From: Akkermansia sp. RCC_12PD
GTDB taxonomy: Bacteria; Verrucomicrobiota; Verrucomicrobiia; Verrucomicrobiales; Akkermansiaceae
Direction: 5' to 3'
Assembly (NCBI RefSeq): GCF_036417355.1
Contig: NZ_CP143889.1
Span: 496,001 to 560,000 of the forward strand
Length of the DNA stretch: 64,000 bases
Positions 1 to 64,000 of this stretch are shown here, one piece after another. The notes beneath the pieces are model-generated. The model saw only the letters and a program-made list of their open reading frames with translations. It was not told the DNA's origin and did not search any database. Within the stretch, counting starts at the first letter, position 1, and each line of letters starts with the position of its first letter. Position numbers and translations under genes: made by a program.

Positions 1-1384
1 CCGGCCTGGCCGCCCTGGAATATTCCTTCAACAGCTTGGAGGACCACTGAATGCTGTCGGGATAACGGCAGGCTGGAGTCTCCGTCAGATAGGAACCCAG
101 CTTCTGTGCCAGAGGTACGGCAAGCGCGGGATTCTGGAAATAAAGATCCTTCTGTTCCTGATAGTCGTTGCTGACGCGGTAGCACTGCGGGGCACGGTCC
201 GGCACCAGCAGGTACTTCAGGTCTCCATCCATCACGGCGGAAGTGTAATCCGTGCACCAGAACATCGTTCGCGGCACCTCGCCCGTTCGGTTCCCCACCA
301 GGGACAGGATATCCATCCCGTCCAGATTTTTGGGGATCTCTGCTCCGTTGGCTTTCAGCAGGGCCGGAAGCAGGTCCACCGTGGACACAGGCTGCTTGCA
401 CACGCTTCCGGGCACAAGCCTCTTGTCCGCCGGGTATTTGATGATGAACGGCACACGCACGCCGCCCTCAAAATGCAGCCTCTTGTGACCACGGAAGGGA
501 GCGTTGCAGGACGGGGCCTCCGGCGCTCCGCCGTTGTCGGAAAGGAAAACCACCATGGTGTTTCCGTCCAGGCCGTCTTTTTTCAGGGTGTCCAGAATGC
601 GCCCTATGCCCTTGTCCATGGCGTACACCATGGCGCAATACAATCTGCGCTCCCGGTTCTGGATATTCTTGAACAGGGCTATGTCTTCCGGCTTGGCCTG
701 CATGGGCCAGTGCGGCGCATTGTAGGAGACGAACATGAAAAACGGCTTCTTGTCCTGCTTCGCTTCATTCAGAAACTCCACGGCCCTGCCCGTAATGTCG
801 TCCGTCAGGTAGGTAATGCCCGTCTTGTCCGTGAAGTTAGACTCAATGGCGGACGGATTCAAGCCCTCTATCTCCTTTTTCCGGGGGAAATAATCGCGGG
901 AGCCGCCCAGGAATCCCCACCAATGGGTAAATCCCCGTTCCGGAGGGGTAAACCCCTTCGTATGGCCCAGATGCCATTTGCCGAATACGGCGCTCCGGTA
1001 GCCGAAAGGCTTCAAATATTCGGGAATCAGCTTTTCCGTCAGGGGCAGCCCGTAATGGGATTCCAGCAAATAGTCTACTTTGGAATTGGGGTTGGTGGTG
1101 ATGCCGTAGCGCTTCGGGAACCGTCCGGTCAACAGTCCCATGCGGGAGGGGGCGCACATGGGAGCCGTCACATACGCGCGGGAACAGAACACGCCCTCTT
1201 TTGCCAGCCTGTCTATGGAAGGAGTCGGAATCTGCTTGGAGCCCGTGCATCCCAAATCCCCGTATCCCAAATCATCCGCCAGAATGACAATCATATTCGG
1301 CCGGGCGGCCGTGTGAGTTTCCGCTACAGCCACGGAACAAAAAAGTCCCGCAAAGGCCAGTACCGTGTATAATTTCCTGATCAT
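1..1384 (-). CDS. Secreted Cys-type sulfatase, partial (3' end off window)
   Basis: Sulfate-ester hydrolase of the alkaline-phosphatase superfamily, probably acting on sulfated glycans outside the cytoplasm. Translation from ATG at 1384 is open to the left edge (about 461 residues). It starts with a signal peptide (MIRKLYTVLAFAGLFCSVAVA, cleavage near 21/22), then the metal-binding ILADDLGYGD (about 34-43). The sulfatase signature CAPSR has Cys77, the residue converted to formylglycine by an FGE-type enzyme. GKWHLG and LSDNGG follow at the expected places. The class is certain; the substrate cannot be read from sequence, and mucin or other host glycans are an inference from the likely organism. 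The gene is transcribed away from the zinc-ribbon cluster. Confidence 0.95.
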   Translation of the reverse strand, partial: MIRKLYTVLAFAGLFCSVAVAETHTAARPNMIVILADDLGYGDLGCTGSKQIPTPSIDRLAKEGVFCSRAYVTAPMCAPSRMGLLTGRFPKRYGITTNPNSKVDYLLESHYGLPLTEKLIPEYLKPFGYRSAVFGKWHLGHTKGFTPPERGFTHWWGFLGGSRDYFPRKKEIEGLNPSAIESNFTDKTGITYLTDDITGRAVEFLNEAKQDKKPFFMFVSYNAPHWPMQAKPEDIALFKNIQNRERRLYCAMVYAMDKGIGRILDTLKKDGLDGNTMVVFLSDNGGAPEAPSCNAPFRGHKRLHFEGGVRVPFIIKYPADKRLVPGSVCKQPVSTVDLLPALLKANGAEIPKNLDGMDILSLVGNRTGEVPRTMFWCTDYTSAVMDGDLKYLLVPDRAPQCYRVSNDYQEQKDLYFQNPALAVPLAQKLGSYLTETPACRYPDSIQWSSKLLKEYSRAARP

Positions 1385-1429
1385 TTGGCTAAATCTACGT
1401 ATCTCCATGAATGGATCTATCAAAAAAGC

Positions 1430-2104
1430 CTATTCCCTCCACTGTCTGAGCACCGCCGCAAGGTACTTCCCCATTTCCGTATCCATGGCCGTCATAGCGA
1501 ATAGGAACGGTCTACCGGACGGCTGTTCCACAGAAACAAGCACCCTTCCACCGCCCTCATCCTCCAAGGCAATCCGGGCGCCCTTCGCCAAAAGGAACCG
1601 CTGCCTCCTGCCCACGCCCCACAATCCCCGGAACAATTCCCCCCGGCCCGGCCTCAATGCCAGTTTTGCGGCACCGAACAGAAGGAACATGGCCCCAAAC
1701 AAGGTAGCAGCGCCTATCAGCACAAATGGAATGATGAACAGCAGCGCAGTTTCGTCCATGCCGGTCTTCTTGACGCCGTTCAAGGTATAAGGCTTTCCGG
1801 AAGCCATGACGTACAGGAAAAAGGAGATCATCGCATTCCAGACCAGGGAAAACAGCAGCAGGAAAAAGCCCTCCTTCTTCATCTTCCCGAAGTGCAGTAC
1901 GATGCCGTGCATGTCCTTGGCAACCGAAACTCCGTGCGGCATGACTTCCGGAATCCCCTTTTCTTCCTCCGTCTGCATCAGTTCCGAAAATTTTCCCATG
2001 CGGGAACAGGCGCGGCACAGGAACACGTTCCTGGCTACATTCACATTCTCCGGCAGCAGAGGTGCTCCGCACTTCGGACAGTTCACTTGAAAAAAAGCAG
2101 CCAT
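1430..2104 (-). CDS. Zinc-ribbon membrane protein, tandem paralogue 3
   Basis: Unknown function. An N-terminal zinc ribbon (CPKCG ... CRAC, about residues 9-33) precedes two hydrophobic segments (FFLLLFSLVWNAMISFFLYV and LLFIIPFVLIGAATLFGAMF). A C-terminal half carries a conserved LxPGRGELFRG...RRQ/KFLLAK stretch. It is one of three adjacent same-strand paralogues (1430-2104, 2161-2823, 2981-3640). I chose ATG 2104 rather than the longer GTG at 2140 because it puts the first Cys 8-9 residues from the start, as in the two sisters. The ribbon could bind zinc or a nucleic acid, but nothing shows which. It is the last gene of the likely three-gene unit. Confidence 0.75.
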   Translation of the reverse strand: MAAFFQVNCPKCGAPLLPENVNVARNVFLCRACSRMGKFSELMQTEEEKGIPEVMPHGVSVAKDMHGIVLHFGKMKKEGFFLLLFSLVWNAMISFFLYVMASGKPYTLNGVKKTGMDETALLFIIPFVLIGAATLFGAMFLLFGAAKLALRPGRGELFRGLWGVGRRQRFLLAKGARIALEDEGGGRVLVSVEQPSGRPFLFAMTAMDTEMGKYLAAVLRQWRE

Positions 2105-2160
2105 GAAAGTCGTTTCATGATATTCCGGATAATCAGGCACTGCACCGGAAATGCCGTGAG

Positions 2161-2823
2161 CTAGTCCCTCATCTGCCGCAACAGGGCCGCTACATACTGC
2201 TGCGCCTCCTCTTCCGCAATTCCCGTGCCAAACTGGAACGGCTTGCCGCCCGGCTGCTCCACCACGATCTTGTGCAGCACCCTGTCATTCTGCCGCATGC
2301 TGCTGTCTTCAATGGTAATGCGGGCATCCTTGGCCAGAAGAAACTTCTGGCGGCGGCCCATATCCCCCACCCCGCGGAACAGTTCGCCCCGGCCGGGATT
2401 CAACGTCAGCGTCATGCGGCCGAACAACGCATAAACGGCGCCGGCCAGTACCCCAATCCCCACCAGGATAAAAGGAATGAAAAACAACTGTTCAATCAAA
2501 CTTCCGGTTCTTTCCTTTCCGGAAGAACTGAACAGGAAAACACACAAAAAGCCGTTCCAGAACAGGGCAAAAAACAAAAAGAAAAATCCGATGGCCTTTG
2601 ATTTCCTGTACGTCACTTCCAGGCCGCGCGGCGTTTTCATCACCTTCATGCGGCATGGAAGAGTCTCCAGAATTTCCTCATCATTCTTCTCCTGAACCAG
2701 ATCGGAAAATTTGCCTGTGCAATTGCAGGAGCGGCACAGGATGACATCCGCAGCCACATTCACATCTTCCATCGCCAACGGAGCGCCGCACTGCGGGCAT
2801 CTCAATTCAACCGGGGCAGTCAT
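2161..2823 (-). CDS. Zinc-ribbon membrane protein, tandem paralogue 2
   Basis: A 220-residue protein of the same build as its neighbours: CPQCG ... CRSC ribbon (about residues 9-34), a linker rich in Glu, two membrane segments (IGFFFLFFALFWNGFLCVFLF and LFFIPFILVGIGVLAGAVYALF), then the LNPGRGELFRGVGDMGRRQ segment shared with 1430-2104. The C-terminal end again reads YVAALLRQ. Closest in the window to 1430-2104 along its full length. Start MTAPVELRCPQCG is the only reasonable ATG. The topology would place both the ribbon and the C-terminal domain on the same side, probably the cytoplasm. Function unknown. Confidence 0.8.
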   Translation of the reverse strand: MTAPVELRCPQCGAPLAMEDVNVAADVILCRSCNCTGKFSDLVQEKNDEEILETLPCRMKVMKTPRGLEVTYRKSKAIGFFFLFFALFWNGFLCVFLFSSSGKERTGSLIEQLFFIPFILVGIGVLAGAVYALFGRMTLTLNPGRGELFRGVGDMGRRQKFLLAKDARITIEDSSMRQNDRVLHKIVVEQPGGKPFQFGTGIAEEEAQQYVAALLRQMRD

Positions 2824-2980
2824 TGACGGTTAATCTAACATATTCCCCGGTTCTGGAAAGTACAAATACGCCTTAACCCTCAAACAATCCGATTTCCATA
2901 TCCCGCACAACCTCTCCGCTTCACATCAACAGTGCGCGACCGGAAACAACCGGAACTGCCCGCCCGCCATGACGGCATTC

Positions 2981-3640
2981 CTAAACGGATTTCCGGTTCA
3001 GCCACGCACAAATGTATTCGGCCACTTGAACATCCTGGTTCCCCCAGCCGAAACGGAAATCCTTCCCGCCCGGCTGAGGAACGGCAACAAGCTGGAGAAC
3101 GGCCCCCTTGGGTGATTTCACTTCCACAACCCGCGCCGTCTCCTTCCCGGAAAAGGAAAACCGCCAGCTCCACCCCACCGGTCCTATCCCCCGGAATACG
3201 GTACCTTGTCCACGGCCCACCTCCACCACCATCCTGCCGAACAACAGCAGGAGCCCCATGACGGGAACAACTATGCCGGCCAGCACGAACGGAAGCAGAA
3301 ACAACAGCAGAACCGCTGCATGCATATTGCTGATGGAGGAAGAAAAAATATTGGACAGGAAAGAGACCAGTGCCGAATCCCATACGGCGGCAAAGACCAT
3401 CAGGGCAAGCCCCTCCCAGCCGAAGCGGCGGTAAACCAGCCTTCTCCCGTTCATGCTGCACTTGTCCAGCGTGATGCACGACGGCTTTTCCACGCGGAAA
3501 CCGGCCCTCTTCACATCATCCGCCTTTCCCGTATAACCGCAGGAACGGCACAGGGCAAGCCCGGTTCGCAAATTGACGTCCTCCCCCGGCAGCACGGAAC
3601 CGCACCAGGGACAATAATATTCATTGATGGAACCATTCAT
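2981..3640 (-). CDS. Zinc-ribbon membrane protein, tandem paralogue 1
   Basis: Third and most diverged member of the cluster: CPWCG ... CRSCG ribbon, two membrane segments (LALMVFAAVWDSALVSFLSN and LLFLLPFVLAGIVVPVMGLLLLFG) and a C-terminal domain with GRGQGTVFRGIGPVG in place of the sisters' PGRGELFRG. ATG 3640 (MNGSINEYYCPWCG) is preferred over GTG 3673 because the Cys spacing then matches the paralogues. First gene of the set in transcription order; about 160 bp separate it from 2161-2823, so the three may be separate transcripts or one loose operon. Function unknown. Confidence 0.75.
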   Translation of the reverse strand: MNGSINEYYCPWCGSVLPGEDVNLRTGLALCRSCGYTGKADDVKRAGFRVEKPSCITLDKCSMNGRRLVYRRFGWEGLALMVFAAVWDSALVSFLSNIFSSSISNMHAAVLLLFLLPFVLAGIVVPVMGLLLLFGRMVVEVGRGQGTVFRGIGPVGWSWRFSFSGKETARVVEVKSPKGAVLQLVAVPQPGGKDFRFGWGNQDVQVAEYICAWLNRKSV

Positions 3641-3691
3641 CGGCAGGAACGCGGCACACTTGATCGAAAACACGGTCTGAAACGGAACGGC

Positions 3692-4387
3692 CTATTCCGG
3701 CGGCTCTCCGCTGATGCTGACCGTATCAAACTCCACGATTTTCACAATAATGTTCTCCGCGGCGTCCGCTTTCCGGCCGCGGATGGCGTCCAGAAGGTCG
3801 TCATGGAGCTTCATCGCTCCGGGATCGTACTGCTTCTCTTCAAGCAGGCTTTCCAGATTCTCCTGCACGTTGCGGATGATCACATTGTACAGCTCCGCAA
3901 GCACCGGGTTGTGCGTGGCCCGGGCCACGGCTGCATGGAACAGCATGTCGTCTTCAATGCCTGGTCTGACCCTGGCATGGCAGTCCTTCAATGCGGCCTC
4001 CAAAATCTCCAGATCCTCTTCCGTCCTCTTCACGGCGGCCAGGCGCGCAATTTCCTTTTCCAGCGCCAGACGCGCTTCCAGAATCTGGGGCAGCTCCGAC
4101 TCCCGGAGCCGGTTGCTGACCGCCACGGCAAAACGGTCGGAGGCCATCACGTATGTGCCGTCCCCGGGCCGGGCTTCCAGCATTCCCATGTGGATCAGGG
4201 ATTGAAGGGCTTCCCGGATGGTATTGTGGCTCACGGAAAAGGCGCGGGCCAGCTCCGGTTCCGCCGGAATGCGGTCGCCCACCTGCCATTGGCCGGACCG
4301 TATCATGGCCTCCATGGCATTGAGCACCTGGCGGGAAAGAGACAGCCTTACGGGCTTCTTCAAATCCATCTGTTTTCCTTTTTTCAT
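3692..4387 (-). CDS. GntR/FadR-family transcriptional regulator
   Basis: DNA-binding regulator of 231 residues. The N-terminal winged helix-turn-helix (about residues 13-75) contains the GntR pattern GDRIPAEPELARAFSVSHNT followed by IREALQSL and the wing GDGTYV. The C-terminal all-helical FCD ligand domain (about 95-220) carries typical EARLALE...ARLA and LFHAAVARATHNPVL segments, including His residues of the usual metal/ligand pocket. The effector is not readable; FCD regulators usually sense small carboxylates. The stop is 52 bp upstream of the zinc-ribbon start at 3640, and its own start lies 7 bp beyond the ABC ATPase stop (4395), so it is probably cotranscribed with that ATPase. Confidence 0.88.
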   Translation of the reverse strand: MKKGKQMDLKKPVRLSLSRQVLNAMEAMIRSGQWQVGDRIPAEPELARAFSVSHNTIREALQSLIHMGMLEARPGDGTYVMASDRFAVAVSNRLRESELPQILEARLALEKEIARLAAVKRTEEDLEILEAALKDCHARVRPGIEDDMLFHAAVARATHNPVLAELYNVIIRNVQENLESLLEEKQYDPGAMKLHDDLLDAIRGRKADAAENIIVKIVEFDTVSISGEPPE

Positions 4388-4394
4388 GGAAATC

Positions 4395-5192
4395 TCAGCG
4401 AATCACCGTCCAGAGACGCCCCTTGTCCGTCCTGATCAACTGAATGTCCAGATCAAAGGCGTTCTTCAAATTCTCCTCCGTCAGCACCTCGTCCCGGGTG
4501 CCCCGCGCCACGATCTCGCCGGACTTCAGAATCATCCCGCAATCAAATACCGGCAAAATGTCCTCAATGCGCTGGGTGATAAAAATCATGGTCAGGTCCG
4601 GCCGAGTGGCCGCCAGCTCTTCAATGGTCTTCAATAAAAACTCGCGGCCAGCCAGGTCCAGGTAAACGCTCGGCTCGTCCAGAATCATCAACTCCGGATT
4701 CGTCATCAGCGCACGGGCAATGAGCACCTTCACCTGTTCTCCGGAAGACATGGCCACCACGGGCCTGTCCATCAAATGCTCCGCCTTCAGAGACTTCATG
4801 ATCCCGGCCGCCTTCTCCTCCTCTTCCAAGGTCGGCTCGCGCAGAAGGCCGATCGTTCCGTCCGGCCCGGAAAGCACCATGTCGCGCCCGTTCCAGGCCC
4901 CGTCCTCCAGCCACTTGTGCATGAACGGGCTCACCCACGCAATGGATTTGCGCAACTCCAGCAGGTTCACGTGCCCGAACGTTTTGCCCAACACCTGCAC
5001 TCTGGCGCCGAACAGGGGCCACGCAAAACCCATCAGCAGTTTGACCAGGGTGGTCTTTCCGGCCCCGTTCGCACCCAGAATAAAACAGCGCTCTCCGCGC
5101 CGCACCTGCCAGGAAATATTGTGCAGGATTTCCTGGCCGCCCAGGTACACCCTGGCGTTCTCCACATTGACGGCCGGCAGAAAATTGTCCAT
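4395..5192 (-). CDS. Orphan ABC transporter ATP-binding protein
   Basis: Single ABC ATPase domain of 265 residues: Walker A GANGAGKT (40-47), signature MSSGEQVKVLIARAL (148-162), Walker B LMILDEP (168-174) and the switch His region FITQR. The signature is SSGEQ, not LSGGQ, and the H-loop His is replaced by Gln (ITQR), both seen in some ModF/YlmA-like soluble ABC proteins. No permease lies nearby, so it may act as a stand-alone ATPase or serve a transporter encoded elsewhere. It lies downstream of ilvC on the same strand behind two hairpins and just before a FadR-type regulator. Confidence 0.85.
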   Translation of the reverse strand: MDNFLPAVNVENARVYLGGQEILHNISWQVRRGERCFILGANGAGKTTLVKLLMGFAWPLFGARVQVLGKTFGHVNLLELRKSIAWVSPFMHKWLEDGAWNGRDMVLSGPDGTIGLLREPTLEEEEKAAGIMKSLKAEHLMDRPVVAMSSGEQVKVLIARALMTNPELMILDEPSVYLDLAGREFLLKTIEELAATRPDLTMIFITQRIEDILPVFDCGMILKSGEIVARGTRDEVLTEENLKNAFDLDIQLIRTDKGRLWTVIR

Positions 5193-5197
5193 ATCCA

Positions 5198-5226
5198 GAA
5201 AAAGAAGGGCTTCCGCGGGGAAGCCC
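5198..5226 (-). terminator. Hairpin with U-rich tail between ilvC and the ABC ATPase
   Basis: Perfect 8-bp stem, GGGCTTCC/GGAAGCCC, at 5207-5214 and 5219-5226 with a 4-base loop. Read on the minus strand it is followed by TTCTTTTTC. It ends only a few bases before the ABC ATPase start codon, so it would terminate ilvC transcripts or sit in the ATPase leader. Confidence 0.55.
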
Positions 5227-5236
5227 GATGATTGTC

Positions 5237-5270
5237 CGGGCCGCTCCGTCTCGTCCGGAGGAGCGGCCCG
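5237..5270 (-). terminator. Strong GC hairpin downstream of ilvC
   Basis: 11-bp perfect stem (CGGGCCGCTCC/GGAGCGGCCCG at 5237-5247 and 5260-5270), 12-base loop, starting about 20 bases after the ilvC stop. Runs of T follow only on the ilvC-proximal side, so on the minus strand it lacks a classic U tail. It may protect the ilvC 3' end or work together with the second hairpin. Confidence 0.45.
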
Positions 5271-5291
5271 TGAAAAAAATCAAAAGAAACG

Positions 5292-6272
5292 TCAGTTCCT
5301 TTCAAACAGGCTGCGGATCTTGGCGCCCACGATTTCCACCGGGTGCTGGCCCAGGGCTTCGCGCTTCGCCTTGAGGTTGGGAGCGCCCTTCGCAGCTTCT
5401 TCCAGCCAGTCCTTGGCGAACTTGCCGGATTCGATGCGCTTCAGGGATTCCTTCATGCGTTCCTTCACGTCGGCGGGCAGAATCTGCGGGCCGTTGTAGT
5501 ACTCGCCGAACTCGGCGGTGTTGGAAATCACGGAATTCATCTTCTGGATGCCGCCGTTGTAGATCAGATCCACGATCAGCTTGGCTTCATGCACGCATTC
5601 AAAATAGGCCATTTCCGGGGGATAACCGGCTTCCGTCAACGTTTCAAAGCCGTACTTCATCAGGTCCACCAGACCGCCGCAAAGCACGTTTTGTTCGCCG
5701 AACAGGTCTTCATAAGTTTCCTGGGCCATCGTGCATTCCAGCACGCCGCCGCGGGTCAGGCCTTCTGCCTTCGCCATCGCAAGGGCCACGTCGCGGGCCT
5801 TGCCGGAGGGATTCTGGTGCACGGCAATGAGGCCGGGGCAGCCGAAGCCTTCTTCAAACACGCGGCGCACTTCCGTGCCCGGTCCCTTGGGGGCCACCAT
5901 GATTACGTCCACGTCCGCGGGGGGAACGATGGTGTTGAACACATAGGCGAAGCCGTGGGAGCAGCAAAGCGTCTTGCCGGCTTTCAGGTGGGGCTTGATT
6001 TCAGCTTCGTACACGGAACCGTGGCTTTCATCCGGAAGAAGAATGTGGATGATGTCCGCCTTTTCGGCGGCTTCAGCCACGCTCATCACCTGGAAACCTT
6101 CCTGGGTGGCGGCGTCAAAAGACTTGCCGGGGCGAACGCCGATAATCACGTTCACACCGGAGTCACGCATGCAAAGTGCCTGGGCGCGGCCCTGCGCGCC
6201 ATATCCGATAACGGCAACGGTCTTGCCGTTCAATGCGCTGAGATCAGCGGCGTTGTCATGAATAATATCCAT
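5292..6272 (-). CDS. ilvC: Ketol-acid reductoisomerase (class I, short form)
   Basis: Second enzyme of branched-chain amino-acid synthesis: Mg2+- and NADPH-dependent isomeration and reduction of acetolactate to dihydroxyisovalerate (valine/leucine) and of acetohydroxybutyrate (isoleucine). 326 residues, the short class I length. N-terminal Rossmann fold with GYGAQGRAQ (about 23-31) and the cofactor loop GVRPGKS. C-terminal knotted helical domain has the acidic metal ligands in DLFGEQ and the downstream FECVHE. The start is fixed by a strong Shine-Dalgarno (AGAAGGAG) 6-7 bases upstream. A perfect inverted repeat lies just before that site. No other ilv/leu genes are in the window, so the gene is isolated from its pathway here. 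Confidence 0.97.
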   Translation of the reverse strand: MDIIHDNAADLSALNGKTVAVIGYGAQGRAQALCMRDSGVNVIIGVRPGKSFDAATQEGFQVMSVAEAAEKADIIHILLPDESHGSVYEAEIKPHLKAGKTLCCSHGFAYVFNTIVPPADVDVIMVAPKGPGTEVRRVFEEGFGCPGLIAVHQNPSGKARDVALAMAKAEGLTRGGVLECTMAQETYEDLFGEQNVLCGGLVDLMKYGFETLTEAGYPPEMAYFECVHEAKLIVDLIYNGGIQKMNSVISNTAEFGEYYNGPQILPADVKERMKESLKRIESGKFAKDWLEEAAKGAPNLKAKREALGQHPVEIVGAKIRSLFERN

Positions 6273-6290
6273 TGTTACTCCTTCTTTAGG

Positions 6291-6325
6291 TCATTCATCC
6301 AAACATCCAATGTTTGGATGAATGA
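6291..6325 (-). promoter_or_regulatory. Perfect 16-bp inverted repeat in the ilvC leader
   Basis: TCATTCATCCAAACAT, 3-base spacer CCA, then its exact reverse complement ATGTTTGGATGAATGA. It ends 18 bases before the ilvC ATG and directly abuts the Shine-Dalgarno region. It could be an operator for a dimeric repressor or an RNA hairpin controlling ilvC; there is no U-tract on either side, so it is not an ordinary terminator. Confidence 0.8.
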
Positions 6326-6855
6326 CAACATAAACTTCTCCGCCCCGATTGCAAGCGCATTCGATTCATTCCTCCGTTTTTATTTTACAGGCTCTTTCCC
6401 TTCAAGGCGCTGTCCGCCTGCAACTCCGGCCCCTGCCGTTACGAACAATAAATTACATAAAGAAAAGCTCGTAAACCTGAAAACCGCTTCTCTCACGGCC
6501 ACGTTCAACCTGTGCGGCTGGCGTCCCCCGTCTGGAAAACCCTCTCGAAAGACGAAGAAAGAAACTCTTTTCCCTACCGTCAAATAAAGCATTTCTATTC
6601 CGAAAACACAGCTTTCAGGGACCAAAATTTCCAGCGCCCAGTCGTATTACGGTGATGAGGGAATACGGCTGAAATACCGCCTTGCCGTAAATTAACGGGG
6701 CCGTTTTCCGGCAATTAAAATTCCGGACCTTCATACCCCAGGACCATCGGCCAATGGGGGCAAAGGGAAAATTCCACAGCTCCCGGGCACCCCGGAAAGA
6801 TGGGAAAACAGGAAAAAGTCTGCCAAGGAAAAACGCCCCGGCCCCGGAAAGCCCG
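6326..6855. other. Intergenic region, no supported gene
   Basis: About 530 bp between the ilvC leader and the lipocalin stop. The first 130 bases upstream of the ilvC palindrome are AT-richer (6326-6480) and probably hold the ilvC promoter. The short reading frames have atypical composition for this genome and no recognisable motif. I see no RNA gene. Confidence 0.6.
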
Positions 6856-7383
6856 TTAACGGCACTGCCCCACTCCAGCCTCCGCCGGACAAAAGGAATG
6901 GGAATAAATCAACCGGGACGTATCATACCCCAGATCCCGCGCACAGCGCAGCATCTGTTCCAAATGATCTTCTTCCACGTCGGGATTCCGGGACAGCAGC
7001 CACAAATAATTCAGGGAACCGCCGGATACCACAGCACGGGTGTAATACTCATCCACAAAAGCCACCTCATACCGTCCGTACAGAACTGGCACGAAGTACA
7101 CTTTCAAATGGTTCGGGGCATCTGCCACCCTGGCGCGGGCATGCACCTCGCGCCGCTCTCCGGTACGGGCGTCATAACCGCCGTTAGTCACGGAAACGGT
7201 ACCGTCTTCTCCACGGTCATAACGGGCGTACACCTTGCGCAAGCCGCGCTCAAACCAATTCTCCAGGCGGGCGATCTCATGCCATTCTCCCAAATAACGT
7301 TCCAGATTGAAATCCGGCATGGCAGGGGTTTTCACGGAATGCCCGTGAAACAGGGACGTAACGATGGTTTGCAACATACTCAT
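6856..7383 (-). CDS. blc: Lipocalin family protein (Blc-like)
   Basis: Bacterial lipocalin, 175 residues, an eight-stranded barrel that binds fatty acids, lysophospholipids or similar hydrophobic ligands. The conserved first strand LERYLGEWHEIARL (about 27-40) matches the lipocalin GxWY/H motif, and the C-terminal RNPDVEEDHLEQML...LGYDTSRLIYS matches Blc proteins. Unlike E. coli Blc, no lipobox or clear signal peptide precedes the barrel, so this copy may be cytoplasmic. Its ATG overlaps the stop of the TIGR01777 gene (shared TCATGA), so the two are translationally coupled. Confidence 0.88.
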   Translation of the reverse strand: MSMLQTIVTSLFHGHSVKTPAMPDFNLERYLGEWHEIARLENWFERGLRKVYARYDRGEDGTVSVTNGGYDARTGERREVHARARVADAPNHLKVYFVPVLYGRYEVAFVDEYYTRAVVSGGSLNYLWLLSRNPDVEEDHLEQMLRCARDLGYDTSRLIYSHSFCPAEAGVGQCR

Positions 7384-8246
7384 GACTTGACGGGAAATGC
7401 TTTATTGAAAAACGTACTGATACCGGGATACTGGAATTCAAAGCCTTCGCGCAGGAGAGTCTCCGGCTCGGCGCACTGGCCGCTGGTAACCACCTGGGAG
7501 GCCTCACCCATCACCAGCCGTACGGCGGCATCCGGAACACGGACGGATACCCTGGTATGGAAATGTTCCGCCACGGCTTTATAAAACTCCTCATTGGTGG
7601 TGCGTTCGGGGGCCGTCACATTGACCGGTCCGGAAACATCTCCGTGCTCCAGGATAAACGCCAGCGCATTCACCAGATCGTCCAGGGCCACCCAGGAAAA
7701 GGCATGATCCGGCTTTCCTATGGAAACCGTCACCCCGAAGCGGGTCGGCATGATCATTTTGGGAAGCGCGCCGCCATCCGGGGAAAGCACCACGCCAAAC
7801 CGAACACGGACCAGGCGAACGTGATCGTTCACGCGTTCCGCCTCCGCTTCCCAGGCCTCGCACAATTCAGCCAGAAAAGAACCCTCCGCCGGATCGTCGT
7901 GCTCGCCATGGCAGCCTTCCGAACTGTAATATCCCACGGCGGACGTGGAAATCATCACTCCCGGAGGTTCGTGCAGAAGATTGACCGCCTCCACCAGCTT
8001 GCGCGTGGTCATGATCCGGCTCTCCATCAATTCCAGCTTGTAGGCATCCGTCCAGCGGCGGTCAAGAGGGGCCCCCGCCAGATTGACCACGGCGGCGCAT
8101 CCCGCCAGCGACTGCACCAGACAATCCAGGCTGTCCTGTGTGAACAAATAGCGCCACAAGGGCACCGCCTCATGTCCCAGCACCGCCAGGCGCTTGGACA
8201 AATGGCTGCCTATGAATCCGCTGGACCCCGTGATGGCTACTTTCAT
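7380..8246 (-). CDS. TIGR01777-type NAD(P)-dependent epimerase (YfcH-like)
   Basis: Extended short-chain dehydrogenase fold, 288 residues. N-terminal MKVAITGSSGFIGSHL is the GxxGxxG nucleotide site; the internal TSAVGYYSSEG (Tyr of the active site region), FGVVLSPDGG, FSWVALDDLV and NVTAPE segments are diagnostic of the YfcH/SulA-like TIGR01777 family. The chemical reaction of this family is unknown. It is cotranscribed and overlaps by one ATGA-type junction with the lipocalin, suggesting a lipid-related or cell-envelope role by association only. Confidence 0.9.
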   Translation of the reverse strand: MKVAITGSSGFIGSHLSKRLAVLGHEAVPLWRYLFTQDSLDCLVQSLAGCAAVVNLAGAPLDRRWTDAYKLELMESRIMTTRKLVEAVNLLHEPPGVMISTSAVGYYSSEGCHGEHDDPAEGSFLAELCEAWEAEAERVNDHVRLVRVRFGVVLSPDGGALPKMIMPTRFGVTVSIGKPDHAFSWVALDDLVNALAFILEHGDVSGPVNVTAPERTTNEEFYKAVAEHFHTRVSVRVPDAAVRLVMGEASQVVTSGQCAEPETLLREGFEFQYPGISTFFNKAFPVKS

Positions 8247-9109
8247 GACCTTTTACCGGAAAAAGACGCCACGCCGGCATATTTCCCCTCCGGCAACTCT
8301 GCCGGCGGAAACGCTGCCGGAAACGAACGTCCGCTGGCTGATGAGACATATCCCTTCCCGTTCACCGTTCAGCAGAGAACGCAACTAATGACGCTGCCGC
8401 AGGGCGAATGCCCGCATTTTCTTTAACAAAAACCTCATGCGGCCCGGGATATTGAATATCGTGCCCCGTGTGGGGCCGGACCTATCCCATTCATTAAACG
8501 GAATGCCATCATTCGCTCTTCTGCCGCCTGGAAAGGCGGCAAAATGCACGGAAAATCATAAAAATATTTTTCTCCAACGCAGATACAACAAACATGAGAG
8601 CCGGACTCTTCAAAAATTCACTGGAACAAACATGGCAGCCCCTTCTGTTTCAATGCTACCCGGGACAGCCTGCCACGGTGGAGCGATACATACGGAAGAC
8701 AGGATACGAAGAAAAAGAAACGGAACTATTTATGCAGGTCTTGCCTCAGCCTGCCTGTTTCTTCTGCGGATTGATGACTGAATTTCAGCATCAGCAACCA
8801 TGTAGTATCCCAACAAGATTATTCCGCATAATTCCGAAAAGAAATTCCCGTCCTGCTCCAGAGAACCGCCGGAAAAGTAAAAAACACGGAATTCCCCTAT
8901 AGCACACTAAAAAATTCACGCATCCCCGCCACATTCCCGACTGCCCCGCAGAAAGAAAGACAGCCGGATACCTTCTTTCCCGGTCCTGTTGAACGGGCAT
9001 TCCACCGGATATCTTCTCCTCTCCCGGATCAGGGAAACATGTATGAATCCGCAGATTTTCCCCGTCACCCGGCAACCGCGCCTCAAGCAGCGAACCTGAG
9101 GGAAGCCTT
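8247..9109. other. Intergenic region of about 860 bp, no supported gene
   Basis: Between the divergent upstream end of the epimerase gene and the DUF1330 stop. Reading frames up to about 110 codons exist on both strands (e.g. 8594-8902 plus, 8791-9126 minus), but their composition and lack of motifs or ribosome sites give no support. A small 8-bp hairpin (TGCCGCCT/AGGCGGCA, 8522-8541) lacks a U-tract. The stretch may be decayed coding DNA. Confidence 0.5.
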
Positions 9110-9406
9110 TCACAAGCCTTCGGCAATAAACGCCTTTGCCCTTACCGTTTCCGTGCGCAGCGCCATGATCCGGCGATACTCCTCACTGGCAAAGCATTCA
9201 TCCAGTTTTTCCCGGTTGGGAAAACGGATGATAATCATCCTGTCCGGCCTATCTCCGGGAAAAGGCGAGTCAATCACTTCCGTGCGTACGAGATATTCCC
9301 CGCCGAAGCTTTCCACAATCGGCTTCACCCGGTCGATGTAAGAATCGTACGGCGCACGGTCCACAGTTTCGTCCATGGAAACCATGACTATAAAATAAGC
9401 ACTCAT
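9110..9406 (-). CDS. DUF1330 dimeric alpha-beta barrel protein
   Basis: Small cytosolic protein of 98 residues with the DUF1330/ferredoxin-like pattern: YFIVMVSM...YDSYIDRVKPIVESFGGEYLVRTE, then DRMIIIRFPNREKLDECFASEEYRRIM. Members form dimeric alpha-beta barrels related to antibiotic-biosynthesis monooxygenases; no activity is established for the family. Length is normal and start unambiguous (MSAYFIVM). It is monocistronic on the minus strand, separated from the upstream membrane protein gene by a probable terminator. Confidence 0.88.
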   Translation of the reverse strand: MSAYFIVMVSMDETVDRAPYDSYIDRVKPIVESFGGEYLVRTEVIDSPFPGDRPDRMIIIRFPNREKLDECFASEEYRRIMALRTETVRAKAFIAEGL

Positions 9407-9448
9407 GAATGTTGCACATTGTACTCCGTTTTAACCCTAAATCCATGT

Positions 9449-9478
9449 TAAAAGGGGGCTGTGCCGCCACGCCCCCTT
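9449..9478 (-). terminator. Probable terminator of the DUF4013-like gene
   Basis: 9-bp stem AAAGGGGGC/GCCCCCTTT (9450-9458 and 9470-9478) with an 11-base GC-rich loop. On the minus strand it ends in TTTTAAC, 140 bases past the stop of the 9614-10291 gene. Confidence 0.5.
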
Positions 9479-9613
9479 TCCCAGCCTGCATGTCCGGCAA
9501 CCCAGCCCGAAAGGACTCATGCGGAATTTCCTCCCAGAAACGGAAAAACAAAAAAGAAAAGCTCTTACGCTCCCATCCATTCCAGAATTTCTCTACCGTC
9601 CGGAGCCCCGGCA

Positions 9614-10291
9614 TCAATCCGCACTGGAAACGGAAAAGCCGTCATCATCTTCATCCTCAGCAAATTCATGCTTCAGCAGAAACAGGCCGAAGACGTTCAT
9701 CAGCACGCAGATCATGTAAAGGATCACGGACAGCGTAAGGAAAGTCATCCATACTCCGGAAGGAAGGTACAGCACAATCACCACCCCCGCCAAAACACTG
9801 AAAACCAGTCCCAGATAAGTCATGGGCGCCTTCTTGACGAGATCCCACCAGCCGGAGGGGGAAAGGCCGTCAAAACTGTCCAGGAGAGCCGTTCTCATAA
9901 ATATCCCGGGGAAATAGATAACCCCCACTATCATGAAAAACCATGCCGGAAGAGCGTCCGGCTCCCAGTCAACCATATTCAGGTAAATGGAAAAGGGGAG
10001 AAAGGAAATGACGGCGCACACAAGAGTCCTCACATAAGGCAGAAAAAGAGACTCAAACCAGCCCTCCAACTCGGGGAAATGGCAGATTCCCTCATCGCCC
10101 ATAGCGGACTGCCTCACCATTTTCATACAGAAGGCGCACATAAAGGGGCCGAGGAAGCAGAAATTGGCAATCCAGCCGAGCACGGGAGCCCACAAGGCCA
10201 GGTACATCGCCCAGACGATCAGTACACTGAAAACAAAAACCATGGGACGTTCCCGGAAAGGATAACCCAGAGAGGAAAGGTAGTTGGACAT
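9614..10291 (-). CDS. DUF4013-like polytopic membrane protein
   Basis: A 225-residue membrane protein with about five hydrophobic segments (VFVFSVLIVWAMYLALWAPV, GWIANFCFLGPFMCAFCM, LVCAVISFLPFSIYLNM, FFMIVGVIYFPGIF, YLGLVFSVLAGVVIVLY, FLTLSVILYMICVLMNVFGL). The short N-terminal cytosolic stretch MSNYLSSLGYPFRERP and an acidic tail (EFAEDEDDDG) bracket them. The FxxGIFMRTALLDSFDG part resembles DUF4013-type proteins. ATG 10291 is preferred to the TTG six bases earlier. No function is known; it looks monocistronic. Confidence 0.75.
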   Translation of the reverse strand: MSNYLSSLGYPFRERPMVFVFSVLIVWAMYLALWAPVLGWIANFCFLGPFMCAFCMKMVRQSAMGDEGICHFPELEGWFESLFLPYVRTLVCAVISFLPFSIYLNMVDWEPDALPAWFFMIVGVIYFPGIFMRTALLDSFDGLSPSGWWDLVKKAPMTYLGLVFSVLAGVVIVLYLPSGVWMTFLTLSVILYMICVLMNVFGLFLLKHEFAEDEDDDGFSVSSAD

Positions 10292-10368
10292 ATACAAATA
10301 TCTTAGGACATTCTCTTTACATCGTCAATGCATTATTATCCATTTTCCAACAAATTTACAATACTCTG

Positions 10369-11349
10369 TCAGGAATAAAAATTCTCCACCGCACAGGCAA
10401 TTCTTTCCATCTCCTCCCTGCCGCAGCGCTGGTCTACAGGCAGGGGCAGCAGGTTCAACGCCAGCTTCCGTTCCGCTCCGTCAAACGGAGCCCATTCCAG
10501 AACTTCCGGCCACAACAGGGGAATCAGAATATGCGCGTCTATCAGCGCATCCCGCAATTCCGGCAATCCCGTCCGGAACGGATAGCAATATGGAGCAGAC
10601 ATGGTGCCTACATCCGGAGACAGCCTGTTCAAATGTCCCAGACGTTCATGCAGGAACAAGAAATTTTCCAACCTCCGGCGCCGTGCGCTTTCATAATCAA
10701 TGCCGTTGATCAGGCATTCCGTCAAACGGGACATGCGGCGCAGGGGGGCCGACTTCAGGCGCCGTTCGCTCCGTTCACATGCGCAAGAGGCCGCCTCCGG
10801 TCCGCAGGCCGCGCATTCCAGCAAAAAAGCGGCATGAGGAAGGGACTCGTCCTGCTCTTCCAGTTCCAGGCACGGACGGTCCATCACGACCACGCCGCCG
10901 TCCGGCAGGCCGGAAAATTTGCGCGGGCTGTACAGGGCCGCTGTTCGGGGGCGCGGCGAAGAATACAATGCCAGCGCATTGTCCACAATCAGCCTTTCCC
11001 CGTACCGGGCCGCCAGCATATTCACGCATGCCTCCTTAATGCCGAAGTAATTGGCGTACAGGAAATACTCTCCTTCCTCCAGAACAGGCAGGCTTTCCGG
11101 TTCCAGCCCTTCGTTAATGCGGTAAAAGGAATACGGGATACGGAGCAGCTCCATTGGTTCCAGAATCGTGGCGCATGTGTACCAGGGGACATAAATGCGG
11201 CGCACGTCGCCCAGACAGCGCAGAATGTATTCCAGAGCCCGCCTCCCGGAATTCACGGCCACGCTCCGCCCCGCATGCCATTGCGGGAAATTGCCGTACT
11301 CCGGCAATTCCAGCCCGAAAAACCCGCCTATGTCCATGCTCTTTTCCAT
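10369..11349 (-). CDS. DegT/DnrJ-like PLP-fold protein
   Basis: Probable fold-type I PLP-dependent protein related to sugar aminotransferases of the DegT/DnrJ/EryC1 group. Visible landmarks: N-terminal SGRRALEYIL, VPWYTCATILEPM, the cofactor-aspartate region LIVDNALALYSS, and SPRKFSGLPDGGVVV, whose Lys occupies the Schiff-base position with a DGG instead of the usual GEGG. Length about 325 residues, slightly shorter than typical (about 370). Several in-frame starts (ATG 11370, 11349, 11337; GTG 11424) are possible; none has a convincing Shine-Dalgarno. No neighbouring nucleotide-sugar genes support a sugar-aminotransferase role, so the substrate is open. Confidence 0.7.
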   Translation of the reverse strand: MEKSMDIGGFFGLELPEYGNFPQWHAGRSVAVNSGRRALEYILRCLGDVRRIYVPWYTCATILEPMELLRIPYSFYRINEGLEPESLPVLEEGEYFLYANYFGIKEACVNMLAARYGERLIVDNALALYSSPRPRTAALYSPRKFSGLPDGGVVVMDRPCLELEEQDESLPHAAFLLECAACGPEAASCACERSERRLKSAPLRRMSRLTECLINGIDYESARRRRLENFLFLHERLGHLNRLSPDVGTMSAPYCYPFRTGLPELRDALIDAHILIPLLWPEVLEWAPFDGAERKLALNLLPLPVDQRCGREEMERIACAVENFYS

Positions 11350-11424
11350 GCACACCGAACAATACCGCATTTGATCCCAAAAAGGAAGCGCCGCAGTTTC
11401 AGGGATCGCCGGCCGATGAACCAC

Positions 11425-11611
11425 GAAGGCCGGACCTCATTCAATTTTCTGCCGTTTCAGCTTCTGCAAGGCTTCCAAGAGATTCGGCTCTTCATGGGGC
11501 GCTGCCTTGCTGGCCGTAGCACCATTTTTCAAATGTCCAAGCTACTATTATAACATATCTACTGGAAAGAATTGAAAATACAGGAAGAATTGGAGCAGAG
11601 ATCTATTTCTT
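11425..11611. other. Intergenic stretch with a possible decayed gene end
   Basis: On the minus strand, 11437-11530 reads as a coding-like C-terminus (EEPNLLEALQKLKRQKIE then stop) with no start and stops immediately upstream. This suggests a gene whose 5' part has been lost. AT content rises beyond 11530. Confidence 0.25.
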
Positions 11612-12319
11612 GTGTTGGATTCGAGATTGATGAAGCAATTCAATACATGGAGAAATTTTCTCTTGCTTCGGCAATATCTCTTTGGACTAAAGTATATGGA
11701 ATATACTAAACAGCTACCGGATAAGGAAAACGACCGTCCCTACTGCGCCGGACAGAAAGTCCTAAATGAGGTGACCCGCCAGATTATCGCCCTAGCGAAG
11801 GCCAATGGATGGAGCAAAGACCGATCAAGTCACGGAACCCGGTACGATGGAGCCGCCTTGCTTCCTGCCTCCTGTCAGCGAAGGGGAAACCCGTAGCATG
11901 GCCGTTGCGAAGGAAGCAACCTGTCCGGATTCCGGATGAAATCAACGACAAGACGGCGGATTTCTTCTTTACTACGGAGTTGAGAACGGAACGTGGAGAT
12001 ATCCGTATTCTGAATGAGGAAATTGGTAAAATGACCTTCCAGCGGCCCTTGAACTATCGGGAACTTGTCCCCGGCCAGGAATATCATGCGACAATTTCGG
12101 TGTGCCTGGATGAAGTCGATCTGGAAGACAGGGAACAATGTTCTTGTGTACTCGAAACGCCATAAATCACGTAAATTATTCGTTAACAACAGAAAATAAA
12201 TTAAGCATTCTCGGAAAAACATTCTGACCCTGCTGGCGGATTTCGAAAAGGAGAGGGACATTTCCTGGATTCCCGGCTTGACCGAACATGACTGGGAAGG
12301 CAGGATCAAGAAGGAGTGA
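11612..12319 (+). pseudogene. Fragments of decayed plus-strand gene(s)
   Basis: Three short coding-like stretches in different frames: 11612-11896 (contains LNEVTRQIIALAKANGWS), 11809-12165 (contains TTELRTERGDIRILNEEIG and LVPGQEYHATISV) and 12203-12319 (SRKNILTLLADFEKERDI ... DWEGRIKKE then stop). Each has bacterial-protein-like composition, but none has a convincing start and they break into each other, so I read them as remains of one or two inactivated genes. I do not recognise the family. AT content is above the neighbourhood average. Confidence 0.35.
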
Positions 12320-12402
12320 ATACAGTCCATGCGCGACAGGACCGAATCCACGCTGCGGGAGCAGTTCCCCGGAAAAGGTGCCCCTGAGACGGCCTCCGCA
12401 TT

Positions 12403-12933
12403 TTGAACGAATCATCCACAGACAAAATCATCACCCCCATGCCATCAACATTCACTCTTCACAGCAACGACCTCGGCGGAGTAGTCCAGCAGCCCCAGCG
12501 GCACTTCAGTGTGGGCGGCGGAAACCGTTCCCCCCAGCTTTCCTGGATCAATCCTCCGGAAGGGACAAAAAGCTTTGCCATTACCATCCATGATCCGGAC
12601 GCGCCCACGGGCAGCGGCTTCTGGCACTGGCTGGCCGTCAATCTGCCTTCCTCCGTCCGGGAATTGCCCTCCGGCGCGGGAGACCCTGCCCTGGGCCTGA
12701 TGCCGGAACAGACTGTCCAGATACGCAACGACGCCGGTTTTGCAGGATACAGCGGCAGCTTCCCGCCCGCAGGCCACGGATGGCACCTGTACCTGGTTAC
12801 TGTGTACGCGCTGGACACGGATTCCCTGCCCGTGGCGGAAGATACCCCGGCCGCCCAGGTGGGGTTCCAGCTCTGGCAGCACACGCTGCAAAAAGCCTCC
12901 ATCGTCTTTTACGACCGGGTGGAGACGAAATGA
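12403..12933 (+). CDS. YbhB/YbcL-type PEBP (Raf kinase inhibitor-like) protein
   Basis: Phosphatidylethanolamine-binding-protein fold, 176 residues. Landmarks: GGNRSPQLSWINPPEGTKSF, the anion-site DPDAPTGSGFWHWLAVNLP (the DPDAP and HW pair are the PEBP ligand pocket), then GYSGSFPPAGHGWHLYLVTVYALD. Bacterial members are small soluble proteins of unknown physiological ligand. A second in-frame ATG at 12439 (MPSTFTLHSND) begins nearer to the domain and may be the real start. It stands alone between two stretches of gene debris. Confidence 0.92.
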   Translation: MNESSTDKIITPMPSTFTLHSNDLGGVVQQPQRHFSVGGGNRSPQLSWINPPEGTKSFAITIHDPDAPTGSGFWHWLAVNLPSSVRELPSGAGDPALGLMPEQTVQIRNDAGFAGYSGSFPPAGHGWHLYLVTVYALDTDSLPVAEDTPAAQVGFQLWQHTLQKASIVFYDRVETK

Positions 12934-13063
12934 GCTCCATATTCTTCCTTCCTCCCGTCTTGCAGGATAGCGTCATCATTTTCTTCCGGACCGCTTCTGC
13001 CGTTTTCTTCCTCCCGTGCGTATGAAGCCCCCTGCACACTCCTGAGGAAAATCCATATCCAGC

Positions 13064-13530
13064 ATGAAAAAACGCTATTCCTTCTCGTCGCAGCCTTTTC
13101 ATACCTCCTGTCCTTCGCCGTCTTCTTCCTGCTGAAATGCACCTGTACCGGCGATACGAGATATGGCGTCAACAACGGGTTCAATGACCGGGGTAACCTG
13201 CTGTGCCGGGCCGCGGCGGCTTCCAACGTCATCAAGTACCGGCGGAGCTCCCATGCCTGGTCATGGCATCCTCCCCGGCATCCCGCCGAAAACTCCCACA
13301 GATACAGCCATTCAGACATTTTCCAGTCCTCCGTGGACAACTGACCCAACAATGGAGGATACCATAAAAACGCCCTGTCAGAGTGGCTCGGCCTCACGGT
13401 TGAAATCAAGGGCTCCCAGGGAGCCGCACTGAATCCCAAGTCCACGGCGAGCGGACTGGCAGAATTTCCCGGTCATGCAGCAATCCCGGGGATTTCCCAT
13501 CCGGCAGGTCCCGGAACCACCGGACAATCC
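13064..13530 (+). pseudogene. Frameshifted small membrane/exported protein gene
   Basis: ATG 13064 is followed by six A residues and leads to a frame that stops after about 23 codons. Adding one A gives a classic start and membrane/signal segment (MKKTLFLLVAAFSYLLSFAV then FFLLKC) that stays open for about 90 codons (GDTRYGVNNGFNDRGNLLC, later HSDIFQSSVDN). It then meets a TGA at 13342, after which the same frame continues with LSEWLGLTVEIKGSQGAALN. Two lesions argue for a pseudogene; family not recognised. The rest of the gap up to 13753 shows no other supported gene. Confidence 0.5.
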
Positions 13531-13753
13531 GCCCCAAGCCTCTCTGGAAAAACCCGCGTACCATCAACTTACTCTCACAACAGAGCGCTTCCTCGGTCAG
13601 CTCTCTCTTGCGGCAATGCGGAAAAAGAAGAGGCTGCACAAGGATTTCCCTTTCTGCTTGCGGACTACAGGAATCTATGTCATAAAACCGAATCAGAATC
13701 CAACCACCCCCGGTGCTGTCGCCCAAGGTTCCACGGCCGCCGGGTTGACCCCT

Positions 13754-14779
13754 ATGAACGCTCCTCCCTCTCTCTCTCAGGAAGAACTCGGCACTGCCGT
13801 GCAAAAGCTTGACGCCCTGGCCTCCGCCATGAACCAGGTTCTGTTCGGCAAGGAAAATCTCATTGAACTCATCCTCACCGGCGTTCTGGCCCGCGGCCAC
13901 ATCCTGCTGGAGGGCTTGCCCGGACTGGGCAAAACGGAACTGGTCAAGGGGCTTTCCAAGGCGCTGGACATCACGGCAAGGCGTGTGCAGTTCACCCCGG
14001 ACCTGCTGCCCGGAGACATCACGGGCACCCCCGTCCTGCAGGAGGCGGACGGGAGAAAATCCTTCGTCTTCCAGGAAGGCCCCGTATTCGCCAACATCAT
14101 GCTGGCGGACGAAATCAACCGGGCCTCCCCCAAAACCCAGTCCGCCCTGCTGGAAGCCATGCAGGAAAGGAAGGTCACCGTCATGGGCCAGTCCCATTCT
14201 CTTCCGGAGCCTTTCTTCGTGCTGGCTACCCAGAACCCCATTGAACTGGAAGGCACCTACCCGCTGCCGGAAGCCCAGCTTGACCGCTTCCTGTTCAAGA
14301 TCAACGTAGGCAGAAATCCCGCGGAGGTGCTGACCCGCATCGTCCTCAACCGTGAAATGGGCATGGAACCAGCCGTTCCCCGCGTGCTGGACGCGGAGGA
14401 ACTTCTCCGCCTGATGGAACTTGCCCGGCGGATCGCCATCCCGGATGCCGTGGCCGGATACATCGGGAGGCTCGTCAACGCCACCCATCCCGGCGAATCG
14501 GAAGCGGCCCGCGGTGTCAAATACGGGGCCAGCCCCCGCGCCGCCCTGGGCCTGGCCGCCGCCGCCAAGGCACGCGCCCTGCGCCAGGGACGCCCCTTCT
14601 GCTCCTTTGAAGACGTGCAGGCCGTCATCCGTCCCGTGCTGGAACACCGCATCCTGCTGGACCACATGGCGAAGCTGGAAGGAGCGACTCCCGGAGACGT
14701 CGTGGAACGGCTCCTGAAAGAAATTCCGGCCCAGGACAAGCCCCTGCCACATTCTCTCGCCGCAGCTAAAATCCATTAA
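13754..14779 (+). CDS. MoxR-family AAA+ ATPase
   Basis: MoxR-type chaperone ATPase, 341 residues, first gene of the DUF58/VWA operon. Walker A GLPGLGKTEL (about residues 55-64), Walker B IMLADEINRASPKTQSALLE, sensor 1 LATQNPIELEGTYPLPEAQL, arginine region LDRFLFK, sensor 2 GASPRAALGLAAAAKA. ATG 13754 (MNAPPSLSQEEL) matches usual MoxR N-termini; the longer frame upstream overlaps the pseudogene and is not used. MoxR proteins are thought to assist folding or metal insertion of partners, usually acting with DUF58 and VWA proteins, which are encoded downstream here. Confidence 0.95.
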   Translation: MNAPPSLSQEELGTAVQKLDALASAMNQVLFGKENLIELILTGVLARGHILLEGLPGLGKTELVKGLSKALDITARRVQFTPDLLPGDITGTPVLQEADGRKSFVFQEGPVFANIMLADEINRASPKTQSALLEAMQERKVTVMGQSHSLPEPFFVLATQNPIELEGTYPLPEAQLDRFLFKINVGRNPAEVLTRIVLNREMGMEPAVPRVLDAEELLRLMELARRIAIPDAVAGYIGRLVNATHPGESEAARGVKYGASPRAALGLAAAAKARALRQGRPFCSFEDVQAVIRPVLEHRILLDHMAKLEGATPGDVVERLLKEIPAQDKPLPHSLAAAKIH

Positions 14780-14798
14780 TCCCACCCCCTGTTCAACC

Positions 14799-16439
14799 AT
14801 GTTCCGCCAGTTGCTGAAACGCCGTGGACTGCTCTTCGCCTTTCTTCTGCTTCCGCCGTCCGCCCTTGCGGCCCCTGCGGGAAGCGCGGAAAAATCCCCT
14901 CGAATTGAAGTAAGCTCCCCCTGCGACAAATTCCCGCGCAATTCCATCTCCCCAGCCCGTGTCCTGATAGAAAACGTCCCGAACGGGAAAGACACCCATA
15001 CCTTTGAATTCCAGACTTTGTGGAACGACAACAGCAGGCAGAGGTATTCCTTCTCCGTTCCTCCGGGACAAACGCGGCAGGCCGTCATCTATCCGTCCAT
15101 GACGGACATCCAGCTCTTATACCGATACCGGAATTCCGTGGATGAATCCATCAGCCTGTTCGCCGTCAGTGAAGACGCGCCCTTCTTCGCCGTTCTTCAG
15201 GAAAAAACGCCGTCCGAATGGAATATGTTGTCCCACAGTCCCTTCAACGCGCAGGTGAATACCTTTGACCTGATGGACTGGCCGGCGGACTACCGCATGT
15301 ATGCAGCCCAGAACTGCATCATCATTCCTGAAAAGCTATATGCGTCTTATCTGGACGAGCCCCACAGGAAAGCTCTCCGCCAGTGGGTGCTGGGGGGAGG
15401 GAGCCTCTGGCTCATTGGGGACCGGGGGAGGAAAATCACCGCCGCCCCTCTGGGCCGCGGTCTTATTCTTCACGTACCTTCCCTGGAAGGAATGACGGAC
15501 AAGGAAAAGGAAGCGGCACTCCTCAAGCTGAAAACTGAAACCAAGGATATTTTTCCCGTAAAGGTTGACGGATATTACGACACGCCTTTTCATCCGAAGA
15601 CGCCGGATGCCTTTCCCTACTTTTTCACCACCCCGTCTTTCCTGCTCGGCCTTATTCTGGCGGCCTTTGCCGTACTGGTGGGACCGGTCTGCCTGCTGCG
15701 GTGGGCTCCCGTCGGCAAACGGCAGCGCCTGTTCATCCTGATTCCCTCTATTTCCCTGGGTATTTCCATTCTTTTGGCGGCCGTCATCCTGATCGGGGAC
15801 GGAACGGGAGGACGCGGGAGCCGTGCCGTGCACATCCTGGTCAACCCGCAGGACCATACGGGACTGATCACCCAGAGCCAGGTCTGCCAAACTCTTATTC
15901 TGACGAATAATGAATTCACGCTCCCGGAAGACGTCCACCTCCAGGGCTGCCGTCTGGAGAAGGAAAAATTCCAAACCTTCCATGCAAACGGATATGCCCG
16001 GGAAAAACTGGAAAACTACTTGCGGGAGGGGAATTTGTGCAGCGGCGGCTGGTTCACCAGCCGATCCACCCTTGAGCACAGGCTGACGCGTCCCATCACC
16101 ACCAGGGCGGCCGTTACCGTTATTCCCATGCCGCAGCCGGACGGAGCGCCGGTCTTGCAGAGCACCTTCCCGGGCGCCCTGTCCAACCTCATTTACCGCG
16201 ACGCCTCCGGAACGTACTGGCGCATTCCAAACCTGCCGCCAGGAGAAAGGAAGACAGCCGTCCGGAGTGAAAAAATACCTTCTGAAACACCGCCTCCGGG
16301 CCATTTCCACGCGGAAATGATATCCACGGAAGGAGAATTGGGCCCCATTCCCACCCTGGACTCCATCAAGTGGGAAAACACCCGCATCACCGTCTCCGGC
16401 CCCGCCGCCGGAAACCAGCCCCTCCCCCAACAGCCATGA
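14799..16439 (+). CDS. Exported/membrane protein of the MoxR operon
   Basis: 546 residues, not recognised as a named family. N-terminal signal peptide (RGLLFAFLLLPPSALAAPAG), a periplasmic domain of about 250 residues that includes a DUF4350/GATase-like stretch (LRQWVLGGGSLWLIGDRGR, GRGLILHVPSLEGM), two adjacent membrane helices (PSFLLGLILAAFAVLVGPVC and LFILIPSISLGISILLAAVI), and a C-terminal domain of about 190 residues. It lies 19 bp after moxR and its stop overlaps the next start (ATGA at 16436-16439), so it is translated as part of the operon. In many bacteria this position is taken by a similar protein with a GATase-like fold; a structural role is inferred. Confidence 0.8.
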   Translation: MFRQLLKRRGLLFAFLLLPPSALAAPAGSAEKSPRIEVSSPCDKFPRNSISPARVLIENVPNGKDTHTFEFQTLWNDNSRQRYSFSVPPGQTRQAVIYPSMTDIQLLYRYRNSVDESISLFAVSEDAPFFAVLQEKTPSEWNMLSHSPFNAQVNTFDLMDWPADYRMYAAQNCIIIPEKLYASYLDEPHRKALRQWVLGGGSLWLIGDRGRKITAAPLGRGLILHVPSLEGMTDKEKEAALLKLKTETKDIFPVKVDGYYDTPFHPKTPDAFPYFFTTPSFLLGLILAAFAVLVGPVCLLRWAPVGKRQRLFILIPSISLGISILLAAVILIGDGTGGRGSRAVHILVNPQDHTGLITQSQVCQTLILTNNEFTLPEDVHLQGCRLEKEKFQTFHANGYAREKLENYLREGNLCSGGWFTSRSTLEHRLTRPITTRAAVTVIPMPQPDGAPVLQSTFPGALSNLIYRDASGTYWRIPNLPPGERKTAVRSEKIPSETPPPGHFHAEMISTEGELGPIPTLDSIKWENTRITVSGPAAGNQPLPQQP

Positions 16440-17434
16440 CAGAGCCCATTTTGCTTGAAGTTTCCGGACTGTCCAAATCCTTTGACCAGGTTAAAGCCGT
16501 CAGCGGCGTCTCCTTCCAAATCAGGAAGGGGCAGGTCGTAGGCCTGATCGGCGCCAACGGTGCCGGAAAGACGACCACCATGCGCATGCTCGCCACTCTG
16601 GAACTCGCCGACTCCGGAAGCATCCTGATCAACGGCATTAACGCCGTGGACCATCCCAACGAGGTGCGTCCTCTGATCGGCTGGATGCCGGACTACTTCC
16701 ATCCCTACAAAAACACCAGCGTCCGGGAATACCTGGACTTCTTCGCCAGGGCATACGACATTCCGGGCAGCCGCCTGCTTTTCGCCGTGGATGAAGTGCT
16801 GGACTTTACGGAACTGGGAGAACTGCAAACGCGGCTCATCAACAAGCTCTCCAAGGGGCAGACCCAGCGCCTGTGCCTGGCGCGCACCCTGGTCAGCGAT
16901 CCCGAACTCCTCATTCTGGACGAACCCGCCGCCGGGCTGGACCCAAAGGCGCGCATGGAATTCAAAAACCTGGTGCATCTGCTCAAGGCCAGGGGAAAAA
17001 CCCTGCTCATCAGCTCCCACATCCTCTCCGAACTGGGGGAAATGTGCGACTCCCTGATTTTCATGGATGGAGGTTCCATCGTCCATGACGGCGACAAAAG
17101 CTCCCTGTTGCACCATCAGGAGGAAACCGGCTGGCCCTTTGAAGTGAAAATCGCCGGAGAAAACACCGCTCCTCTGGAAGAATGGATGGCCATTCATCCC
17201 GGCTGGAAAGTGCGTTCCGTGCAGGAAAACGGCGTTACGGCCACTTTCTCCTCCTGTGAGCCGGAGCTGGTCGCCAGGGAACTCAGGCAGCTCTGCGCAG
17301 ACCTGCCCGTCATCGAGTTCCACCGCAGCGAACGCCGGCTGGAAGAAGCCTTCGTCGATATCCTGCTTAACAAGAATAAAAAACCGGACTCCGCGTCCGG
17401 ACAAACCGTCTCTCCCTCCTCATCCGCCTCATGA
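16436..17434 (+). CDS. ABC-2 type transporter ATP-binding protein
   Basis: 332 residues; energises the permease encoded next. Walker A GANGAGKTT (about residues 40-48), signature LSKGQTQRLCLARTL, Walker B LLILDEPAAGLDP, H-loop ISSHILSELGEM, then a C-terminal extension of about 110 residues as in NatA/DrrA-type exporters. The ATG is chosen because it overlaps the previous stop and begins directly at the domain (MTEPILLEVSGLSKSF); the longer frame runs back into the upstream gene. Its stop overlaps the permease start at 17431. Confidence 0.93.
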   Translation: MTEPILLEVSGLSKSFDQVKAVSGVSFQIRKGQVVGLIGANGAGKTTTMRMLATLELADSGSILINGINAVDHPNEVRPLIGWMPDYFHPYKNTSVREYLDFFARAYDIPGSRLLFAVDEVLDFTELGELQTRLINKLSKGQTQRLCLARTLVSDPELLILDEPAAGLDPKARMEFKNLVHLLKARGKTLLISSHILSELGEMCDSLIFMDGGSIVHDGDKSSLLHHQEETGWPFEVKIAGENTAPLEEWMAIHPGWKVRSVQENGVTATFSSCEPELVARELRQLCADLPVIEFHRSERRLEEAFVDILLNKNKKPDSASGQTVSPSSSAS

Positions 17435-18918
17435 GCACGCCCACTACCCCCTCCCCGGACTTTCCGTCATGGTTTCCCTCCGCCCTGGTCAAGGAGTTGC
17501 GGCAAGGACTGCGCACGCTTTCCTTCATTCTGCTCCTCAGCCTGTTCCCGGCGGCGCTGGCCCTGTTCTTCCTGTTCAGCTTCATTCCGGACCCCACCGG
17601 CGACGGAACTCTTATCAGTTCGGGCGTCTGCAACAGCATTTTCTGGACCTTCCTGATATTCGTCGTAGCGGGAGCCATTCCCTTCCGGGCACTCTTCTCC
17701 ATCAGGGAGGAGCTGGAATCCCGCAACAGCGAACTCCTGCTCCTTACTAGGCAGACCTCGGGACGCATCATCATGGGCAAGTGGGCTTCCTTCATGGCGC
17801 AGGCCCTGCTCATCATTTTCATCTGCCTGCCCTTCGCCTTCATCAGGTACTATTACGGACAAATCAACCTGGTGCAGGACCTGACGGCCATCTCCTTCAT
17901 CTATCTGGCCTGCGGCATTCTGACGGCATTCTGCCTGTGGGCGTCCGCACTGCCGCTGCTCCTGCGCCTGGCTACCATGGGCCTCCTCTTCCTCATTTGC
18001 AGCACGGGCCTCTCCCTGTTCAGCTCCGGTCTGGAAATCAATCTGTTCAAGGACGGATTCGGGATGGGGCTGCTGCGGACAGCCGTCATTCTGACGGACG
18101 TATTCCTGGTCATCCGCACCCTGCTCATCCTGGCCCAGCGCTGGTTCGCTCCCATTGCGGAAAACACCTTCGCCCCCCTGCGCAAGACGCTCCTGCCTGT
18201 CTATGCCTCCACCATCGTATTCATGCTCTTGATTCTGGACTCTCCTTCCCTGGTGAAATCCATCGCCACCGTCCACCTCATTTTCCTGTGGCTCTACAGC
18301 ATCTTCCTGATCGTCATCGAACTGACGACGCCCTCCTCCCTGCTCCCCATTCATGTGCAGCAGATGGATGAAAAGCCGGCGAGATGGTTCCAGCGCCTGT
18401 TCTTCCTGCCGGGGATGCCCGGAGTCTTCTTCTTCTCCATCCTGACAGCCTTTCTCATTGGCATTTCCGGCTATCTCTTCCATCTCATGGAACATCCCAC
18501 AAGCTCTGGAAACGGAATCCAGTCGATTCTGTTCATGATCTGCCTGACCATCTTCGGGTGGTATGCCGTCGTCATGCCGGCCCTTGTGCTGAAACCGGCC
18601 TGGAAAAGGCTGAAAAACAATACGCTGCTCGTCTATATCCTTTTCTGGAGCATTTCCTCCTTCTTCCTGGTTCTTCTGATATCCATGGAAGGTTATCTGC
18701 CCCTCCTGCCCGGCAGCACCTTCTTTGCCCTCCTCAGCAAACAGGAAATAGCTACATTCGACACGTCCGGCTTCTTCATCTTCTTTGCCCTGCTGGAACT
18801 GATGGCGGCTTTCCTGATGATGGGACTGAGCAACGGAGAATGGTTTGCCACCCTGAAAAAATCCTTGAATTCCCGCCAGGGCGGAGAAAAACAGGAAGAC
18901 GGAGCGGAACAGCCCTGA
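17431..18918 (+). CDS. ABC-2 type transporter permease
   Basis: 495-residue polytopic inner-membrane protein with about 12 hydrophobic segments, starting PSALVKELRQGLRTLSFILL, the usual ABC-2 entry (KELRQ...R then first helix), and including REELESRNSELLLLTRQTSG, a pattern typical of ABC-2 permeases after the first periplasmic loop. Two concatenated six-helix units are suggested by length. Overlaps the ATPase gene by 4 bp, so the pair forms one exporter. The substrate is unknown; ABC-2 pairs inside MoxR/DUF58/VWA operons occur in gliding and envelope-biogenesis settings, which is only suggestive here. Confidence 0.88.
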   Translation: MSTPTTPSPDFPSWFPSALVKELRQGLRTLSFILLLSLFPAALALFFLFSFIPDPTGDGTLISSGVCNSIFWTFLIFVVAGAIPFRALFSIREELESRNSELLLLTRQTSGRIIMGKWASFMAQALLIIFICLPFAFIRYYYGQINLVQDLTAISFIYLACGILTAFCLWASALPLLLRLATMGLLFLICSTGLSLFSSGLEINLFKDGFGMGLLRTAVILTDVFLVIRTLLILAQRWFAPIAENTFAPLRKTLLPVYASTIVFMLLILDSPSLVKSIATVHLIFLWLYSIFLIVIELTTPSSLLPIHVQQMDEKPARWFQRLFFLPGMPGVFFFSILTAFLIGISGYLFHLMEHPTSSGNGIQSILFMICLTIFGWYAVVMPALVLKPAWKRLKNNTLLVYILFWSISSFFLVLLISMEGYLPLLPGSTFFALLSKQEIATFDTSGFFIFFALLELMAAFLMMGLSNGEWFATLKKSLNSRQGGEKQEDGAEQP

Positions 18919-18962
18919 CAAAAGCCGCCTGAGCCGCGACCACGCCGAAATTTTTCCCCGCC

Positions 18963-19841
18963 ATGTTCATGGAAAACGCATCCCCTTCCTCCACAGGCAT
19001 CCGGCAGGAAGCCGAGCAGGCGGCCCGGCGCTTCCGCCTGCCTTTTTCCCGCCAGGCGTGGAAAGGGGTGCAGGGCGGCTGGGCGGGACGGGAAACCGGC
19101 AACTCCATAGACTTTCAGGACCACCGCGCCTACCAGTGGGGGGACGATCCGCGCGGCATCCACTGGGCGGCCTACGCCCGGACCGGCCAGCTCACCATGA
19201 AGGTTTATCAGGCGGAATTGTCGCCCCTGGTGGACATTGCCGTGGATGTTTCCGAATCCATGTTTCTTTGCGAAGAACGGGCCGCGGCAACGGAGGCCCT
19301 GCTGCAATTCTGCATGCTTTCCTCCCTGCAGGCGGGCGCGCAGGTGCGGATGCACGCCGTCAAGGGGCGGCACGGCATTCCGCTGGAAATGGAAGACGTC
19401 CACTCGGGCCGCTGGCGCGCCGGACTGCCGGAGCTGCCCGCGGATGAAACCATGCCCGTCCCCGCCTTCTGGCGCGCCAACGGCCTGAAAATATTCATCT
19501 CCGACCTTCTCTATCCGGGGGAACCCTCCGCCCTGCTGGCTCCGATGACCTCCCGGGGCGGCCTGTCCCTGATCCTGGCCCCCACTCTGCCGGAAGAAGC
19601 CGTACTCCCTGAAACCGGCAATGTCCACCTGAAGAATTGTGAATCCGGCGCCATCCGCAACCAGTACATATCCTCCGGCCTGTCCAGGCGTTATGCCCGT
19701 GCCTATGCCGTCCACTTTGAACTATGGGCCGCGGCCTGCCGGCGGCACCAAGTCCTCTTCTCCCGCATTCCCTGCAACCTGCCTCTGACGAAAGCCCTGG
19801 CGGCGGAAGCCTTCAGTGGCGGGGCCGTGGAGCTCGCCTGA
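18963..19841 (+). CDS. DUF58 domain protein
   Basis: 292 residues. The core DUF58 signature is clear: GVQGGWAGRETGNSIDFQDH followed by RAYQWGDDPRGIHWAAYART, and then a VWA-like strand with VDIAVDVSESM, which preserves a DxSxS MIDAS motif. No membrane segment, so it is a cytosolic or peripheral partner. DUF58 proteins are the constant companions of MoxR ATPases and are presumed clients or adaptors. The gene is 44 bp past the permease stop and 27 bp before the BatA-like gene. Confidence 0.93.
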   Translation: MFMENASPSSTGIRQEAEQAARRFRLPFSRQAWKGVQGGWAGRETGNSIDFQDHRAYQWGDDPRGIHWAAYARTGQLTMKVYQAELSPLVDIAVDVSESMFLCEERAAATEALLQFCMLSSLQAGAQVRMHAVKGRHGIPLEMEDVHSGRWRAGLPELPADETMPVPAFWRANGLKIFISDLLYPGEPSALLAPMTSRGGLSLILAPTLPEEAVLPETGNVHLKNCESGAIRNQYISSGLSRRYARAYAVHFELWAAACRRHQVLFSRIPCNLPLTKALAAEAFSGGAVELA

Positions 19842-19868
19842 TTCCCAACGTCCGCCTTCTTTCTCCCC

Positions 19869-21599
19869 ATGCTCCCTCATCTCACCAACACGGCCGGCCT
19901 GTGGGCGCTCCTGGGAATACCCCTCATCCTTGCCATCCACTTTCTTCAGCACAGAACTCGGGTACGCCTTACGGCCACCATGTTTCTGCTGGAATCCCTG
20001 GCCCCGGAGGCAGCCACGGGAAAGAACTGGGACAGGCTGCGCTCCTCCCGCGCCCTGTGGCTCCAATTGCTCGCGGTCCTGTTGCTGGCATGGGTGCTTG
20101 CCGCGCCGTGCTGGGTCCGGCAGGATGCGGAGCAGACGGTCGTCTTCATCATGGATGACTCCGCAAACATGTACCCTTTCCGTGAAGAAGCCGTTCAGGC
20201 CGTGGCCGAAGACATGGAAAACATCGGAAAACAGGGCATCCCCACCACCTGGGTTCTGATGGGAAGCCGCCCGGCGCGCCTGCCCTTCTACCGCGGGAAC
20301 AACAGGAACGCCGCCCTCCAGGCCCTTTCCCGGTGGATGCCGGACGCCGCCACCCACGACCTCTCCGAATCCCTGCGTACGGCAGCCTTCATGGCCGGAG
20401 CCGGCGGGCTCACACGCCTGGTTACCTGTACCCCGGAACGGGTTCCTGCCGGCCAGCCGGCCCGCGGCGTGGGCAGGCCGCTTGACAACGCCGGATTTGC
20501 GGGCATCACGCACATGGAAGGGCCGGGAGAGCCGCGTTGGAGAATCGCCGTAAAAAACAACTCTGCCGCCCCTGTCCAGAAAACCGTCTCCGTCCGCGCG
20601 GGAGATGTGGCTCAGGAACAGTCACTGACGCTCCATCCCGGCGCCGTCGCGGAATTTGAATATACTCTGCCGCCCGGCTGCGGCACGGCCGTGCTCCGTC
20701 TTGCGCCCGATGCCTTCCCGCTGGACAACGTTCTGCCGCTGGTACGCCCCGCCCCCAAACCGGTCGCCGTGGAAATGCAGGTTCCGGAAAAAACGGCCGA
20801 TGTTTTCCGGAAAATCTATTCCGGCCTGCCCGGCTTCTCCTCCGGCTCTTCCACGGATTCCACGGCTACGCTCCGCATCTTTGTTGAAGACAAGGCAGAC
20901 GCCCACCGGCCTCACGGCGCGGCCATCATTCTGGGGCGCCCGGCGGAAAAATCCTCAGGAATACGTACCGTGACGGCGGAACGGCATCCCCTGACGGACG
21001 GCCTGAACTGGAGCGGGCTGCTTGTGCCCGGCACCGGAAGCATGGCTCCGGGGGAAAACGCTACGATGCTGCTCTGGCGGGAAAACACCCCCCTGGCGTG
21101 GCTGGAAGAAGGCGCTCTCTTCCTCAACTGGTCATGGGAAGACTCCAACGCGGACCGTCTGCCGGCCACCGTGCTGATGGTGCGCCGTTTCATGGAAGCC
21201 GTTCAGGCCCGCGCACCCGGCGTCACCACGGGCAACCTTCCCGGAGGAACGCGCCTCCGTCTCCCCGGAGGCTCCCGGATCATCCACACGGCGCCGGACG
21301 GGGAGCGGAAAGAAGAGCCCTTCTCCGGGCGCCTGCCGGAAGAACCCGGCTTCATCGACATTACCGGGACGCCTGCGGAAACGGCTCCTCACTTCCACGG
21401 GGCCGTCTGGTTCTCCGACGCCCGCATGGGCGACTTCTCCCACTGCTCCACTTTTGACAGCGGACTACAGGACCTGAAACAGGAAACGCGGCGGCATCTC
21501 GCGCCCGACCCTCTTGCCCCCCTGTGGCTGACCCTGGCCGGACTGGCCCTGATGGCCTCCTGGATACCGTCAACCCCCAACACCCTCCGGCGCCCATGA
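19869..21599 (+). CDS. BatA-like N-terminal TM / VWA-fold protein
   Basis: 576 residues. N-terminus LWALLGIPLILAIHFLQHRTRVRLTATMFLLE is the BatA (aerotolerance regulator N-terminal) membrane anchor, followed by a second helix (LWLQLLAVLLLAWVLAAPCW). A VWA fold begins at VVFIMDDSANMYPF, a degenerate MIDAS. The middle is a beta-rich periplasmic domain (ITHMEGPGEPRWRIAVKNNS), and a C-terminal helix (LAPLWLTLAGLALMASWI) re-anchors it. Stop overlaps the next start (21596). Role inferred: membrane scaffold working with MoxR and DUF58. Confidence 0.85.
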   Translation: MLPHLTNTAGLWALLGIPLILAIHFLQHRTRVRLTATMFLLESLAPEAATGKNWDRLRSSRALWLQLLAVLLLAWVLAAPCWVRQDAEQTVVFIMDDSANMYPFREEAVQAVAEDMENIGKQGIPTTWVLMGSRPARLPFYRGNNRNAALQALSRWMPDAATHDLSESLRTAAFMAGAGGLTRLVTCTPERVPAGQPARGVGRPLDNAGFAGITHMEGPGEPRWRIAVKNNSAAPVQKTVSVRAGDVAQEQSLTLHPGAVAEFEYTLPPGCGTAVLRLAPDAFPLDNVLPLVRPAPKPVAVEMQVPEKTADVFRKIYSGLPGFSSGSSTDSTATLRIFVEDKADAHRPHGAAIILGRPAEKSSGIRTVTAERHPLTDGLNWSGLLVPGTGSMAPGENATMLLWRENTPLAWLEEGALFLNWSWEDSNADRLPATVLMVRRFMEAVQARAPGVTTGNLPGGTRLRLPGGSRIIHTAPDGERKEEPFSGRLPEEPGFIDITGTPAETAPHFHGAVWFSDARMGDFSHCSTFDSGLQDLKQETRRHLAPDPLAPLWLTLAGLALMASWIPSTPNTLRRP

Positions 21600-24145
21600 T
21601 TCAATTTCTCTCTCCGGAATGGTTCTTCCTGGTTCCCCTGCTGGTTCTGGCAGGCTGGAAATACAAGCGGCTGCGCCTGGCTTCCCCGGTGCGCCTGCTG
21701 ATCCAGGCCGTGCTGGTTCTGGCGCTGGCCCAGCCCGTGATAACCAGGGGCGGAAGCGACATGGACCTTTGGGTGCTGATCGACCAGTCCGGCTCCACGG
21801 ACGGGGCCGCTGCCGCGGACGCTCCGGAAATCCAGTCCATTCTAGAACGCAGCAAGCGGCCGGGCGACCGCATCCGGCTGGTGGACTTCGCCCGTGAAGC
21901 CGTACTCCGGGGACAGGGGGACCCTGTTTTCAATGGGGGCCCCTCCAATACATGCATGGCGGAAGCCCTGGCCTATACCCTGGCACAAATGGAGCCGGAC
22001 CGCGTCAACCGCATCCTGATGGTCACGGACGGCTGGCCCACCAGTCCTCTGGACACCACGCCGGAACAGCTCCTCCGCGCCAGGGTTCCCGTGGACTACC
22101 GCATGATCTCCGTCAACCGGGAGGCGGACATCCGCATCGATCATATCAAGGCCCCCGCGCGCATCCGTCCGGGGGAAGCCTTTTTGCTGGAGGTCGCCAT
22201 CGCCGGGCCGCCCGGTTCCGGGGCCGTGGTCCCCTGGAGGATAAGCAGAAACGGCGGAACACCCCTGACGGGACAGGCGGTTCTGGTTGACGGAAAAGCC
22301 GTCGTACGGCTGACAGACCGCCTTTCCACTCCCGGATGCGCAGCTTATGAAGCATTCATCTCCCCTCCCGGCGATCCCGTGACGGGCAACAACCGGGCGG
22401 AACAGCTTGTGGAAGTAACGGGAGGCAGCAAGGTACTGCTCCTTTCCGGCTATGACCGGGACCCGCTTGTCCCCTTCCTTGCCGCACAGGGATTCGACGT
22501 TCAGCGCCCGGCGGATCCCCTGCAGCTGGACTCCGGCCACCTGTCGGGAGCCGGCCTGGTAATCATCAACAACCTCAGGGCCTCCGCCGTCTCCCGGAAA
22601 TTCCTCCATGCCCTGAACTACTATGTGCGGGAACAGGGCGGCGGCCTGCTCATGGCCGGAGGCAGGCAAAGCTTCGGTTCCGGCGGCTACTTCTCCTCCC
22701 CCGTGGACGAACTGCTCCCCGTCTCCATGGAACTGAAAAAGGACCGGGCCGGCCTCCTCACTTCCATGAGCATCGTCCTGGACCGTTCGGGGTCCATGTC
22801 CATGTCAGCTTCCGGAGGCAAAACCAAGATGGACCTGGCGAATGCCGGCGCCTGCCAGACCATTCTGAACCTCGCGGATGAAGACTTCATCTCCGTCCAC
22901 GCCGTCGACAGCTCTCCGCACGCCATTGTGGATATGAGCCGGATAGGCCCCAACCGGGACCAAATGCTCCGCAGCGTCTCCCGCATCCAGTCCATGGGCG
23001 GCGGCATCTTCGTGGGGGAAGGGCTCAGGGCCGGATGGGCGGAACTGCAAAAAACACAGGCGGGAACCAGGCACCTGATCCTCTTTTCCGACGCCGGCGA
23101 CTCCGAAGAACCGGACGACTATAAAACCACGCTGAGCGAAATGACCCGGGCAGGCGCCACTGTCAGCGTCATTGCCCTGGGAACGGAAAAAAGCCAAGAC
23201 GCCGAACTGCTCAAGGAAATAGCCGAATTGGGACAAGGCCGCATCTTCTTCTGCGACCGCCCGGGAGACATTCCCGACATCTTCACGCAGGAAACCATCT
23301 CCGTGGCCCGGGCCGCCTTTCTGGAGGAACAGACGCCCCTGCACGGCACGGCCGGATGGAACCAGATTGCCGCGGCACAGCCGGACTGGCCCCGGACGAT
23401 AGACGGATACAACCTCTGCTACCTGAGGGATGAAGCCACTGCCGCCTGCATCTCCGCCGACAGCTACCAGGCTCCCCTGATCTCCTTCTGGAACCGGGGG
23501 GCGGGACGCGTAGCCGCCGTCGCCTTTGCGCTGGGCGGCCCTTTCGGGCAGTCCGTGCAGAACTGGGAGGGATACGGAGACCTGGTCCAGACCCTCTCCC
23601 GCTGGCTCAACAGACAGGACGCGCCGCCGGGCTATTCCGTGCGTACGGAAACCGTCGGAGACCGCCTGTTCGTCCACCTCTATTACTGCGAAGAAAACAT
23701 CCCGCAAATAGCGCGCCAAATGCCTGAAATCTCCCTGGAACTGGCAGGCCGCGAAGGCTCCCGCACCATTCAGGGCATCTGGGAGCATCTTCAGCCGGGA
23801 GCCTTCCGGTGCAGCTTCCCCCTGCCTCCCGGAACTACGGCGCGCGGAGCCGTCCGCATAGGAGGGAAGGCAATGCCTTTCGGCCCCGTCAACCAGAATC
23901 TGGACCCGGAATGGGCCATGTCGCGCCCGGCCCGGCAGGCCTTTCTGGACATGGTGCAAAGGTCAGGCGGCCGGGAAAGGCTGGACCTGCCCTCCATCCT
24001 GAACGAACCGCGGCCCACCTCCCGCCTTGACCTTCAGCCCTTCCTGCTGTGGGGGCTCCTGGTCCTGCTTGTCACGGACGCCCTGCTCACGCGGACGGGG
24101 CTTTTACCGGGTACAAAACGCGCCGGGCGGGAATCCGCGGAATAA
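21596..24145 (+). CDS. Large membrane protein with two VWA domains
   Basis: 849 residues. It begins with a BatA/BatB-like anchor (MIQFLSPEWFFLVPLLVLAG), a second helix (VRLLIQAVLVLALAQPVI) and a first VWA domain with an intact MIDAS (LIDQSGST). A GATase1-like region follows (LLSGYDRDPLVPFLAAQGFD, EQGGGLLMAGGRQSFGSGGY), then a second, canonical VWA domain near residue 395 (IVLDRSGSMSMS ... LILFSDAGDSEE) and a C-terminal helix (LQPFLLWGLLVLLVTDALL). The ATG overlaps the BatA-like stop. Two MIDAS sites in one chain suggest Mg2+-dependent partner binding at two points. Last gene of the operon; its end is 18 bp from the convergent 24164-25468 gene. Confidence 0.88.
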   Translation: MIQFLSPEWFFLVPLLVLAGWKYKRLRLASPVRLLIQAVLVLALAQPVITRGGSDMDLWVLIDQSGSTDGAAAADAPEIQSILERSKRPGDRIRLVDFAREAVLRGQGDPVFNGGPSNTCMAEALAYTLAQMEPDRVNRILMVTDGWPTSPLDTTPEQLLRARVPVDYRMISVNREADIRIDHIKAPARIRPGEAFLLEVAIAGPPGSGAVVPWRISRNGGTPLTGQAVLVDGKAVVRLTDRLSTPGCAAYEAFISPPGDPVTGNNRAEQLVEVTGGSKVLLLSGYDRDPLVPFLAAQGFDVQRPADPLQLDSGHLSGAGLVIINNLRASAVSRKFLHALNYYVREQGGGLLMAGGRQSFGSGGYFSSPVDELLPVSMELKKDRAGLLTSMSIVLDRSGSMSMSASGGKTKMDLANAGACQTILNLADEDFISVHAVDSSPHAIVDMSRIGPNRDQMLRSVSRIQSMGGGIFVGEGLRAGWAELQKTQAGTRHLILFSDAGDSEEPDDYKTTLSEMTRAGATVSVIALGTEKSQDAELLKEIAELGQGRIFFCDRPGDIPDIFTQETISVARAAFLEEQTPLHGTAGWNQIAAAQPDWPRTIDGYNLCYLRDEATAACISADSYQAPLISFWNRGAGRVAAVAFALGGPFGQSVQNWEGYGDLVQTLSRWLNRQDAPPGYSVRTETVGDRLFVHLYYCEENIPQIARQMPEISLELAGREGSRTIQGIWEHLQPGAFRCSFPLPPGTTARGAVRIGGKAMPFGPVNQNLDPEWAMSRPARQAFLDMVQRSGGRERLDLPSILNEPRPTSRLDLQPFLLWGLLVLLVTDALLTRTGLLPGTKRAGRESAE

Positions 24146-24163
24146 CACCAGGCGGCAAGCCCG

Positions 24164-25468
24164 TCACTTGAAAATTCCTTTCAACGCGGACTGTTCCCGG
24201 GGCGTCAGGTTCTCCGACCAGACCGCATCCCCGCCGCGGGCGGGCTGCGCGGCACGGCCGCCGCTCTCCATGCCGCTGCTGCCCTCTTCCGGAGAAGGGG
24301 AAGAAACCTCTACTCCCGCCACAGAGCCCAGGGCGGCATGCTCCAGGTCTTCGTTATTCACCCGGTGTCTCCGGGTTCCCAGCTTCTCCCGCTCTTCCGT
24401 CCGAAAAGCCAGCGGAGCGTCTCCACGGCCGCGGGAAATCCCCATCTGCCCGGGCAATACCCCTTCTCCCGCGTTCCGACAGACCGGATCATCATCCGGA
24501 GACGCCACGCGGCACTCCTCGCACATCTCCTTCAACCGGGAGGAAGCATGCTTCAATCTTTCCTGCAGTCGGCGAAGAGTTTCCGGATCAATCCGGCGGG
24601 AAGAAGCGGAAGCCAGCTCATTCAACCGGGATTCCATCGTACTATCCATCCGCAAGCCAGAATGATCCAGGCCTTCCATGGCGGCACGCAACGCCTGTAC
24701 AGCCTCCTGCATCCCCTCCCGGTTCTGCGCGTTGGGGGCGCCGGACATCGCCAGCGCCTCATTCGTCTGCTGCAAACGGCCGCCCAATTCCTGCATGGCC
24801 GTTCCGATCTTGTTCCTCAAGGCATCCAATGCCTCAAGCCCTGCGTGGGAATACATCTCTTCCCGGGACATCTGCTTCAAAGCCTCCAACTGCTCACGGA
24901 ACGGCTCCACGGACGTTTTTTCCACTTCCTCCATCTTCTCTATTTCATCCAACGCGGTCTCCGCCTGAACAAGAGCTGGCGGAACATCGGGAAGGGTCGG
25001 CCTGATCTCCATCTGCGGCAAGGGAAGAAGCGCCCCGCACCAGGCCAGGGCCAGCCCTGCGGCCATCCACGCCAGCGGACTCCAGGAACGCACCCGCACC
25101 ACGGAACCACCCTGCCGCACCGTACAGGCAGGCATTCCCTCATCCCCCCATTGCACTCCGGCACTCAACGCCGCATTCAGTTCAAGCTGTTCATCCATCA
25201 ACGCAGCCGCATCCCGCAGGCTGAACATGCGGCCCTGGAGAACCCGCCAGCCCCAAAACACCAGAAACATCAAAGCCGCTAAAACGGACGCCTCAAACAG
25301 CCACGGCAACTCCATCCCCATCCGGCGCCCTCCATACCAGATAAGCCCCAGCACCACTCCGGCCACAAAACAGGGAATGCACAAGGCTTCCGCCACCATC
25401 ACGGCATTCACCAGACGCCGCAGCCGCAGAGCGCGCACCATCCCATTCTGTCCCTTTGCCGAATGCAT
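24164..25468 (-). CDS. Membrane-anchored coiled-coil protein (DUF4175-like N-terminus)
   Basis: 434 residues from ATG 25468 (the frame can be extended to TTG 25486). Two N-terminal helices (VAGVVLGLIWYGG and LPWLFEASVLAALMFLVFWGW) are followed by SLRDAAALMDEQLELNAALSA, which resembles the start of DUF4175-type proteins, and a third helix (WMAAGLALAWCGALLPL). The rest (about 170-430) is Gln/Glu-rich helical coiled coil with repeated LNEL/LRRLQERL patterns and a flexible tail. Such proteins are often encoded next to MoxR/VWA clusters. The convergent overlap of 3' ends (18 bp apart) suggests antisense coupling with the operon. Confidence 0.75.
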   Translation of the reverse strand: MHSAKGQNGMVRALRLRRLVNAVMVAEALCIPCFVAGVVLGLIWYGGRRMGMELPWLFEASVLAALMFLVFWGWRVLQGRMFSLRDAAALMDEQLELNAALSAGVQWGDEGMPACTVRQGGSVVRVRSWSPLAWMAAGLALAWCGALLPLPQMEIRPTLPDVPPALVQAETALDEIEKMEEVEKTSVEPFREQLEALKQMSREEMYSHAGLEALDALRNKIGTAMQELGGRLQQTNEALAMSGAPNAQNREGMQEAVQALRAAMEGLDHSGLRMDSTMESRLNELASASSRRIDPETLRRLQERLKHASSRLKEMCEECRVASPDDDPVCRNAGEGVLPGQMGISRGRGDAPLAFRTEEREKLGTRRHRVNNEDLEHAALGSVAGVEVSSPSPEEGSSGMESGGRAAQPARGGDAVWSENLTPREQSALKGIFK

Positions 25469-25744
25469 AGTCACACATGTACTCAAAAATCAACTTCCCG
25501 GAAAGAGAAAAGTACAAATCTCCTCCCACTCAAAAAATGCGGGAAACAACCGTGTAACCGCTGAATACGAACCATGTTTTACAGACGGATAAAAATATTG
25601 CCGGGATTCATGCCCGCATGGGACGGTTCCCTATTAACGAAGAGGATTCCAGCCCAGAAATATTCGGGATCAAATGGTCATCATGAAAGTCGTTATCATC
25701 AATACGGCTTTTAAAATTTCCAGGAAAAGAAAATTTAAACTTCT

Positions 25745-26359
25745 CTATTGTTCTATTATTATTTCTGAAAAAAGTAAATGAGCGTTTTCAGAAATAAATT
25801 CTTTTATCATACAAGCATTCTTATTAGCAATTTCTTTTGAGGGATATGTAATCGTCTGGAACAACGGGACATGAATATTCCAAGGAGGGAATTTTCCTTT
25901 CCGGCGTATGATGATTTCACCTTTCAGAAAACTTCCTCTGGGTGAATCATATATTTCCAAGACAAGTCCTACTTTTTTATTTGCCAACCGACTTTTCCTG
26001 GAGATAAAGGCACCAATAAATGAAAATTGACCGCTTCCAAAAATGACTTTGCTTGAATACAAGTTATTTATAGAAGGAATCCCTGTAAAACAAACAGCAC
26101 TTATAAAAATCATCAAAGGAAGAACCTCCAGACAATTGGCAGCATACTCCAAACCTGCAAAAATTGCGTAAATACAGTATAATGTTGACAATAAAAAACC
26201 GAGAAAAGGAATGAAAAACAATCCTGTTAGAAGGATTTTCCTCCACCAAGGTTCATATGACAACCTCTCAACCGTTAGAATTCCACCATCCAACGAAAAG
26301 GAAAGCGAGTAGCTTCCACGAGTGGAAAGACATTTATCCAAACCAAGTCTCCGTGTCAT
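25745..26359 (-). CDS. Orphan membrane protein in AT-rich island
   Basis: 204 residues, family not recognised. An N-terminal hydrophilic part (SYSLSFSLDGGILTVERLSY) leads into two membrane segments (ILLTGLFFIPFLGFLLSTLY and VLPLMIFISAVCFTGI) and a basic beta-rich C-terminal half (GLVLEIYDSPRGSFLKGEII ... FPPWNIHVPLF). Codon use is AT-richer than in the flanking operon, pointing to a different history. Third gene downstream of the Rhs remnant on the same strand; with 26657-27685 it sits where immunity proteins usually lie, but no homology supports that. Confidence 0.65.
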   Translation of the reverse strand: MTRRLGLDKCLSTRGSYSLSFSLDGGILTVERLSYEPWWRKILLTGLFFIPFLGFLLSTLYCIYAIFAGLEYAANCLEVLPLMIFISAVCFTGIPSINNLYSSKVIFGSGQFSFIGAFISRKSRLANKKVGLVLEIYDSPRGSFLKGEIIIRRKGKFPPWNIHVPLFQTITYPSKEIANKNACMIKEFISENAHLLFSEIIIEQ

Positions 26360-26656
26360 GCCAATTTCATATTAATAAAGAATACGGTGATTTACGGTAT
26401 TTTTAGTAGGACGGGATAGAATAATGTCCCCAGATTTTTTCCTGGGCAATTACAGTTTCCACCTTTTTACATAAATCTGTGATATAGGAGTCCTACATGA
26501 CACAGGCACCTCATGCAACACTTTCCTGTAACGAAATCTTGGCCGCCTCCCTATTGCCTGTTCTTAAACTCCTGCCGTTGAACCTTCATCACAGAATCGA
26601 GTTTCACAAGGAAAGATTTAGAAAAAATACCATGATAAAACTTATTACGATTTTCA

Positions 26657-27685
26657 TTAAGATGAGAAACTATCGTCCTGCGGTATTTGCTCCATTGTAC
26701 AGGCCCCGTTTTTTAAAGGAAACCGATAATATTTCGCAACGCCATGCCTGAAAGCAACTTTCCAATACAGAATAGCAACTGAAAGACACAACAAACCTGT
26801 TATCCAAAGCCTTCCGACAGGAATATCATTCATTTTCAAAAGGAAAAAACCATAACAATCTTTTAAGAAGGCATACAGCAATAGAATAAGAGGAATACCA
26901 AGATACCATTGGCAATTACGAGCAATAAATTGAAAAAATTGGTCACGTTTCAGTATTCTCCCGTTAACATCTTCAGGATCAGTGGAAAGTATTGTTTCTC
27001 CGTCTTTCTCTAATAATACAAACGAAGGAATGTCCGGAATAGGATCCCCAATGCAATTATGAGAAGGAGTCATTTCATTTTGCAAAAAACCTTCAATTGG
27101 TCTCATTGCATTCCATATCAGACATAAAGTAAAAATACACCATTGTTTTTCTAAAGGCATGTTAACAATTATATTTTCATCATTTTCATTTAAAAGACGA
27201 GAACGTCTGTAATACCCGCAAAAGGAGGCAAACACAGCGTCATTGCTTACAAGCAATGTTTCCCGGTAATTCCTAAATTTATTTGCATCATCATAAGAAC
27301 ATCCTTGAGTTCTAGCCCACAAAAATCTACGAGCACTATCATCCTGTATGATCTTTAAAAACCCCAATTTGGGATCTTCAAATTTAATTTCCCCATAAGA
27401 AATATATTGTGCAATATTTTTCCCGTTGAGAATAATATTCCCTTTGCCCCATGGCATAAAGAGCTTATTTACCCATTGGATGGAATCACTCATTGATTTC
27501 CGTATATCAACTTGAAGCTCCGAAGATTCTATAGATATATGCACACGGCATCTCTGAGGAAATGCTTCTACGGAATAATGACCACAAACAGACCCGTCCA
27601 TTTTCAATAATGATCCATTGAGCGTTCTTTTACCAAGTACAAATTCATTTTTTTGATCTTGAAATACGCAGCTGAAAATACTCAT
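26657..27685 (-). CDS. Orphan membrane protein downstream of the Rhs remnant
   Basis: 342 residues, family not recognised. A soluble beta-rich N-terminal two-thirds (residues 1-240; VHISIESSELQVDIRKSMSD, GKGNIILNGKNIAQYISYGE) precedes two C-terminal membrane helices (WYLGIPLILLLYAFLKDCYG and LWITGLLCLSVAILYWKVAF). Strongly AT-rich compared with the core genes. 264 bp separate it from the Rhs C-terminal tip. A toxin-immunity role is possible by position only. The first ATG (MSIFSCVFQDQ) is the natural start. Confidence 0.65.
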   Translation of the reverse strand: MSIFSCVFQDQKNEFVLGKRTLNGSLLKMDGSVCGHYSVEAFPQRCRVHISIESSELQVDIRKSMSDSIQWVNKLFMPWGKGNIILNGKNIAQYISYGEIKFEDPKLGFLKIIQDDSARRFLWARTQGCSYDDANKFRNYRETLLVSNDAVFASFCGYYRRSRLLNENDENIIVNMPLEKQWCIFTLCLIWNAMRPIEGFLQNEMTPSHNCIGDPIPDIPSFVLLEKDGETILSTDPEDVNGRILKRDQFFQFIARNCQWYLGIPLILLLYAFLKDCYGFFLLKMNDIPVGRLWITGLLCLSVAILYWKVAFRHGVAKYYRFPLKNGACTMEQIPQDDSFSS

Positions 27686-27949
27686 ACCTTTAATAACAAT
27701 TTTATAAAATTTGAGGTGTCCAGAAATTAGGAAATTTAGAAGAATTTCCCCTAAATTAACACTTAAAGAATTAGAGAAAAAAATATATATACACAGTAGC
27801 GCTTGCCGATAAAGTTATTTCTGCTGTCTAGGATCTAGATTTTCCTCCTTGAAAAATCCGACATTGCTTATACGATAATTTAATGGATCCCTTAACTTCG
27901 GCACCAACAGAAATGTCAAATCAACTATCTTTTAGGGAAGCTTTGGCCC

Positions 27950-29415
27950 CTAAATAATATAAGATTCCACACTTCCTGTAATGTACACTCGTCCCGTAAT
28001 AGAACATTCAGGGCATTTAGCTATATCAACAGATCCATCAATACCGATTTTAGCAGTATCTCCTACAGTAGCACCTGCTCTCAACCTAGCTTCCATACCT
28101 CTGATATTAATTTGTTTATCTATACTGGAAACACTAATCCCTATATCATATTCGCCATTTACATCAACATTAAACTTTGACGTATTAGGTGCGAAAATGA
28201 GATTCATGCTAAAATTCACTCTTCCTCCAAAAGAAAATCGGCCATCTCTCATAGGACCTAGCGGGGCACTTTTACTAAATTTAGGTACATAGTAGTACCT
28301 TCTCCATTTTCGAACTTCACAGGCCTGTTTTCGGCGTTGTAGGAGACGTTCCAGATGCCGGTGGAGGTTTTCACCTTCGTCTGGTTGCCGTCCTCGTCGT
28401 AGAAAGGGATGAAGGATTCGTCGCCATTCTTAACGATACCAGCGTATTGGTTGAGATCATTGGTCGTATAATCCGTAGTATCGCCGAATTCAAAGGAGGT
28501 CTTGCGGTTCCCAATGTTATCGTATTGATAGCCGAATCGGCCACCGGGACGAAGCTGGTCGCCAATCAGTTCACTGCGGCTGTTGTAGACACCGTCTTCG
28601 GTATTTTCAACACCATAGGCGTATTCCTGAACAGGCAAATTCAAGACGGAAGGCTCGTCATCGCAGGCCAGGGTTTGCTTCACAAGGTTGCCGAAAGCGT
28701 CGTATTCATAGAGCGTAGGAGCCATGGAAACGGCGTCGGCGCCGGAACCCGTGTCGCGCCCGGTGCGCACGATCTGACCTTCCGCGTTGTATTCACTGCG
28801 GTCATAGATAAAGCCGGAAGTGGAGGGAGTCACCTGGGCAACGATTTGCCCGAAACCGTTGGTCAGGGTCTGGGAGAGAATCGTCGAGCGGTCAGCCAGA
28901 TAGACGGTTTCCCTCAGACAATTGCCGTCGAGATCGTAGGAGTGGTGGATTTCGCGCTGTCCGTGCCGTACTCGTGCATGATGCTGCCGTCGGCGTGAGT
29001 TCGGTGACGAGAATAGCCCCGGCGGGTGTCGTGACAGTGGTCGTTAGTCCGTCTTCGCTGTAGGCCGTAGTCCATACTAGAGAATCCGGCGGAAGCTTTC
29101 TATCCTGATATAGTTTCTTCAATTCTTCTCCTGAATCGGACTGTGGAGGAAGAGGCAGTAGCTTGGCACTGGAAATAAACCATTCAAAAGCGTCTTCACA
29201 GGGACGCCATTAATCCCATCCTTCTGTCCAGACATAAGACCCGGGAGGAAGAGTCCGCTGATGATAGAACCCTTTTAGCTCGTCTTCGGAAAAAGGTCCT
29301 TCCTGTGTGCTGCCTGGTCGAGCAAGGTAAGCCGGGCGTTGGTGTTATTGCTGAACTCGCGCATGGCGACGAGCTGTTCCTGTTTGGTTGAGTGTGTTGT
29401 TGATGTGGACATCAT
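27950..29415 (-). pseudogene. Decayed GYF_2-Rhs (YD-repeat) gene
   Basis: Remnant of a large multidomain gene starting 8 bp after the kinase stop (ATG 29415, MMSTSTTHSTKQEQLVAMRE). After a frameshift near 29335 comes a GYF_2 (DUF4339) domain: YLARPGSTQEGPFSEDELKG ... TLPPGSYVWTEGWD, interrupted by TAA at 29210-29212. A second partial GYF_2 motif (LPPDSLVWTT) runs straight into YD-repeat sequence (AYSEDGLTTTVTTPAGA). Two more frame changes near 28995 and 28945 lead to the 28258-28833 segment with YNAEGQ, YEYDAFGNLVKQ, YQYDNIGNRKT, YDEDGNQTKV and NAENRPVKF repeats. It breaks again into a tip (from about 28297 to 27950; APLGPMRDGRFSFGG ... ITGRVYITGSVE). At least four lesions make it non-functional as one protein. 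Confidence 0.85.
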
Positions 29416-29423
29416 GATTCGAT

Positions 29424-30650
29424 TTAATGGTTGGTGGTTTGATTCCGGGATGCCTGATTCAACGCACTTCGACGCCTGATGCAAAGCTTGCACAAGGGAC
29501 GGGCATGAGATTGCCGTAAACGCCGGACAATGTCGTCAGGAGCCTCCCGGAAGCGAATACCGCAGTCCGTACAGATGTTGGGCATCATCTGTTCCATCAG
29601 ATTGCGGGGCGGGCAGGGACGGTCATGCAGGAGATCCCGGTAAATGGGATGATCCCTTCTTCCTCCCGGTTCCATATCCCTGAGGTATTGCAGCAAACAA
29701 CGCGCCAGATACCCCGGCATGACGCGTGGACGCAAATCGCGACGCTGGACACAGGTAAGATTGTGACCGAGGGCATCGCGGAGTTTGCGGGGGAGATACG
29801 ACCAGACATAGCGCCCGGGCGTATCGGGCGGGTAGAATCCCGCCGGAGGCTTGTACGAAGCAAACGGGTATGGCAGTACTCCCTTTCTGGCTGCCTCCTG
29901 CATCTCTTCTTCGCTACCTTGCCGGGCAAAGGGAGACAGACCGAAAGTCAATGTCATGAAGAGCAGGACGGACAGGGAGTAGGTATCGTGACTACGGGTA
30001 CGGAGGAAGTCTCCATAATTGCCGTGGAATTCAGGAGCCCGGAAACGTTCCGTCCCGACGGAACAGGGATAGTCTTCGACCTGGAAACTGTCGGCATCAA
30101 TCCAATGGACAGAGCCATCAGAAGAAACCATCACATTGCCGGGATGAAGATCGCCTAGAATAACACCGTAACGGTGCAGAGTATGGACAGCTTCCGATAA
30201 ATTCAGGCATAGCCTGGTCAGATCGTAACGAGTCCATGAGGGGAATTGTTTCTTCAGCAGCTCCGCATGAAACGCAAAAACCCCGAGCGGAACACCGTCC
30301 GCCCGGGGCATCAGAACGCCGACAAAACGCCGCAGTTCGTCGTACAGGATCTCGCGCGGCCACGCCACGCACGGTGAACGAATGGGGCGGGAACACATGA
30401 GCCGAAGCTTCTGCTCGCGCCAACGTGTCCGTTGGTTCGGATGGTAGAGCTTGGCAACGAGTGGTGTTTCTGATGCTGAATGAACCGCAAAGACCGATCC
30501 TTCACCGCCTTCCGCGATGGGTTTTTCCAGAACGATTCGTTTCCCCTCACCTGAAAACAGGACATCCCCGGTCGAGTACTTCCCGCCATTGCCGCAGAGT
30601 TCTTCATCCAGCCGTCTCACCTGATGGCGGAGTGCATAGAATGGAGTCAT
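29424..30650 (-). CDS. Protein kinase-like protein with C-terminal zinc site
   Basis: 408 residues with eukaryotic-type kinase landmarks: glycine loop AEGGEGSVF (46-54), catalytic Lys67 in VAKLYH, catalytic loop VILGDLHPGNVMV (163-175; D167 and N172), Mg-binding DAD (185-187) replacing DFG, and APE-like FRAPEFHG (203-210). A C-terminal pair of CxxC motifs (CTDCG and CKLC, about 363-392) probably binds zinc. Substrate unknown. It is the first gene of the kinase/GYF_2-Rhs/membrane-protein set, with 8 bp to the Rhs pseudogene, so it was probably cotranscribed. A broken second copy of its 5' region lies at 31998-32306. Confidence 0.82.
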   Translation of the reverse strand: MTPFYALRHQVRRLDEELCGNGGKYSTGDVLFSGEGKRIVLEKPIAEGGEGSVFAVHSASETPLVAKLYHPNQRTRWREQKLRLMCSRPIRSPCVAWPREILYDELRRFVGVLMPRADGVPLGVFAFHAELLKKQFPSWTRYDLTRLCLNLSEAVHTLHRYGVILGDLHPGNVMVSSDGSVHWIDADSFQVEDYPCSVGTERFRAPEFHGNYGDFLRTRSHDTYSLSVLLFMTLTFGLSPFARQGSEEEMQEAARKGVLPYPFASYKPPAGFYPPDTPGRYVWSYLPRKLRDALGHNLTCVQRRDLRPRVMPGYLARCLLQYLRDMEPGGRRDHPIYRDLLHDRPCPPRNLMEQMMPNICTDCGIRFREAPDDIVRRLRQSHARPLCKLCIRRRSALNQASRNQTTNH

Positions 30651-30769
30651 GGGTGCATGACGGCAGGTAATAAGCCGTCATATATAGATGACGCGAAGGG
30701 AATAGATTTTTCAATTATGATTGATGAAATTATTTAGTTGGTATATTTTATCAATCGTAAGGAGAAAAA

Positions 30770-31975
30770 ATGACGACTCTTATTCCGCGCCCCCAGTATA
30801 CCGAACGCATTGCTCCGTTTATCGGCAAGAACATCATCAAGGTTCTTACCGGGCAGCGTCGTATCGGCAAGAGCTTTATCCTGCGTCAGGTGATGGAGGA
30901 AATTCGCAGGAAGGAGCCGGAGGCGCACATCATTTCCATCAACAAGGAGCTGGAGCAATTCCGGGATATCCGTACCTATGAGGATTTGTCACATTATCTG
31001 GAACCTTTGCTGAGCAAACCGGGCCCCCATTACCTGTTCATCGATGAGGTACAGGAGATTGAGGGCTTCCAGTTCTGCCTGCGCAGCCTGCTGGCCGAGG
31101 AGAAGTGCGATATTTTCTGCACTGGCAGCAATGCCCAAATGCTTTCGGGGGAACTGGCGACTCATCTGGCCGGACGGTCCGTAAGTTTCGATGTTCACAG
31201 CTTGAGTTACCGGGAGTTCCTGACCTTCCATCGTCTGGAAACCGGGCAGGAGAGCCTGAAAAAGTATCTGACGTTTGGCGGTATGCCTTATCTGGCCCAT
31301 ATCGGGCTGAAAGCCGATGTTCCTTTCGAGTATTTGCGTTCCGTTTATTCCACCATTCTATTGAAGGATACGGTGGCCCGGGAGAAGATACGCAATGTGC
31401 ATTTTCTGGAAGATCTCGTGACCTATCTGGCCGACAATATCGGCAATCTGTTTTCAGCCAACAATATCAGCAAGTTTCTGAAGTCGCAGCGGGTGGATCT
31501 GTCTCCCCAGGTGACGCTGAATTACCTGCGGGCCCTGAGCAATGCCTATTTGATTCACCGGGTTTCCCGCACCGAGGTGGGCGGCATGAAGATTTTCGAA
31601 ACGGGAGAAAAGTTTTACTTCGAGGATATCGGCATCAGCCATGCCATCCGGGGCTTCAATTTCCGCCGGGATGTTCACAAGGTGATGGAGAATGCGGTTT
31701 ACCTGCATCTGATTCAGCAGGGGTATTCCGTCCATGTCGGGCAGCTGAAGGAGCAGGAGATTGATTTTGTCGCCGACAAGTCGGGAGACAAGCTCTATGT
31801 TCAGGTGAGCCTGAATGTCGCCGACGAGAAGACAGCCGCCCGGGAGTTCGGGAATCTGCTGGCCGTTCAGGACAATTATCCCAAGTATGTGGTGACGCTC
31901 AATGATATGATTCTGGGCGACAATCAGGAGGGCATCCACCACATGAATCTGGAAGAATTTCTGTTGAAGGAATGA
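30770..31975 (+). CDS. DUF4143-type AAA ATPase
   Basis: 401 residues of the ATPase family with N-terminal AAA_14 and C-terminal DUF4143 (PD-(D/E)XK-like) domains. Walker A GQRRIGKS (28-35), Walker B HYLFIDEVQEIEGF, sensor-like FCTGSNAQMLSGELATHLAG, then a winged-helix segment (LFSANNISKFLKSQRVDLSP) and the nuclease-fold end with GQLKEQEIDFVADKSGDKLYVQV (E, D and QV positions of the fold). Its cellular role is not settled in the family; many copies are in mobile or accessory DNA. A ribosome-binding-like AAGGAG lies 8 bases before the ATG. It is divergent from the kinase and sits between the intact and broken kinase 5' regions. Confidence 0.92.
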   Translation: MTTLIPRPQYTERIAPFIGKNIIKVLTGQRRIGKSFILRQVMEEIRRKEPEAHIISINKELEQFRDIRTYEDLSHYLEPLLSKPGPHYLFIDEVQEIEGFQFCLRSLLAEEKCDIFCTGSNAQMLSGELATHLAGRSVSFDVHSLSYREFLTFHRLETGQESLKKYLTFGGMPYLAHIGLKADVPFEYLRSVYSTILLKDTVAREKIRNVHFLEDLVTYLADNIGNLFSANNISKFLKSQRVDLSPQVTLNYLRALSNAYLIHRVSRTEVGGMKIFETGEKFYFEDIGISHAIRGFNFRRDVHKVMENAVYLHLIQQGYSVHVGQLKEQEIDFVADKSGDKLYVQVSLNVADEKTAAREFGNLLAVQDNYPKYVVTLNDMILGDNQEGIHHMNLEEFLLKE

Positions 31976-31997
31976 TCGAGACAATCATCAGCTGGCA

Positions 31998-32306
31998 GTC
32001 AAAACCGGCAAAACACCGCAGTTCATCGTACAGGATTTCGTGCGGCCACGCCATGCACAGGTAACGAATGGGCCGGGAACACACCAGCCGAAGCTTCTAT
32101 TCGCACCATCGCATCAGTTGCGTTAGATGATAGAGTTTCGCTACAGAATAAGTTGGTGGTGACCGCAAGCACTCGATCCTTCACCGCCTTCTGCAATAGA
32201 TTTTCGCAGAACAATTCGTTTTCCTCAACCTGAGTATAGAACATCCCCGGTTGAGTACTTCCTGCCATGGCCGTAGAGTGTTTCATCCAGCCACCTCATC
32301 TGATAG
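31998..32306 (-). pseudogene. Broken duplicate of the kinase 5' region
   Basis: DNA here aligns in order with 30310-30635, the first ~115 codons of the kinase gene, at roughly three-quarters identity by eye (e.g. GCCGAAGCTTCT, CGATCCTTCACCGCCTTC, ACATCCCCGGT). Small insertions and deletions break the frame; the readable pieces are RPIRYLCMAWPHEILYDELR and STAMAGSTQPG in different frames. No kinase catalytic part follows. It is a relic of a second kinase gene. Confidence 0.8.
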
Positions 32307-32341
32307 GAAAAAATGCAGATAGATGCAAAACAACACAATAT

Positions 32342-32488
32342 ATTGATATTGTATCAATTATACATAATTCGCCAGATTTCCGTTTTACAAAACGGCCATA
32401 CGGGCCGTTCATTGTGCAATCTTTATGACAAAAACTCCTTGTGGAATAAGGGTAAAAACAGCCCGAAAGTGTACACACTTTGTACACA
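32342..32488. repeat. Cluster of short palindromes and a direct repeat
   Basis: ATTGATA-TTG-TATCAAT (32342-32358), AACGGCC-atacg-GGCCGTT (32391-32409) and two copies of TGTACACA starting 11 bp apart (32470-32477, 32481-32488). They lie in the non-coding strip between the broken kinase copy and tRNA-Leu. They may be protein-binding sites or relics of a promoter; no gene starts here. Confidence 0.4.
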
Positions 32489-32535
32489 GATTGGGGCCGT
32501 TTCATGAAATTTGCACGAACTCCCCCTGAAACAAG

Positions 32536-32570
32536 TAACCCCTTCCAAGCTGTTAACTTAAAAGGGGTTA
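32536..32570 (-). terminator. Hairpin downstream of tRNA-Leu
   Basis: 9-bp stem TAACCCCTT/AAGGGGTTA (32536-32544, 32562-32570) with a 17-base loop, beginning 3 bases after the tRNA 3' end on the minus strand. There is no U-run behind it, so it may be a processing or weak termination signal. Confidence 0.4.
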
Positions 32571-32572
32571 TA

Positions 32573-32660
32573 TGGTGCGCCCGAAAGGACTCGAACCTTC
32601 ACGGGGTTGCCCCCACTAGAACCTGAATCTAGCGCGTCTACCAATTCCGCCACGAGCGCA
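32573..32660 (-). tRNA. tRNA-Leu (anticodon CAG)
   Basis: 88-base class II tRNA with encoded CCA. Acceptor TGCGCTC/GGGCGCA, D-arm GTGGCGGAATTGGTAGAC, anticodon stem-loop CTAGA-TTCAGGT-TCTAG (anticodon CAG, reads CUG), long variable arm TGGGGGCAACCCCGT and T-arm GGTTCGAGTCC. CTG is the favoured Leu codon in these genes. Its 3' end faces the accessory island at 25.7-32.3 kb. Confidence 0.95.
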
Positions 32661-32687
32661 CATGGTTTGGTAAGAACGGGAGTTATT

Positions 32688-34661
32688 ATGCACAGGAAGG
32701 CCTTCTTTGCAACCATTTTCCCGTGTATTCGGAAAAATATTTTTACGGCCGGCTTTTTCCGTTCCCTTCCATGGCGCCCGGAAAACGATATAAGGACTTC
32801 TCAAATCCTTCCGTATGCAGTAGGCTTCCGACGGCATTCAGAGGGCACCATTTTCAGATTTGTGAATGAGAACAGGGAAAAACCGGTTTTAAACCGTTTC
32901 GAGATCATGGAACTGGCGTTCGGCATGTGCACGCTGGGCGCCTTGATGTGGCTTCTGTGGCTGAACGGGTTTGACGCGATTCACGAAGACCAGGTTTCCC
33001 TGCGCTATTTCCGGGAGATTCTTTCTCTGCTGGTCCTCGGGCAGCTGGCGGGAGTGATCGGAATTCTCCGTGAAAAATGGCTCTCCAAGACCATTCGGAA
33101 TCCGCGCTGGGTGGAGCTTGGCATGGGGCTTCTCATTCTCGTCATGCTGATCGGGAATTATTCGAATTCCGCCTTCTTTTCCAGGATAGAGCTTCAGAAT
33201 ATTTTCCGTGCGCTGTGCCTCTGCTATGGAGCGGCTCCGCTGCTGAACCTGAAGGAGTATTTTTTCCGCATTGCCCGCAGAAAGAGGGGATTCCGCATGC
33301 CGCGCATCCGCCCTGCCCTGCTTTTCCTGATTACCCTGATTGCTTTCATTGCGCTGGGGGGAACCCTGCTGATGTCTCCGGGCGCCACGAAGGAAGGCAT
33401 TTCCCTGTCCCCCACGGACGCCTATTTCATCAGCACCAGCGCCGTGTGTGTGACCGGCCTGGTTCCCCTGAACGTTCACGAGCATTTCACCAATTACGGC
33501 CAGACCATTCTTCTGGCCCTGTTCCAGATCGGCGCGTTCGGGATTATGACATTCACCTATTTCGTCTCCCTGATGGTGGGCCAGGGGCTGACCCTGCGCT
33601 CCAAGGTAACCATCAGCAATCTTCTGGACGAGGAGGGCATCACCCAGGTGGACCGGTTCATCAAGAATATCATTGCCGTCACGTTCGGCGTGGAAGCCCT
33701 GGGAGCCGTCGCTCTTTATTTTTCCTGGCGCGGCATTCCCGGACTGGAAGGGGATACGCTGTGGTGGTACGCCGTGTTCCATTCCGTTTCCGGCTTCTGT
33801 AATGCGGGTTTCAGCCTGTTTGCCGACAATCTGGCTACGCCGGACGTGGCTTACAACATGGGAGGGCAGATCACTATCATGGTGATGGTGTTGTGCGGGA
33901 GCCTGGGCTTTGCCATGTATCTGGAAATTGTCCGCAGGGCCAGGGTAGCCCTGGGTTGGGACCGCCGGGATACGGTCAGCCGCCACTGGTCCACGTACAG
34001 CTGGCTGGTGGTGCGCATGACGGCGGCGCTGGTGCTGGGCGGCGGCCTCGTCCTGTTTCTGATCAAGATAATCGACGGAAGCGTGTTCAATTCTTCCGAC
34101 CCCTGGTACTGGATTCTGTGGGAGAGCCTGTTCAACGCCACGGCGCGCACCGCCGGATTCAATATTTCCGATATGGCGCTCAATAGCGTGCCCTATGCCC
34201 TGTTCCTTTCCGCACTCATGTTCATCGGCGGAAATCCCGGTTCCACGACTGGGGGCGTGCATACCACCGCCTTTGCCGTTTCCTGCGGAGAGGTGGCGCG
34301 CATCCTGCAAGGGAAGCAGGACGTCGTGATGCACAGGCGCCGCATTGCCCGCAGCGTGGTGGAACGCTCCGTCATCACCGTCATTCTGGCCGGGGCATGG
34401 GTGGGCATGATGACGATGGTCATGTGTTTCGCGGAGCCGGGCCTTTCCCTGGAACGCCTGTTTTTCGAGGTGGTCAGCTCCTTCGCCACTGTCGGCTTTT
34501 CCTGGAACGTCACTCCGGAACTCAGCGATGTGGGCAAGTGGATCATCGTGTTCAACATGATCGTGGGGCGCGTGGGCATGGTCGCCTTTGTGCTGGCTTT
34601 CATGAAGCAACCCTCCAAGTCGCCCATCCGTTATCCGGAGACTAGGCTTCCCCTGAGCTGA
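32688..34661 (+). CDS. TrkH/KtrB-type K+ transporter membrane subunit
   Basis: Potassium (or sodium-coupled potassium) channel subunit of the inner membrane. The four selectivity-filter loops are visible: STSAVCVTGL, HSVSGFCNAGFS, NATARTAGFN and SSFATVGFS, each with the conserved Gly, spaced by membrane helices. About 650 residues from ATG 32688, which has GGGAG at a proper distance. The first 60-70 residues have weak coding character, so the true start may be GTG 32862 or ATG 32907 (MELAFGMCTLGALMWLLW). No TrkA/KtrA gating subunit is in the window. Confidence 0.92.
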   Translation: MHRKAFFATIFPCIRKNIFTAGFFRSLPWRPENDIRTSQILPYAVGFRRHSEGTIFRFVNENREKPVLNRFEIMELAFGMCTLGALMWLLWLNGFDAIHEDQVSLRYFREILSLLVLGQLAGVIGILREKWLSKTIRNPRWVELGMGLLILVMLIGNYSNSAFFSRIELQNIFRALCLCYGAAPLLNLKEYFFRIARRKRGFRMPRIRPALLFLITLIAFIALGGTLLMSPGATKEGISLSPTDAYFISTSAVCVTGLVPLNVHEHFTNYGQTILLALFQIGAFGIMTFTYFVSLMVGQGLTLRSKVTISNLLDEEGITQVDRFIKNIIAVTFGVEALGAVALYFSWRGIPGLEGDTLWWYAVFHSVSGFCNAGFSLFADNLATPDVAYNMGGQITIMVMVLCGSLGFAMYLEIVRRARVALGWDRRDTVSRHWSTYSWLVVRMTAALVLGGGLVLFLIKIIDGSVFNSSDPWYWILWESLFNATARTAGFNISDMALNSVPYALFLSALMFIGGNPGSTTGGVHTTAFAVSCGEVARILQGKQDVVMHRRRIARSVVERSVITVILAGAWVGMMTMVMCFAEPGLSLERLFFEVVSSFATVGFSWNVTPELSDVGKWIIVFNMIVGRVGMVAFVLAFMKQPSKSPIRYPETRLPLS

Positions 34662-34801
34662 CGTGCCGTCAAACATCCGTTTACCGCGTCATACACGGAT
34701 GACAAACGCAGTTCCCTCTTGAAAATACCCGGTTTGCATCAACAATGCCGGACTCTCCGCGCCTGGCCCGGCAAACAGCAATAACGGCAGGCCTTCTTGT
34801 C

Positions 34802-36139
34802 ATGAATAATCCTTCCACCGTTTCCTACCGCAAAATCTGGCTCATGTCCTATCCACTCATGATCAGCCTGATCATTGAACACATGATCGGGCTGACGGAC
34901 GCCATCTTCCTGGGACGCGTGGGAGACGTGGCCCTGGGAGCCTGCGCCCTCGGCGGCGTATATTACATGGCCATGTTCATGCTGGCGTTCGGATTTGGAT
35001 TCGGGGCTCAAATCATCATCGCGCGCCGCAACGGGGAACGCAGGTACAACCGCATCGCGCCCACGATGATCCAGGGCTGCTATTTCATGCTTGCCCTCGC
35101 GCTTCTGCTTTTCTTCGCCTCCCGGTATCTTTCCCCATCCATCCTGCGCCATGCCATCGAATCTCCGCAGGTGTTCGGAGCCACCATGGAGTATCTGCAC
35201 TGGCGTACTTACGGCGTTTTCTTCTCCTTCCTGTGCGTGATGTTCCGCTCCTACTACGTGGGGATCACCCAGACGAAGATCCTGACGGTCAATTCCATTG
35301 TGATGCTGTTGAGCAACGTCGTCCTGAATTACTGCCTCATCTTCGGCAAGGGCGGTTTTCCGGCGATGGGCGTGGCGGGGGCGGCAATCGCCTCCAGCGT
35401 GGCAGAAGCCGTTTCCCTGGTCTTTTTTATCATTTACACCGGCATCACGGCGGACAAGAGGAAGTATGGTTTCCGCAGGGCGTTCACGTTCCGTCCCCAG
35501 TTGCTAAAGGGCATGCTGTCCATCTCCGGCTGGACGATGGTGCAGTCCTTCCTTTCCGTTTCCGTCTGGTTCATTTTCTTCCTGGCGATTGAGCACCTGG
35601 GGGAACGGCCCCTGGCCGTCACCAATATCGTGCGCAACATAGCGGCCATGCTCATCATGATTATCAGTGCATTCGCCACTACAGCGGGGGCTTTGATCAG
35701 CAATCAGATCGGGGCCGGGGAACAGCGCTTTCTGTTCAAGACCTGCAGGATGACGCTGAACCTTGCCTATGCCCTGCTGATTCCCCTCCTGATTGTCCTG
35801 TGCCTGTTCCCGGAACCCATCCTCAGGATTTTCACGGACAATCCCTCCCTCATCACAGCAAGTATTCCTTCCGTGTACGTCATGGCTACTTCCACCTTGA
35901 TTTCGGCACCCGCCTTCATTTTGTTCAATGCAGTTTCCGGCACGGGAAACACCAGGGCGGGATTCGTGATGGAAATGATCACGCTTGCCGTTTATACGGC
36001 TGCCGTTTATTACGGCGTTATCGTGCTTAAGCCGGATGTAGCTCTGTGCTGGTTTTCCGAACATATTTACGGGATCGTCCTTATTTCCCTGACATGGTGG
36101 TACCTCAAGAGCGGCAGATGGCGCGGCAAAAAGGTTTGA
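34802..36139 (+). CDS. MATE-family multidrug/organic cation efflux protein
   Basis: 445 residues from ATG 34802 (MNNPSTVSYRKIWLMSYPLM), with 12 predicted membrane helices in two pseudo-symmetric halves. MATE features: IEHMIGLTDAIFLGRVGDVALGA in helix 1-2, GFGFGAQIIIARRNGE, and in the second half NIVRNIAAMLIMIISAFATTAGALISNQIGAGE. Exports cationic drugs or metabolites using Na+ or H+ gradient; the substrate is unknown. A further 19 in-frame residues upstream are less likely. Monocistronic. Confidence 0.93.
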   Translation: MNNPSTVSYRKIWLMSYPLMISLIIEHMIGLTDAIFLGRVGDVALGACALGGVYYMAMFMLAFGFGFGAQIIIARRNGERRYNRIAPTMIQGCYFMLALALLLFFASRYLSPSILRHAIESPQVFGATMEYLHWRTYGVFFSFLCVMFRSYYVGITQTKILTVNSIVMLLSNVVLNYCLIFGKGGFPAMGVAGAAIASSVAEAVSLVFFIIYTGITADKRKYGFRRAFTFRPQLLKGMLSISGWTMVQSFLSVSVWFIFFLAIEHLGERPLAVTNIVRNIAAMLIMIISAFATTAGALISNQIGAGEQRFLFKTCRMTLNLAYALLIPLLIVLCLFPEPILRIFTDNPSLITASIPSVYVMATSTLISAPAFILFNAVSGTGNTRAGFVMEMITLAVYTAAVYYGVIVLKPDVALCWFSEHIYGIVLISLTWWYLKSGRWRGKKV

Positions 36140-37092
36140 TGGCAACCTGGCTTCCTCGATTCCCGGAAAATGATAGAAGACGGATGTGCCCTGTTCAAAC
36201 GGGTATAACAAGATATTAAGCTCCTGTTTGCATTCCTTGTACTTCCGGGTTGCCCTGCACGCCGGAAATCAGGTGACGTATGCATTCCGGGCGACAGAAA
36301 ATCCTCCCTATTTTCTGTGCATCCATGTGTTCACCGATGATTGGGCAACTGAACACAAGGAATGGGATTTTGACGACGGAGGCGGCAATCCCGTTGCTTA
36401 TGATGGTTGTCCGCCTTCGTGAGCAAGGAAGCAACTCCATGAATGTTTACACGTTCCGGGAAATTGTACTATAAGTGTTGCTGGCATGTACGGGAGTTCT
36501 TCTTGTCAGACTTACATACACAGGCCTGGCAGGAAGTCGATCTGGAAGTGTGTGTTTTTCCAAATTTTGTTTTATCTGATGTATATTCCTTTCGTCATCT
36601 GGGTGACAATGTATGCTGCCGGCAATCCTGTCCGGGAGCATTATGGACATTCCTGAAAGCCGCCGTTTTCGGGAGAAGACATCTTTCCGGCAAAGGAAGC
36701 GCTGCGGATTTACGGATTCACCTATAAAGGTTCGTGTGAGGGAACCCGTTGTTAAGTCCGGCATGAACAAGTATGTTTGCGCGGATATGTGTTCGGAACA
36801 AGAAGTATTGTGGCCTCCGTCAATGGGGAGGGAGAGAAACATTTGTTTCTGCTCAAAATGCGTTTTCATGATCAGCGACACGGGGAATGATTCCGGCTTT
36901 ATCCTTACCGCGCTCTGGAGATCCTGTCAGGTTTTTCCGCAACTTTTCCCGCCCGGATCTTCGTGAATCCCTCAATGGCTTTCCCCCTTATGCGGGAGGC
37001 AGAGTCCTTCCGGCAGGACTTTCCAGAAAAGATGCAGCCGAGAAAGCCATATCCTGCCGTCGCAAAATCCCGGCTTACTGCGGCTTTCCCCA
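36140..37092. other. Gene-free stretch of about 950 bp
   Basis: No reading frame here has a motif or credible start. Some segments on the plus strand look coding-like between stops (e.g. FVIWVTMYAAGNPVREHYGH then stop, GEDIFPAKEALRIYGFTYKG), which hints at a decayed gene, but I cannot name it. No RNA gene seen. Confidence 0.45.
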
Positions 37093-37093
37093 T

Positions 37094-37123
37094 AAAAAAG
37101 CCCTGCGACCGCGGCCGCAGGGC
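37094..37123 (-). terminator. Rho-independent terminator of the Lys/Ala-rich gene
   Basis: 8-bp stem GCCCTGCG/CGCAGGGC (37100-37107, 37116-37123), GC-rich loop, followed on the minus strand by TTTTTT, about 20 bases past the stop at 37145. Confidence 0.85.
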
Positions 37124-37144
37124 GAAAACATGAGCAGGAAATTT

Positions 37145-37981
37145 TTATTCCTCGCCGACTGCCTCTTCGGCATCCCGGTCTTCTTCCTGAGAAGCGTTCC
37201 TTCCCTGCTGGGAGACAGCTTTCTGGCTCTGCTTGCGGCGGGATTCCTCCATCATGAAGAATTCAGCACAACGGAAGGCGCGGCGTGCGGCTTCGCGGGC
37301 AGTCTGGTCGTCCATCAGGGCAAGGCCCTCTTCGGAGACTTCAGCCAGAAACATTTTCCATGCACGGGCGGCGACTTTCTTGCCGTCCAGATTTTTCAGG
37401 GACGCCGTATCCTGCATGGCGGGCTGGCGGTCGTCGGAACCGCCATTACCTTTTTTGTTGCGGCGGCGGCGCTTGCGCTTGTTGAAAGGAGTGTCGGAAC
37501 CTCCTCCCACGGTTTCCGGCTGGGCGAAAGGTTCGTTTCCGTGCTGTTCATGGCGTTCCTGCTGGTCTTGATTGCGGTTCGGGTGGTAGGATTCACGCTT
37601 GACCTTGACCGGAGAACCGGATTCGGGCTGTTTTACCGGTTCGGAAACCGCATTTTTCTCAACCTGGGGAGAAGAGGGGGCTGCGGATTCCTGGGTTTTG
37701 GCGGGAGCGGGGGCTTCTTCAGCAGCCGGGGACTCCTTGGCAGCCGTCTTTTTGGCGGCTCTCACGGTTTTCGTCCTGGCTGCAGTTTTCGCGGCGGATT
37801 TAACCGTTTTGATTTTGGTTTTGGGTGCTTCTACGGAAGCGGCGTCAGCTGGCTTTTCTTCAGCCTTGGCGGCAGTCTTTTTAGCCGGAGTCGCCGCCTT
37901 TCTGGCAGCGGTTTTCCGGGTAGCCGGCTTTTGGGCGGCGGACGCTTCCGGAGCACTTGTTTCTGATGGTTTTTTAGCCAT
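37145..37981 (-). CDS. Lys/Ala-rich basic protein (histone H1-like N-terminus)
   Basis: 278 residues in two parts. Residues 1-175 are low-complexity Lys/Ala/Pro/Glu with repeated KKTAAK/ARKAA blocks like bacterial H1/AlgP-type tails, and an Arg/Lys patch (NKRKRRRRNKKGNG). Residues 190-250 form a compact helical domain (KNLDGKKVAARAWKMFLAEV, ALMDDQTAREAARRAFRCAE, FFMMEE). Such tails usually bind nucleic acid; function here is inferred. It starts with a clean ATG, ends in a good terminator and is probably monocistronic. Ribosome-associated or nucleoid protein are alternatives. Confidence 0.8.
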   Translation of the reverse strand: MAKKPSETSAPEASAAQKPATRKTAARKAATPAKKTAAKAEEKPADAASVEAPKTKIKTVKSAAKTAARTKTVRAAKKTAAKESPAAEEAPAPAKTQESAAPSSPQVEKNAVSEPVKQPESGSPVKVKRESYHPNRNQDQQERHEQHGNEPFAQPETVGGGSDTPFNKRKRRRRNKKGNGGSDDRQPAMQDTASLKNLDGKKVAARAWKMFLAEVSEEGLALMDDQTAREAARRAFRCAEFFMMEESRRKQSQKAVSQQGRNASQEEDRDAEEAVGEE

Positions 37982-38037
37982 AAAATTTCAAGTGAAAGGA
38001 CGGATTATGAATTAATCCCGGAGATTGTCGAGATTTA

Positions 38038-38304
38038 TCACGGAGACTCGTCCGGAAGGAGCGGCAAATCCTTCAGAAGGGTCCTGTATTTCTCCGGGTT
38101 AAATGGACGGCCGCCTACCACCATTTCATTGACGACGACAGCCAGTGCCTGAGCAATCAGCTCCAGGGCTTCCTGCTCTTCCAGCTTTTCCGTAAGCCGT
38201 TCCAGGCAGGCTTTTACATAGGCCGTTTCCGGAGCGGAAACCTGCTCCCGTACGGCGGGCAGCAGGTCTTGAATCATTTCATCCGGTATTTCCATCGTTT
38301 CCAT
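38038..38304 (-). CDS. Small acidic helical protein
   Basis: About 88 residues, unrecognised. Predicted helical: EMIQDLLPAVREQVSA, AYVKACLERLTEKLEEQEAL, LIAQALAVVVNEMVVGG, with a conserved-looking RPFNPEKYRTLLKDLPLLP tail. ATG 38304 is preferred (the frame extends to a TTG at 38313). It begins 12 bases after the stop of 38317-38772, so the pair is cotranscribed. Confidence 0.65.
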   Translation of the reverse strand: METMEIPDEMIQDLLPAVREQVSAPETAYVKACLERLTEKLEEQEALELIAQALAVVVNEMVVGGRPFNPEKYRTLLKDLPLLPDESP

Positions 38305-38316
38305 TCCCGGCAAGGG

Positions 38317-38772
38317 TTATATGGCACCCATGCGGCTGCGGATGACGGACTGGAGCTCCGTTTCAAATTCGCGCAGATCATCTGCCGTGGGTTCCCCACG
38401 TGTGGCGTCCCAGTTGATGCGGCCTGTCCGGTCAATGTCCCACACGCCCTGGGCCCCGCTTTTAAACAGAACCTTGCCCGCTATCAGGGCATGGGGCGGC
38501 GTCACCTCATCCACGCTCACCTGAGTTTTGCCCAGCAGCGGGGAGGGAGCCGGGGCGGCTTCCATTTCAGACTGTTCCGGCTGGGGGGCAGCTTCCGGCT
38601 GCCTGAGGTGAATGTCCAGATCCTGCAAAAGGAAACGGGTATCCATGAATGTAAGCTTCAGACCCAGTTTTTCATGCAGATTTTTCTGAATAGCGTTCAG
38701 GTCAAAGCCTTCTTCCGCCCAGTCCCTGATGGACTGGACCTGTTCCGGAGATAATTGATCAGGGTTAATCAT
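38317..38772 (-). CDS. Cytosolic protein of unknown function
   Basis: 151 residues from ATG 38772. N-terminal helical segment INPDQLSPEQVQSIRDWAEE with GFDLNAIQKNLHEKLGLKLT looks like a small HTH- or UBA-like bundle. A Pro/Ala/Glu linker follows, then a compact domain (KVLFKSGAQGVWDIDRTGRI ... LREFETELQSVIRS). The frame continues upstream into the RsmA-Nudix gene but only this start has sense. It lies 14 bp beyond that gene's stop and is cotranscribed with it. Family not recognised. Confidence 0.7.
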   Translation of the reverse strand: MINPDQLSPEQVQSIRDWAEEGFDLNAIQKNLHEKLGLKLTFMDTRFLLQDLDIHLRQPEAAPQPEQSEMEAAPAPSPLLGKTQVSVDEVTPPHALIAGKVLFKSGAQGVWDIDRTGRINWDATRGEPTADDLREFETELQSVIRSRMGAI

Positions 38773-38786
38773 GATATGTGTTTGAG

Positions 38787-40139
38787 TCAGGATAATGCTT
38801 TTTTGTTCGCGGCCAGCCATGCATTCCAGCATGGAATGAATGCGGGTGAAAAGTCCTGCGGGCGGCGTTCCACCCATGCCTGGATTTGCTCCGGGGTGAA
38901 CCATTGCACGCTGTCCACTTCCGCGGCGGGGAAGCGCACCCTGCCCGTATAGCGGCCTTCATAGAGGGCGACGAATTCCCAGCCGTTGTTTTCTCCGGCG
39001 TCAAAGTCCGCAATTCGCCGTAATTCGCAGCCGGTCACGCCCAGTTCCTCTTCCAGTTCCCGGACGGCCGCTTGATCATAATCTTCGCCGGCGTCCAGAT
39101 GACCGGCGGCGGAAGAGTCCCACCTGCCCGGCTGCCTGTCCTTCCACATGGACCTTTTCTGGAGCAGCACGGCTCCATGCTTGTTAACCAGGAACATGTG
39201 CACGGCACGGTGGCGCAGGTCCATTTCATGAATTTCCCGGCGCGTTCCCGTTCCGGTCATCTGGTTGAGTTCGTCCACCACGTCGAACAGTTCGTCTCCG
39301 CTCTGCGCCACGTCCTTGAGAGGGTTAGAGTCATAAGCCCGCGCCAGGTCCACCCATTGCGCCAGATTCAGTTCCTCCGGCCTGGCGGACGGAGAGATTC
39401 CCAGAGAAGCCGCTACTTCGTCCCACGGAGGGGAAGGCGGAAGCTGCTTTTTCAATTGTTTGCGCCTCTGGGAAAAGGCTTTCCTCATCAGCTCGTCCAT
39501 CAGGCGGTCGTCATACGGCGGCAATTCGCGCACCGGACGGGGCGTCAGGAGCATGACGGTGGAGTCAATCCGGGGGCGGGGATGGAACGCTTCCGGCGGA
39601 ATGGTCTTGAGAGCGCGGGGAATCCAGTTTTTCTGGATGCGCAGGGAAAGGAGACCGAAGGCGTCATCCTCCGGAGTTGCCAGAATGCGGTCGATGAATT
39701 CCTTCTGGAGCATCACGACGGCCCGTTCCACGGGACTGGGCCGGGAAAGAAAGTTTTGCAGAATGGCCCCTCCGGCGGAATACGGCAGGTTGCCCAGAAA
39801 TTTGACAGGAGCTTCCGCAAAGAGTCCGCGGGGGTCCCAGGAAGCGCCGTCCGCGTGGTGCACCTCCACATGGGGATCTCCGGCCCAACGGTTTTTCTGG
39901 TATTCCGCCAGGCGGGCGTCAAATTCCACCAGGACCATCCTGCGGCAGAGCGGTGCGGCGTGTTCGGTCAGGGCCCCGGTTCCCGGCCCCACTTCCACGA
40001 CACAGTCCTCCGGCTGGATTTCCAGCTGGTCCACAATCCAGCGGGCCACGTTTTCGTCCGTCAGGAAGTTCTGCCCGAGCGATTTGCTGGGGCGCACGTC
40101 GTGTTCTTCCAGAACATTCCTGATCTCAACCGGCTTCAT
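38787..40139 (-). CDS. rsmA: RsmA (KsgA) 16S rRNA dimethyladenosine transferase fused to a Nudix hydrolase
   Basis: 450 residues, two enzymes in one chain. Residues 1-260: SAM-dependent dimethylation of two adjacent adenosines in the 3'-terminal helix of 16S rRNA; GQNFL (22-26), SAM site EVGPGTGALTE (49-59), motif IV LGNLPYS (115-121), C-terminal RRKQLKKQL helix. Residues 280-450: Nudix domain with a complete Nudix box, GHLDAGEDYDQAAVRELEEE then LGV (346-368), preceded by RHRAVHMFLVNKHGAVLLQK as in YfcD/IPP-isomerase-like members. RsmA alone is normally about 270 residues, so the Nudix part is a true extra domain. No stop or frameshift separates them. Leads a three-gene minus-strand set. Confidence 0.93.
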   Translation of the reverse strand: MKPVEIRNVLEEHDVRPSKSLGQNFLTDENVARWIVDQLEIQPEDCVVEVGPGTGALTEHAAPLCRRMVLVEFDARLAEYQKNRWAGDPHVEVHHADGASWDPRGLFAEAPVKFLGNLPYSAGGAILQNFLSRPSPVERAVVMLQKEFIDRILATPEDDAFGLLSLRIQKNWIPRALKTIPPEAFHPRPRIDSTVMLLTPRPVRELPPYDDRLMDELMRKAFSQRRKQLKKQLPPSPPWDEVAASLGISPSARPEELNLAQWVDLARAYDSNPLKDVAQSGDELFDVVDELNQMTGTGTRREIHEMDLRHRAVHMFLVNKHGAVLLQKRSMWKDRQPGRWDSSAAGHLDAGEDYDQAAVRELEEELGVTGCELRRIADFDAGENNGWEFVALYEGRYTGRVRFPAAEVDSVQWFTPEQIQAWVERRPQDFSPAFIPCWNAWLAANKKALS

Positions 40140-40281
40140 GCGGCAATGTTCTCAAAAACATACATCCGGGACCAGTAAAAAGCGGGGCAGTTTCCGGCAT
40201 GAAGATGAGCCTTCCGGAAAACAGCGGAATATCAGGGAAAAAGACTGGTCCGCATTTTGGCATATAGGTTATACTGCCTCC

Positions 40282-41445
40282 ATGCACGCATCCTTTCTAG
40301 TCGTGGGAGCCGGGCTGGCCGGATTGACCGCCGCAGAGCAGATCGCCGCCCGGCTGGGGAAGGACTGCCTGGTCATCGACCGCCGGGACCACATCGGCGG
40401 CAATTGCCACGACATGCAGGACGAACACGGAGTGCTGGTCCACCCCTACGGCCCCCATTATTTCAGGACGGACAGTGAACGCGTCGTCAACTACCTGAGC
40501 CGTTTCACGGACTGGCATCCCGTCCGCTACAGAGTACAAAGCTGCACGAAGGGCCGTTACTGGTCCTTCCCCGTCAATTTGCGCACTTTTGAACAATTGA
40601 TGGGCCGCGAATGCACGGAGGAGGAGTTCCGCGCATGGCTGGACCGGGAGCGGACTCCGGAAGACGGGCCGCCCGCCAATTCGGAGGAACTCATGCTCCG
40701 TACCGCGGGAAAGACCCTGTACCGCCTGTTTTTTGCTCCCTACACGCTCAAGCAGTGGGGCGTTCCCGCCACGGAGCTGGCCCCTTCTGTCTGCGGACGC
40801 ATTCCAATCCGCACCAACAGGGATGATTCCTACCTGAAAGAGTCTTTCCAGGCCCTGCCCCGGGACGGGTATGCGGCCATGTTCCGGCGTATGTCCTCCT
40901 CCCCCCTGATCAGGATTCTCACTTCCACTTCCTTTGAAGAGGTGAAGGAGCGCGTCACCTGGGACCATCTTATCTATACCGGACCGCTGGACGCCTATTT
41001 CAATTATTCCCTGGGACGCCTGCCCTACCGCAGCCTCCGGTTCGAGAGGGAGCATTTCTCTGCGGACCAACTGAAGGAACGTTTTCCCGTCTCCGGCAAG
41101 GAAGGATTCTGGCAGCCGGAAATGCAGGTGAATTACCCGGATACGGCCGTTCCGTGGACCAGAATCGTGGAACTCAAGCACGCCACGGGGCAGCAGGTGG
41201 CGGGGAGCACCGTCATCCGGGAATATCCGGATGCCTGGACCCCTGAAAAAGAACCCTATTATCCGATCCCTTCCGGGGCTTCCGACCAATTAGCGGAGGC
41301 ATATCGCAAATTGACAAAACGGGAGAAACATGTCACTTTTATCGGGCGTCTGGCACAATACCGTTACCTGAATATGGACCAGGTGGTTCTTCAGGCCTTG
41401 GAATGTGCGGACGCCCTGGCCGGAGGCAGGGACAACCCGGCTTAA
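40282..41445 (+). CDS. glf: UDP-galactopyranose mutase
   Basis: FAD-dependent ring contraction of UDP-galactopyranose to UDP-galactofuranose for surface glycans. 387 residues. N-terminal FAD site VVGAGLAGLTAAEQIA, DRRDHIGGN, then GPHYFRT, NLRTFEQLMG, TLYRLFFAPYTLKQWG, RIPIRTNRDDSYL (substrate Arg), and the C-terminal FIGRLAQYRYLNMDQVV. ATG 40282 is clear; a TATACT box 7 bp upstream hints at a very short or absent leader. Only 16 bp separate it from galE, so the pair supplies UDP-Gal and UDP-Galf together. Confidence 0.95.
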   Translation: MHASFLVVGAGLAGLTAAEQIAARLGKDCLVIDRRDHIGGNCHDMQDEHGVLVHPYGPHYFRTDSERVVNYLSRFTDWHPVRYRVQSCTKGRYWSFPVNLRTFEQLMGRECTEEEFRAWLDRERTPEDGPPANSEELMLRTAGKTLYRLFFAPYTLKQWGVPATELAPSVCGRIPIRTNRDDSYLKESFQALPRDGYAAMFRRMSSSPLIRILTSTSFEEVKERVTWDHLIYTGPLDAYFNYSLGRLPYRSLRFEREHFSADQLKERFPVSGKEGFWQPEMQVNYPDTAVPWTRIVELKHATGQQVAGSTVIREYPDAWTPEKEPYYPIPSGASDQLAEAYRKLTKREKHVTFIGRLAQYRYLNMDQVVLQALECADALAGGRDNPA

Positions 41446-41461
41446 CAGCATTGATAAGATC

Positions 41462-42451
41462 ATGAAAGTACTTGTAACCGGCGGCGCCGGATATATTGGC
41501 TCCCACACGGTACGCCAGCTCGTGAAGACGGGCGCTGACGTAACCGTCCTGGACAACATGGTATATGGACATATCGGAGCCATCGTGGATCCGGAAGTGA
41601 AGCTGGTCAAAGGGGACCTGGGCGATGCTTCCGTGGTGTATCCGCTCCTGATGACAGGCAATTTTGACGCCGTGATCCACTTCGCCGCCTACATCAACGT
41701 GGGAGAGTCCGTCCAGAATCCGCTCAAGTACTATATGAATAATATCGCGCGACCGCTCGTTCTTCTGGGCGCCATGCAGGCGGCCGGCGTCAAGCGCTTC
41801 GTCTTTTCCTCCACTTGCGCCACATACGGGGTTCCCACCCAGATTCCGATTCCGGAAACGGAAAAGCAGGATCCCATCAATCCCTACGGCAGCTCCAAGT
41901 ACATGCTGGAAAAGGTATGCAAGGACTGCGACCGCGCCTGGGGCCTCAAGAGCGTTTTCCTGCGCTATTTCAACGCCTCCGGATGCAGTGTGGACGGTCT
42001 CATCGGGGAAGACCATGAACCGGAAACCCACCTCATTCCCAACATCCTGCTTACGCTGACAGGGGAAAAGGAATACATTGAAGTTTTCGGAACGGATTAC
42101 GATACTCCGGATGGCACCTGCATCCGGGACTACATCCACGTGGACGATCTGGCGGACGCCCACCTGAAAGCCGTGGACTACCTGATGAAGGGAGGCTCCA
42201 CGGAGTGCTTCAACCTGGGTACCGGCCTGGGGCTTTCCGTCCGGGAAATCCTGGAAACCGCTGAAAAAGTCACCGGTAAAAAGATACCTGTTCGCTACGG
42301 CCCCCGGCGGGAAGGAGACCCGCCCCGCCTAATCGCCAATCCAGCAAAAGCCAAGGAAATCCTCGGTTGGGAAGCCCAGTGCAAGGATGCTAACAAAATC
42401 GTGGAAACCGCCTGGAAGTGGATGACCGGTCCGCGCGGCGGCCATTATTGA
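41462..42451 (+). CDS. galE: UDP-glucose 4-epimerase
   Basis: Interconverts UDP-glucose and UDP-galactose with bound NAD+. 329 residues, the usual length. NAD site VLVTGGAGYIGSHT (3-16), catalytic Ser/Thr in FSSTCATYG and Tyr-xxx-Lys in YGSSKYM, GTDYDTPDGTCIRDYIHVDD and the C-terminal YGPRREGDPP are all in place. It follows glf and provides its substrate's precursor. A strong terminator at 42483-42518 closes the unit. Confidence 0.97.
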   Translation: MKVLVTGGAGYIGSHTVRQLVKTGADVTVLDNMVYGHIGAIVDPEVKLVKGDLGDASVVYPLLMTGNFDAVIHFAAYINVGESVQNPLKYYMNNIARPLVLLGAMQAAGVKRFVFSSTCATYGVPTQIPIPETEKQDPINPYGSSKYMLEKVCKDCDRAWGLKSVFLRYFNASGCSVDGLIGEDHEPETHLIPNILLTLTGEKEYIEVFGTDYDTPDGTCIRDYIHVDDLADAHLKAVDYLMKGGSTECFNLGTGLGLSVREILETAEKVTGKKIPVRYGPRREGDPPRLIANPAKAKEILGWEAQCKDANKIVETAWKWMTGPRGGHY

Positions 42452-42482
42452 TTTAAATGCTCCGCAAACATTCCTCTTTTCT

Positions 42483-42518
42483 ATCCCCCGCCATGTACTT
42501 CATGTCGGGGATTTTTTT
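42483..42518 (+). terminator. Terminator of glf-galE
   Basis: Stem ATCCCCCG...CGGGGAT extended by inner CATG/CATG, followed by TTTTTTTA; about 30 bases after the galE stop. Confidence 0.85.
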
Positions 42519-42580
42519 ATTTGCCACCACCGGGGGAAAGCCATTATCCTTACGAAAAATGGCCGAAGGAGAGACTTCAT

Positions 42581-42748
42581 ATGAGCCTGCACATGGGAAG
42601 TACTGAAAACGCGCTGAAGGAGCAGAAAAAGCAGCGCAGCAAGGAGACGTGGAAGGCAGCGCTTGGCACTTTCCTCATCATGGCGTTCTTCTATGTCGTC
42701 ATTCCCGTGATACTCATCATTTATTTCGGCGACCCTAAAACCCCATGA
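42581..42748 (+). CDS. 55-residue single-TM protein, anchor-only relative of the toroid family
   Basis: MSLHMGSTENALKEQKKQRS at its start aligns with the first 20 residues of the three large proteins downstream (MSLHIESTDEALEELKKQRT). It is followed by one membrane helix (LGTFLIMAFFYVVIPVILII) and ends after YFGDPKTP. There is no toroid domain. A good Shine-Dalgarno (GAAGGAG) precedes ATG 42581. It is therefore an anchor-only paralogue, perhaps a regulatory or subunit-like partner, or a truncated copy that kept its translation signals. It lies alone, 270 bp ahead of copy 1. Confidence 0.7.
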   Translation: MSLHMGSTENALKEQKKQRSKETWKAALGTFLIMAFFYVVIPVILIIYFGDPKTP

Positions 42749-43015
42749 ATAACGGTTCCTGCGGATATTCCGAACGAAAACGCCCGGTGATCCATACGCA
42801 GGCCGCTTAACGAAATGCTGCCATTCGGAACAACCGCAGCACCGGAAAAGGGAAAAGCTTTCTCCGGAAAGAAACCGGAAAAAGCAACGCATTTACTACA
42901 AGGAAGCTTTTCATGCACATCTGGTCATCATGCGAATCATGACAAAGCCAGGCTTTTTAAGCTCGGCCCCGACGGGGGAGATCCGCTATACTTCGGGCGA
43001 ATAGTTTTCCACTGA

Positions 43016-44539
43016 ATGAGTCTTCACATTGAAAGTACTGACGAAGCCCTTGAAGAACTGAAAAAGCAGCGCACCAAGACCCTGGCCGCCGCCATTTCCG
43101 TTTCCGTCCTCGGCGTCGCCCTGATGGGCCTTTTGCTCTATCTGGTGCACATCATCGCCGCCATTCCGGAAGATCCTCCCATGGTGGCCTACGCCACCCA
43201 GGAAGGCGACAACCCGGACATCGACACTCCGGAGGTCACCCAGACCACCCAGCGGCCCAGCAGTTCCTCTACCGCAGCCCAGGTGAAGGTCATTGCCGCC
43301 GTAGCTTCCGCGGACGTGGCCGTGGTCAATCCGGATATTGACGTGGAAATCCCCACCGAGGAACTTTCCACGGGCATCGACATCGGCGACGGCTTCGGCA
43401 TCGGAACCGGAGACGGGGACGGCGGAGGCATTCCCGGCATCGTGTCCAAGCGGTGCGACCTGAACGACCGCATGAAGCGCATCACGGAGAACGGGGGTAC
43501 CCCGCAGTGCGAGGAGGCCGTCGTCAAGTCACTCCGCTGGCTCAAAAAGCAGCAGAACAAGGACGGCTCCTGGGGCGGCACTCCCCATAATTACAAATGT
43601 TCCATGACGGGGCTCGCCCTGCTGGCCTACCTGGCCCACTGTGAAACCCCGCTTTCCGAAGAGTTCGGAGAGAATGTGCTCAAGGGAATTTCCTTCCTCG
43701 TTGACCAGGGCATGAAGGCTCCCGTTCTTTCCCTCGTTCCGCAAAGAAACGAGGTCAGCTACGACCACGCCGTAGCCACCTACGCCCTCTGCGAAGCGTA
43801 CACGTTCTGCAAGCAGATGGACATTCCCTCCATCTCCAATCTGGAACGGGTCGTCGTGAAGGCCGTGGATAAAATTCTGGACAACCAGAACACTGACGGC
43901 GGCTGGGCCTACAATTACAACACCAGGGCCGGCGCCCACACGGACCTTTCCGTCACCGGATGGAACGTGCAGGCCCTGAAGGCCGCGGAACACGGCGGCA
44001 TCAAACCCACCAAGGGAGACATCCGCACCGCCCTGCGCAAGGCCGCCATGTATTGCCGCAAGTGCAGCAAACCGGATGGTCTGTTTACCTACATGCAGGA
44101 AGGAAGGGAGGACGCTACCGCCCGCCCGTCCCTGGTTGGCGTGGGCGTGCTGTCCCTGCAGATGTGCGGCAGCGGCTCCGACAGCGCCGCGCGCAAGGGC
44201 CTGGACTGGATGCTCAAGAATACCAACAAGCCTTTCAACTGGAAGGCTAACAACACCTCTTCCAACCTCTACCAGCATTACTACGGCGTGCAGGCGGCCA
44301 TGAACCGCGGCGGGGACGTGTGGACGGCTTACAACAGGGCGTTCCGCGACGCCACCCTGGGAGCACAGGCTTCCGACGGCAGTTTTGCCCCCAACGGATT
44401 CCCCGGCCCCGGCGGCCTGGTGAACAGCAACGGAGGCACCATCAACGACAAGATTTACCGCCAGTGCCTGGCCACGCTGATGCTGGAGGTTTATTACAGG
44501 TTCCTGCCGGGCACGGGAGAAGGAACCAGAAATTCCTAA
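43016..44539 (+). CDS. Membrane-anchored squalene-cyclase-like toroid protein, copy 1
   Basis: 507 residues. Short cytosolic start MSLHIESTDEALEELKKQRT, one helix (ISVSVLGVALMGLLLYLVHI, about 27-46), and a Pro/Thr/Ser and Gly-rich periplasmic linker (residues 50-145) of TonB-like composition. An alpha/alpha-toroid domain follows (150-507) with repeat motifs LRWLKKQQNKDGSWGG, YDHAVATYALCEAYTF, ILDNQNTDGGWAY, VTGWNVQALKAA and the terminal YRQCLATLMLEVYYRFLP. The repeats match prenyltransferase/squalene-oxidase repeat proteins common in Planctomycetes and Verrucomicrobia, whose function is unknown. No DxDD acid motif is visible, so terpene cyclisation is unlikely. First of three. Confidence 0.85.
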   Translation: MSLHIESTDEALEELKKQRTKTLAAAISVSVLGVALMGLLLYLVHIIAAIPEDPPMVAYATQEGDNPDIDTPEVTQTTQRPSSSSTAAQVKVIAAVASADVAVVNPDIDVEIPTEELSTGIDIGDGFGIGTGDGDGGGIPGIVSKRCDLNDRMKRITENGGTPQCEEAVVKSLRWLKKQQNKDGSWGGTPHNYKCSMTGLALLAYLAHCETPLSEEFGENVLKGISFLVDQGMKAPVLSLVPQRNEVSYDHAVATYALCEAYTFCKQMDIPSISNLERVVVKAVDKILDNQNTDGGWAYNYNTRAGAHTDLSVTGWNVQALKAAEHGGIKPTKGDIRTALRKAAMYCRKCSKPDGLFTYMQEGREDATARPSLVGVGVLSLQMCGSGSDSAARKGLDWMLKNTNKPFNWKANNTSSNLYQHYYGVQAAMNRGGDVWTAYNRAFRDATLGAQASDGSFAPNGFPGPGGLVNSNGGTINDKIYRQCLATLMLEVYYRFLPGTGEGTRNS

Positions 44540-44686
44540 TCTGATTGACAGACCGCCGTGTCTGGTTTTAGTATGCTGCCAGCCTTGTGAACAGCAGGGC
44601 TTGCAGCACACTTTGCCTGTCGGCAACTCTCCGTTTTTCAAGGATAAAAAGAGAATTGCCGTGGCATCAACCAGACACGTCTCTCC

Positions 44687-46189
44687 ATGAGCCTTCATAT
44701 TGAAAGTACCGACGAAGCCCTTGAAGAACTGAAAAAGCAGCGCACCAAGACCCTGGCCGCCGCCATTTCCGTTTCCGTCCTCGGCGTCGCCCTGATGGGC
44801 CTTTTGCTCTATCTGGTGCACATCATCGCCGCCATTCCGGAAGATCCTCCCATGGTGGCCTACGCCACCCAGGAAGGCGACAACCCGGACATCGACACTC
44901 CGGAGGTCACCCAGACCACCCAGCGGCCCAGCAGTTCCTCCGCCGCAGCCCAGGTGAAGGTCATTGCCGCCGTAGCTTCCGCGGACGTGGCCGTGGTCAA
45001 TCCGGATATTGACGTGGAAATCCCCACCGAGGAACTTTCCACGGGCATCGACATCGGCGACGGCTTCGGCATCGGAACCGGAAACGGGGACGGCGGAGGC
45101 ATTCCCGGCATCATATCCAAGCGGTGCGACCTGAATGACCGCATGAAGCGCATCACGGAGAACGGGGGCACCCCGCAGTGCGAGGAGGCTGTCGTCAAGT
45201 CACTCCGCTGGCTCAAAAAGCAGCAGAACGGCAACGGTTCCTGGGGCGACGGACAGTTCAAGGCATCCATGACCGGCATTACCCTGCTGGCCTATCTGGC
45301 CCACTGTGAAACCCCGCTTTCCGAAGAGTTCGGAGAGAACGTGCTCAAGGGCATTTCCTTCCTCGTAGACCTGGGCATGAAAAACCCGGTCATTTCCGAA
45401 CAACCCGGCCTGAAGGAAATCTGCTATGACCACGCCGTAGCGACTTACGCCCTCTGCGAAGCGTACACGTTCTGCAAGCAGATGGACATTCCCTCCATCT
45501 CCAATCTGGAACGGGTCGTCGTGAAGGCTGTGGACAGGATTCTGGATGCCCAGTGCCCCAACGGAGGATGGGCTTACAGCTACAATAACAGGATCAATCC
45601 GAACATCGACCTTTCCGTTACCGGATGGAACGTGCAGGCCCTGAAGGCCGCGGAACACGGCGGCGTCAAGCCCACCAAGGGCGAGATCCGCACCGCCTTG
45701 CGCAAGGCCGCCATGTACTGCCGCAAGAACGTCATGCCCGACGGGAAATTCTCCTATAAGGAAAACGGGGAAAGTCCCCGTTCCTCCCTGGTGGGCGTGG
45801 GCGTGCTCTCCCTGCAAATGACCGGCAACGGTTCCGACAGCGCCGCGCGCAAAGGGCTGGACTGGATCAAGAACAACGTCAAGACACTGGAATGGGGCAA
45901 GGGTTCCGGCACGGAGAACGTCAAGAGCAACCTTTACATGCACTATTACTGCGTGCAGGCGGCCATGAACCGCGGCGGGGATGTATGGACCTCCTACAAC
46001 AGGGCTTTCCGCGATGCCGTTCTCGGCGGCCAGAAGCCGGACGGCAGCTTCAGCAACAACGATACGGGCTATGCCGAATGCCTGAGCGGAAAGTCCAAGA
46101 ATATCTACCGCCAGTGCCTGGCCACATTGATGCTGGAAACCTACTACCGCTTCCTTCCCGGCACCGGTGAAGGAACCAAGAATTCCTGA
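44687..46189 (+). CDS. Membrane-anchored squalene-cyclase-like toroid protein, copy 2
   Basis: 500 residues. Anchor and linker (1-175) are almost identical to copy 1, with only scattered differences such as Thr/Ala at about residue 85, Asp/Asn at about 133 and Val/Ile at about 142. From KKQQNGNGSWGDGQFKASMT on, the toroid differs by substitutions and by two length changes. It carries LVDLGMKNPVISEQPGLKEI and the loop NVKTLEWGKGSGTENVKSN where copies 1 and 3 have KPFNWKANNTSSN. Terminal helix YRQCLATLMLETYYRFLP. It has its own 147-bp upstream gap and a strong terminator behind it (46211-46246). Confidence 0.85.
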   Translation: MSLHIESTDEALEELKKQRTKTLAAAISVSVLGVALMGLLLYLVHIIAAIPEDPPMVAYATQEGDNPDIDTPEVTQTTQRPSSSSAAAQVKVIAAVASADVAVVNPDIDVEIPTEELSTGIDIGDGFGIGTGNGDGGGIPGIISKRCDLNDRMKRITENGGTPQCEEAVVKSLRWLKKQQNGNGSWGDGQFKASMTGITLLAYLAHCETPLSEEFGENVLKGISFLVDLGMKNPVISEQPGLKEICYDHAVATYALCEAYTFCKQMDIPSISNLERVVVKAVDRILDAQCPNGGWAYSYNNRINPNIDLSVTGWNVQALKAAEHGGVKPTKGEIRTALRKAAMYCRKNVMPDGKFSYKENGESPRSSLVGVGVLSLQMTGNGSDSAARKGLDWIKNNVKTLEWGKGSGTENVKSNLYMHYYCVQAAMNRGGDVWTSYNRAFRDAVLGGQKPDGSFSNNDTGYAECLSGKSKNIYRQCLATLMLETYYRFLPGTGEGTKNS

Positions 46190-46210
46190 CGGGATTCATC
46201 AGTTTTCCAC

Positions 46211-46246
46211 AGCCGCCCTTCCTCCGGGAAAGGCGGCTTTTTCTTT
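46211..46246 (+). terminator. Terminator of toroid copy 2
   Basis: AGCCGCC...GGCGGCT stem (46211-46217, 46232-46238) with an inner TTCC/GGAA extension and TTTTTCTTT tail, 22 bases past the stop. Confidence 0.85.
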
Positions 46247-46418
46247 GCGGCCGACCTCTTCCGGAAGCAGTCCCTGAAGCCATGCAGGCGCAGAACATAT
46301 TCTCCGCATAAGTAACAATTTGGTAACAACACACTAATTACAAGCTAATTATAAATTTTAATCTTGCTCATGAGATATTTTGGAGAGATGGTGAAATCAA
46401 TAACCAACCCATCTATTC

Positions 46419-47963
46419 ATGAGCCTGCATATTGAAAGTACAGAAGAAGTCCTGGCGGAATTAAAAAGGCAACGCGCCAAATCCCTGGCTGCCGCCGTTA
46501 CCGTCTCCTTTCTCGGCGTTGCCCTGATGGGACTCCTGCTCTATCTGGTGAATATCATCACCGCCATTCCGGAAGATCCTGCCGTCACCGTGTACCCGAC
46601 GGACGAAAGAAAAGGCGAGGACCCCATCAAACCGGAAATAACCCGGCCACAACGTCCCAGCAGTTCTCAGCGAAACTCGGAAGTAAAAATCGTTGTCTCC
46701 ACCGCCGCCACGGACGTCCCGATAAACAATCCGGAAATTGACGTGGAAATTCCCTCCGATTCCTTTTCCGACGGCCTGGAATTCGGAAACAACATCGGCT
46801 TTGACAACGGAAAGGGACCAGGCGGATACACTCCGGACAACATTACTCTTTCCAAGCGCTGCGACCTGAATGACCGCATGAAGCGCATCACGGAGAACGG
46901 GGGTACCCCGCAGTGCGAGGAGGCCGTCGTCAAGTCACTCCGCTGGCTCAAAAAGCAGCAGAACAAGGACGGCTCCTGGGGCGGCACTCCCCATAATTAC
47001 AAATGTTCCATGACGGGGCTCGCCCTGCTGGCCTACCTGGCCCACTGTGAAACCCCGCTTTCCGAAGAGTTCGGAGAGAATGTGCTCAAGGGAATTTCCT
47101 TCCTCGTTGACCAGGGCATGAAGGCTCCCGTTCTTTCCCTCGTTCCGCAAAGAAACGAGGTCAGCTACGACCACGCCGTAGCCACCTACGCCCTCTGCGA
47201 AGCGTACACGTTCTGCAAGCAGATGGACATTCCCTCCATCTCCAATCTGGAACGGGTCGTCGTGAAGGCCGTGGATAAAATTCTGGACAACCAGAACACT
47301 GACGGCGGCTGGGCCTACAATTACAACACCAGGGCCGGCGCCCACACGGACCTTTCCGTCACCGGATGGAACGTGCAGGCCCTGAAGGCCGCGGAACACG
47401 GCGGCATCAAACCCACCAAGGGAGACATCCGCACCGCCCTGCGCAAGGCCGCCATGTATTGCCGCAAGTGCAGCAAACCGGATGGTCTGTTTACCTACAT
47501 GCAGGAAGGAAGGGAGGACGCTACCGCCCGCCCGTCCCTGGTTGGCGTGGGCGTGCTGTCCCTGCAGATGTGCGGCAGCGGCTCCGACAGCGCCGCGCGC
47601 AAGGGCCTGGACTGGATGCTCAAGAATACCAACAAGCCTTTCAACTGGAAGGCTAACAACACCTCTTCCAACCTCTACCAGCATTACTACGGCGTGCAGG
47701 CGGCCATGAACCGCGGCGGGGACGTGTGGACGGCTTACAACAGGGCGTTCCGCGACGCCACCCTGGGAGCACAGGCTTCCGACGGCAGTTTTGCCCCCAA
47801 CGGATTCCCCGGCCCCGGCGGCCTGGTGAACAGCAACGGAGGCACCATCAACGACAAGATTTACCGCCAGTGCCTGGCCACGCTGATGCTGGAGGTTTAT
47901 TACAGGTTCCTGCCGGGCACGGGAGAAGGAACCAGAATGGCCTTCAATCGTCCGGTTTTGTGA
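46419..47963 (+). CDS. Membrane-anchored squalene-cyclase-like toroid protein, copy 3
   Basis: 514 residues. Anchor of the same type (MSLHIESTEEVLAELKRQRA, one helix VSFLGVALMGLLLYLVNII). A diverged linker follows (ITRPQRPSSSQRNSEVKIVV, later NNPEIDVEIPSDSFSDGLEF). From KRCDLNDRMKRITENGG through GTGEGTR the protein equals copy 1, and the DNA 46872-47937 appears identical to 43466-44531. The end differs: MAFNRPVL replaces NS, because the shared tract stops inside the last codons. An AT-rich leader (46300-46418), unlike those of copies 1 and 2, suggests separate expression control. Confidence 0.85.
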   Translation: MSLHIESTEEVLAELKRQRAKSLAAAVTVSFLGVALMGLLLYLVNIITAIPEDPAVTVYPTDERKGEDPIKPEITRPQRPSSSQRNSEVKIVVSTAATDVPINNPEIDVEIPSDSFSDGLEFGNNIGFDNGKGPGGYTPDNITLSKRCDLNDRMKRITENGGTPQCEEAVVKSLRWLKKQQNKDGSWGGTPHNYKCSMTGLALLAYLAHCETPLSEEFGENVLKGISFLVDQGMKAPVLSLVPQRNEVSYDHAVATYALCEAYTFCKQMDIPSISNLERVVVKAVDKILDNQNTDGGWAYNYNTRAGAHTDLSVTGWNVQALKAAEHGGIKPTKGDIRTALRKAAMYCRKCSKPDGLFTYMQEGREDATARPSLVGVGVLSLQMCGSGSDSAARKGLDWMLKNTNKPFNWKANNTSSNLYQHYYGVQAAMNRGGDVWTAYNRAFRDATLGAQASDGSFAPNGFPGPGGLVNSNGGTINDKIYRQCLATLMLEVYYRFLPGTGEGTRMAFNRPVL

Positions 47964-48086
47964 CGGTCCGTCAACTGCTGCTCCTTCCTGCGGGCAGCCT
48001 CTCCTGCATCCCTCCATGCATCTTAAATCCTGACTTGACCGGAACTGTTTCTCTTGTTATTCATACGGTTTCCATTATCCAATAAC

Positions 48087-48614
48087 GTGAATAACAATTC
48101 TTCCATCCTTTTCGGTCGTTTTGACGAATTCCTCTGGATTCGGTGCTCCGGCCGCGGCAGTTTTTCCAACAGTCCCACGGTGAAGTCCCTGGGGGACGAA
48201 TACATCGCCTCCGGAGGGCGCCTGATCGTGATTGATCTGGAAACATGCTCCGGCATTGATTCCACTTTCATGGGAACCCTCGCGGGGCTGGCCCGCAGGC
48301 TGATGCCCATTGACGGAGCCGTGCAGATAGCTTCCCCAAGCGAACGTTGCCTTTGCGCCCTGGAAAGCCTGGGACTGGACGCCCTGCTGAGTATTGAACC
48401 GCCCACCGCTCCCTGGCGGGGCAAGGTGGAGCAAATACGCGCCAACCTCGGTACGGAAACCGCCCCCACCGTTCACCTGGACGCCAGGGACCAAACCCTC
48501 CATGTTCTCGACTCCCATCTGACTCTGAGCGAGCTGAGCGAAGAGAACGAAGAAAAGTTCCGCAATGTTACCGACTGCCTCAAAGACGAGCTGAAGAGGC
48601 AGAAGGACCAGTAA
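48087..48614 (+). CDS. STAS-domain protein
   Basis: About 175 residues. Anti-anti-sigma-like STAS domain: GRGSFSNSPTVKSLGDEYIA, strand LIVIDLETCSGIDSTFMGTL with Ser in the phosphorylatable position, helix AGLARRLMP, then a short variable C-terminal part (LTLSELSEENEEKFRNVTDC). GTG 48087 is chosen because the frame further upstream reaches only a TTG and passes into spacer sequence. No partner kinase or phosphatase gene is adjacent. It probably forms a transcription unit with the DUF2851 gene 16 bp downstream. Confidence 0.8.
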   Translation: MNNNSSILFGRFDEFLWIRCSGRGSFSNSPTVKSLGDEYIASGGRLIVIDLETCSGIDSTFMGTLAGLARRLMPIDGAVQIASPSERCLCALESLGLDALLSIEPPTAPWRGKVEQIRANLGTETAPTVHLDARDQTLHVLDSHLTLSELSEENEEKFRNVTDCLKDELKRQKDQ

Positions 48615-48630
48615 ATCCTCCCCTCCGGAT

Positions 48631-49992
48631 ATGGACATGAGTTCCCTGGCCTCCCTGTACAGGAGCGCCCTTTCCTCCAATGAAGCGGATTCCGTCAGGG
48701 AACGGGCCGGTTCCCGGCATTCCACATTGCCGGATGAACGCACGCTTCAGCTTCTGTTGCTGGAAGGCAGGTTCGGCTTTTCCTTCACGGACGACCTGGG
48801 AAGATCCGTCCGTATTGTGGACTGCGGAGACTGGAACAAGTCCGCCGGGCCGGATTTTCTGAATGCCCGCATTCAACTGGACGACGTTACACACACGGGA
48901 GACATGGAACTGGATTCCGCTCCGGAAGACTGGGAACGCCACAATCACGGCTCCAATCCCGCATTTGACGGTGTCATTCTGCATCTTGTCTGCACCCCGA
49001 GCCGCAGGGAATGGTTCACCCGCAATTCCCGGCATGAACGCATCCCTCTGGCCGTCATTCCGGCATCCATGCTGAATGGTGCGGGAGCCGTACCGGCCGC
49101 TGCACCGGAACGCTCCTGCCTCCATGCGGAGATTCTGGAAACGATGCCTGCCGAACAGGTGGAAACTCTGTTGCAATCCGCGGCCGCTCACCGCTTCCAA
49201 CTCAAGCACCGCCGGCACGCGCAACGAGCCAAACTGGCGGATCCCTCGCAGCTTTTATACGAAAACCTGGCGGAAACGCTGGGTTACCACGCCAATAAAA
49301 ACGCCATGCGCCATCTGGCACAGCGGGTTCCCCTGCGTATGCTCCGGGATTGCCCCGAAGCCCTGCTCTTCGGTGCCGCAGGCTTTCTGGTTCCCGTGCT
49401 TTCCGATTCCTGCACGCCGGAAGCCGTAACCCACCATAAAAGGCTGTGGGCGCAATGGTGGCCCCTGCGCGAGCATTTTGAACTGGCGCCGGAACGCCTG
49501 TTTCCCTGGACACTGTCGGGCAGCAGGCCAGCCAATCATCCCCAGCGGCGCGTCGGCGCTCTGGCAACTATTGCCGCTGATTTTTCCACCTTCCAGCGGC
49601 TTTGCACCCTCGACCATCTGGATGATCTGGCGGGTTATCTTTCCTCCCTGAAACATCCATACTGGAGCAACCATGTCACGCTGCCTTCCGCTCCTTCCAA
49701 AAACCCCATGGCCCTGATGGGCCACGACCGCATTCAGGAATTCATCATCAACCACATTCTGCCGGGGGAAGGCTCCGAGAAGGCGTGGAAACTGTATCTG
49801 ACGCGCCAGGGAGTTCATGCGGGCGCCAGAGTCCTTTCCATCCACCAGCGCCTTCTGGGAAAGAGAAAAGATGCGGCCGCCTTCCTCAAGAGGGCATGGC
49901 ACCACCAGGCTCTTCTCCAGATTCATGAAGACCTGTGTTTCCGGCATTCCTGCTGCATATGCTCCCTGCTGGAGCATATGAAGAATGCCTGA
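48631..49992 (+). CDS. DUF2851 family protein
   Basis: 453 residues. Recognisable by DERTLQLLLLEGRFGFSFTD, DWNKSAGPDFLNARIQLDD and GDMELDSAPEDWERHNHGSN then PAFDGVILHLV, the core of DUF2851, where conserved Asp/Glu/His suggest a metal site. A C-terminal helical half ends in a Cys-rich tail (CFRHSCCICSLLEHM). Function unknown; the fold may be nuclease-like by its E/D pattern. The gene follows the STAS gene closely. Confidence 0.88.
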   Translation: MDMSSLASLYRSALSSNEADSVRERAGSRHSTLPDERTLQLLLLEGRFGFSFTDDLGRSVRIVDCGDWNKSAGPDFLNARIQLDDVTHTGDMELDSAPEDWERHNHGSNPAFDGVILHLVCTPSRREWFTRNSRHERIPLAVIPASMLNGAGAVPAAAPERSCLHAEILETMPAEQVETLLQSAAAHRFQLKHRRHAQRAKLADPSQLLYENLAETLGYHANKNAMRHLAQRVPLRMLRDCPEALLFGAAGFLVPVLSDSCTPEAVTHHKRLWAQWWPLREHFELAPERLFPWTLSGSRPANHPQRRVGALATIAADFSTFQRLCTLDHLDDLAGYLSSLKHPYWSNHVTLPSAPSKNPMALMGHDRIQEFIINHILPGEGSEKAWKLYLTRQGVHAGARVLSIHQRLLGKRKDAAAFLKRAWHHQALLQIHEDLCFRHSCCICSLLEHMKNA

Positions 49993-49994
49993 AC

Positions 49995-50066
49995 GGCCCG
50001 CGTCCGTTTCCTTCTGCCCTGTGCCCGGTTTCCGTAAAATCCGGCACAGGGAAAAACGGAGCGGCC
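49995..50066 (+). repeat. Long imperfect hairpin after DUF2851
   Basis: Outer arms GGCC/GGCC, middle TCCGTTT/AAACGGA and inner CCCTGTGCC/GGCACAGGG nest into one extended hairpin of about 72 bases starting at the stop codon of DUF2851. It lacks a U-run, so it may be a structured 3' end or a repeat element. Confidence 0.5.
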
Positions 50067-50180
50067 AGCCAGTGCGGAACAGGCCGGATTCCGAAGATTC
50101 AAGTGCGGCCCATAAACGGAACGGCATGTGAAGAAAAAAGGAAAACCTTTCTGCAAAGAACATTCGCGCCATCCGGATAT

Positions 50181-50234
50181 AAAAAGGCCCCGCAGCCGCC
50201 AGGTCCACGCACAAACCTTGACAACTGCGGAGCC
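50181..50234 (-). terminator. Terminator of gadB
   Basis: 10-bp stem GGCTCCGCAG/CTGCGGGGCC with one T-G pair (50186-50195, 50225-50234), about 30-base loop, followed on the minus strand by TTTTTATAT, 52 bases past the gadB stop. Confidence 0.7.
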
Positions 50235-50285
50235 GTGCTTACACACACTTATTCATCCAACAAAAGCCTTATGAGGCCTCTTCCA

Positions 50286-51686
50286 TCAGGAATGGTGGAA
50301 GGAGGTGCCTTCTTCCGCGGTCATCGGCGAGGTGACCGGGTGTTTCTCGAAGAAATCGATCATGCGCTTGTAGTCTTCCAGGAAGAGGTCCGCCAAGTCC
50401 TTGGAGAAGCCCTGGCGAACCATCACGCGCATCACGACCGTATCCTGGCAATCCGCGGGCAGCGTGAAGGCAGGTACCTGCCAGCCACGCGTCCTGAGCT
50501 TGTCGGAAAGGTCGAAGAGGGTGTAATTCGTCTTTTGCCCGTCCTTGATGAAGAAACAGGCGGCGGGGATGCCTTCCTTGGGATCGCCCGTACAAATGAA
50601 TTCGTACGGTCCCAGCTTGGCTATTTCCGATGAAATGTACTGCGCCACGTCATATGCCTGGGTATGGATATTGGTGTATCCTTCCTTGCCCAGGCGAATG
50701 AAGTCGTAATACTGACAGATGATCTGGCCGGCAGGGCGGGAGAAGTTGATGGCAAAGTTGGGGATTTCCCCGCCCAGATAGTTCACGTTGAAGATCAGGC
50801 CTTCCGGCAGTTCGGAAGTATCTCTCCACACTACCCAGCCGCAGCCGAGGGGGGCCAGGCCGTACTTGTGTCCGGACGTGCTGATGGATTTCACGCGGGG
50901 GACGCGGAAGTCAAAGGCAATGTCCGGAGCGCAGAAGGGAGCCAGGAACGCACCGCTGGCGCCGTCCACATGGATGTCAATGTTAATGCCGGTCTTGGCT
51001 TCATAGTCATCCAGGGCCTTGGCAATGTCCGCCGGGAATTCATAAGCGCCCGTGTAGGTCACGCCAAAGGTGGGCACCACCACGATGGTGTTTTCATCCA
51101 CCTGTTCCAGCATGCGTTCAACATCCATTTTCCATTTTCCGGGAGCCATGGGGATTTCACGCATTTCAATGTCCCAGTAACGGCAGAATTTGTGCCAGCA
51201 GATCTGCACGGGACCGCATACGAGGTTGGGCTTGTCGATCGGCTTGCCGGCAGCCTTGCGGCGGGCGCGCCATCTCCAGAGGGCAGCCATGCCGCCAAGC
51301 ATGCACGCTTCACTGGAACCGATGGTGGAGCAACCGATGGGCTTTTCATCCTGGTTTACATTCCACAGATTGGCAAGAATGGCGGCGCAGCGCATTTCAA
51401 TGGCCGCCGTCTGCGGATATTCATCCTTGTCAATCATGTTTTTGTTGATGCTGATGTTCATCAGCATCCTCACCTGCTTTTCATCCCAGGTCTGGCAGAA
51501 GGTTGCCAGGTTCTGGCGGGCATTGCCGTCCAGCATCAATTCATCGGACACAAGCTGGTAGGCGTCTTCGGGACGCATCGCATAGTCGGGAAATTGAGTC
51601 TTGGGCAAAATATTGTCCGCCTCCGGAGAACCGAAAATGGAGTTCTCGGCACGAGCGGTATCGGGTTTCTGATTTGGAGCAAACAT
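50286..51686 (-). CDS. gadB: Glutamate decarboxylase
   Basis: PLP-dependent conversion of glutamate to GABA and CO2, consuming a proton; used in acid resistance and GABA production. 466 residues, the same length as E. coli GadB. Landmarks: [47 protein letters not shown], and the PLP lysine in [16 protein letters not shown] (about residue 272). The C-terminal tail ends FHHS; a short N-terminal extension ([20 protein letters not shown]) is like enzymes that bind each other through N-terminal helices. No gadC antiporter is adjacent. Divergent from the autotransporter over an AT-rich region. Confidence 0.97.
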
Positions 51687-52158
51687 GACGGTATGTATTT
51701 ATTTCATCGTTACCGGAAAGCCCGGTCAGGCTTCCCGCATACATGGATAGAAGCCCGCAAGCCGGGAAGCGTTCATATTTCCAATGTCATTCCCTTTGTC
51801 ATAACTTTTTAATTAAAATACAGTAACAATGATTTATTTATTTATCATTTCTTACTAAATTTCATATAATTACAAATTTTGTTATTATTTCTTATATAAA
51901 TTCTTACTAAACCCTATGTATGACACAAACTTTCATCTAACAAAAAATATACCGCGATGTTTTCACTTTCAACGGCCAACTGGAAATGAATGGCAACTTT
52001 CTCTCCAGAAACACGCGTCATTGCGTGAGAAAATTCACGTTTTAAAGACTCTTACAATTCCAGACGCCGGATGTACCACGCACAAAAGCCCACCCACCCG
52101 GGCGCTCGTGAGCCGGACCAATCTGGACATCAAACAAAGAACCTTATACCGCATATTA
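51687..52158. promoter_or_regulatory. AT-rich divergent intergenic region between gadB and the autotransporter
   Basis: About 470 bp. The part 51800-51915 is strongly AT-rich (TTATTTATTTATCATTTC, TTATATAAATTC) and must hold both promoters. The reading frame of the autotransporter is open back to 51916 but has no secretion signal there, so I treat 51916-52158 as 5' leader. No defined operator is visible. Confidence 0.5.
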
Positions 52159-55100
52159 ATGAAACCAAAATTAGCAGTATCCGCCATCCTGTTCCTCATG
52201 GCTTCTTCCCTGGTGCAAACGGGGGCAGCCCAGCAGAGCGAAGATCTTTACCAAGGCACCGTCACTGCCCGGCAGGAAACAAACGGAAATATTACCTACA
52301 ACCTGAAGGAAAACCTGTCTTTTGAAAACTTCCAGACAAACGACGGCGTTTACGCAGGCAGCGTTTTCTTCAACCAGACCACAGACTCTGGTACGGCGCC
52401 CAATACGTCTGTCATGACGTTTACCGGCACGGGATTGTCCATGAGTTTTGAAAATTGTTCCTCCATCCACAGCAACCGCTGGACCAACGACAATGAAGGC
52501 GGAGGCGCCATCCGCGCGGAAATGCTCGTCTTCACGGACATGGGAGATCTTTCCTTCAACGGGAGCAAGTCCATCGTCAATGCCGATACCAATGCCGGGG
52601 GAGCCGTGAATGTGCGCGGAGATGCCACCTTTTCCAGCATGGGCAACATCTCCTTCACCAACAACGAGCTGGGAGACAGCGACGCACAAGGGCAGGCCCT
52701 GGGCGGCGCCCTGTTTGCGAGGGGAACAATCACCTTTGAGAATACCAAGTCCATTCTGTTCAGCGGGAATACGACCGGGCATTCTCCGACAAGCGCCCAC
52801 GCCAACATCGGGGGAGCCATCTATGCCGGGGCCAGTGATTCCTCCTCCCCGAATACTAAGAATTATATTCCCGAAGGTGAAGATGCCATTACCTTCCGGG
52901 GTATTGATGGAGATATCATCTTTGAAGATAATTCCGCCTGGATGGCCGGAGCCATTTATGCCTATGCGGGCACCGTGGACGGCCAAGAAGGCACCGGAGG
53001 CGGCATGACGATCAACGGCGTCACAGGAGACGTTATTTTCAGAAACAACCGGGCGGACGCCGGAGACAAGACCTCCGACTGGAACGGTGGCTTCGGGGCC
53101 GTTTACAGCGGCCAGGACCTGGACATTTTCAACGTTCAAGGAGACCTGCGCTTTGAAGGCAATCACGCCAGCAACAGCGCCGGGGCGTTCGGCGTCAGCG
53201 GAAGCCTCAACCTCGACAATATCGGCTCCATCACCTTCATCGACAACCACGCGGACAGCACCTATGCCGTGGGCTGGATTTCCGAGGATTGGAACGTCAC
53301 CCGTACGGGAGACATCACCATTTCCGGCAACAGTTCAGATGTACAGATGGGCGGCGTGGCCGTCTTCGGCAACACCACATTTTCCAACAACGGCAACATC
53401 ACCGTGGAAGGCAACTCCACAGCCGGCTCCAACGGAGCGCTCCGCCTTTACGGAACGTTCAGCGTCACAGATGCAGGGAACATTTCCATTTCCGGGAACA
53501 GCGCGGGCAACTACAATGGAGCCATAGAGGTGGACGGCGATGCGTCCTTCACCCGTACCGGAAACATCAATCTGGACAATAATACGGCGGGCTATCATTA
53601 CGGCGTGGGACAGTTCCACGGAAACCTCGCCTTTTCCAACACGGGAGACGTTTCCATTTCCGGAAACAAATCCACGGATTACGGCTACGGAGCCCTGCTA
53701 GTGGACGGACGGACATCCTTCGTCAATACAGGAAAGGTCACCATCTCCGGAAACTCGGCCAAGTGGGACGTGGGTGCGCTTCAGGCAGCCAACGGGCTGG
53801 AATTCATCAACAACCGCGGCGGCGTGCTCATTGAGAACAACGCCGTTGACGGTACCGCAGGGGCCATGCTTCTTTATTACAAGGATGCCGTCTTCTCCGC
53901 AGACCAGGGAGACATCATCGTAAAAGGAAACACGGAAAAACGCGGAGGGAACAACCCCATCCTGAACTCCCTTGTATTCGCAACCAACGGAACCTCTTCC
54001 ATGGACAGCGTGGTACTCCGCGCCCAGGAAGGAAGAACAGTAACTTTTTATGACCCCTTCCGCAATGAAGAGGACGGAGCGGAGTACGACAACATCGTCT
54101 ATGACTTCAATAAATCCGAAGGCGTGGACACCACTCCTTATGGAGGAACGGCTCCCGAATTCACCGGAACCATCCGCTTTTCCGGAGCGGAGGCGGACAG
54201 GCTGATCACCCAGGCCGCGGGAGAATCGGAGCAGGACTGGCAGAACCGCCTGGCGGAATCCAAGTACTTTAATGTCTCCGGAAAAACCACGCTGTATGAC
54301 GGCACCCTGATTCTGGAAGACGGCGTCACGTACGGCAGCAGCGATCTGACCAAGGATTCCTCCTTCACCATCGACAAAGGCGTTTTGGAAATTACGGGCA
54401 ACAGTTCCGTGAACAGCAAGGCCATCGTCTTCAACGAGGGAGTAACCCTGAGGGCCGGCCGCGGCGCGACTTTCCGCGGAGACACGATCGACTTCAGCAA
54501 AGGCGTCATCTTCGACCTGCGCCCCTTCATGGACGATTACAGTTCCGGACTGAGCATTGAACAGGCCAATTCCCACACGCTCGGCGGCCTGATGGGCGTG
54601 GCGGACACTCTGGACGACTACGCCCACGAACGCTGGGCCACCAAGCAGAGATTCCTGGCGCTTTCCTACACCGATGGCACCGAAGGCAACAGAACGGGCG
54701 ATTTCGACAACATTTATTCCACTGCTACTGGAACGAACGTAGTCGACTCCCCCTACACGTATGAAGGCTACTGGACCAAGGAATGGGAAGACACGGACGG
54801 CGACGGCATTGACGACCAACTGTACGCAGTCTGGAACCCCACCAGCGGCATTGAAGATATTCTTCCGGAACTGGCCGGCGCGGATATAGGCAACTCCATG
54901 TGGAGCTCCGCTTCCAACATGAAGTCCGTCTCCAACGCGGCCCTGGGCAAAGTGGGCATCACCCGCTTCCTGCTGGGACCCAAGAATAACTTCTGGGTCA
55001 ACGGACTGGGTGATTTCACCTACCACGCCACCAGAAACGGCATTGACGGCTACGATTACAACGGCGGCGGCTACGCCGTGGGCGCCGACCGCAGGTTCAC

Positions 55101-55812
55101 GCCGAACACTATCCTGGGCGCCGCCTTCGGCAACCTGTACGGCAAGAACAAAAGCCGCACGTGGATCAGCGAGGTGGACCAGACGTCCTACGTGGCCCTG
55201 CTCTACGGAGCATGGAGGAGGCAGATGTCTCCCGGCAACATGCTGAACATCCAGGGAACCCTGGGCTATGGCTGGACACGCAACAAGCTGGATTCCTATT
55301 ATTCCGGCGGCTCGTCCAACGGCAAGTGGGAAAACAGGATGGGCTTCGCCACTCTGCAGGCTACCTGGGACCACAACCTGAACAAGGGATGGACGCTGTC
55401 CCCGTTCCTGGGAATCGAGTACACCCAGGTGAACCAGAATTCCTTCACGGAAACGGGATATGATCCCCGCCATTTCGACAGGGGAGATCTGAAGAACCTG
55501 AGCCTCCCCGTGGGCGTGGGAATCAGCAAATCCGTGCAATTCAGCAATGGAGTCCTGTGGGTGAACAGCCTGGCCGTGAGCTACGTTCCCGACGTGGTCC
55601 GCGACAACCCGGAAACCCGCGCCAGACGCCTGATGAACGACTTTTCCTGGACTGCCAGGGGGTCCCGGCCGGACCGCAACGCCGTGCGTGTCAATTACAA
55701 CAGCACCGTGGTCATCAATCCGCGGTGGACGGCCTACGGCGGTTATGAATTTGAAGGCAGAAGCAAGTCAACCTACCACCGGGTCAACGCCGGGGTAAGC
55801 TACGCCTTCTAA
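52159..55812 (+). CDS. Pmp-like autotransporter with beta-helix passenger
   Basis: 1217 residues from ATG 52159. Signal peptide MKPKLAVSAILFLMASSLVQ then TGAAQQ. The passenger is built of 20-30-residue repeats that carry the chlamydial Pmp motifs: GGA(V/L/I) in GGAVNV, GGALFA, GGAIYAG, and FxxN in FTNNELG, FSGNTTG, FEDNSAW, FRNNRAD, FEGNHAS, FIDNHAD. Shorter repeats with ISGN/VEGN/IENN follow. The C-terminal 300 residues are an autotransporter beta-barrel (GYAVGADRRFTPNTILGAAF ... NAGVSYAF) ending in Phe, as required for BAM insertion. Surface-exposed adhesin role is inferred. A longer in-frame start at 51916 is rejected because it would bury the signal peptide. Confidence 0.93.
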   Translation: MKPKLAVSAILFLMASSLVQTGAAQQSEDLYQGTVTARQETNGNITYNLKENLSFENFQTNDGVYAGSVFFNQTTDSGTAPNTSVMTFTGTGLSMSFENCSSIHSNRWTNDNEGGGAIRAEMLVFTDMGDLSFNGSKSIVNADTNAGGAVNVRGDATFSSMGNISFTNNELGDSDAQGQALGGALFARGTITFENTKSILFSGNTTGHSPTSAHANIGGAIYAGASDSSSPNTKNYIPEGEDAITFRGIDGDIIFEDNSAWMAGAIYAYAGTVDGQEGTGGGMTINGVTGDVIFRNNRADAGDKTSDWNGGFGAVYSGQDLDIFNVQGDLRFEGNHASNSAGAFGVSGSLNLDNIGSITFIDNHADSTYAVGWISEDWNVTRTGDITISGNSSDVQMGGVAVFGNTTFSNNGNITVEGNSTAGSNGALRLYGTFSVTDAGNISISGNSAGNYNGAIEVDGDASFTRTGNINLDNNTAGYHYGVGQFHGNLAFSNTGDVSISGNKSTDYGYGALLVDGRTSFVNTGKVTISGNSAKWDVGALQAANGLEFINNRGGVLIENNAVDGTAGAMLLYYKDAVFSADQGDIIVKGNTEKRGGNNPILNSLVFATNGTSSMDSVVLRAQEGRTVTFYDPFRNEEDGAEYDNIVYDFNKSEGVDTTPYGGTAPEFTGTIRFSGAEADRLITQAAGESEQDWQNRLAESKYFNVSGKTTLYDGTLILEDGVTYGSSDLTKDSSFTIDKGVLEITGNSSVNSKAIVFNEGVTLRAGRGATFRGDTIDFSKGVIFDLRPFMDDYSSGLSIEQANSHTLGGLMGVADTLDDYAHERWATKQRFLALSYTDGTEGNRTGDFDNIYSTATGTNVVDSPYTYEGYWTKEWEDTDGDGIDDQLYAVWNPTSGIEDILPELAGADIGNSMWSSASNMKSVSNAALGKVGITRFLLGPKNNFWVNGLGDFTYHATRNGIDGYDYNGGGYAVGADRRFTPNTILGAAFGNLYGKNKSRTWISEVDQTSYVALLYGAWRRQMSPGNMLNIQGTLGYGWTRNKLDSYYSGGSSNGKWENRMGFATLQATWDHNLNKGWTLSPFLGIEYTQVNQNSFTETGYDPRHFDRGDLKNLSLPVGVGISKSVQFSNGVLWVNSLAVSYVPDVVRDNPETRARRLMNDFSWTARGSRPDRNAVRVNYNSTVVINPRWTAYGGYEFEGRSKSTYHRVNAGVSYAF

Positions 55813-55874
55813 GTCGCAAACAACGGGGCTGGGAGAATGCTTTCTCCCAAGCCCACAGCCCCAACCCGAATCAC

Positions 55875-55914
55875 CGGGATGCAGCTCCTGCGGAACTGCA
55901 TCCCGTTTGATTTT
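55875..55914 (+). terminator. Terminator of the autotransporter gene
   Basis: Perfect 10-bp stem CGGGATGCAG/CTGCATCCCG (55875-55884, 55896-55905) and TTTGATTTT tail, 63 bases after the stop. Confidence 0.85.
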
Positions 55915-56102
55915 CCATGCGCCCCGCAAGCAAAACCGCCAGTTCCACAAATATTGTCAGAACGTTTATGAATAGCAGCATGAAACCATGGCGCGGCAGA
56001 GTCCGTTTGACATGGTTATATGCGGAAATTAGAATGGGGGAAAATTCTGCAGTTGCGCCTTTGGCAAATGAGGGTACTTAATTAATCAAAACTGGACGCG
56101 GT

Positions 56103-56552
56103 ATGAACATAAGGATAGCCGACATGGAAGACAGGGATTCCCTGTTGCTGGAACAGCTCCTGAACGTCTGGGAAAACTCGGTCAGGGCAACGCATTTGTT
56201 TCTGGCAGAGGCGGATATGGAAGATATCAAAAAATATGTTCCTCAAGCATTGAGAGATATTTCTCATTTGATTGTCGCAGAGAATGGCCAGGGCGTTCCC
56301 GCAGCATTCATGGGAATAGAGGGGCAAAAGCTGGAAATGCTGTTTATTTCTCCTGAAGAAACGGGGCGGGGATTGGGAAGGAAGCTGCTTCAGTACGGTA
56401 TGCAGAATTTCTCTATCAATACACTGGGAGTCAACGAACAGAATCCGCAGGCCAAGGAATTTTACGAACGCATGGGATTCCAGGTTTACAAAAGAACGGA
56501 TCACGACGAACAAGGTAATCCGTACCCTGTTTTATACATGAGACTGGTTTAA
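56103..56552 (+). CDS. yjaB: GNAT acetyltransferase, YjaB-like
   Basis: 149 residues. Acetyl-CoA-dependent N-acetyltransferase resembling E. coli YjaB along its whole length: WENSVRATHLFLAEADMEDI, MLFISPEETGRGLGRKLLQY (the acetyl-CoA Q/RxxGxG/A site as TGRGLGRK), NTLGVNEQNPQAKEFYERMG and the C-terminal GNPYPVLYMRL. Acceptor unknown. Codon use is somewhat less GC-rich than its neighbours, a possible sign of transfer. It stands alone between the autotransporter and the convergent minus-strand block. Confidence 0.92.
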   Translation: MNIRIADMEDRDSLLLEQLLNVWENSVRATHLFLAEADMEDIKKYVPQALRDISHLIVAENGQGVPAAFMGIEGQKLEMLFISPEETGRGLGRKLLQYGMQNFSINTLGVNEQNPQAKEFYERMGFQVYKRTDHDEQGNPYPVLYMRLV

Positions 56553-56711
56553 CAGGTTTGCTCTGAAAAACGGTGGAGTTTTCATTCCTCCGGAGGGAAT
56601 GGCCGGAAGAAACGCGAAAAGGGAATCCGTCTTTTTCACATGGAGGAATGCCCCGTTCACGCCCGGCAGACTGGGAAGTCAAAGCCACCGGAGGTCCTCT
56701 TGCACTCGGAT

Positions 56712-56744
56712 GGCCGCCATGCCCCCACGGCTGCCTTTTTTATT
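56712..56744 (+). terminator. Possible terminator behind yjaB
   Basis: GGCCGCC/GGCTGCC stem with one mismatch (56712-56718, 56729-56735), 10-base loop and TTTTTTATTT tail; 160 bases after the yjaB stop. Confidence 0.5.
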
Positions 56745-56783
56745 TCCGGAGGGTCTTCCCCGGGAATAAACCGTCTTTCCCCA

Positions 56784-57335
56784 TTATTTGCATGGAACCT
56801 CCAACACGTATAAAACGTGCGGATGGAGGGGGGAGTCCGCAGACACTTCCGGATGGTTGAATTCCGCCGTTTTTTTCATTCCGGCACGCTGCATCACGGC
56901 TTGCGAAGGATGGTTCACGCAGGCGGTGAAGGAGTACACCCGGTCAAAGCCCAGCCGGGAAAATCCATGTTCCAGGCATGCCTTCGCACCTTCCACGGCA
57001 TAACCATATCCCCAGGCTTCCGGCACCAGGCGCCAGCCTATTTCCACGCAGGGGGTGAATTCCGCCTTAAAGTCCGCCCAGTGGAAACCCAGAAGACCGA
57101 TGAGGGTACCGGAGGATTTAAGTTCCACGGCATACAGGCCGTAGCCCTTTTCATCCAGCTCCGTCCGCATGCGGTCCCACATGGAGCGGGATTCCTCCTC
57201 CGTCAACACGGAAGGGAAGAAGCGCATCACCAGGGGGTTGGCGTTCATTGCCGCAAAAAAAGGCCAATCCGCTTGCTTCCACTCCCGGAATCTCAAACGG
57301 GACGATTCCGGAAATACCTGCGGTTCCTTTTTCAC
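56784..57335 (-). CDS. RimJ/RimL-type GNAT acetyltransferase
   Basis: 183 residues, GNAT fold of the RimJ/RimL subgroup: SSRLRFREWKQADWPFFAAM, NPLVMRFFPSVLTEEESRSM, then GLLGFHWADFKAEFTPCVEI with GWRLVPEAWGYGYAVEGAKA (acetyl-CoA loop) and the FTACVNHPSQAVMQRAGMKK motif. RimJ/L enzymes acetylate N-termini of ribosomal proteins, but many relatives have small-molecule acceptors, so the substrate is open. It starts 12 bp after the dnaE stop and is cotranscribed with dnaE. Confidence 0.9.
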   Translation of the reverse strand: MKKEPQVFPESSRLRFREWKQADWPFFAAMNANPLVMRFFPSVLTEEESRSMWDRMRTELDEKGYGLYAVELKSSGTLIGLLGFHWADFKAEFTPCVEIGWRLVPEAWGYGYAVEGAKACLEHGFSRLGFDRVYSFTACVNHPSQAVMQRAGMKKTAEFNHPEVSADSPLHPHVLYVLEVPCK

Positions 57336-57347
57336 GCATCCAGATTT

Positions 57348-60300
57348 TTAGTTGTACATGGAGAGTTCCGTTTCCAACGCGGCACAGCGGTTGACGCGGA
57401 ATTGCTCGTCCAGCTCCAGAATCCGGCTGTGCCCCAGGCTGTCCTTGATGGTGAGGTTGACCTTGCTGCGGCCGGGATATTTTTTCAGGATGTTCCGGAT
57501 ATGCTCCAGATTTTCCCTGGTGTGCCGCAGGGGGCTGACAATGATGTTCAGCGGCCCCTGGTCCCCGGATTTGGCCCTGCGCCTTTTCCCGCCCAGAGGG
57601 TCAATGCCCTGGGCGGCCACGCTCTTGGAGGAAGTGCGGTCATCCTCCCGGATGTTGGCGCGCACAGCCACGAAAACGCCGGGTTCCAGACCGCCTTCCA
57701 TTTCCAGGGCTTTTTCATAAACGTCCGACCACAGAAGCACTTCCACGCTTCCGGTAAAGTCTTCCAGGGTCAGGATGGCGAATTTCCTTCCCGCCTTGCT
57801 GATTTTGGGAATGACTGAACGCACCATGCCGGCAATCTGATGCTTCTGCTTGAGTTCATGGGATTCCAGGGAGTCTATAAGGCCGATGCGCGTGTATTTT
57901 TCCGCATCAATGACGCCGCGCATGGAGTCCAGGGGATGCCCACAGAAGTATGCGCCCAGCAAGTCCTTTTCATCAGTCATACGCTGTTCCTTGGGCCATT
58001 CCGGAACGGGAGGCTCATCCTTCACTCTGGGAGCTTCAAAAGTCATGTCAAACAGGGAACCCTGCCCCAGCGCCTTGTCCTTGTGCACCTGGGAAGCGCC
58101 GCTGAGGGCCAGGTCCACGCGCTCGAACATGGCGGAACGCGGTTCGAGCGTCCAGTCCAGCGCACCCGCGCGAATCAGGGATTCCAGAATTTTCTTGTTG
58201 ACGGATTTGGAGTCCAGCCTGTTGCAAATATCTTCCATGCTGGTGAATACCCCGTTCCTGTCCCGCTCTTCCAGAAGAATCTGCATGGCACCTTCACCCA
58301 CGTTCTTGATGGCGGCCAGGCCGTAGCGCACGGCCAGCTTGCCGGAAGGCGTTTCTTCCGGAGTAAATTTAAGCATGGATTTGTTCACATTGGGAGGCAG
58401 TATTTCAATGCCCATGCGGTTGGCCTCCTGGATGAACACGCCAATTTTGTCGTTATTCACTTCATTGGACATCAGGCCGCAGAGAAATTCCACCGGGAAG
58501 TGGGCTTTGAGATAGGCAGTCCAATAGGAAATGTGACCGTAGCAGGCGGAGTGGGATTTGTTGAATCCGTACCCGGCGAATTTTTCAATCTTGTCAAAGA
58601 TGGCCGTAGCCGTCTTTTCATCAATCTGGTTGGTTTTCCAGCAACCTTCCACAAAGTGCGCCTTTTCCTTGGCCATCTTCGCCGGGTCTTTCTTACCCAT
58701 GGCGCGCCGCAGAAGGTCGGCGCCGCCGAGCGTGTAGCCCGCCAGCAGCTTGGCAGCGGCCTGCACTTGTTCCTGGTAGATCATCACGCCGTAAGTCTCT
58801 CCACTGACCTGTTCCAGCAGAGGGTGTTCATATTCCACCTTCCGGATGCCCTTCTTGACCTCGATCATTTCATCCATGAACTGCATGGCTCCCGGACGGT
58901 ACAAGGCCAACAAGTCAATGATGTCTTCAATTTTCTGGATGCCGTATCTCCGGCAGGTATCCACCATGCCGCCGGATTCCAGCTGGAACACGCCCATCGT
59001 GTCTCCCCGGTTGAGCAGGTCCAGCGTTTCACGGTCGTCCAGGGGCACGTCGTCCAGCCTAAATTCCGGAACGCGCCAGCGGGCGTATTCCTCCGCATCG
59101 TGCATGACGGTGAGGGTTTTCAGTCCCAGAAAATCCATTTTCAACAGCCCCACTTCATAAATGGCGCTCATGTCGCACTGGGCGACAACGGCGGCGTGGG
59201 GGTCGGAAAGATCATCACGGGTCAGCGCCACGTGTTCGTCCAGGGGACGGTCGCCGATGACGACACCCGCCGCGTGCACGCCCACGTTGCGTATCAGGCC
59301 TTCCAGGCGGGTCGCGTATCCCCAGAGTTCCGTGTATGCTTCATCGGATGCGATGAGATCCCGCAGTTCCTCATTGCTTTTATAGCTGGATTGCAGGGTT
59401 ACCTTGGGTCCCGTTTCAATCAGCTTGGAAATGCGGTCGCCGTCGGCATAGGACATGTCCATCACGCGCGCCACGTCCCTGAGAACGGATTTGGCGCCCA
59501 TAGTGCCGTACGTGATGATATGGGACACGGCGCGTTCCCCGTATTTCTGCCGTACGTAGTCAATCACCTCCGGGCGGCGCGTCTGGCAGAAGTCGATGTC
59601 AATATCCGGCGGACTCACGCGTTCCGGATTCAGGAAGCGTTCAAAGATCAGGCCGAAGCGCAACGGGTCAATGTTCGTGATCTTCATGGCATATGCCACC
59701 AGGGAGCCGGCGGCGGAACCTCGGCCGGGGCCTACGGGAATGTCGTGATCCTTCGCCCAATTGATGAAGTCTGCCGTAATCAGGAAGTAGGAAGCGAATT
59801 TCAACTGGTTGATGATGCCCAGTTCATAATCCAGGCGGGCGCACAGTTCCTTGTCCGCGGCTACGCGCTCTTTGCCGTACCGTTCTTCCAGACCCTTGTA
59901 GCACACCTTGCGCAGGTATTCCTCACGCGTAGAACCGTCCGGCGTGCCGAATTCCGGGTATTTTTCCGTGCTGGTGGAGTCCAGCTTGATCGTGACATTG
60001 CAGCGCTCTGCGATTTTCAGCGTGTTTTCCAGAGCATCCGGATAGTCCTTGAACACCTTCCTCATTTCCTCCGGGGATTTGAGGTAAACTTCCGTGGAGT
60101 AGCGCATGCGCTTGGGGGAGGCCAGTTTTTCGTTGGTGCCGATGCAGATGAGCGCATCATGCATGTCATGGTCCTCCCTTTTCAGGAAGTGCACGTCATT
60201 GGTGGCCACGATGGGCGTTCCGGTTTTGCGGGCGATGCGCACCAGCTCCGGAAGACACTTTTTCTGCTCTTCCATGCCGTGGTCCTGCAATTCCACAAAG

Positions 60301-60872
60301 ATGTTGTTCTCCCCGAAGACGTCTTTCAGGGCCATCAGGGCTTCCTCCGCCTTTTCCGGCTGATCGTTGAGCAGCCATTCATTAAGGGGACCGGCAAGGC
60401 ACGCCGTGCAGCAGATGAGGCCCTCATGGAATTCCCGAAGGGTTTCCATGTCCACACGCGGCTTGTAGTAAAAGCCTTCAAGATGGGAACGGGACACCAT
60501 CTTGACCAGGTTCCTCCAGCCCGTTTCATTTTCCGCCAGAAGAAGAAGGTGCGTGTATTTGCGGCGCCCGGGAAGCTGCTTTTTCACGCTAATGGGCGTG
60601 GGGGAGAGATACACCTCACAGCCGAAGATAGGCTTGACGGTCTGCTTCCGCGGTCCTTCCGGGTGTTCCTTGTTCCAGGCCTCCACGGATTTATTGAGAC
60701 TGTTGGCCTCCATGACCAGTTCAATAGCTCCGAAAAGGTTGCCGTGATCCGTGACGGCGACAGCGGGCATTCCCATCCGGGAACATTCAGCAATGAGATC
60801 CTTGATGTGGACGGCGCCGTCCAGAAGAGAATATTCCGTGTGGTTGTGAAGGTGTACGAAGGTGTCAGCCAT
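57348..60872 (-). CDS. dnaE: DNA polymerase III subunit alpha
   Basis: Replicative polymerase catalytic subunit, 1174 residues, normal DnaE length. N-terminal PHP domain (FVHLHNHTEYSLLDGAVHIK, VTDHGNLFG), then the palm with GPGRGSAAGSLVAYAMKITN and the catalytic aspartates in PPDIDIDFCQTRR, fingers with KYGERAVSHIITYGTMGAKS, GVHAAGVVI, and FNKSHSACYGHISYWTAYLK. The C-terminal OB-fold contains AGMVRSVIPKISKAGRKFAI and the extension with the tau/beta-binding region. Gene order pyrD-dnaE-GNAT on the minus strand with 29-bp and 12-bp gaps. Confidence 0.97.
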   Translation of the reverse strand: MADTFVHLHNHTEYSLLDGAVHIKDLIAECSRMGMPAVAVTDHGNLFGAIELVMEANSLNKSVEAWNKEHPEGPRKQTVKPIFGCEVYLSPTPISVKKQLPGRRKYTHLLLLAENETGWRNLVKMVSRSHLEGFYYKPRVDMETLREFHEGLICCTACLAGPLNEWLLNDQPEKAEEALMALKDVFGENNIFVELQDHGMEEQKKCLPELVRIARKTGTPIVATNDVHFLKREDHDMHDALICIGTNEKLASPKRMRYSTEVYLKSPEEMRKVFKDYPDALENTLKIAERCNVTIKLDSTSTEKYPEFGTPDGSTREEYLRKVCYKGLEERYGKERVAADKELCARLDYELGIINQLKFASYFLITADFINWAKDHDIPVGPGRGSAAGSLVAYAMKITNIDPLRFGLIFERFLNPERVSPPDIDIDFCQTRRPEVIDYVRQKYGERAVSHIITYGTMGAKSVLRDVARVMDMSYADGDRISKLIETGPKVTLQSSYKSNEELRDLIASDEAYTELWGYATRLEGLIRNVGVHAAGVVIGDRPLDEHVALTRDDLSDPHAAVVAQCDMSAIYEVGLLKMDFLGLKTLTVMHDAEEYARWRVPEFRLDDVPLDDRETLDLLNRGDTMGVFQLESGGMVDTCRRYGIQKIEDIIDLLALYRPGAMQFMDEMIEVKKGIRKVEYEHPLLEQVSGETYGVMIYQEQVQAAAKLLAGYTLGGADLLRRAMGKKDPAKMAKEKAHFVEGCWKTNQIDEKTATAIFDKIEKFAGYGFNKSHSACYGHISYWTAYLKAHFPVEFLCGLMSNEVNNDKIGVFIQEANRMGIEILPPNVNKSMLKFTPEETPSGKLAVRYGLAAIKNVGEGAMQILLEERDRNGVFTSMEDICNRLDSKSVNKKILESLIRAGALDWTLEPRSAMFERVDLALSGASQVHKDKALGQGSLFDMTFEAPRVKDEPPVPEWPKEQRMTDEKDLLGAYFCGHPLDSMRGVIDAEKYTRIGLIDSLESHELKQKHQIAGMVRSVIPKISKAGRKFAILTLEDFTGSVEVLLWSDVYEKALEMEGGLEPGVFVAVRANIREDDRTSSKSVAAQGIDPLGGKRRRAKSGDQGPLNIIVSPLRHTRENLEHIRNILKKYPGRSKVNLTIKDSLGHSRILELDEQFRVNRCAALETELSMYN

Positions 60873-60901
60873 GAATCAGGGTCTGCGCAGGGGTGAGGGG
60901 T

Positions 60902-61948
60902 TCAGGAGTTTACGGGGCATTCCGCCTTCATGGCTTCCACACATTCACGGATCAGGTTGGGCCCCCGGTAGATGAAGCCCGTGTACAGTTGGACCAGACT
61001 CGCGCCCGCCTTGATTTTGGCCACGGCATCCGCTCCGCTCATGATGCCGCCCACGCCGATGATCGGAATACGGCCTTTCAGTTCCGCGGCAAAAGCCCCG
61101 ATCACTTCCGTGGAGCGTGCCGTGAGGGGTGCGCCGGAAAGGCCGCCCGCTTCCTCCCTGCGCGGGCTGTTTTCCGCACCGGTACGGGAAAGTGTAGTGT
61201 TCGTGGCAATCAGGCCATCCAGCCCTTCATCCAGAAAAACCCGGCTAAGTTCCGTGATTTGTTCGTCCGTAACATCCGGGGCCACCTTCATGAAGATGGG
61301 AACCTGCCGTCCGGTTTCCGCCGCCATGTTCGCCTGTTCCGATTTCAGGGAAGCCAGCAGGCGTGCGGCGGGTTCAGCCGCCTGGAGATCGCGCAGGCCT
61401 GGCGTATTGGGGGAGGAGAAGTTGATGGCAATATAATCCGCCACGGGCCACGCCGCTCTCAGGCAGGCCAGGTAGTCCTGGGCGGCATCCTCGTTCGGCG
61501 TCAGTTTGTTTTTGCCAATGTTGACGCCGAGCACTCCGCCGAAGCGGGTGGCCTCCTGGATGTTTTCCACGCCGGCAGCAATGCCATGGTTGTTGAAGCC
61601 CATTCTGTTGATGATGGCACGCTGGGGAATGAGACGGAACAGGCGCGGCTTGTCATTGCCGGGCTGGGGGCGCGGCGTCAGTGTTCCCACCTCCACAAAG
61701 CCGAATCCCACCTGGCCGAAGGCGTTGACCGTATCCGCCTCCTTGTCCATCCCGGCGGCAAGGCCTACCCTGTTGGGAAATTTCATGCCCAGGATTTCCA
61801 CCGGATCAGAAGGCACGTCACCCATCATCAGCGGGAGAACGCGCATCCTTTCAGCCATACGCAACCCGAACAGAGTCAAATTGTGGGCAGTTTCCGGATT
61901 CAACTGGAACAACAAACTTTTGGCAGCAGAATATAATGCGGGGGACAC
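60902..61948 (-). CDS. pyrD: Dihydroorotate dehydrogenase (quinone), class 2
   Basis: Fourth step of pyrimidine synthesis, membrane-associated, electrons to quinone. 348 residues with the N-terminal amphipathic helix region (SAAKSLLFQLNPETAHNLTL), FMN site PNRVGLAAGMDKEADTVNAF, FGFVEVGTLTPRPQPGNDKP with RLFRL, the class 2 Ser in NFSSPNTPGLRDLQ, FMKVAPDVTDEQI and GVGGIMSGADAVAKIKAGAS. Upstream of dnaE by 29 bp on the same strand. Start MSPALYSAAK is unambiguous. Confidence 0.97.
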   Translation of the reverse strand: MSPALYSAAKSLLFQLNPETAHNLTLFGLRMAERMRVLPLMMGDVPSDPVEILGMKFPNRVGLAAGMDKEADTVNAFGQVGFGFVEVGTLTPRPQPGNDKPRLFRLIPQRAIINRMGFNNHGIAAGVENIQEATRFGGVLGVNIGKNKLTPNEDAAQDYLACLRAAWPVADYIAINFSSPNTPGLRDLQAAEPAARLLASLKSEQANMAAETGRQVPIFMKVAPDVTDEQITELSRVFLDEGLDGLIATNTTLSRTGAENSPRREEAGGLSGAPLTARSTEVIGAFAAELKGRIPIIGVGGIMSGADAVAKIKAGASLVQLYTGFIYRGPNLIRECVEAMKAECPVNS

Positions 61949-62036
61949 GATGGGGGGGAGTGTACCACACAGCCCTTTACGGTCAAGATTGGGAAGCGTC
62001 TTGCCCGGATGATTTTATCCGGTACAATTCCCGTGC

Positions 62037-62681
62037 ATGAACCGGATGGAACGCCTCACCGCCTGCCGCCTGTACGGCATTGTGGATTTGGGATACACGC
62101 CTGAATATCAACTGATACATGTCACAAAAAAACTGCTGGAGGGAGGACTGGGCATTCTTCAGCTCAGGGCGAAGAACCACGCCCCGGAGCACATAGAGCG
62201 CATGGGCCGCCAACTTGCCCCTCTGTGCCGGGAATACGGCTGTCTTTTCATCATCAACGACTATCCGGAAGTTGCCCGGAGCATCGGCGCGGACGGGGTG
62301 CATCTGGGGCAGGAAGACGGGAAGCTGGAGGCCGCGCGGAGCCTGCTGGGGCCGGACGCCCTCATAGGCCGCTCCACCCACAGCCCGGAACAGGCGCTGG
62401 GCGGCTTCCGGGAGGGGGCGGACTACATAGGATTCGGCCCCCTGTTTCCTACGGACACCAAGCCGGGGAGGCAGGCGATCGGCCTGGAGCACATTGCCGG
62501 CATGCAGGCGCAGCTTCCGGAGGATTTTCCCGTCTTCTGCATCGGCGGCATCAATCAGGCAACTCTTCCTGCCGTTCTGGATGCCGGGGCGAGAAGGGCC
62601 GTGATCGTTTCCTGGCTGCTTACGCATCCCGACATTACGGGAACTGTTGAGGCGGTGAGGAAACGGCTTGGAGAGATCTAA
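62037..62681 (+). CDS. thiE: Thiamine-phosphate synthase
   Basis: Joins HMP-PP and thiazole phosphate to thiamine phosphate. TIM barrel of 214 residues: LYGIVDLGY, GLGILQLRAKN, FIINDYPEVARSIGADGVHL with GQED (pyrophosphate and Mg binding), LIGRSTHSPEQA, YIGFGPLFPTDTKPG and FCIGGINQATLPAVLDAGAR. Divergent from pyrD with an 88-bp gap; no TPP riboswitch fits in that gap. No other thi genes are nearby. Confidence 0.95.
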   Translation: MNRMERLTACRLYGIVDLGYTPEYQLIHVTKKLLEGGLGILQLRAKNHAPEHIERMGRQLAPLCREYGCLFIINDYPEVARSIGADGVHLGQEDGKLEAARSLLGPDALIGRSTHSPEQALGGFREGADYIGFGPLFPTDTKPGRQAIGLEHIAGMQAQLPEDFPVFCIGGINQATLPAVLDAGARRAVIVSWLLTHPDITGTVEAVRKRLGEI

Positions 62682-62689
62682 AAAAGTTT

Positions 62690-63361
62690 TTATGCGTTCC
62701 CCTCGCCATCCGGAGAAAGAGCCGGACGGGAAATGAGCAGCACGGCCGTATCCACGATCATTTTCAGGATACGGTCCTGGTCTTTCATCCAGGGTTCCTT
62801 GTCGTGAAGATCGGGGCGCGTGGCGTATTTCCCCAGTGTGGCATGAAAAATGGAGCTCATGATATGAACATGCCAGGAAAGAGAGAGTTCATCTCCCCAA
62901 GGACAAATCTGACGAACCCTCTCCGTCATTTCCCGGATGACCGGAGCGTAGAATTCACCATAGATTTTCTGAACGAGGCATTCCGGTTCCTGCGGCAGAC
63001 GCCACAGCAGACGCATATGGTCGGGGCCGCCCAGACTTTCGTCCAGAAGCATGCGGAAGGCAGGCTCAATGAATGCACGGGCATATGCCCTGAGGGACGG
63101 TTCCCTGTCCGCCTCCTTCAGCAACTTCATGCGCTCTTCCATCAAAGGTTCCGCATAATGGCGGAAGACGGAGAGATAAAGCCCTTCCTTGTTTTCAAAG
63201 TAATAGACGATGGAAGCCAGGTTTACCCCGGCCTCCGACGCTATGGCACGCATGGTCACGCCGTCAAAGCCACTATGAGCAAAGAGCTTTTGTGCGGCGC
63301 GAAGAATTTTGCCGCTGGTTTCCGCGGAACGGTCGGCCTGGGATTTACGGACTGCGGGCAT
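62690..63361 (-). CDS. TetR-family regulator (CerR-like C-terminal domain)
   Basis: 223 residues. N-terminal TetR HTH (KILRAAQKLFAHSGFDGVTM then RAIASEAGVNLASIVYYFEN) and a helical C-terminal domain with LYLSVFRHYAEPLMEERMKL and HMRLLWRLPQEPE, as in the CerR/YbiH-type (DUF1956) group, which often controls efflux genes. The target is unknown; no transporter is adjacent. Its 3' end is 9 bp from the convergent thiE stop, and its start is 30 bp past the stop of the thioredoxin-like gene. Confidence 0.92.
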   Translation of the reverse strand: MPAVRKSQADRSAETSGKILRAAQKLFAHSGFDGVTMRAIASEAGVNLASIVYYFENKEGLYLSVFRHYAEPLMEERMKLLKEADREPSLRAYARAFIEPAFRMLLDESLGGPDHMRLLWRLPQEPECLVQKIYGEFYAPVIREMTERVRQICPWGDELSLSWHVHIMSSIFHATLGKYATRPDLHDKEPWMKDQDRILKMIVDTAVLLISRPALSPDGEGNA

Positions 63362-63391
63362 CGTTTCAAAAACACGGGAAAGCTTTTACGC

Positions 63392-64000
63392 CTAGCGTGA
63401 GGGGCGTGAGGAGCCGGCAGCCTTCACCAGCTGCTCCATGTTCTGGGAGGACTGAATCACTTTCCCATCCTTGTCCATCAAAATCATCGTGGGAATGCCG
63501 CGCGGAGATACCTTTTTGGCCATTTCCGTCAAATCCTTCCGTAGCAGGACGGGCCACGGCATATTGTTGGCCGCAGCCCATTTCTGGGCAGCTTCCAGGT
63601 TCTGATCCAGATTGCACATGATGACTTCCACATCCGGGTTTTCCTTCACCACCTTGTTGTAGGATTCCACGCTGTGTGGAGCGTTCCGGCAGCACGGACC
63701 GCACCAGCTCGCGCTGAAATACAGGATGAAGTATTTGGCGTTCAGCTTGCCGTCCTTCTTCTTGAGCTTGCCGTCCTCCAGCATGTAGGTCTGCCCCTTC
63801 ATTTCCTTAGCCAGCGGGCCGGATGGCGTGGAAGACCATTCGGAAAGTGGTTTGCCTATAACGTCCTTGTGTTCCTCCAGCCATGTGCGGTCTTCATCCG
63901 AAAGTTTTTCCAGCGGCATGGTGATGGGCTTTTTGGCCGTGGTTACCAGCTTGACGGTTTTCATGTTCAGGGCTATGGGGCGCGCTTCCACCGTGGTGCC
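63392..64000 (-). CDS. Thioredoxin-like (TlpA/ResA-type) protein, partial, with SHD1-like segment
   Basis: Runs off the right edge; about 203 residues visible. The last 120 residues form a thioredoxin fold with active site ASWCGPCCRN (CxxC), helix NAPHSVESYNKVVKENPDVE, and cis-Pro motif RGIPTMILMDKDGKV. Before it, ALNMKTVKLVTTAKKPITMP with LEKLSDEDRTWLEEH resembles an SLA1-homology (SHD1) domain, a frequent companion of thioredoxins in Verrucomicrobia/Planctomycetes. The internal GTG at 63991 is not the true start, since the frame stays open to the edge. It is probably exported, but the N-terminus is outside the window. Confidence 0.85.
   Translation of the reverse strand, partial: GTTVEARPIALNMKTVKLVTTAKKPITMPLEKLSDEDRTWLEEHKDVIGKPLSEWSSTPSGPLAKEMKGQTYMLEDGKLKKKDGKLNAKYFILYFSASWCGPCCRNAPHSVESYNKVVKENPDVEVIMCNLDQNLEAAQKWAAANNMPWPVLLRKDLTEMAKKVSPRGIPTMILMDKDGKVIQSSQNMEQLVKAAGSSRPSR

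Follow-up and report, generated by a model that had tools for sequence, protein, structure and literature searches.

The window, a stretch of 64,000 nucleotides from Akkermansia sp. RCC_12PD (contig NZ_CP143889.1, positions 496,001 to 560,000), carries on its forward strand a tandem array of three genes whose products combine a membrane anchor, a linker and a toroid head: copy 1 (43016–44539, 507 amino acids), copy 2 (44687–46189, 500 amino acids) and copy 3 (46419–47963, 514 amino acids), each recognized as an open reading frame (ORF) with Pfam support and, for copy 2, the one copy of the three that was modelled, with a predicted structure. The first-pass annotation had described three proteins of about 500 residues in tandem, and all three are real ORFs; they are not chance reading frames, since a search with the related protein of L123 gives matches (E ≤ 1e−30) in 167 of the 189 genomes of the order. 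The start at 42581 that had been assigned to the array is the ATG of a separate ORF and not that of copy 1. This 55-residue frame (42581–42748, forward strand; MSLH...) comprises, by sequence and translation, one hydrophobic helix without linker or head; it was recovered by a whole-genome search with a 60-residue anchor (E = 0.0012, 46% over 47 residues), and at the DNA level a counterpart precedes copy 1 in G004 and L061 but is missing there in G017, L062 and L064. A DUF2851 gene (Pfam) follows the array and also adjoins a toroid gene of another family in L036, its neighbour cluster numbering six members. To look for conserved neighbours of the window's toroid class, 791 ORFs were clustered that came from 80 loci, the window and L036 (82 sources in all); no neighbour family was present in more than 11 of these.

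In the predicted structure of copy 2 (mean pLDDT 80.5; 296 residues at 90 or above), an anchor helix at residues 9–49 (44711–44833) precedes about 83 residues with pLDDT below 50 and no predicted structure (residues 57–139; 44855–45103), followed by toroid helices from about residue 141 to 490 (45107–46156), the latter identified also by fold comparison. A single N-terminal transmembrane helix, an unstructured linker and a folded head, as in transducers, are all present in this model, and the TonB-like design originally proposed, with membrane anchor, long arm and toroid, agrees with these observations. The composition of the linker is not typical of TonB: it is acidic and rich in Gly, Asp, Val, Pro and Thr (12 G, 10 D, 9 P, 9 V, 8 T, 6 E, one K and one R in residues 50–143 of copy 2), whereas the E. 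coli TonB linker is of the charged, Pro-rich type. Lys and Arg flank the anchor on its N-terminal side and Pro, Glu and Asp on its C-terminal side, and the heads of copies 1–3 should therefore lie in the periplasm under the positive-inside rule for membrane helix orientation. The Pfam listing for the three proteins contains no vWA domain and, at E ≤ 1, no TonB_C or TolA C-terminal domain.

All three proteins match Pfam SQHop_cyclase_C (49.3, 31.7 and 49.2 bits for copies 1, 2 and 3; cut-off 26.1), and each contains two QW-like stretches. The fold closest to the copy 2 head is that of squalene-hopene cyclase (Z 26.4, 295 aligned residues, rmsd 2.9), with sugar epimerases (Z 23.6) and a GH76 mannanase (Z 22.6) ranking lower. 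Together with the many invariant W, Y, E, D, Q and R residues of the head, and with a relative, L116, that passes Pfam Pec_lyase (23.4 against a cut-off of 22 bits), this ranking favours membrane-tethered enzymes in which the toroid would act as a terpene cyclase, polysaccharide lyase, epimerase or hydrolase. We consider such a role improbable, given that the head forms one barrel instead of two, a toroid of about 350 residues against a cyclase chain of 623, that the L116 match spans 29 residues, and that the D.DD pattern is absent from all three proteins, the last Asp of DxDD alone being retained in a profile alignment to the cyclase (a weak segment of 6.9 bits). The initial claim of a toroid without DxDD, and by motif no terpene cyclase, agrees with these results. 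Among specific activities, terpene cyclase was dropped for want of DxDD and a second barrel, and pectate lyase on account of the 29-residue match in one relative. C147 and C207, a candidate disulfide, are invariant in 18 of 18 and in 56 of 56 sequences.

Gene conversion has made the array a mosaic. In copies 1 and 2, near-identical anchors (dS 0.04) sit on diverged heads (dS 0.60), the anchor and linker of copy 1 (43016–43447) differing from the corresponding stretch of copy 2 (44687–45118) at 8 of 432 bases, while copies 1 and 3 show the converse, with heads at dS 0.008 and anchors at dS 0.723 and a head tract of 1,066 bp that is fully identical between them (43466–44531 and 46872–47937). Copy 3, whose head resembles copy 1 of G004 (92.9%) more closely than it does copy 3 of that genome (88.3%), was probably the recipient of this tract from copy 1. 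Like anchors on unlike heads recur for copies 1 and 2 in six genomes, in four of which the two anchors are closer to each other than to any anchor from another genome, and also in the tandem pairs L035, L094, L104, L220 and L224; L082, L138 and L229 have the reverse pattern, and L239 has neither. Like anchors on unlike heads are accordingly not a rule among tandem pairs, the comparison covering only those with heads that satisfied a length filter (L113, L132, L134, L140, L163, L167, L169 and a third copy in L094 gave no comparison). Misassembly or plain recent duplication might make the 1/3 head and 1/2 anchor likeness functionally meaningless, and the single assembly and the perfect identity of the 1,066-bp tract would accord with either; we hold this to be very improbable, since the same anchor pattern appears in the six genomes and in the tandem pairs that share it, and plain duplication cannot yield dS values of 0.04 and 0.60 within one gene pair.

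The toroid family is phylum-wide but patchy. Within the window's phylum, to which sampling of the PVC family proposed in the first-pass annotation was limited, it occurs in 53 of 145 genomes from many families, with no genome from other orders of the window's class among the phylum-wide matches. In the order it was found in 42 of the 43 sampled genera, the window's own genome giving three matches, and within the genus 14 of the genomes listed carry a toroid (G015 and G063 weakly) and 12 do not, an absence from about half. The window's genome also encodes toroids without an anchor.

Many of these relatives adjoin motor genes. In 13 of 20 loci chosen outside the window's class, the toroid gene is immediately preceded by ExbB/ExbD genes; of the best 30 loci of the order, 7 have ExbB/ExbD neighbours, the 6 best among them, and 23 have none within 1.5 kb. 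The search for ExbB/ExbD/Tol neighbours elsewhere, suggested in the first-pass annotation, is thus positive in relatives. The order TPR–p277–ExbB–ExbD–ExbD–toroid is complete in seven of nine loci examined, the remaining two being L183, without a p277 match, and L184, with the toroid only; a layout of TPR, tolQ-like, two tolR-like and transducer genes is found in L116, L123, L136 and L179–L182, and in L183 with a weak TPR match. We judge such adjacency unlikely to arise by chance because the tested genomes hold just 7–14 ExbD matches in 3.0–7.8 Mb. One Akkermansiaceae clade retains TPR–ExbB–ExbD–ExbD–toroid, and among 80 near relatives (the named-genome set) ExbB/ExbD genes are within reach in 5, co-oriented in 3 and divergent in 2. 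Beside the window array there is neither ExbB/ExbD nor a TPR–motor layout, the nearest ExbB/ExbD genes being about 1 Mb or more away. At 1,824 kb, the genome's ExbB and TPR810 match genes downstream of the L116 toroid (42% over 224 and 30% over 792 amino acids). A link to its ExbB–ExbD–ExbD–TPR1110–p343 locus at 1,685 kb, which may be MUL1, was rejected: p277 of the toroid operon and p343 gave an hhalign probability of 0.8%, and we read the alignment of the TPR proteins (92% probability, E 6e−7, 423 columns, 1% identity) as a generic TPR likeness.

An [S/A]xxxH motif, through which TonB and TolA bind their motor, is present in 19 of 22 anchors outside the class and missing from 3 (two further ORFs with too short an N terminus were set aside), and in 39 of 154 anchors of the order's set, in which some genomes are held twice. 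PMC10666116 reports that TonB H20A and TolA H22A abolish colicin activity. This motor-binding His (SHLS/SxxxH) is absent from the anchors of copies 1–3 and from the MSLH class, the His-less anchor that most toroid proteins bear in Akkermansiaceae. In the tree as drawn, the ExbBD-linked clade is nested within the His-less group, which would require an exchange of anchors in place of simple loss. The window's copies form a derived branch, without His and without motor neighbours. A strand-like pattern, [IVLM]x[FYW], occurs within 30 residues after the helix in 78 of 83 arms without the His (shuffled mean 20.2) and in 23 of 31 with it (shuffled mean 6.9), counts that ignore relatedness and concern a pattern picked by eye after viewing the sequences; copies 1 and 2 carry this candidate motor box and copy 3 fails it.

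Anchors of the same kind also bear PA14 heads which, like the mosaic, were absent from the first-pass annotation. The 34 distinct anchors of PA14-headed proteins divide into 6 xxxH, 13 MSLH and 15 other. A PA14 gene adjoins the toroid gene in G112, G080 and G169, the PA14-headed protein following TPR–ExbB–ExbD–ExbD–toroid with a like anchor, and in the window's genome one MSLH-type anchor carries a PA14 head as well.

One account of the His-less proteins is that the Akkermansiaceae family has left the motor, its anchor now a static tether whose sole task is to keep in the periplasm a head that binds glycan or envelope. The want of His in copies 1–3 and the MSLH class, an array with no ExbB/ExbD beside it, the proximity of only 5 of the 80 near relatives to such genes, the anchor-free toroids of the same genome and the failure of copy 3 to show the strand-like pattern would all fit. 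We nevertheless find it rather unlikely: His-less arms keep the strand-like pattern almost throughout (the 78 of 83 above), the anchor is common to a PA14-headed protein, and it is not obvious why a simple tether should require anchors 1 and 2 to be most alike within a genome, as they are in four of six.

We favour instead, with a probability of roughly 0.58, arms anchored in the inner membrane that span the periplasm, end in a toroid binding head and descend from TonB/TolA-like transducers. This builds on the observed architecture, fold and family, the motor synteny and motif of relatives, and the mosaic; in our reading its members are TonB-like force transducers whose head is a toroid, much as vWA forms the head of those described in 2025. 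In the presumed ancestral form, found in the one Akkermansiaceae clade and, elsewhere in the phylum, in other classes and families, an ExbB–ExbD–ExbD proton motor would grip the membrane helix through [S/A]xxxH and move the head, which would engage, at the outer membrane or within the periplasm, a ligand that is presumably a glycan or a polymer of the envelope; the polymer or lipid binding suggested in the first-pass annotation would likewise be a conjecture. Motor drive in these relatives is suggested by gene order and motif. The His-less arms of Akkermansia most likely continue to dock onto a single partner in the inner membrane that they share, because gene conversion appears to hold anchors 1 and 2 alike while the heads stay different, and this partner may be one of the genome's ExbB/ExbD motors that has no recognizable transducer gene alongside. 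More tentatively, the heads may be interchangeable in Verrucomicrobiota, with one ExbB–ExbD–ExbD motor serving both toroid and PA14 transducers, gene conversion keeping the anchor constant as heads diversify, and the expanded His-less set of Akkermansia working in trans with motors encoded elsewhere and so drawing glycans or components of the outer membrane through the envelope.

A toroid head, often beside a motor, would widen the force-transducer class beyond TonB, TolA and vWA proteins and would hint at a function for proteins whose only matches in family libraries are squalene cyclases and other toroids; the motor-adjacent relatives suggest a little-known machine reaching across the cell envelope. 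For gut Akkermansia, PMC12418764 reports that genes for pili and periplasmic protein complexes are needed for intracellular accumulation of mucin products, which would make the arms candidates for bringing such products into internal compartments. Among the papers listed in searches of the open-licence PMC literature, we found none on toroid- or PA14-headed transducers, and nothing on them in passages of PMC13274419, PMC12905483, PMC9022066, PMC11790493, PMC11480725 and PMC13335810.

With the mucin-utilization loci of Akkermansia (MUL; PMC12418764, PMC13174399) the array shares the organism group. Squalene-hopene cyclases and other α/α-toroids share the fold and QW-like repeats, but the cyclases have two barrels in about 600 residues, whereas the present proteins have one barrel, no DxDD, a membrane arm and a head predicted to be periplasmic. 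With TonB and TolA the likeness lies in the anchor–linker–head design and, in relatives, in [S/A]xxxH and ExbB/ExbD neighbours; the differences are that neither a TonB nor a TolA C-terminal domain is present and that the window copies are without His. The closest parallel may be the vWA heads on ExbBD/TolQR-type motors of Williams-Jones et al. 2025 (PMC12204202), in whose main text the terms squalene, PA14, toroid, prenyltransferase and Akkermansia do not occur. That paper describes a single transmembrane helix, a motor-binding His in many members, a disordered linker of about 100 residues and a non-TonB head, all likenesses to the present family; the head here is an α/α-toroid or PA14 domain and not vWA, and the window's branch, without His and without motor linkage, stands apart as a converted array.

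The array lies on the plus strand at 43016–47963 as three consecutive genes of 507, 500 and 514 codons (copies 1–3), in a single-contig genome of 3.17 Mb of which the window covers C1:496001–560000; a 55-codon anchor-only open reading frame upstream (42581–42748) has neither linker nor head. Structure prediction for copy 2, with 55 further sequences as input, gave a helix at residues 9–49, an unordered stretch at 57–139 and a toroid at approximately 141–490, whose top fold match was squalene-hopene cyclase (VIA Z 26.4, 295 residues aligned, r.m.s.d. 2.9 Å, 19% identity), followed by other toroids, among them sugar epimerases and a mannanase (VIA; Foldseek). The D.DD motif is absent from the protein sequences of all three copies, and the profile alignment offers a counterpart for only the last Asp of the cyclase DVDD, in a segment of 6.9 bits that serves as a guide only. 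Immediately 3′ of the array, a STAS-domain gene and a DUF2851 gene occupy 48054–49992, the latter also adjoining a toroid gene of another family (L036).

Queried with the L123 protein, a related toroid encoded beside ExbB/ExbD, the family was recovered from 167 of 189 genomes and 42 of 43 genera of the order (E ≤ 1e-30); within the genus, 14 listed genomes matched (G015 and G063 weakly) and 12 listed ones did not. Among 19 genus genomes, the array is present in the window's own, G004 and G017, and a divergent toroid in G015; in 13 the match is confined to about the first 140–166 residues, and G010 and G018 gave no match at all. The nearest named relatives of the window's genome (L061–L064) are Akkermansia or Akkermansiaceae. 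Across the phylum, the L123 head matched 53 of 145 genomes (E ≤ 1e-20), 11 from the genus, 1 from the order and the other 41 lying outside the class; some of the matches are short and are probably anchor-free toroids. The family is patchy, since none of these 53 belongs to another order of the same class. Toroid transducers of 678–786 aa with a long N-terminal extension preceding the membrane helix occur at L040, L049 (same contig as L139), L113 and L140, with a sub-cut-off NCBIfam match to a TPR lipoprotein in L040.

The reading that best accounts for the lineage is a TonB-like transducer bearing a foreign head. At all six best order matches of the L123 toroid, two ExbD genes and the tail of an ExbB gene lie directly upstream; with L174, ExbB/ExbD adjoin 7 of the best 30 order loci and are absent as neighbours from the other 23. 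Over 80 loci they lie within reach at five, co-oriented at L116, L123 and L136 and divergent at L069 and L083. The order TPR–p277–ExbB–ExbD–ExbD–toroid is found at 7 of 9 loci examined gene by gene; L184 has the toroid gene only, and the toroid locus of L183, of another family, gave no p277 match. The next gene encodes PA14 in L179–L181, ExbB2–ExbD–TPR790 follow in L116 and L182, and neither follows in L123 and L136. Outside the class (20 regions from 19 of 41 matching genomes, mostly the best-scoring ones), ExbB and/or ExbD lie directly upstream on the same strand in 13 regions, counting L237 with ExbD only at a contig edge, and are lacking upstream in 7. In L227 and L233 both ExbB and ExbD were confirmed by Pfam, and in L123 one ExbD. 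Separately, genome G172 has four ExbD matches of identical score (96.8 bits) on contigs C8, C9, C11 and C13, perhaps a repeated element with motor genes.

PMC10666116 and PMC12204202 describe for TonB and TolA a motor-binding His without which colicin activity is lost, and a 'motor box' strand after the helix. Outside the class, [S/A]xxxH is present in 19 of 22 toroid anchors, as SxxxH in 18 (24 toroid open reading frames in the 20 regions, two with too short an N terminus set aside). A pattern sort of the order's 154 toroid open reading frames, some genomes being included twice, gave 39 xxxH, 80 MSLH (His-less, the window's type), 22 other and 13 anchor-free. In a quick, midpoint-rooted tree of the 130 heads left after dropping short and identical ones, 9 of 10 ExbBD-linked heads form one clade (SH-aLRT 100), drawn among His-less ones. 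A strand-like pattern, chosen post hoc, is present after the helix in 78 of the 83 His-less arms, against 20.2 in shuffled sequences, and in 23 of the 31 that bear the His, against 6.9; copy 3 fails it.

The three copies form a mosaic. In anchor and linker, copy 1 departs from copy 2 at 8 of 432 bases (dS 0.043), against a dS of 0.603 for the two heads. For copies 1 and 3, dS is 0.723 between anchors and 0.008 between heads, and these heads share a 1,066-bp tract without any mismatch. Copy 1 and 2 anchors are 98.1% alike in the window, 95.1% in G004, 98.8% in G017, 95.4% in L061, 97.9% in L062 and 94.0% in L064. In four of these six genomes (window, G017, L062 and L064) they are closer to each other than to any other genome's copies 1 and 2; this does not hold for G004 and L061, where anchor conversion is older, as their copies 2 are 97.0% alike across genomes. 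Copy 2 of the close relative G004 (C1:1873862–1875357) is split across two frames and an interruption also affects copy 3 of L061, through sequencing error or decay. Heads stay position-specific: the window's copy 2 is 86.0% alike to G017 copy 2 versus 78.3% to its own copy 1. We infer from sequence comparison that copy 1 overwrote copy 3 in the window's genome, given that the copy 3 head is nearer to G004 copy 1 (92.9%) than to G004 copy 3 (88.3%). Heads 1 and 2 differ more often at non-helical positions (62 of 144) than at helical ones (22 of 209; Fisher P = 3e-12), as expected of most proteins. Outside Akkermansia, the anchor is more alike than the head by >5 points in 5 of 9 tandem pairs (L035, which L096 repeats, L094, L104, L220 and L224), the head more than the anchor in three (L082, L138 and L229), and neither is favoured in L239. 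A second tandem pair in the window's genome (C1, L052:8447–9460 and 9450–10475) comprises anchor-free toroids with a signal-peptide-like start, near-identical over a long middle and unlike at the ends; gene conversion may have acted here also.

ExbB matches occur at four places in the window's genome and ExbD matches at three. Judged by eye, transducer candidates of 439 and 255 aa lie at the 2,709- and 1,775-kb loci, and nothing transducer-like adjoins those at 1,685 and 1,824 kb; this arrangement makes it thinkable, but does not argue, that the window's arms are served in trans by motors elsewhere in the genome. For the window's copies the balance between motor coupling via another contact and static tethering is close to even, and we lean towards coupling because the anchors are kept alike.

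The same anchor types also carry PA14 heads. A second MSLH-type anchor in the window's genome is followed by a PA14 domain (26.4 bits against a cut-off of 24), and such heads were matched in 61 of the order's 189 genomes (E ≤ 1e-10). Among 34 distinct PA14 anchors, 6 are of xxxH, 13 of MSLH and 15 of other type, with three more too short. G013, which belongs to the genus but lacks the toroid array, has a row of anchor genes (C30:5718–13614; six matches, a seventh at 44236), several with PA14 heads (L022 and L145). The fold neighbours and the PA14 partner are all that points to a glycan as a candidate head ligand. The vWA transducers of PMC12204202 (section 8), TonB-like arms with a vWA head, are comparable to this toroid-headed lineage.
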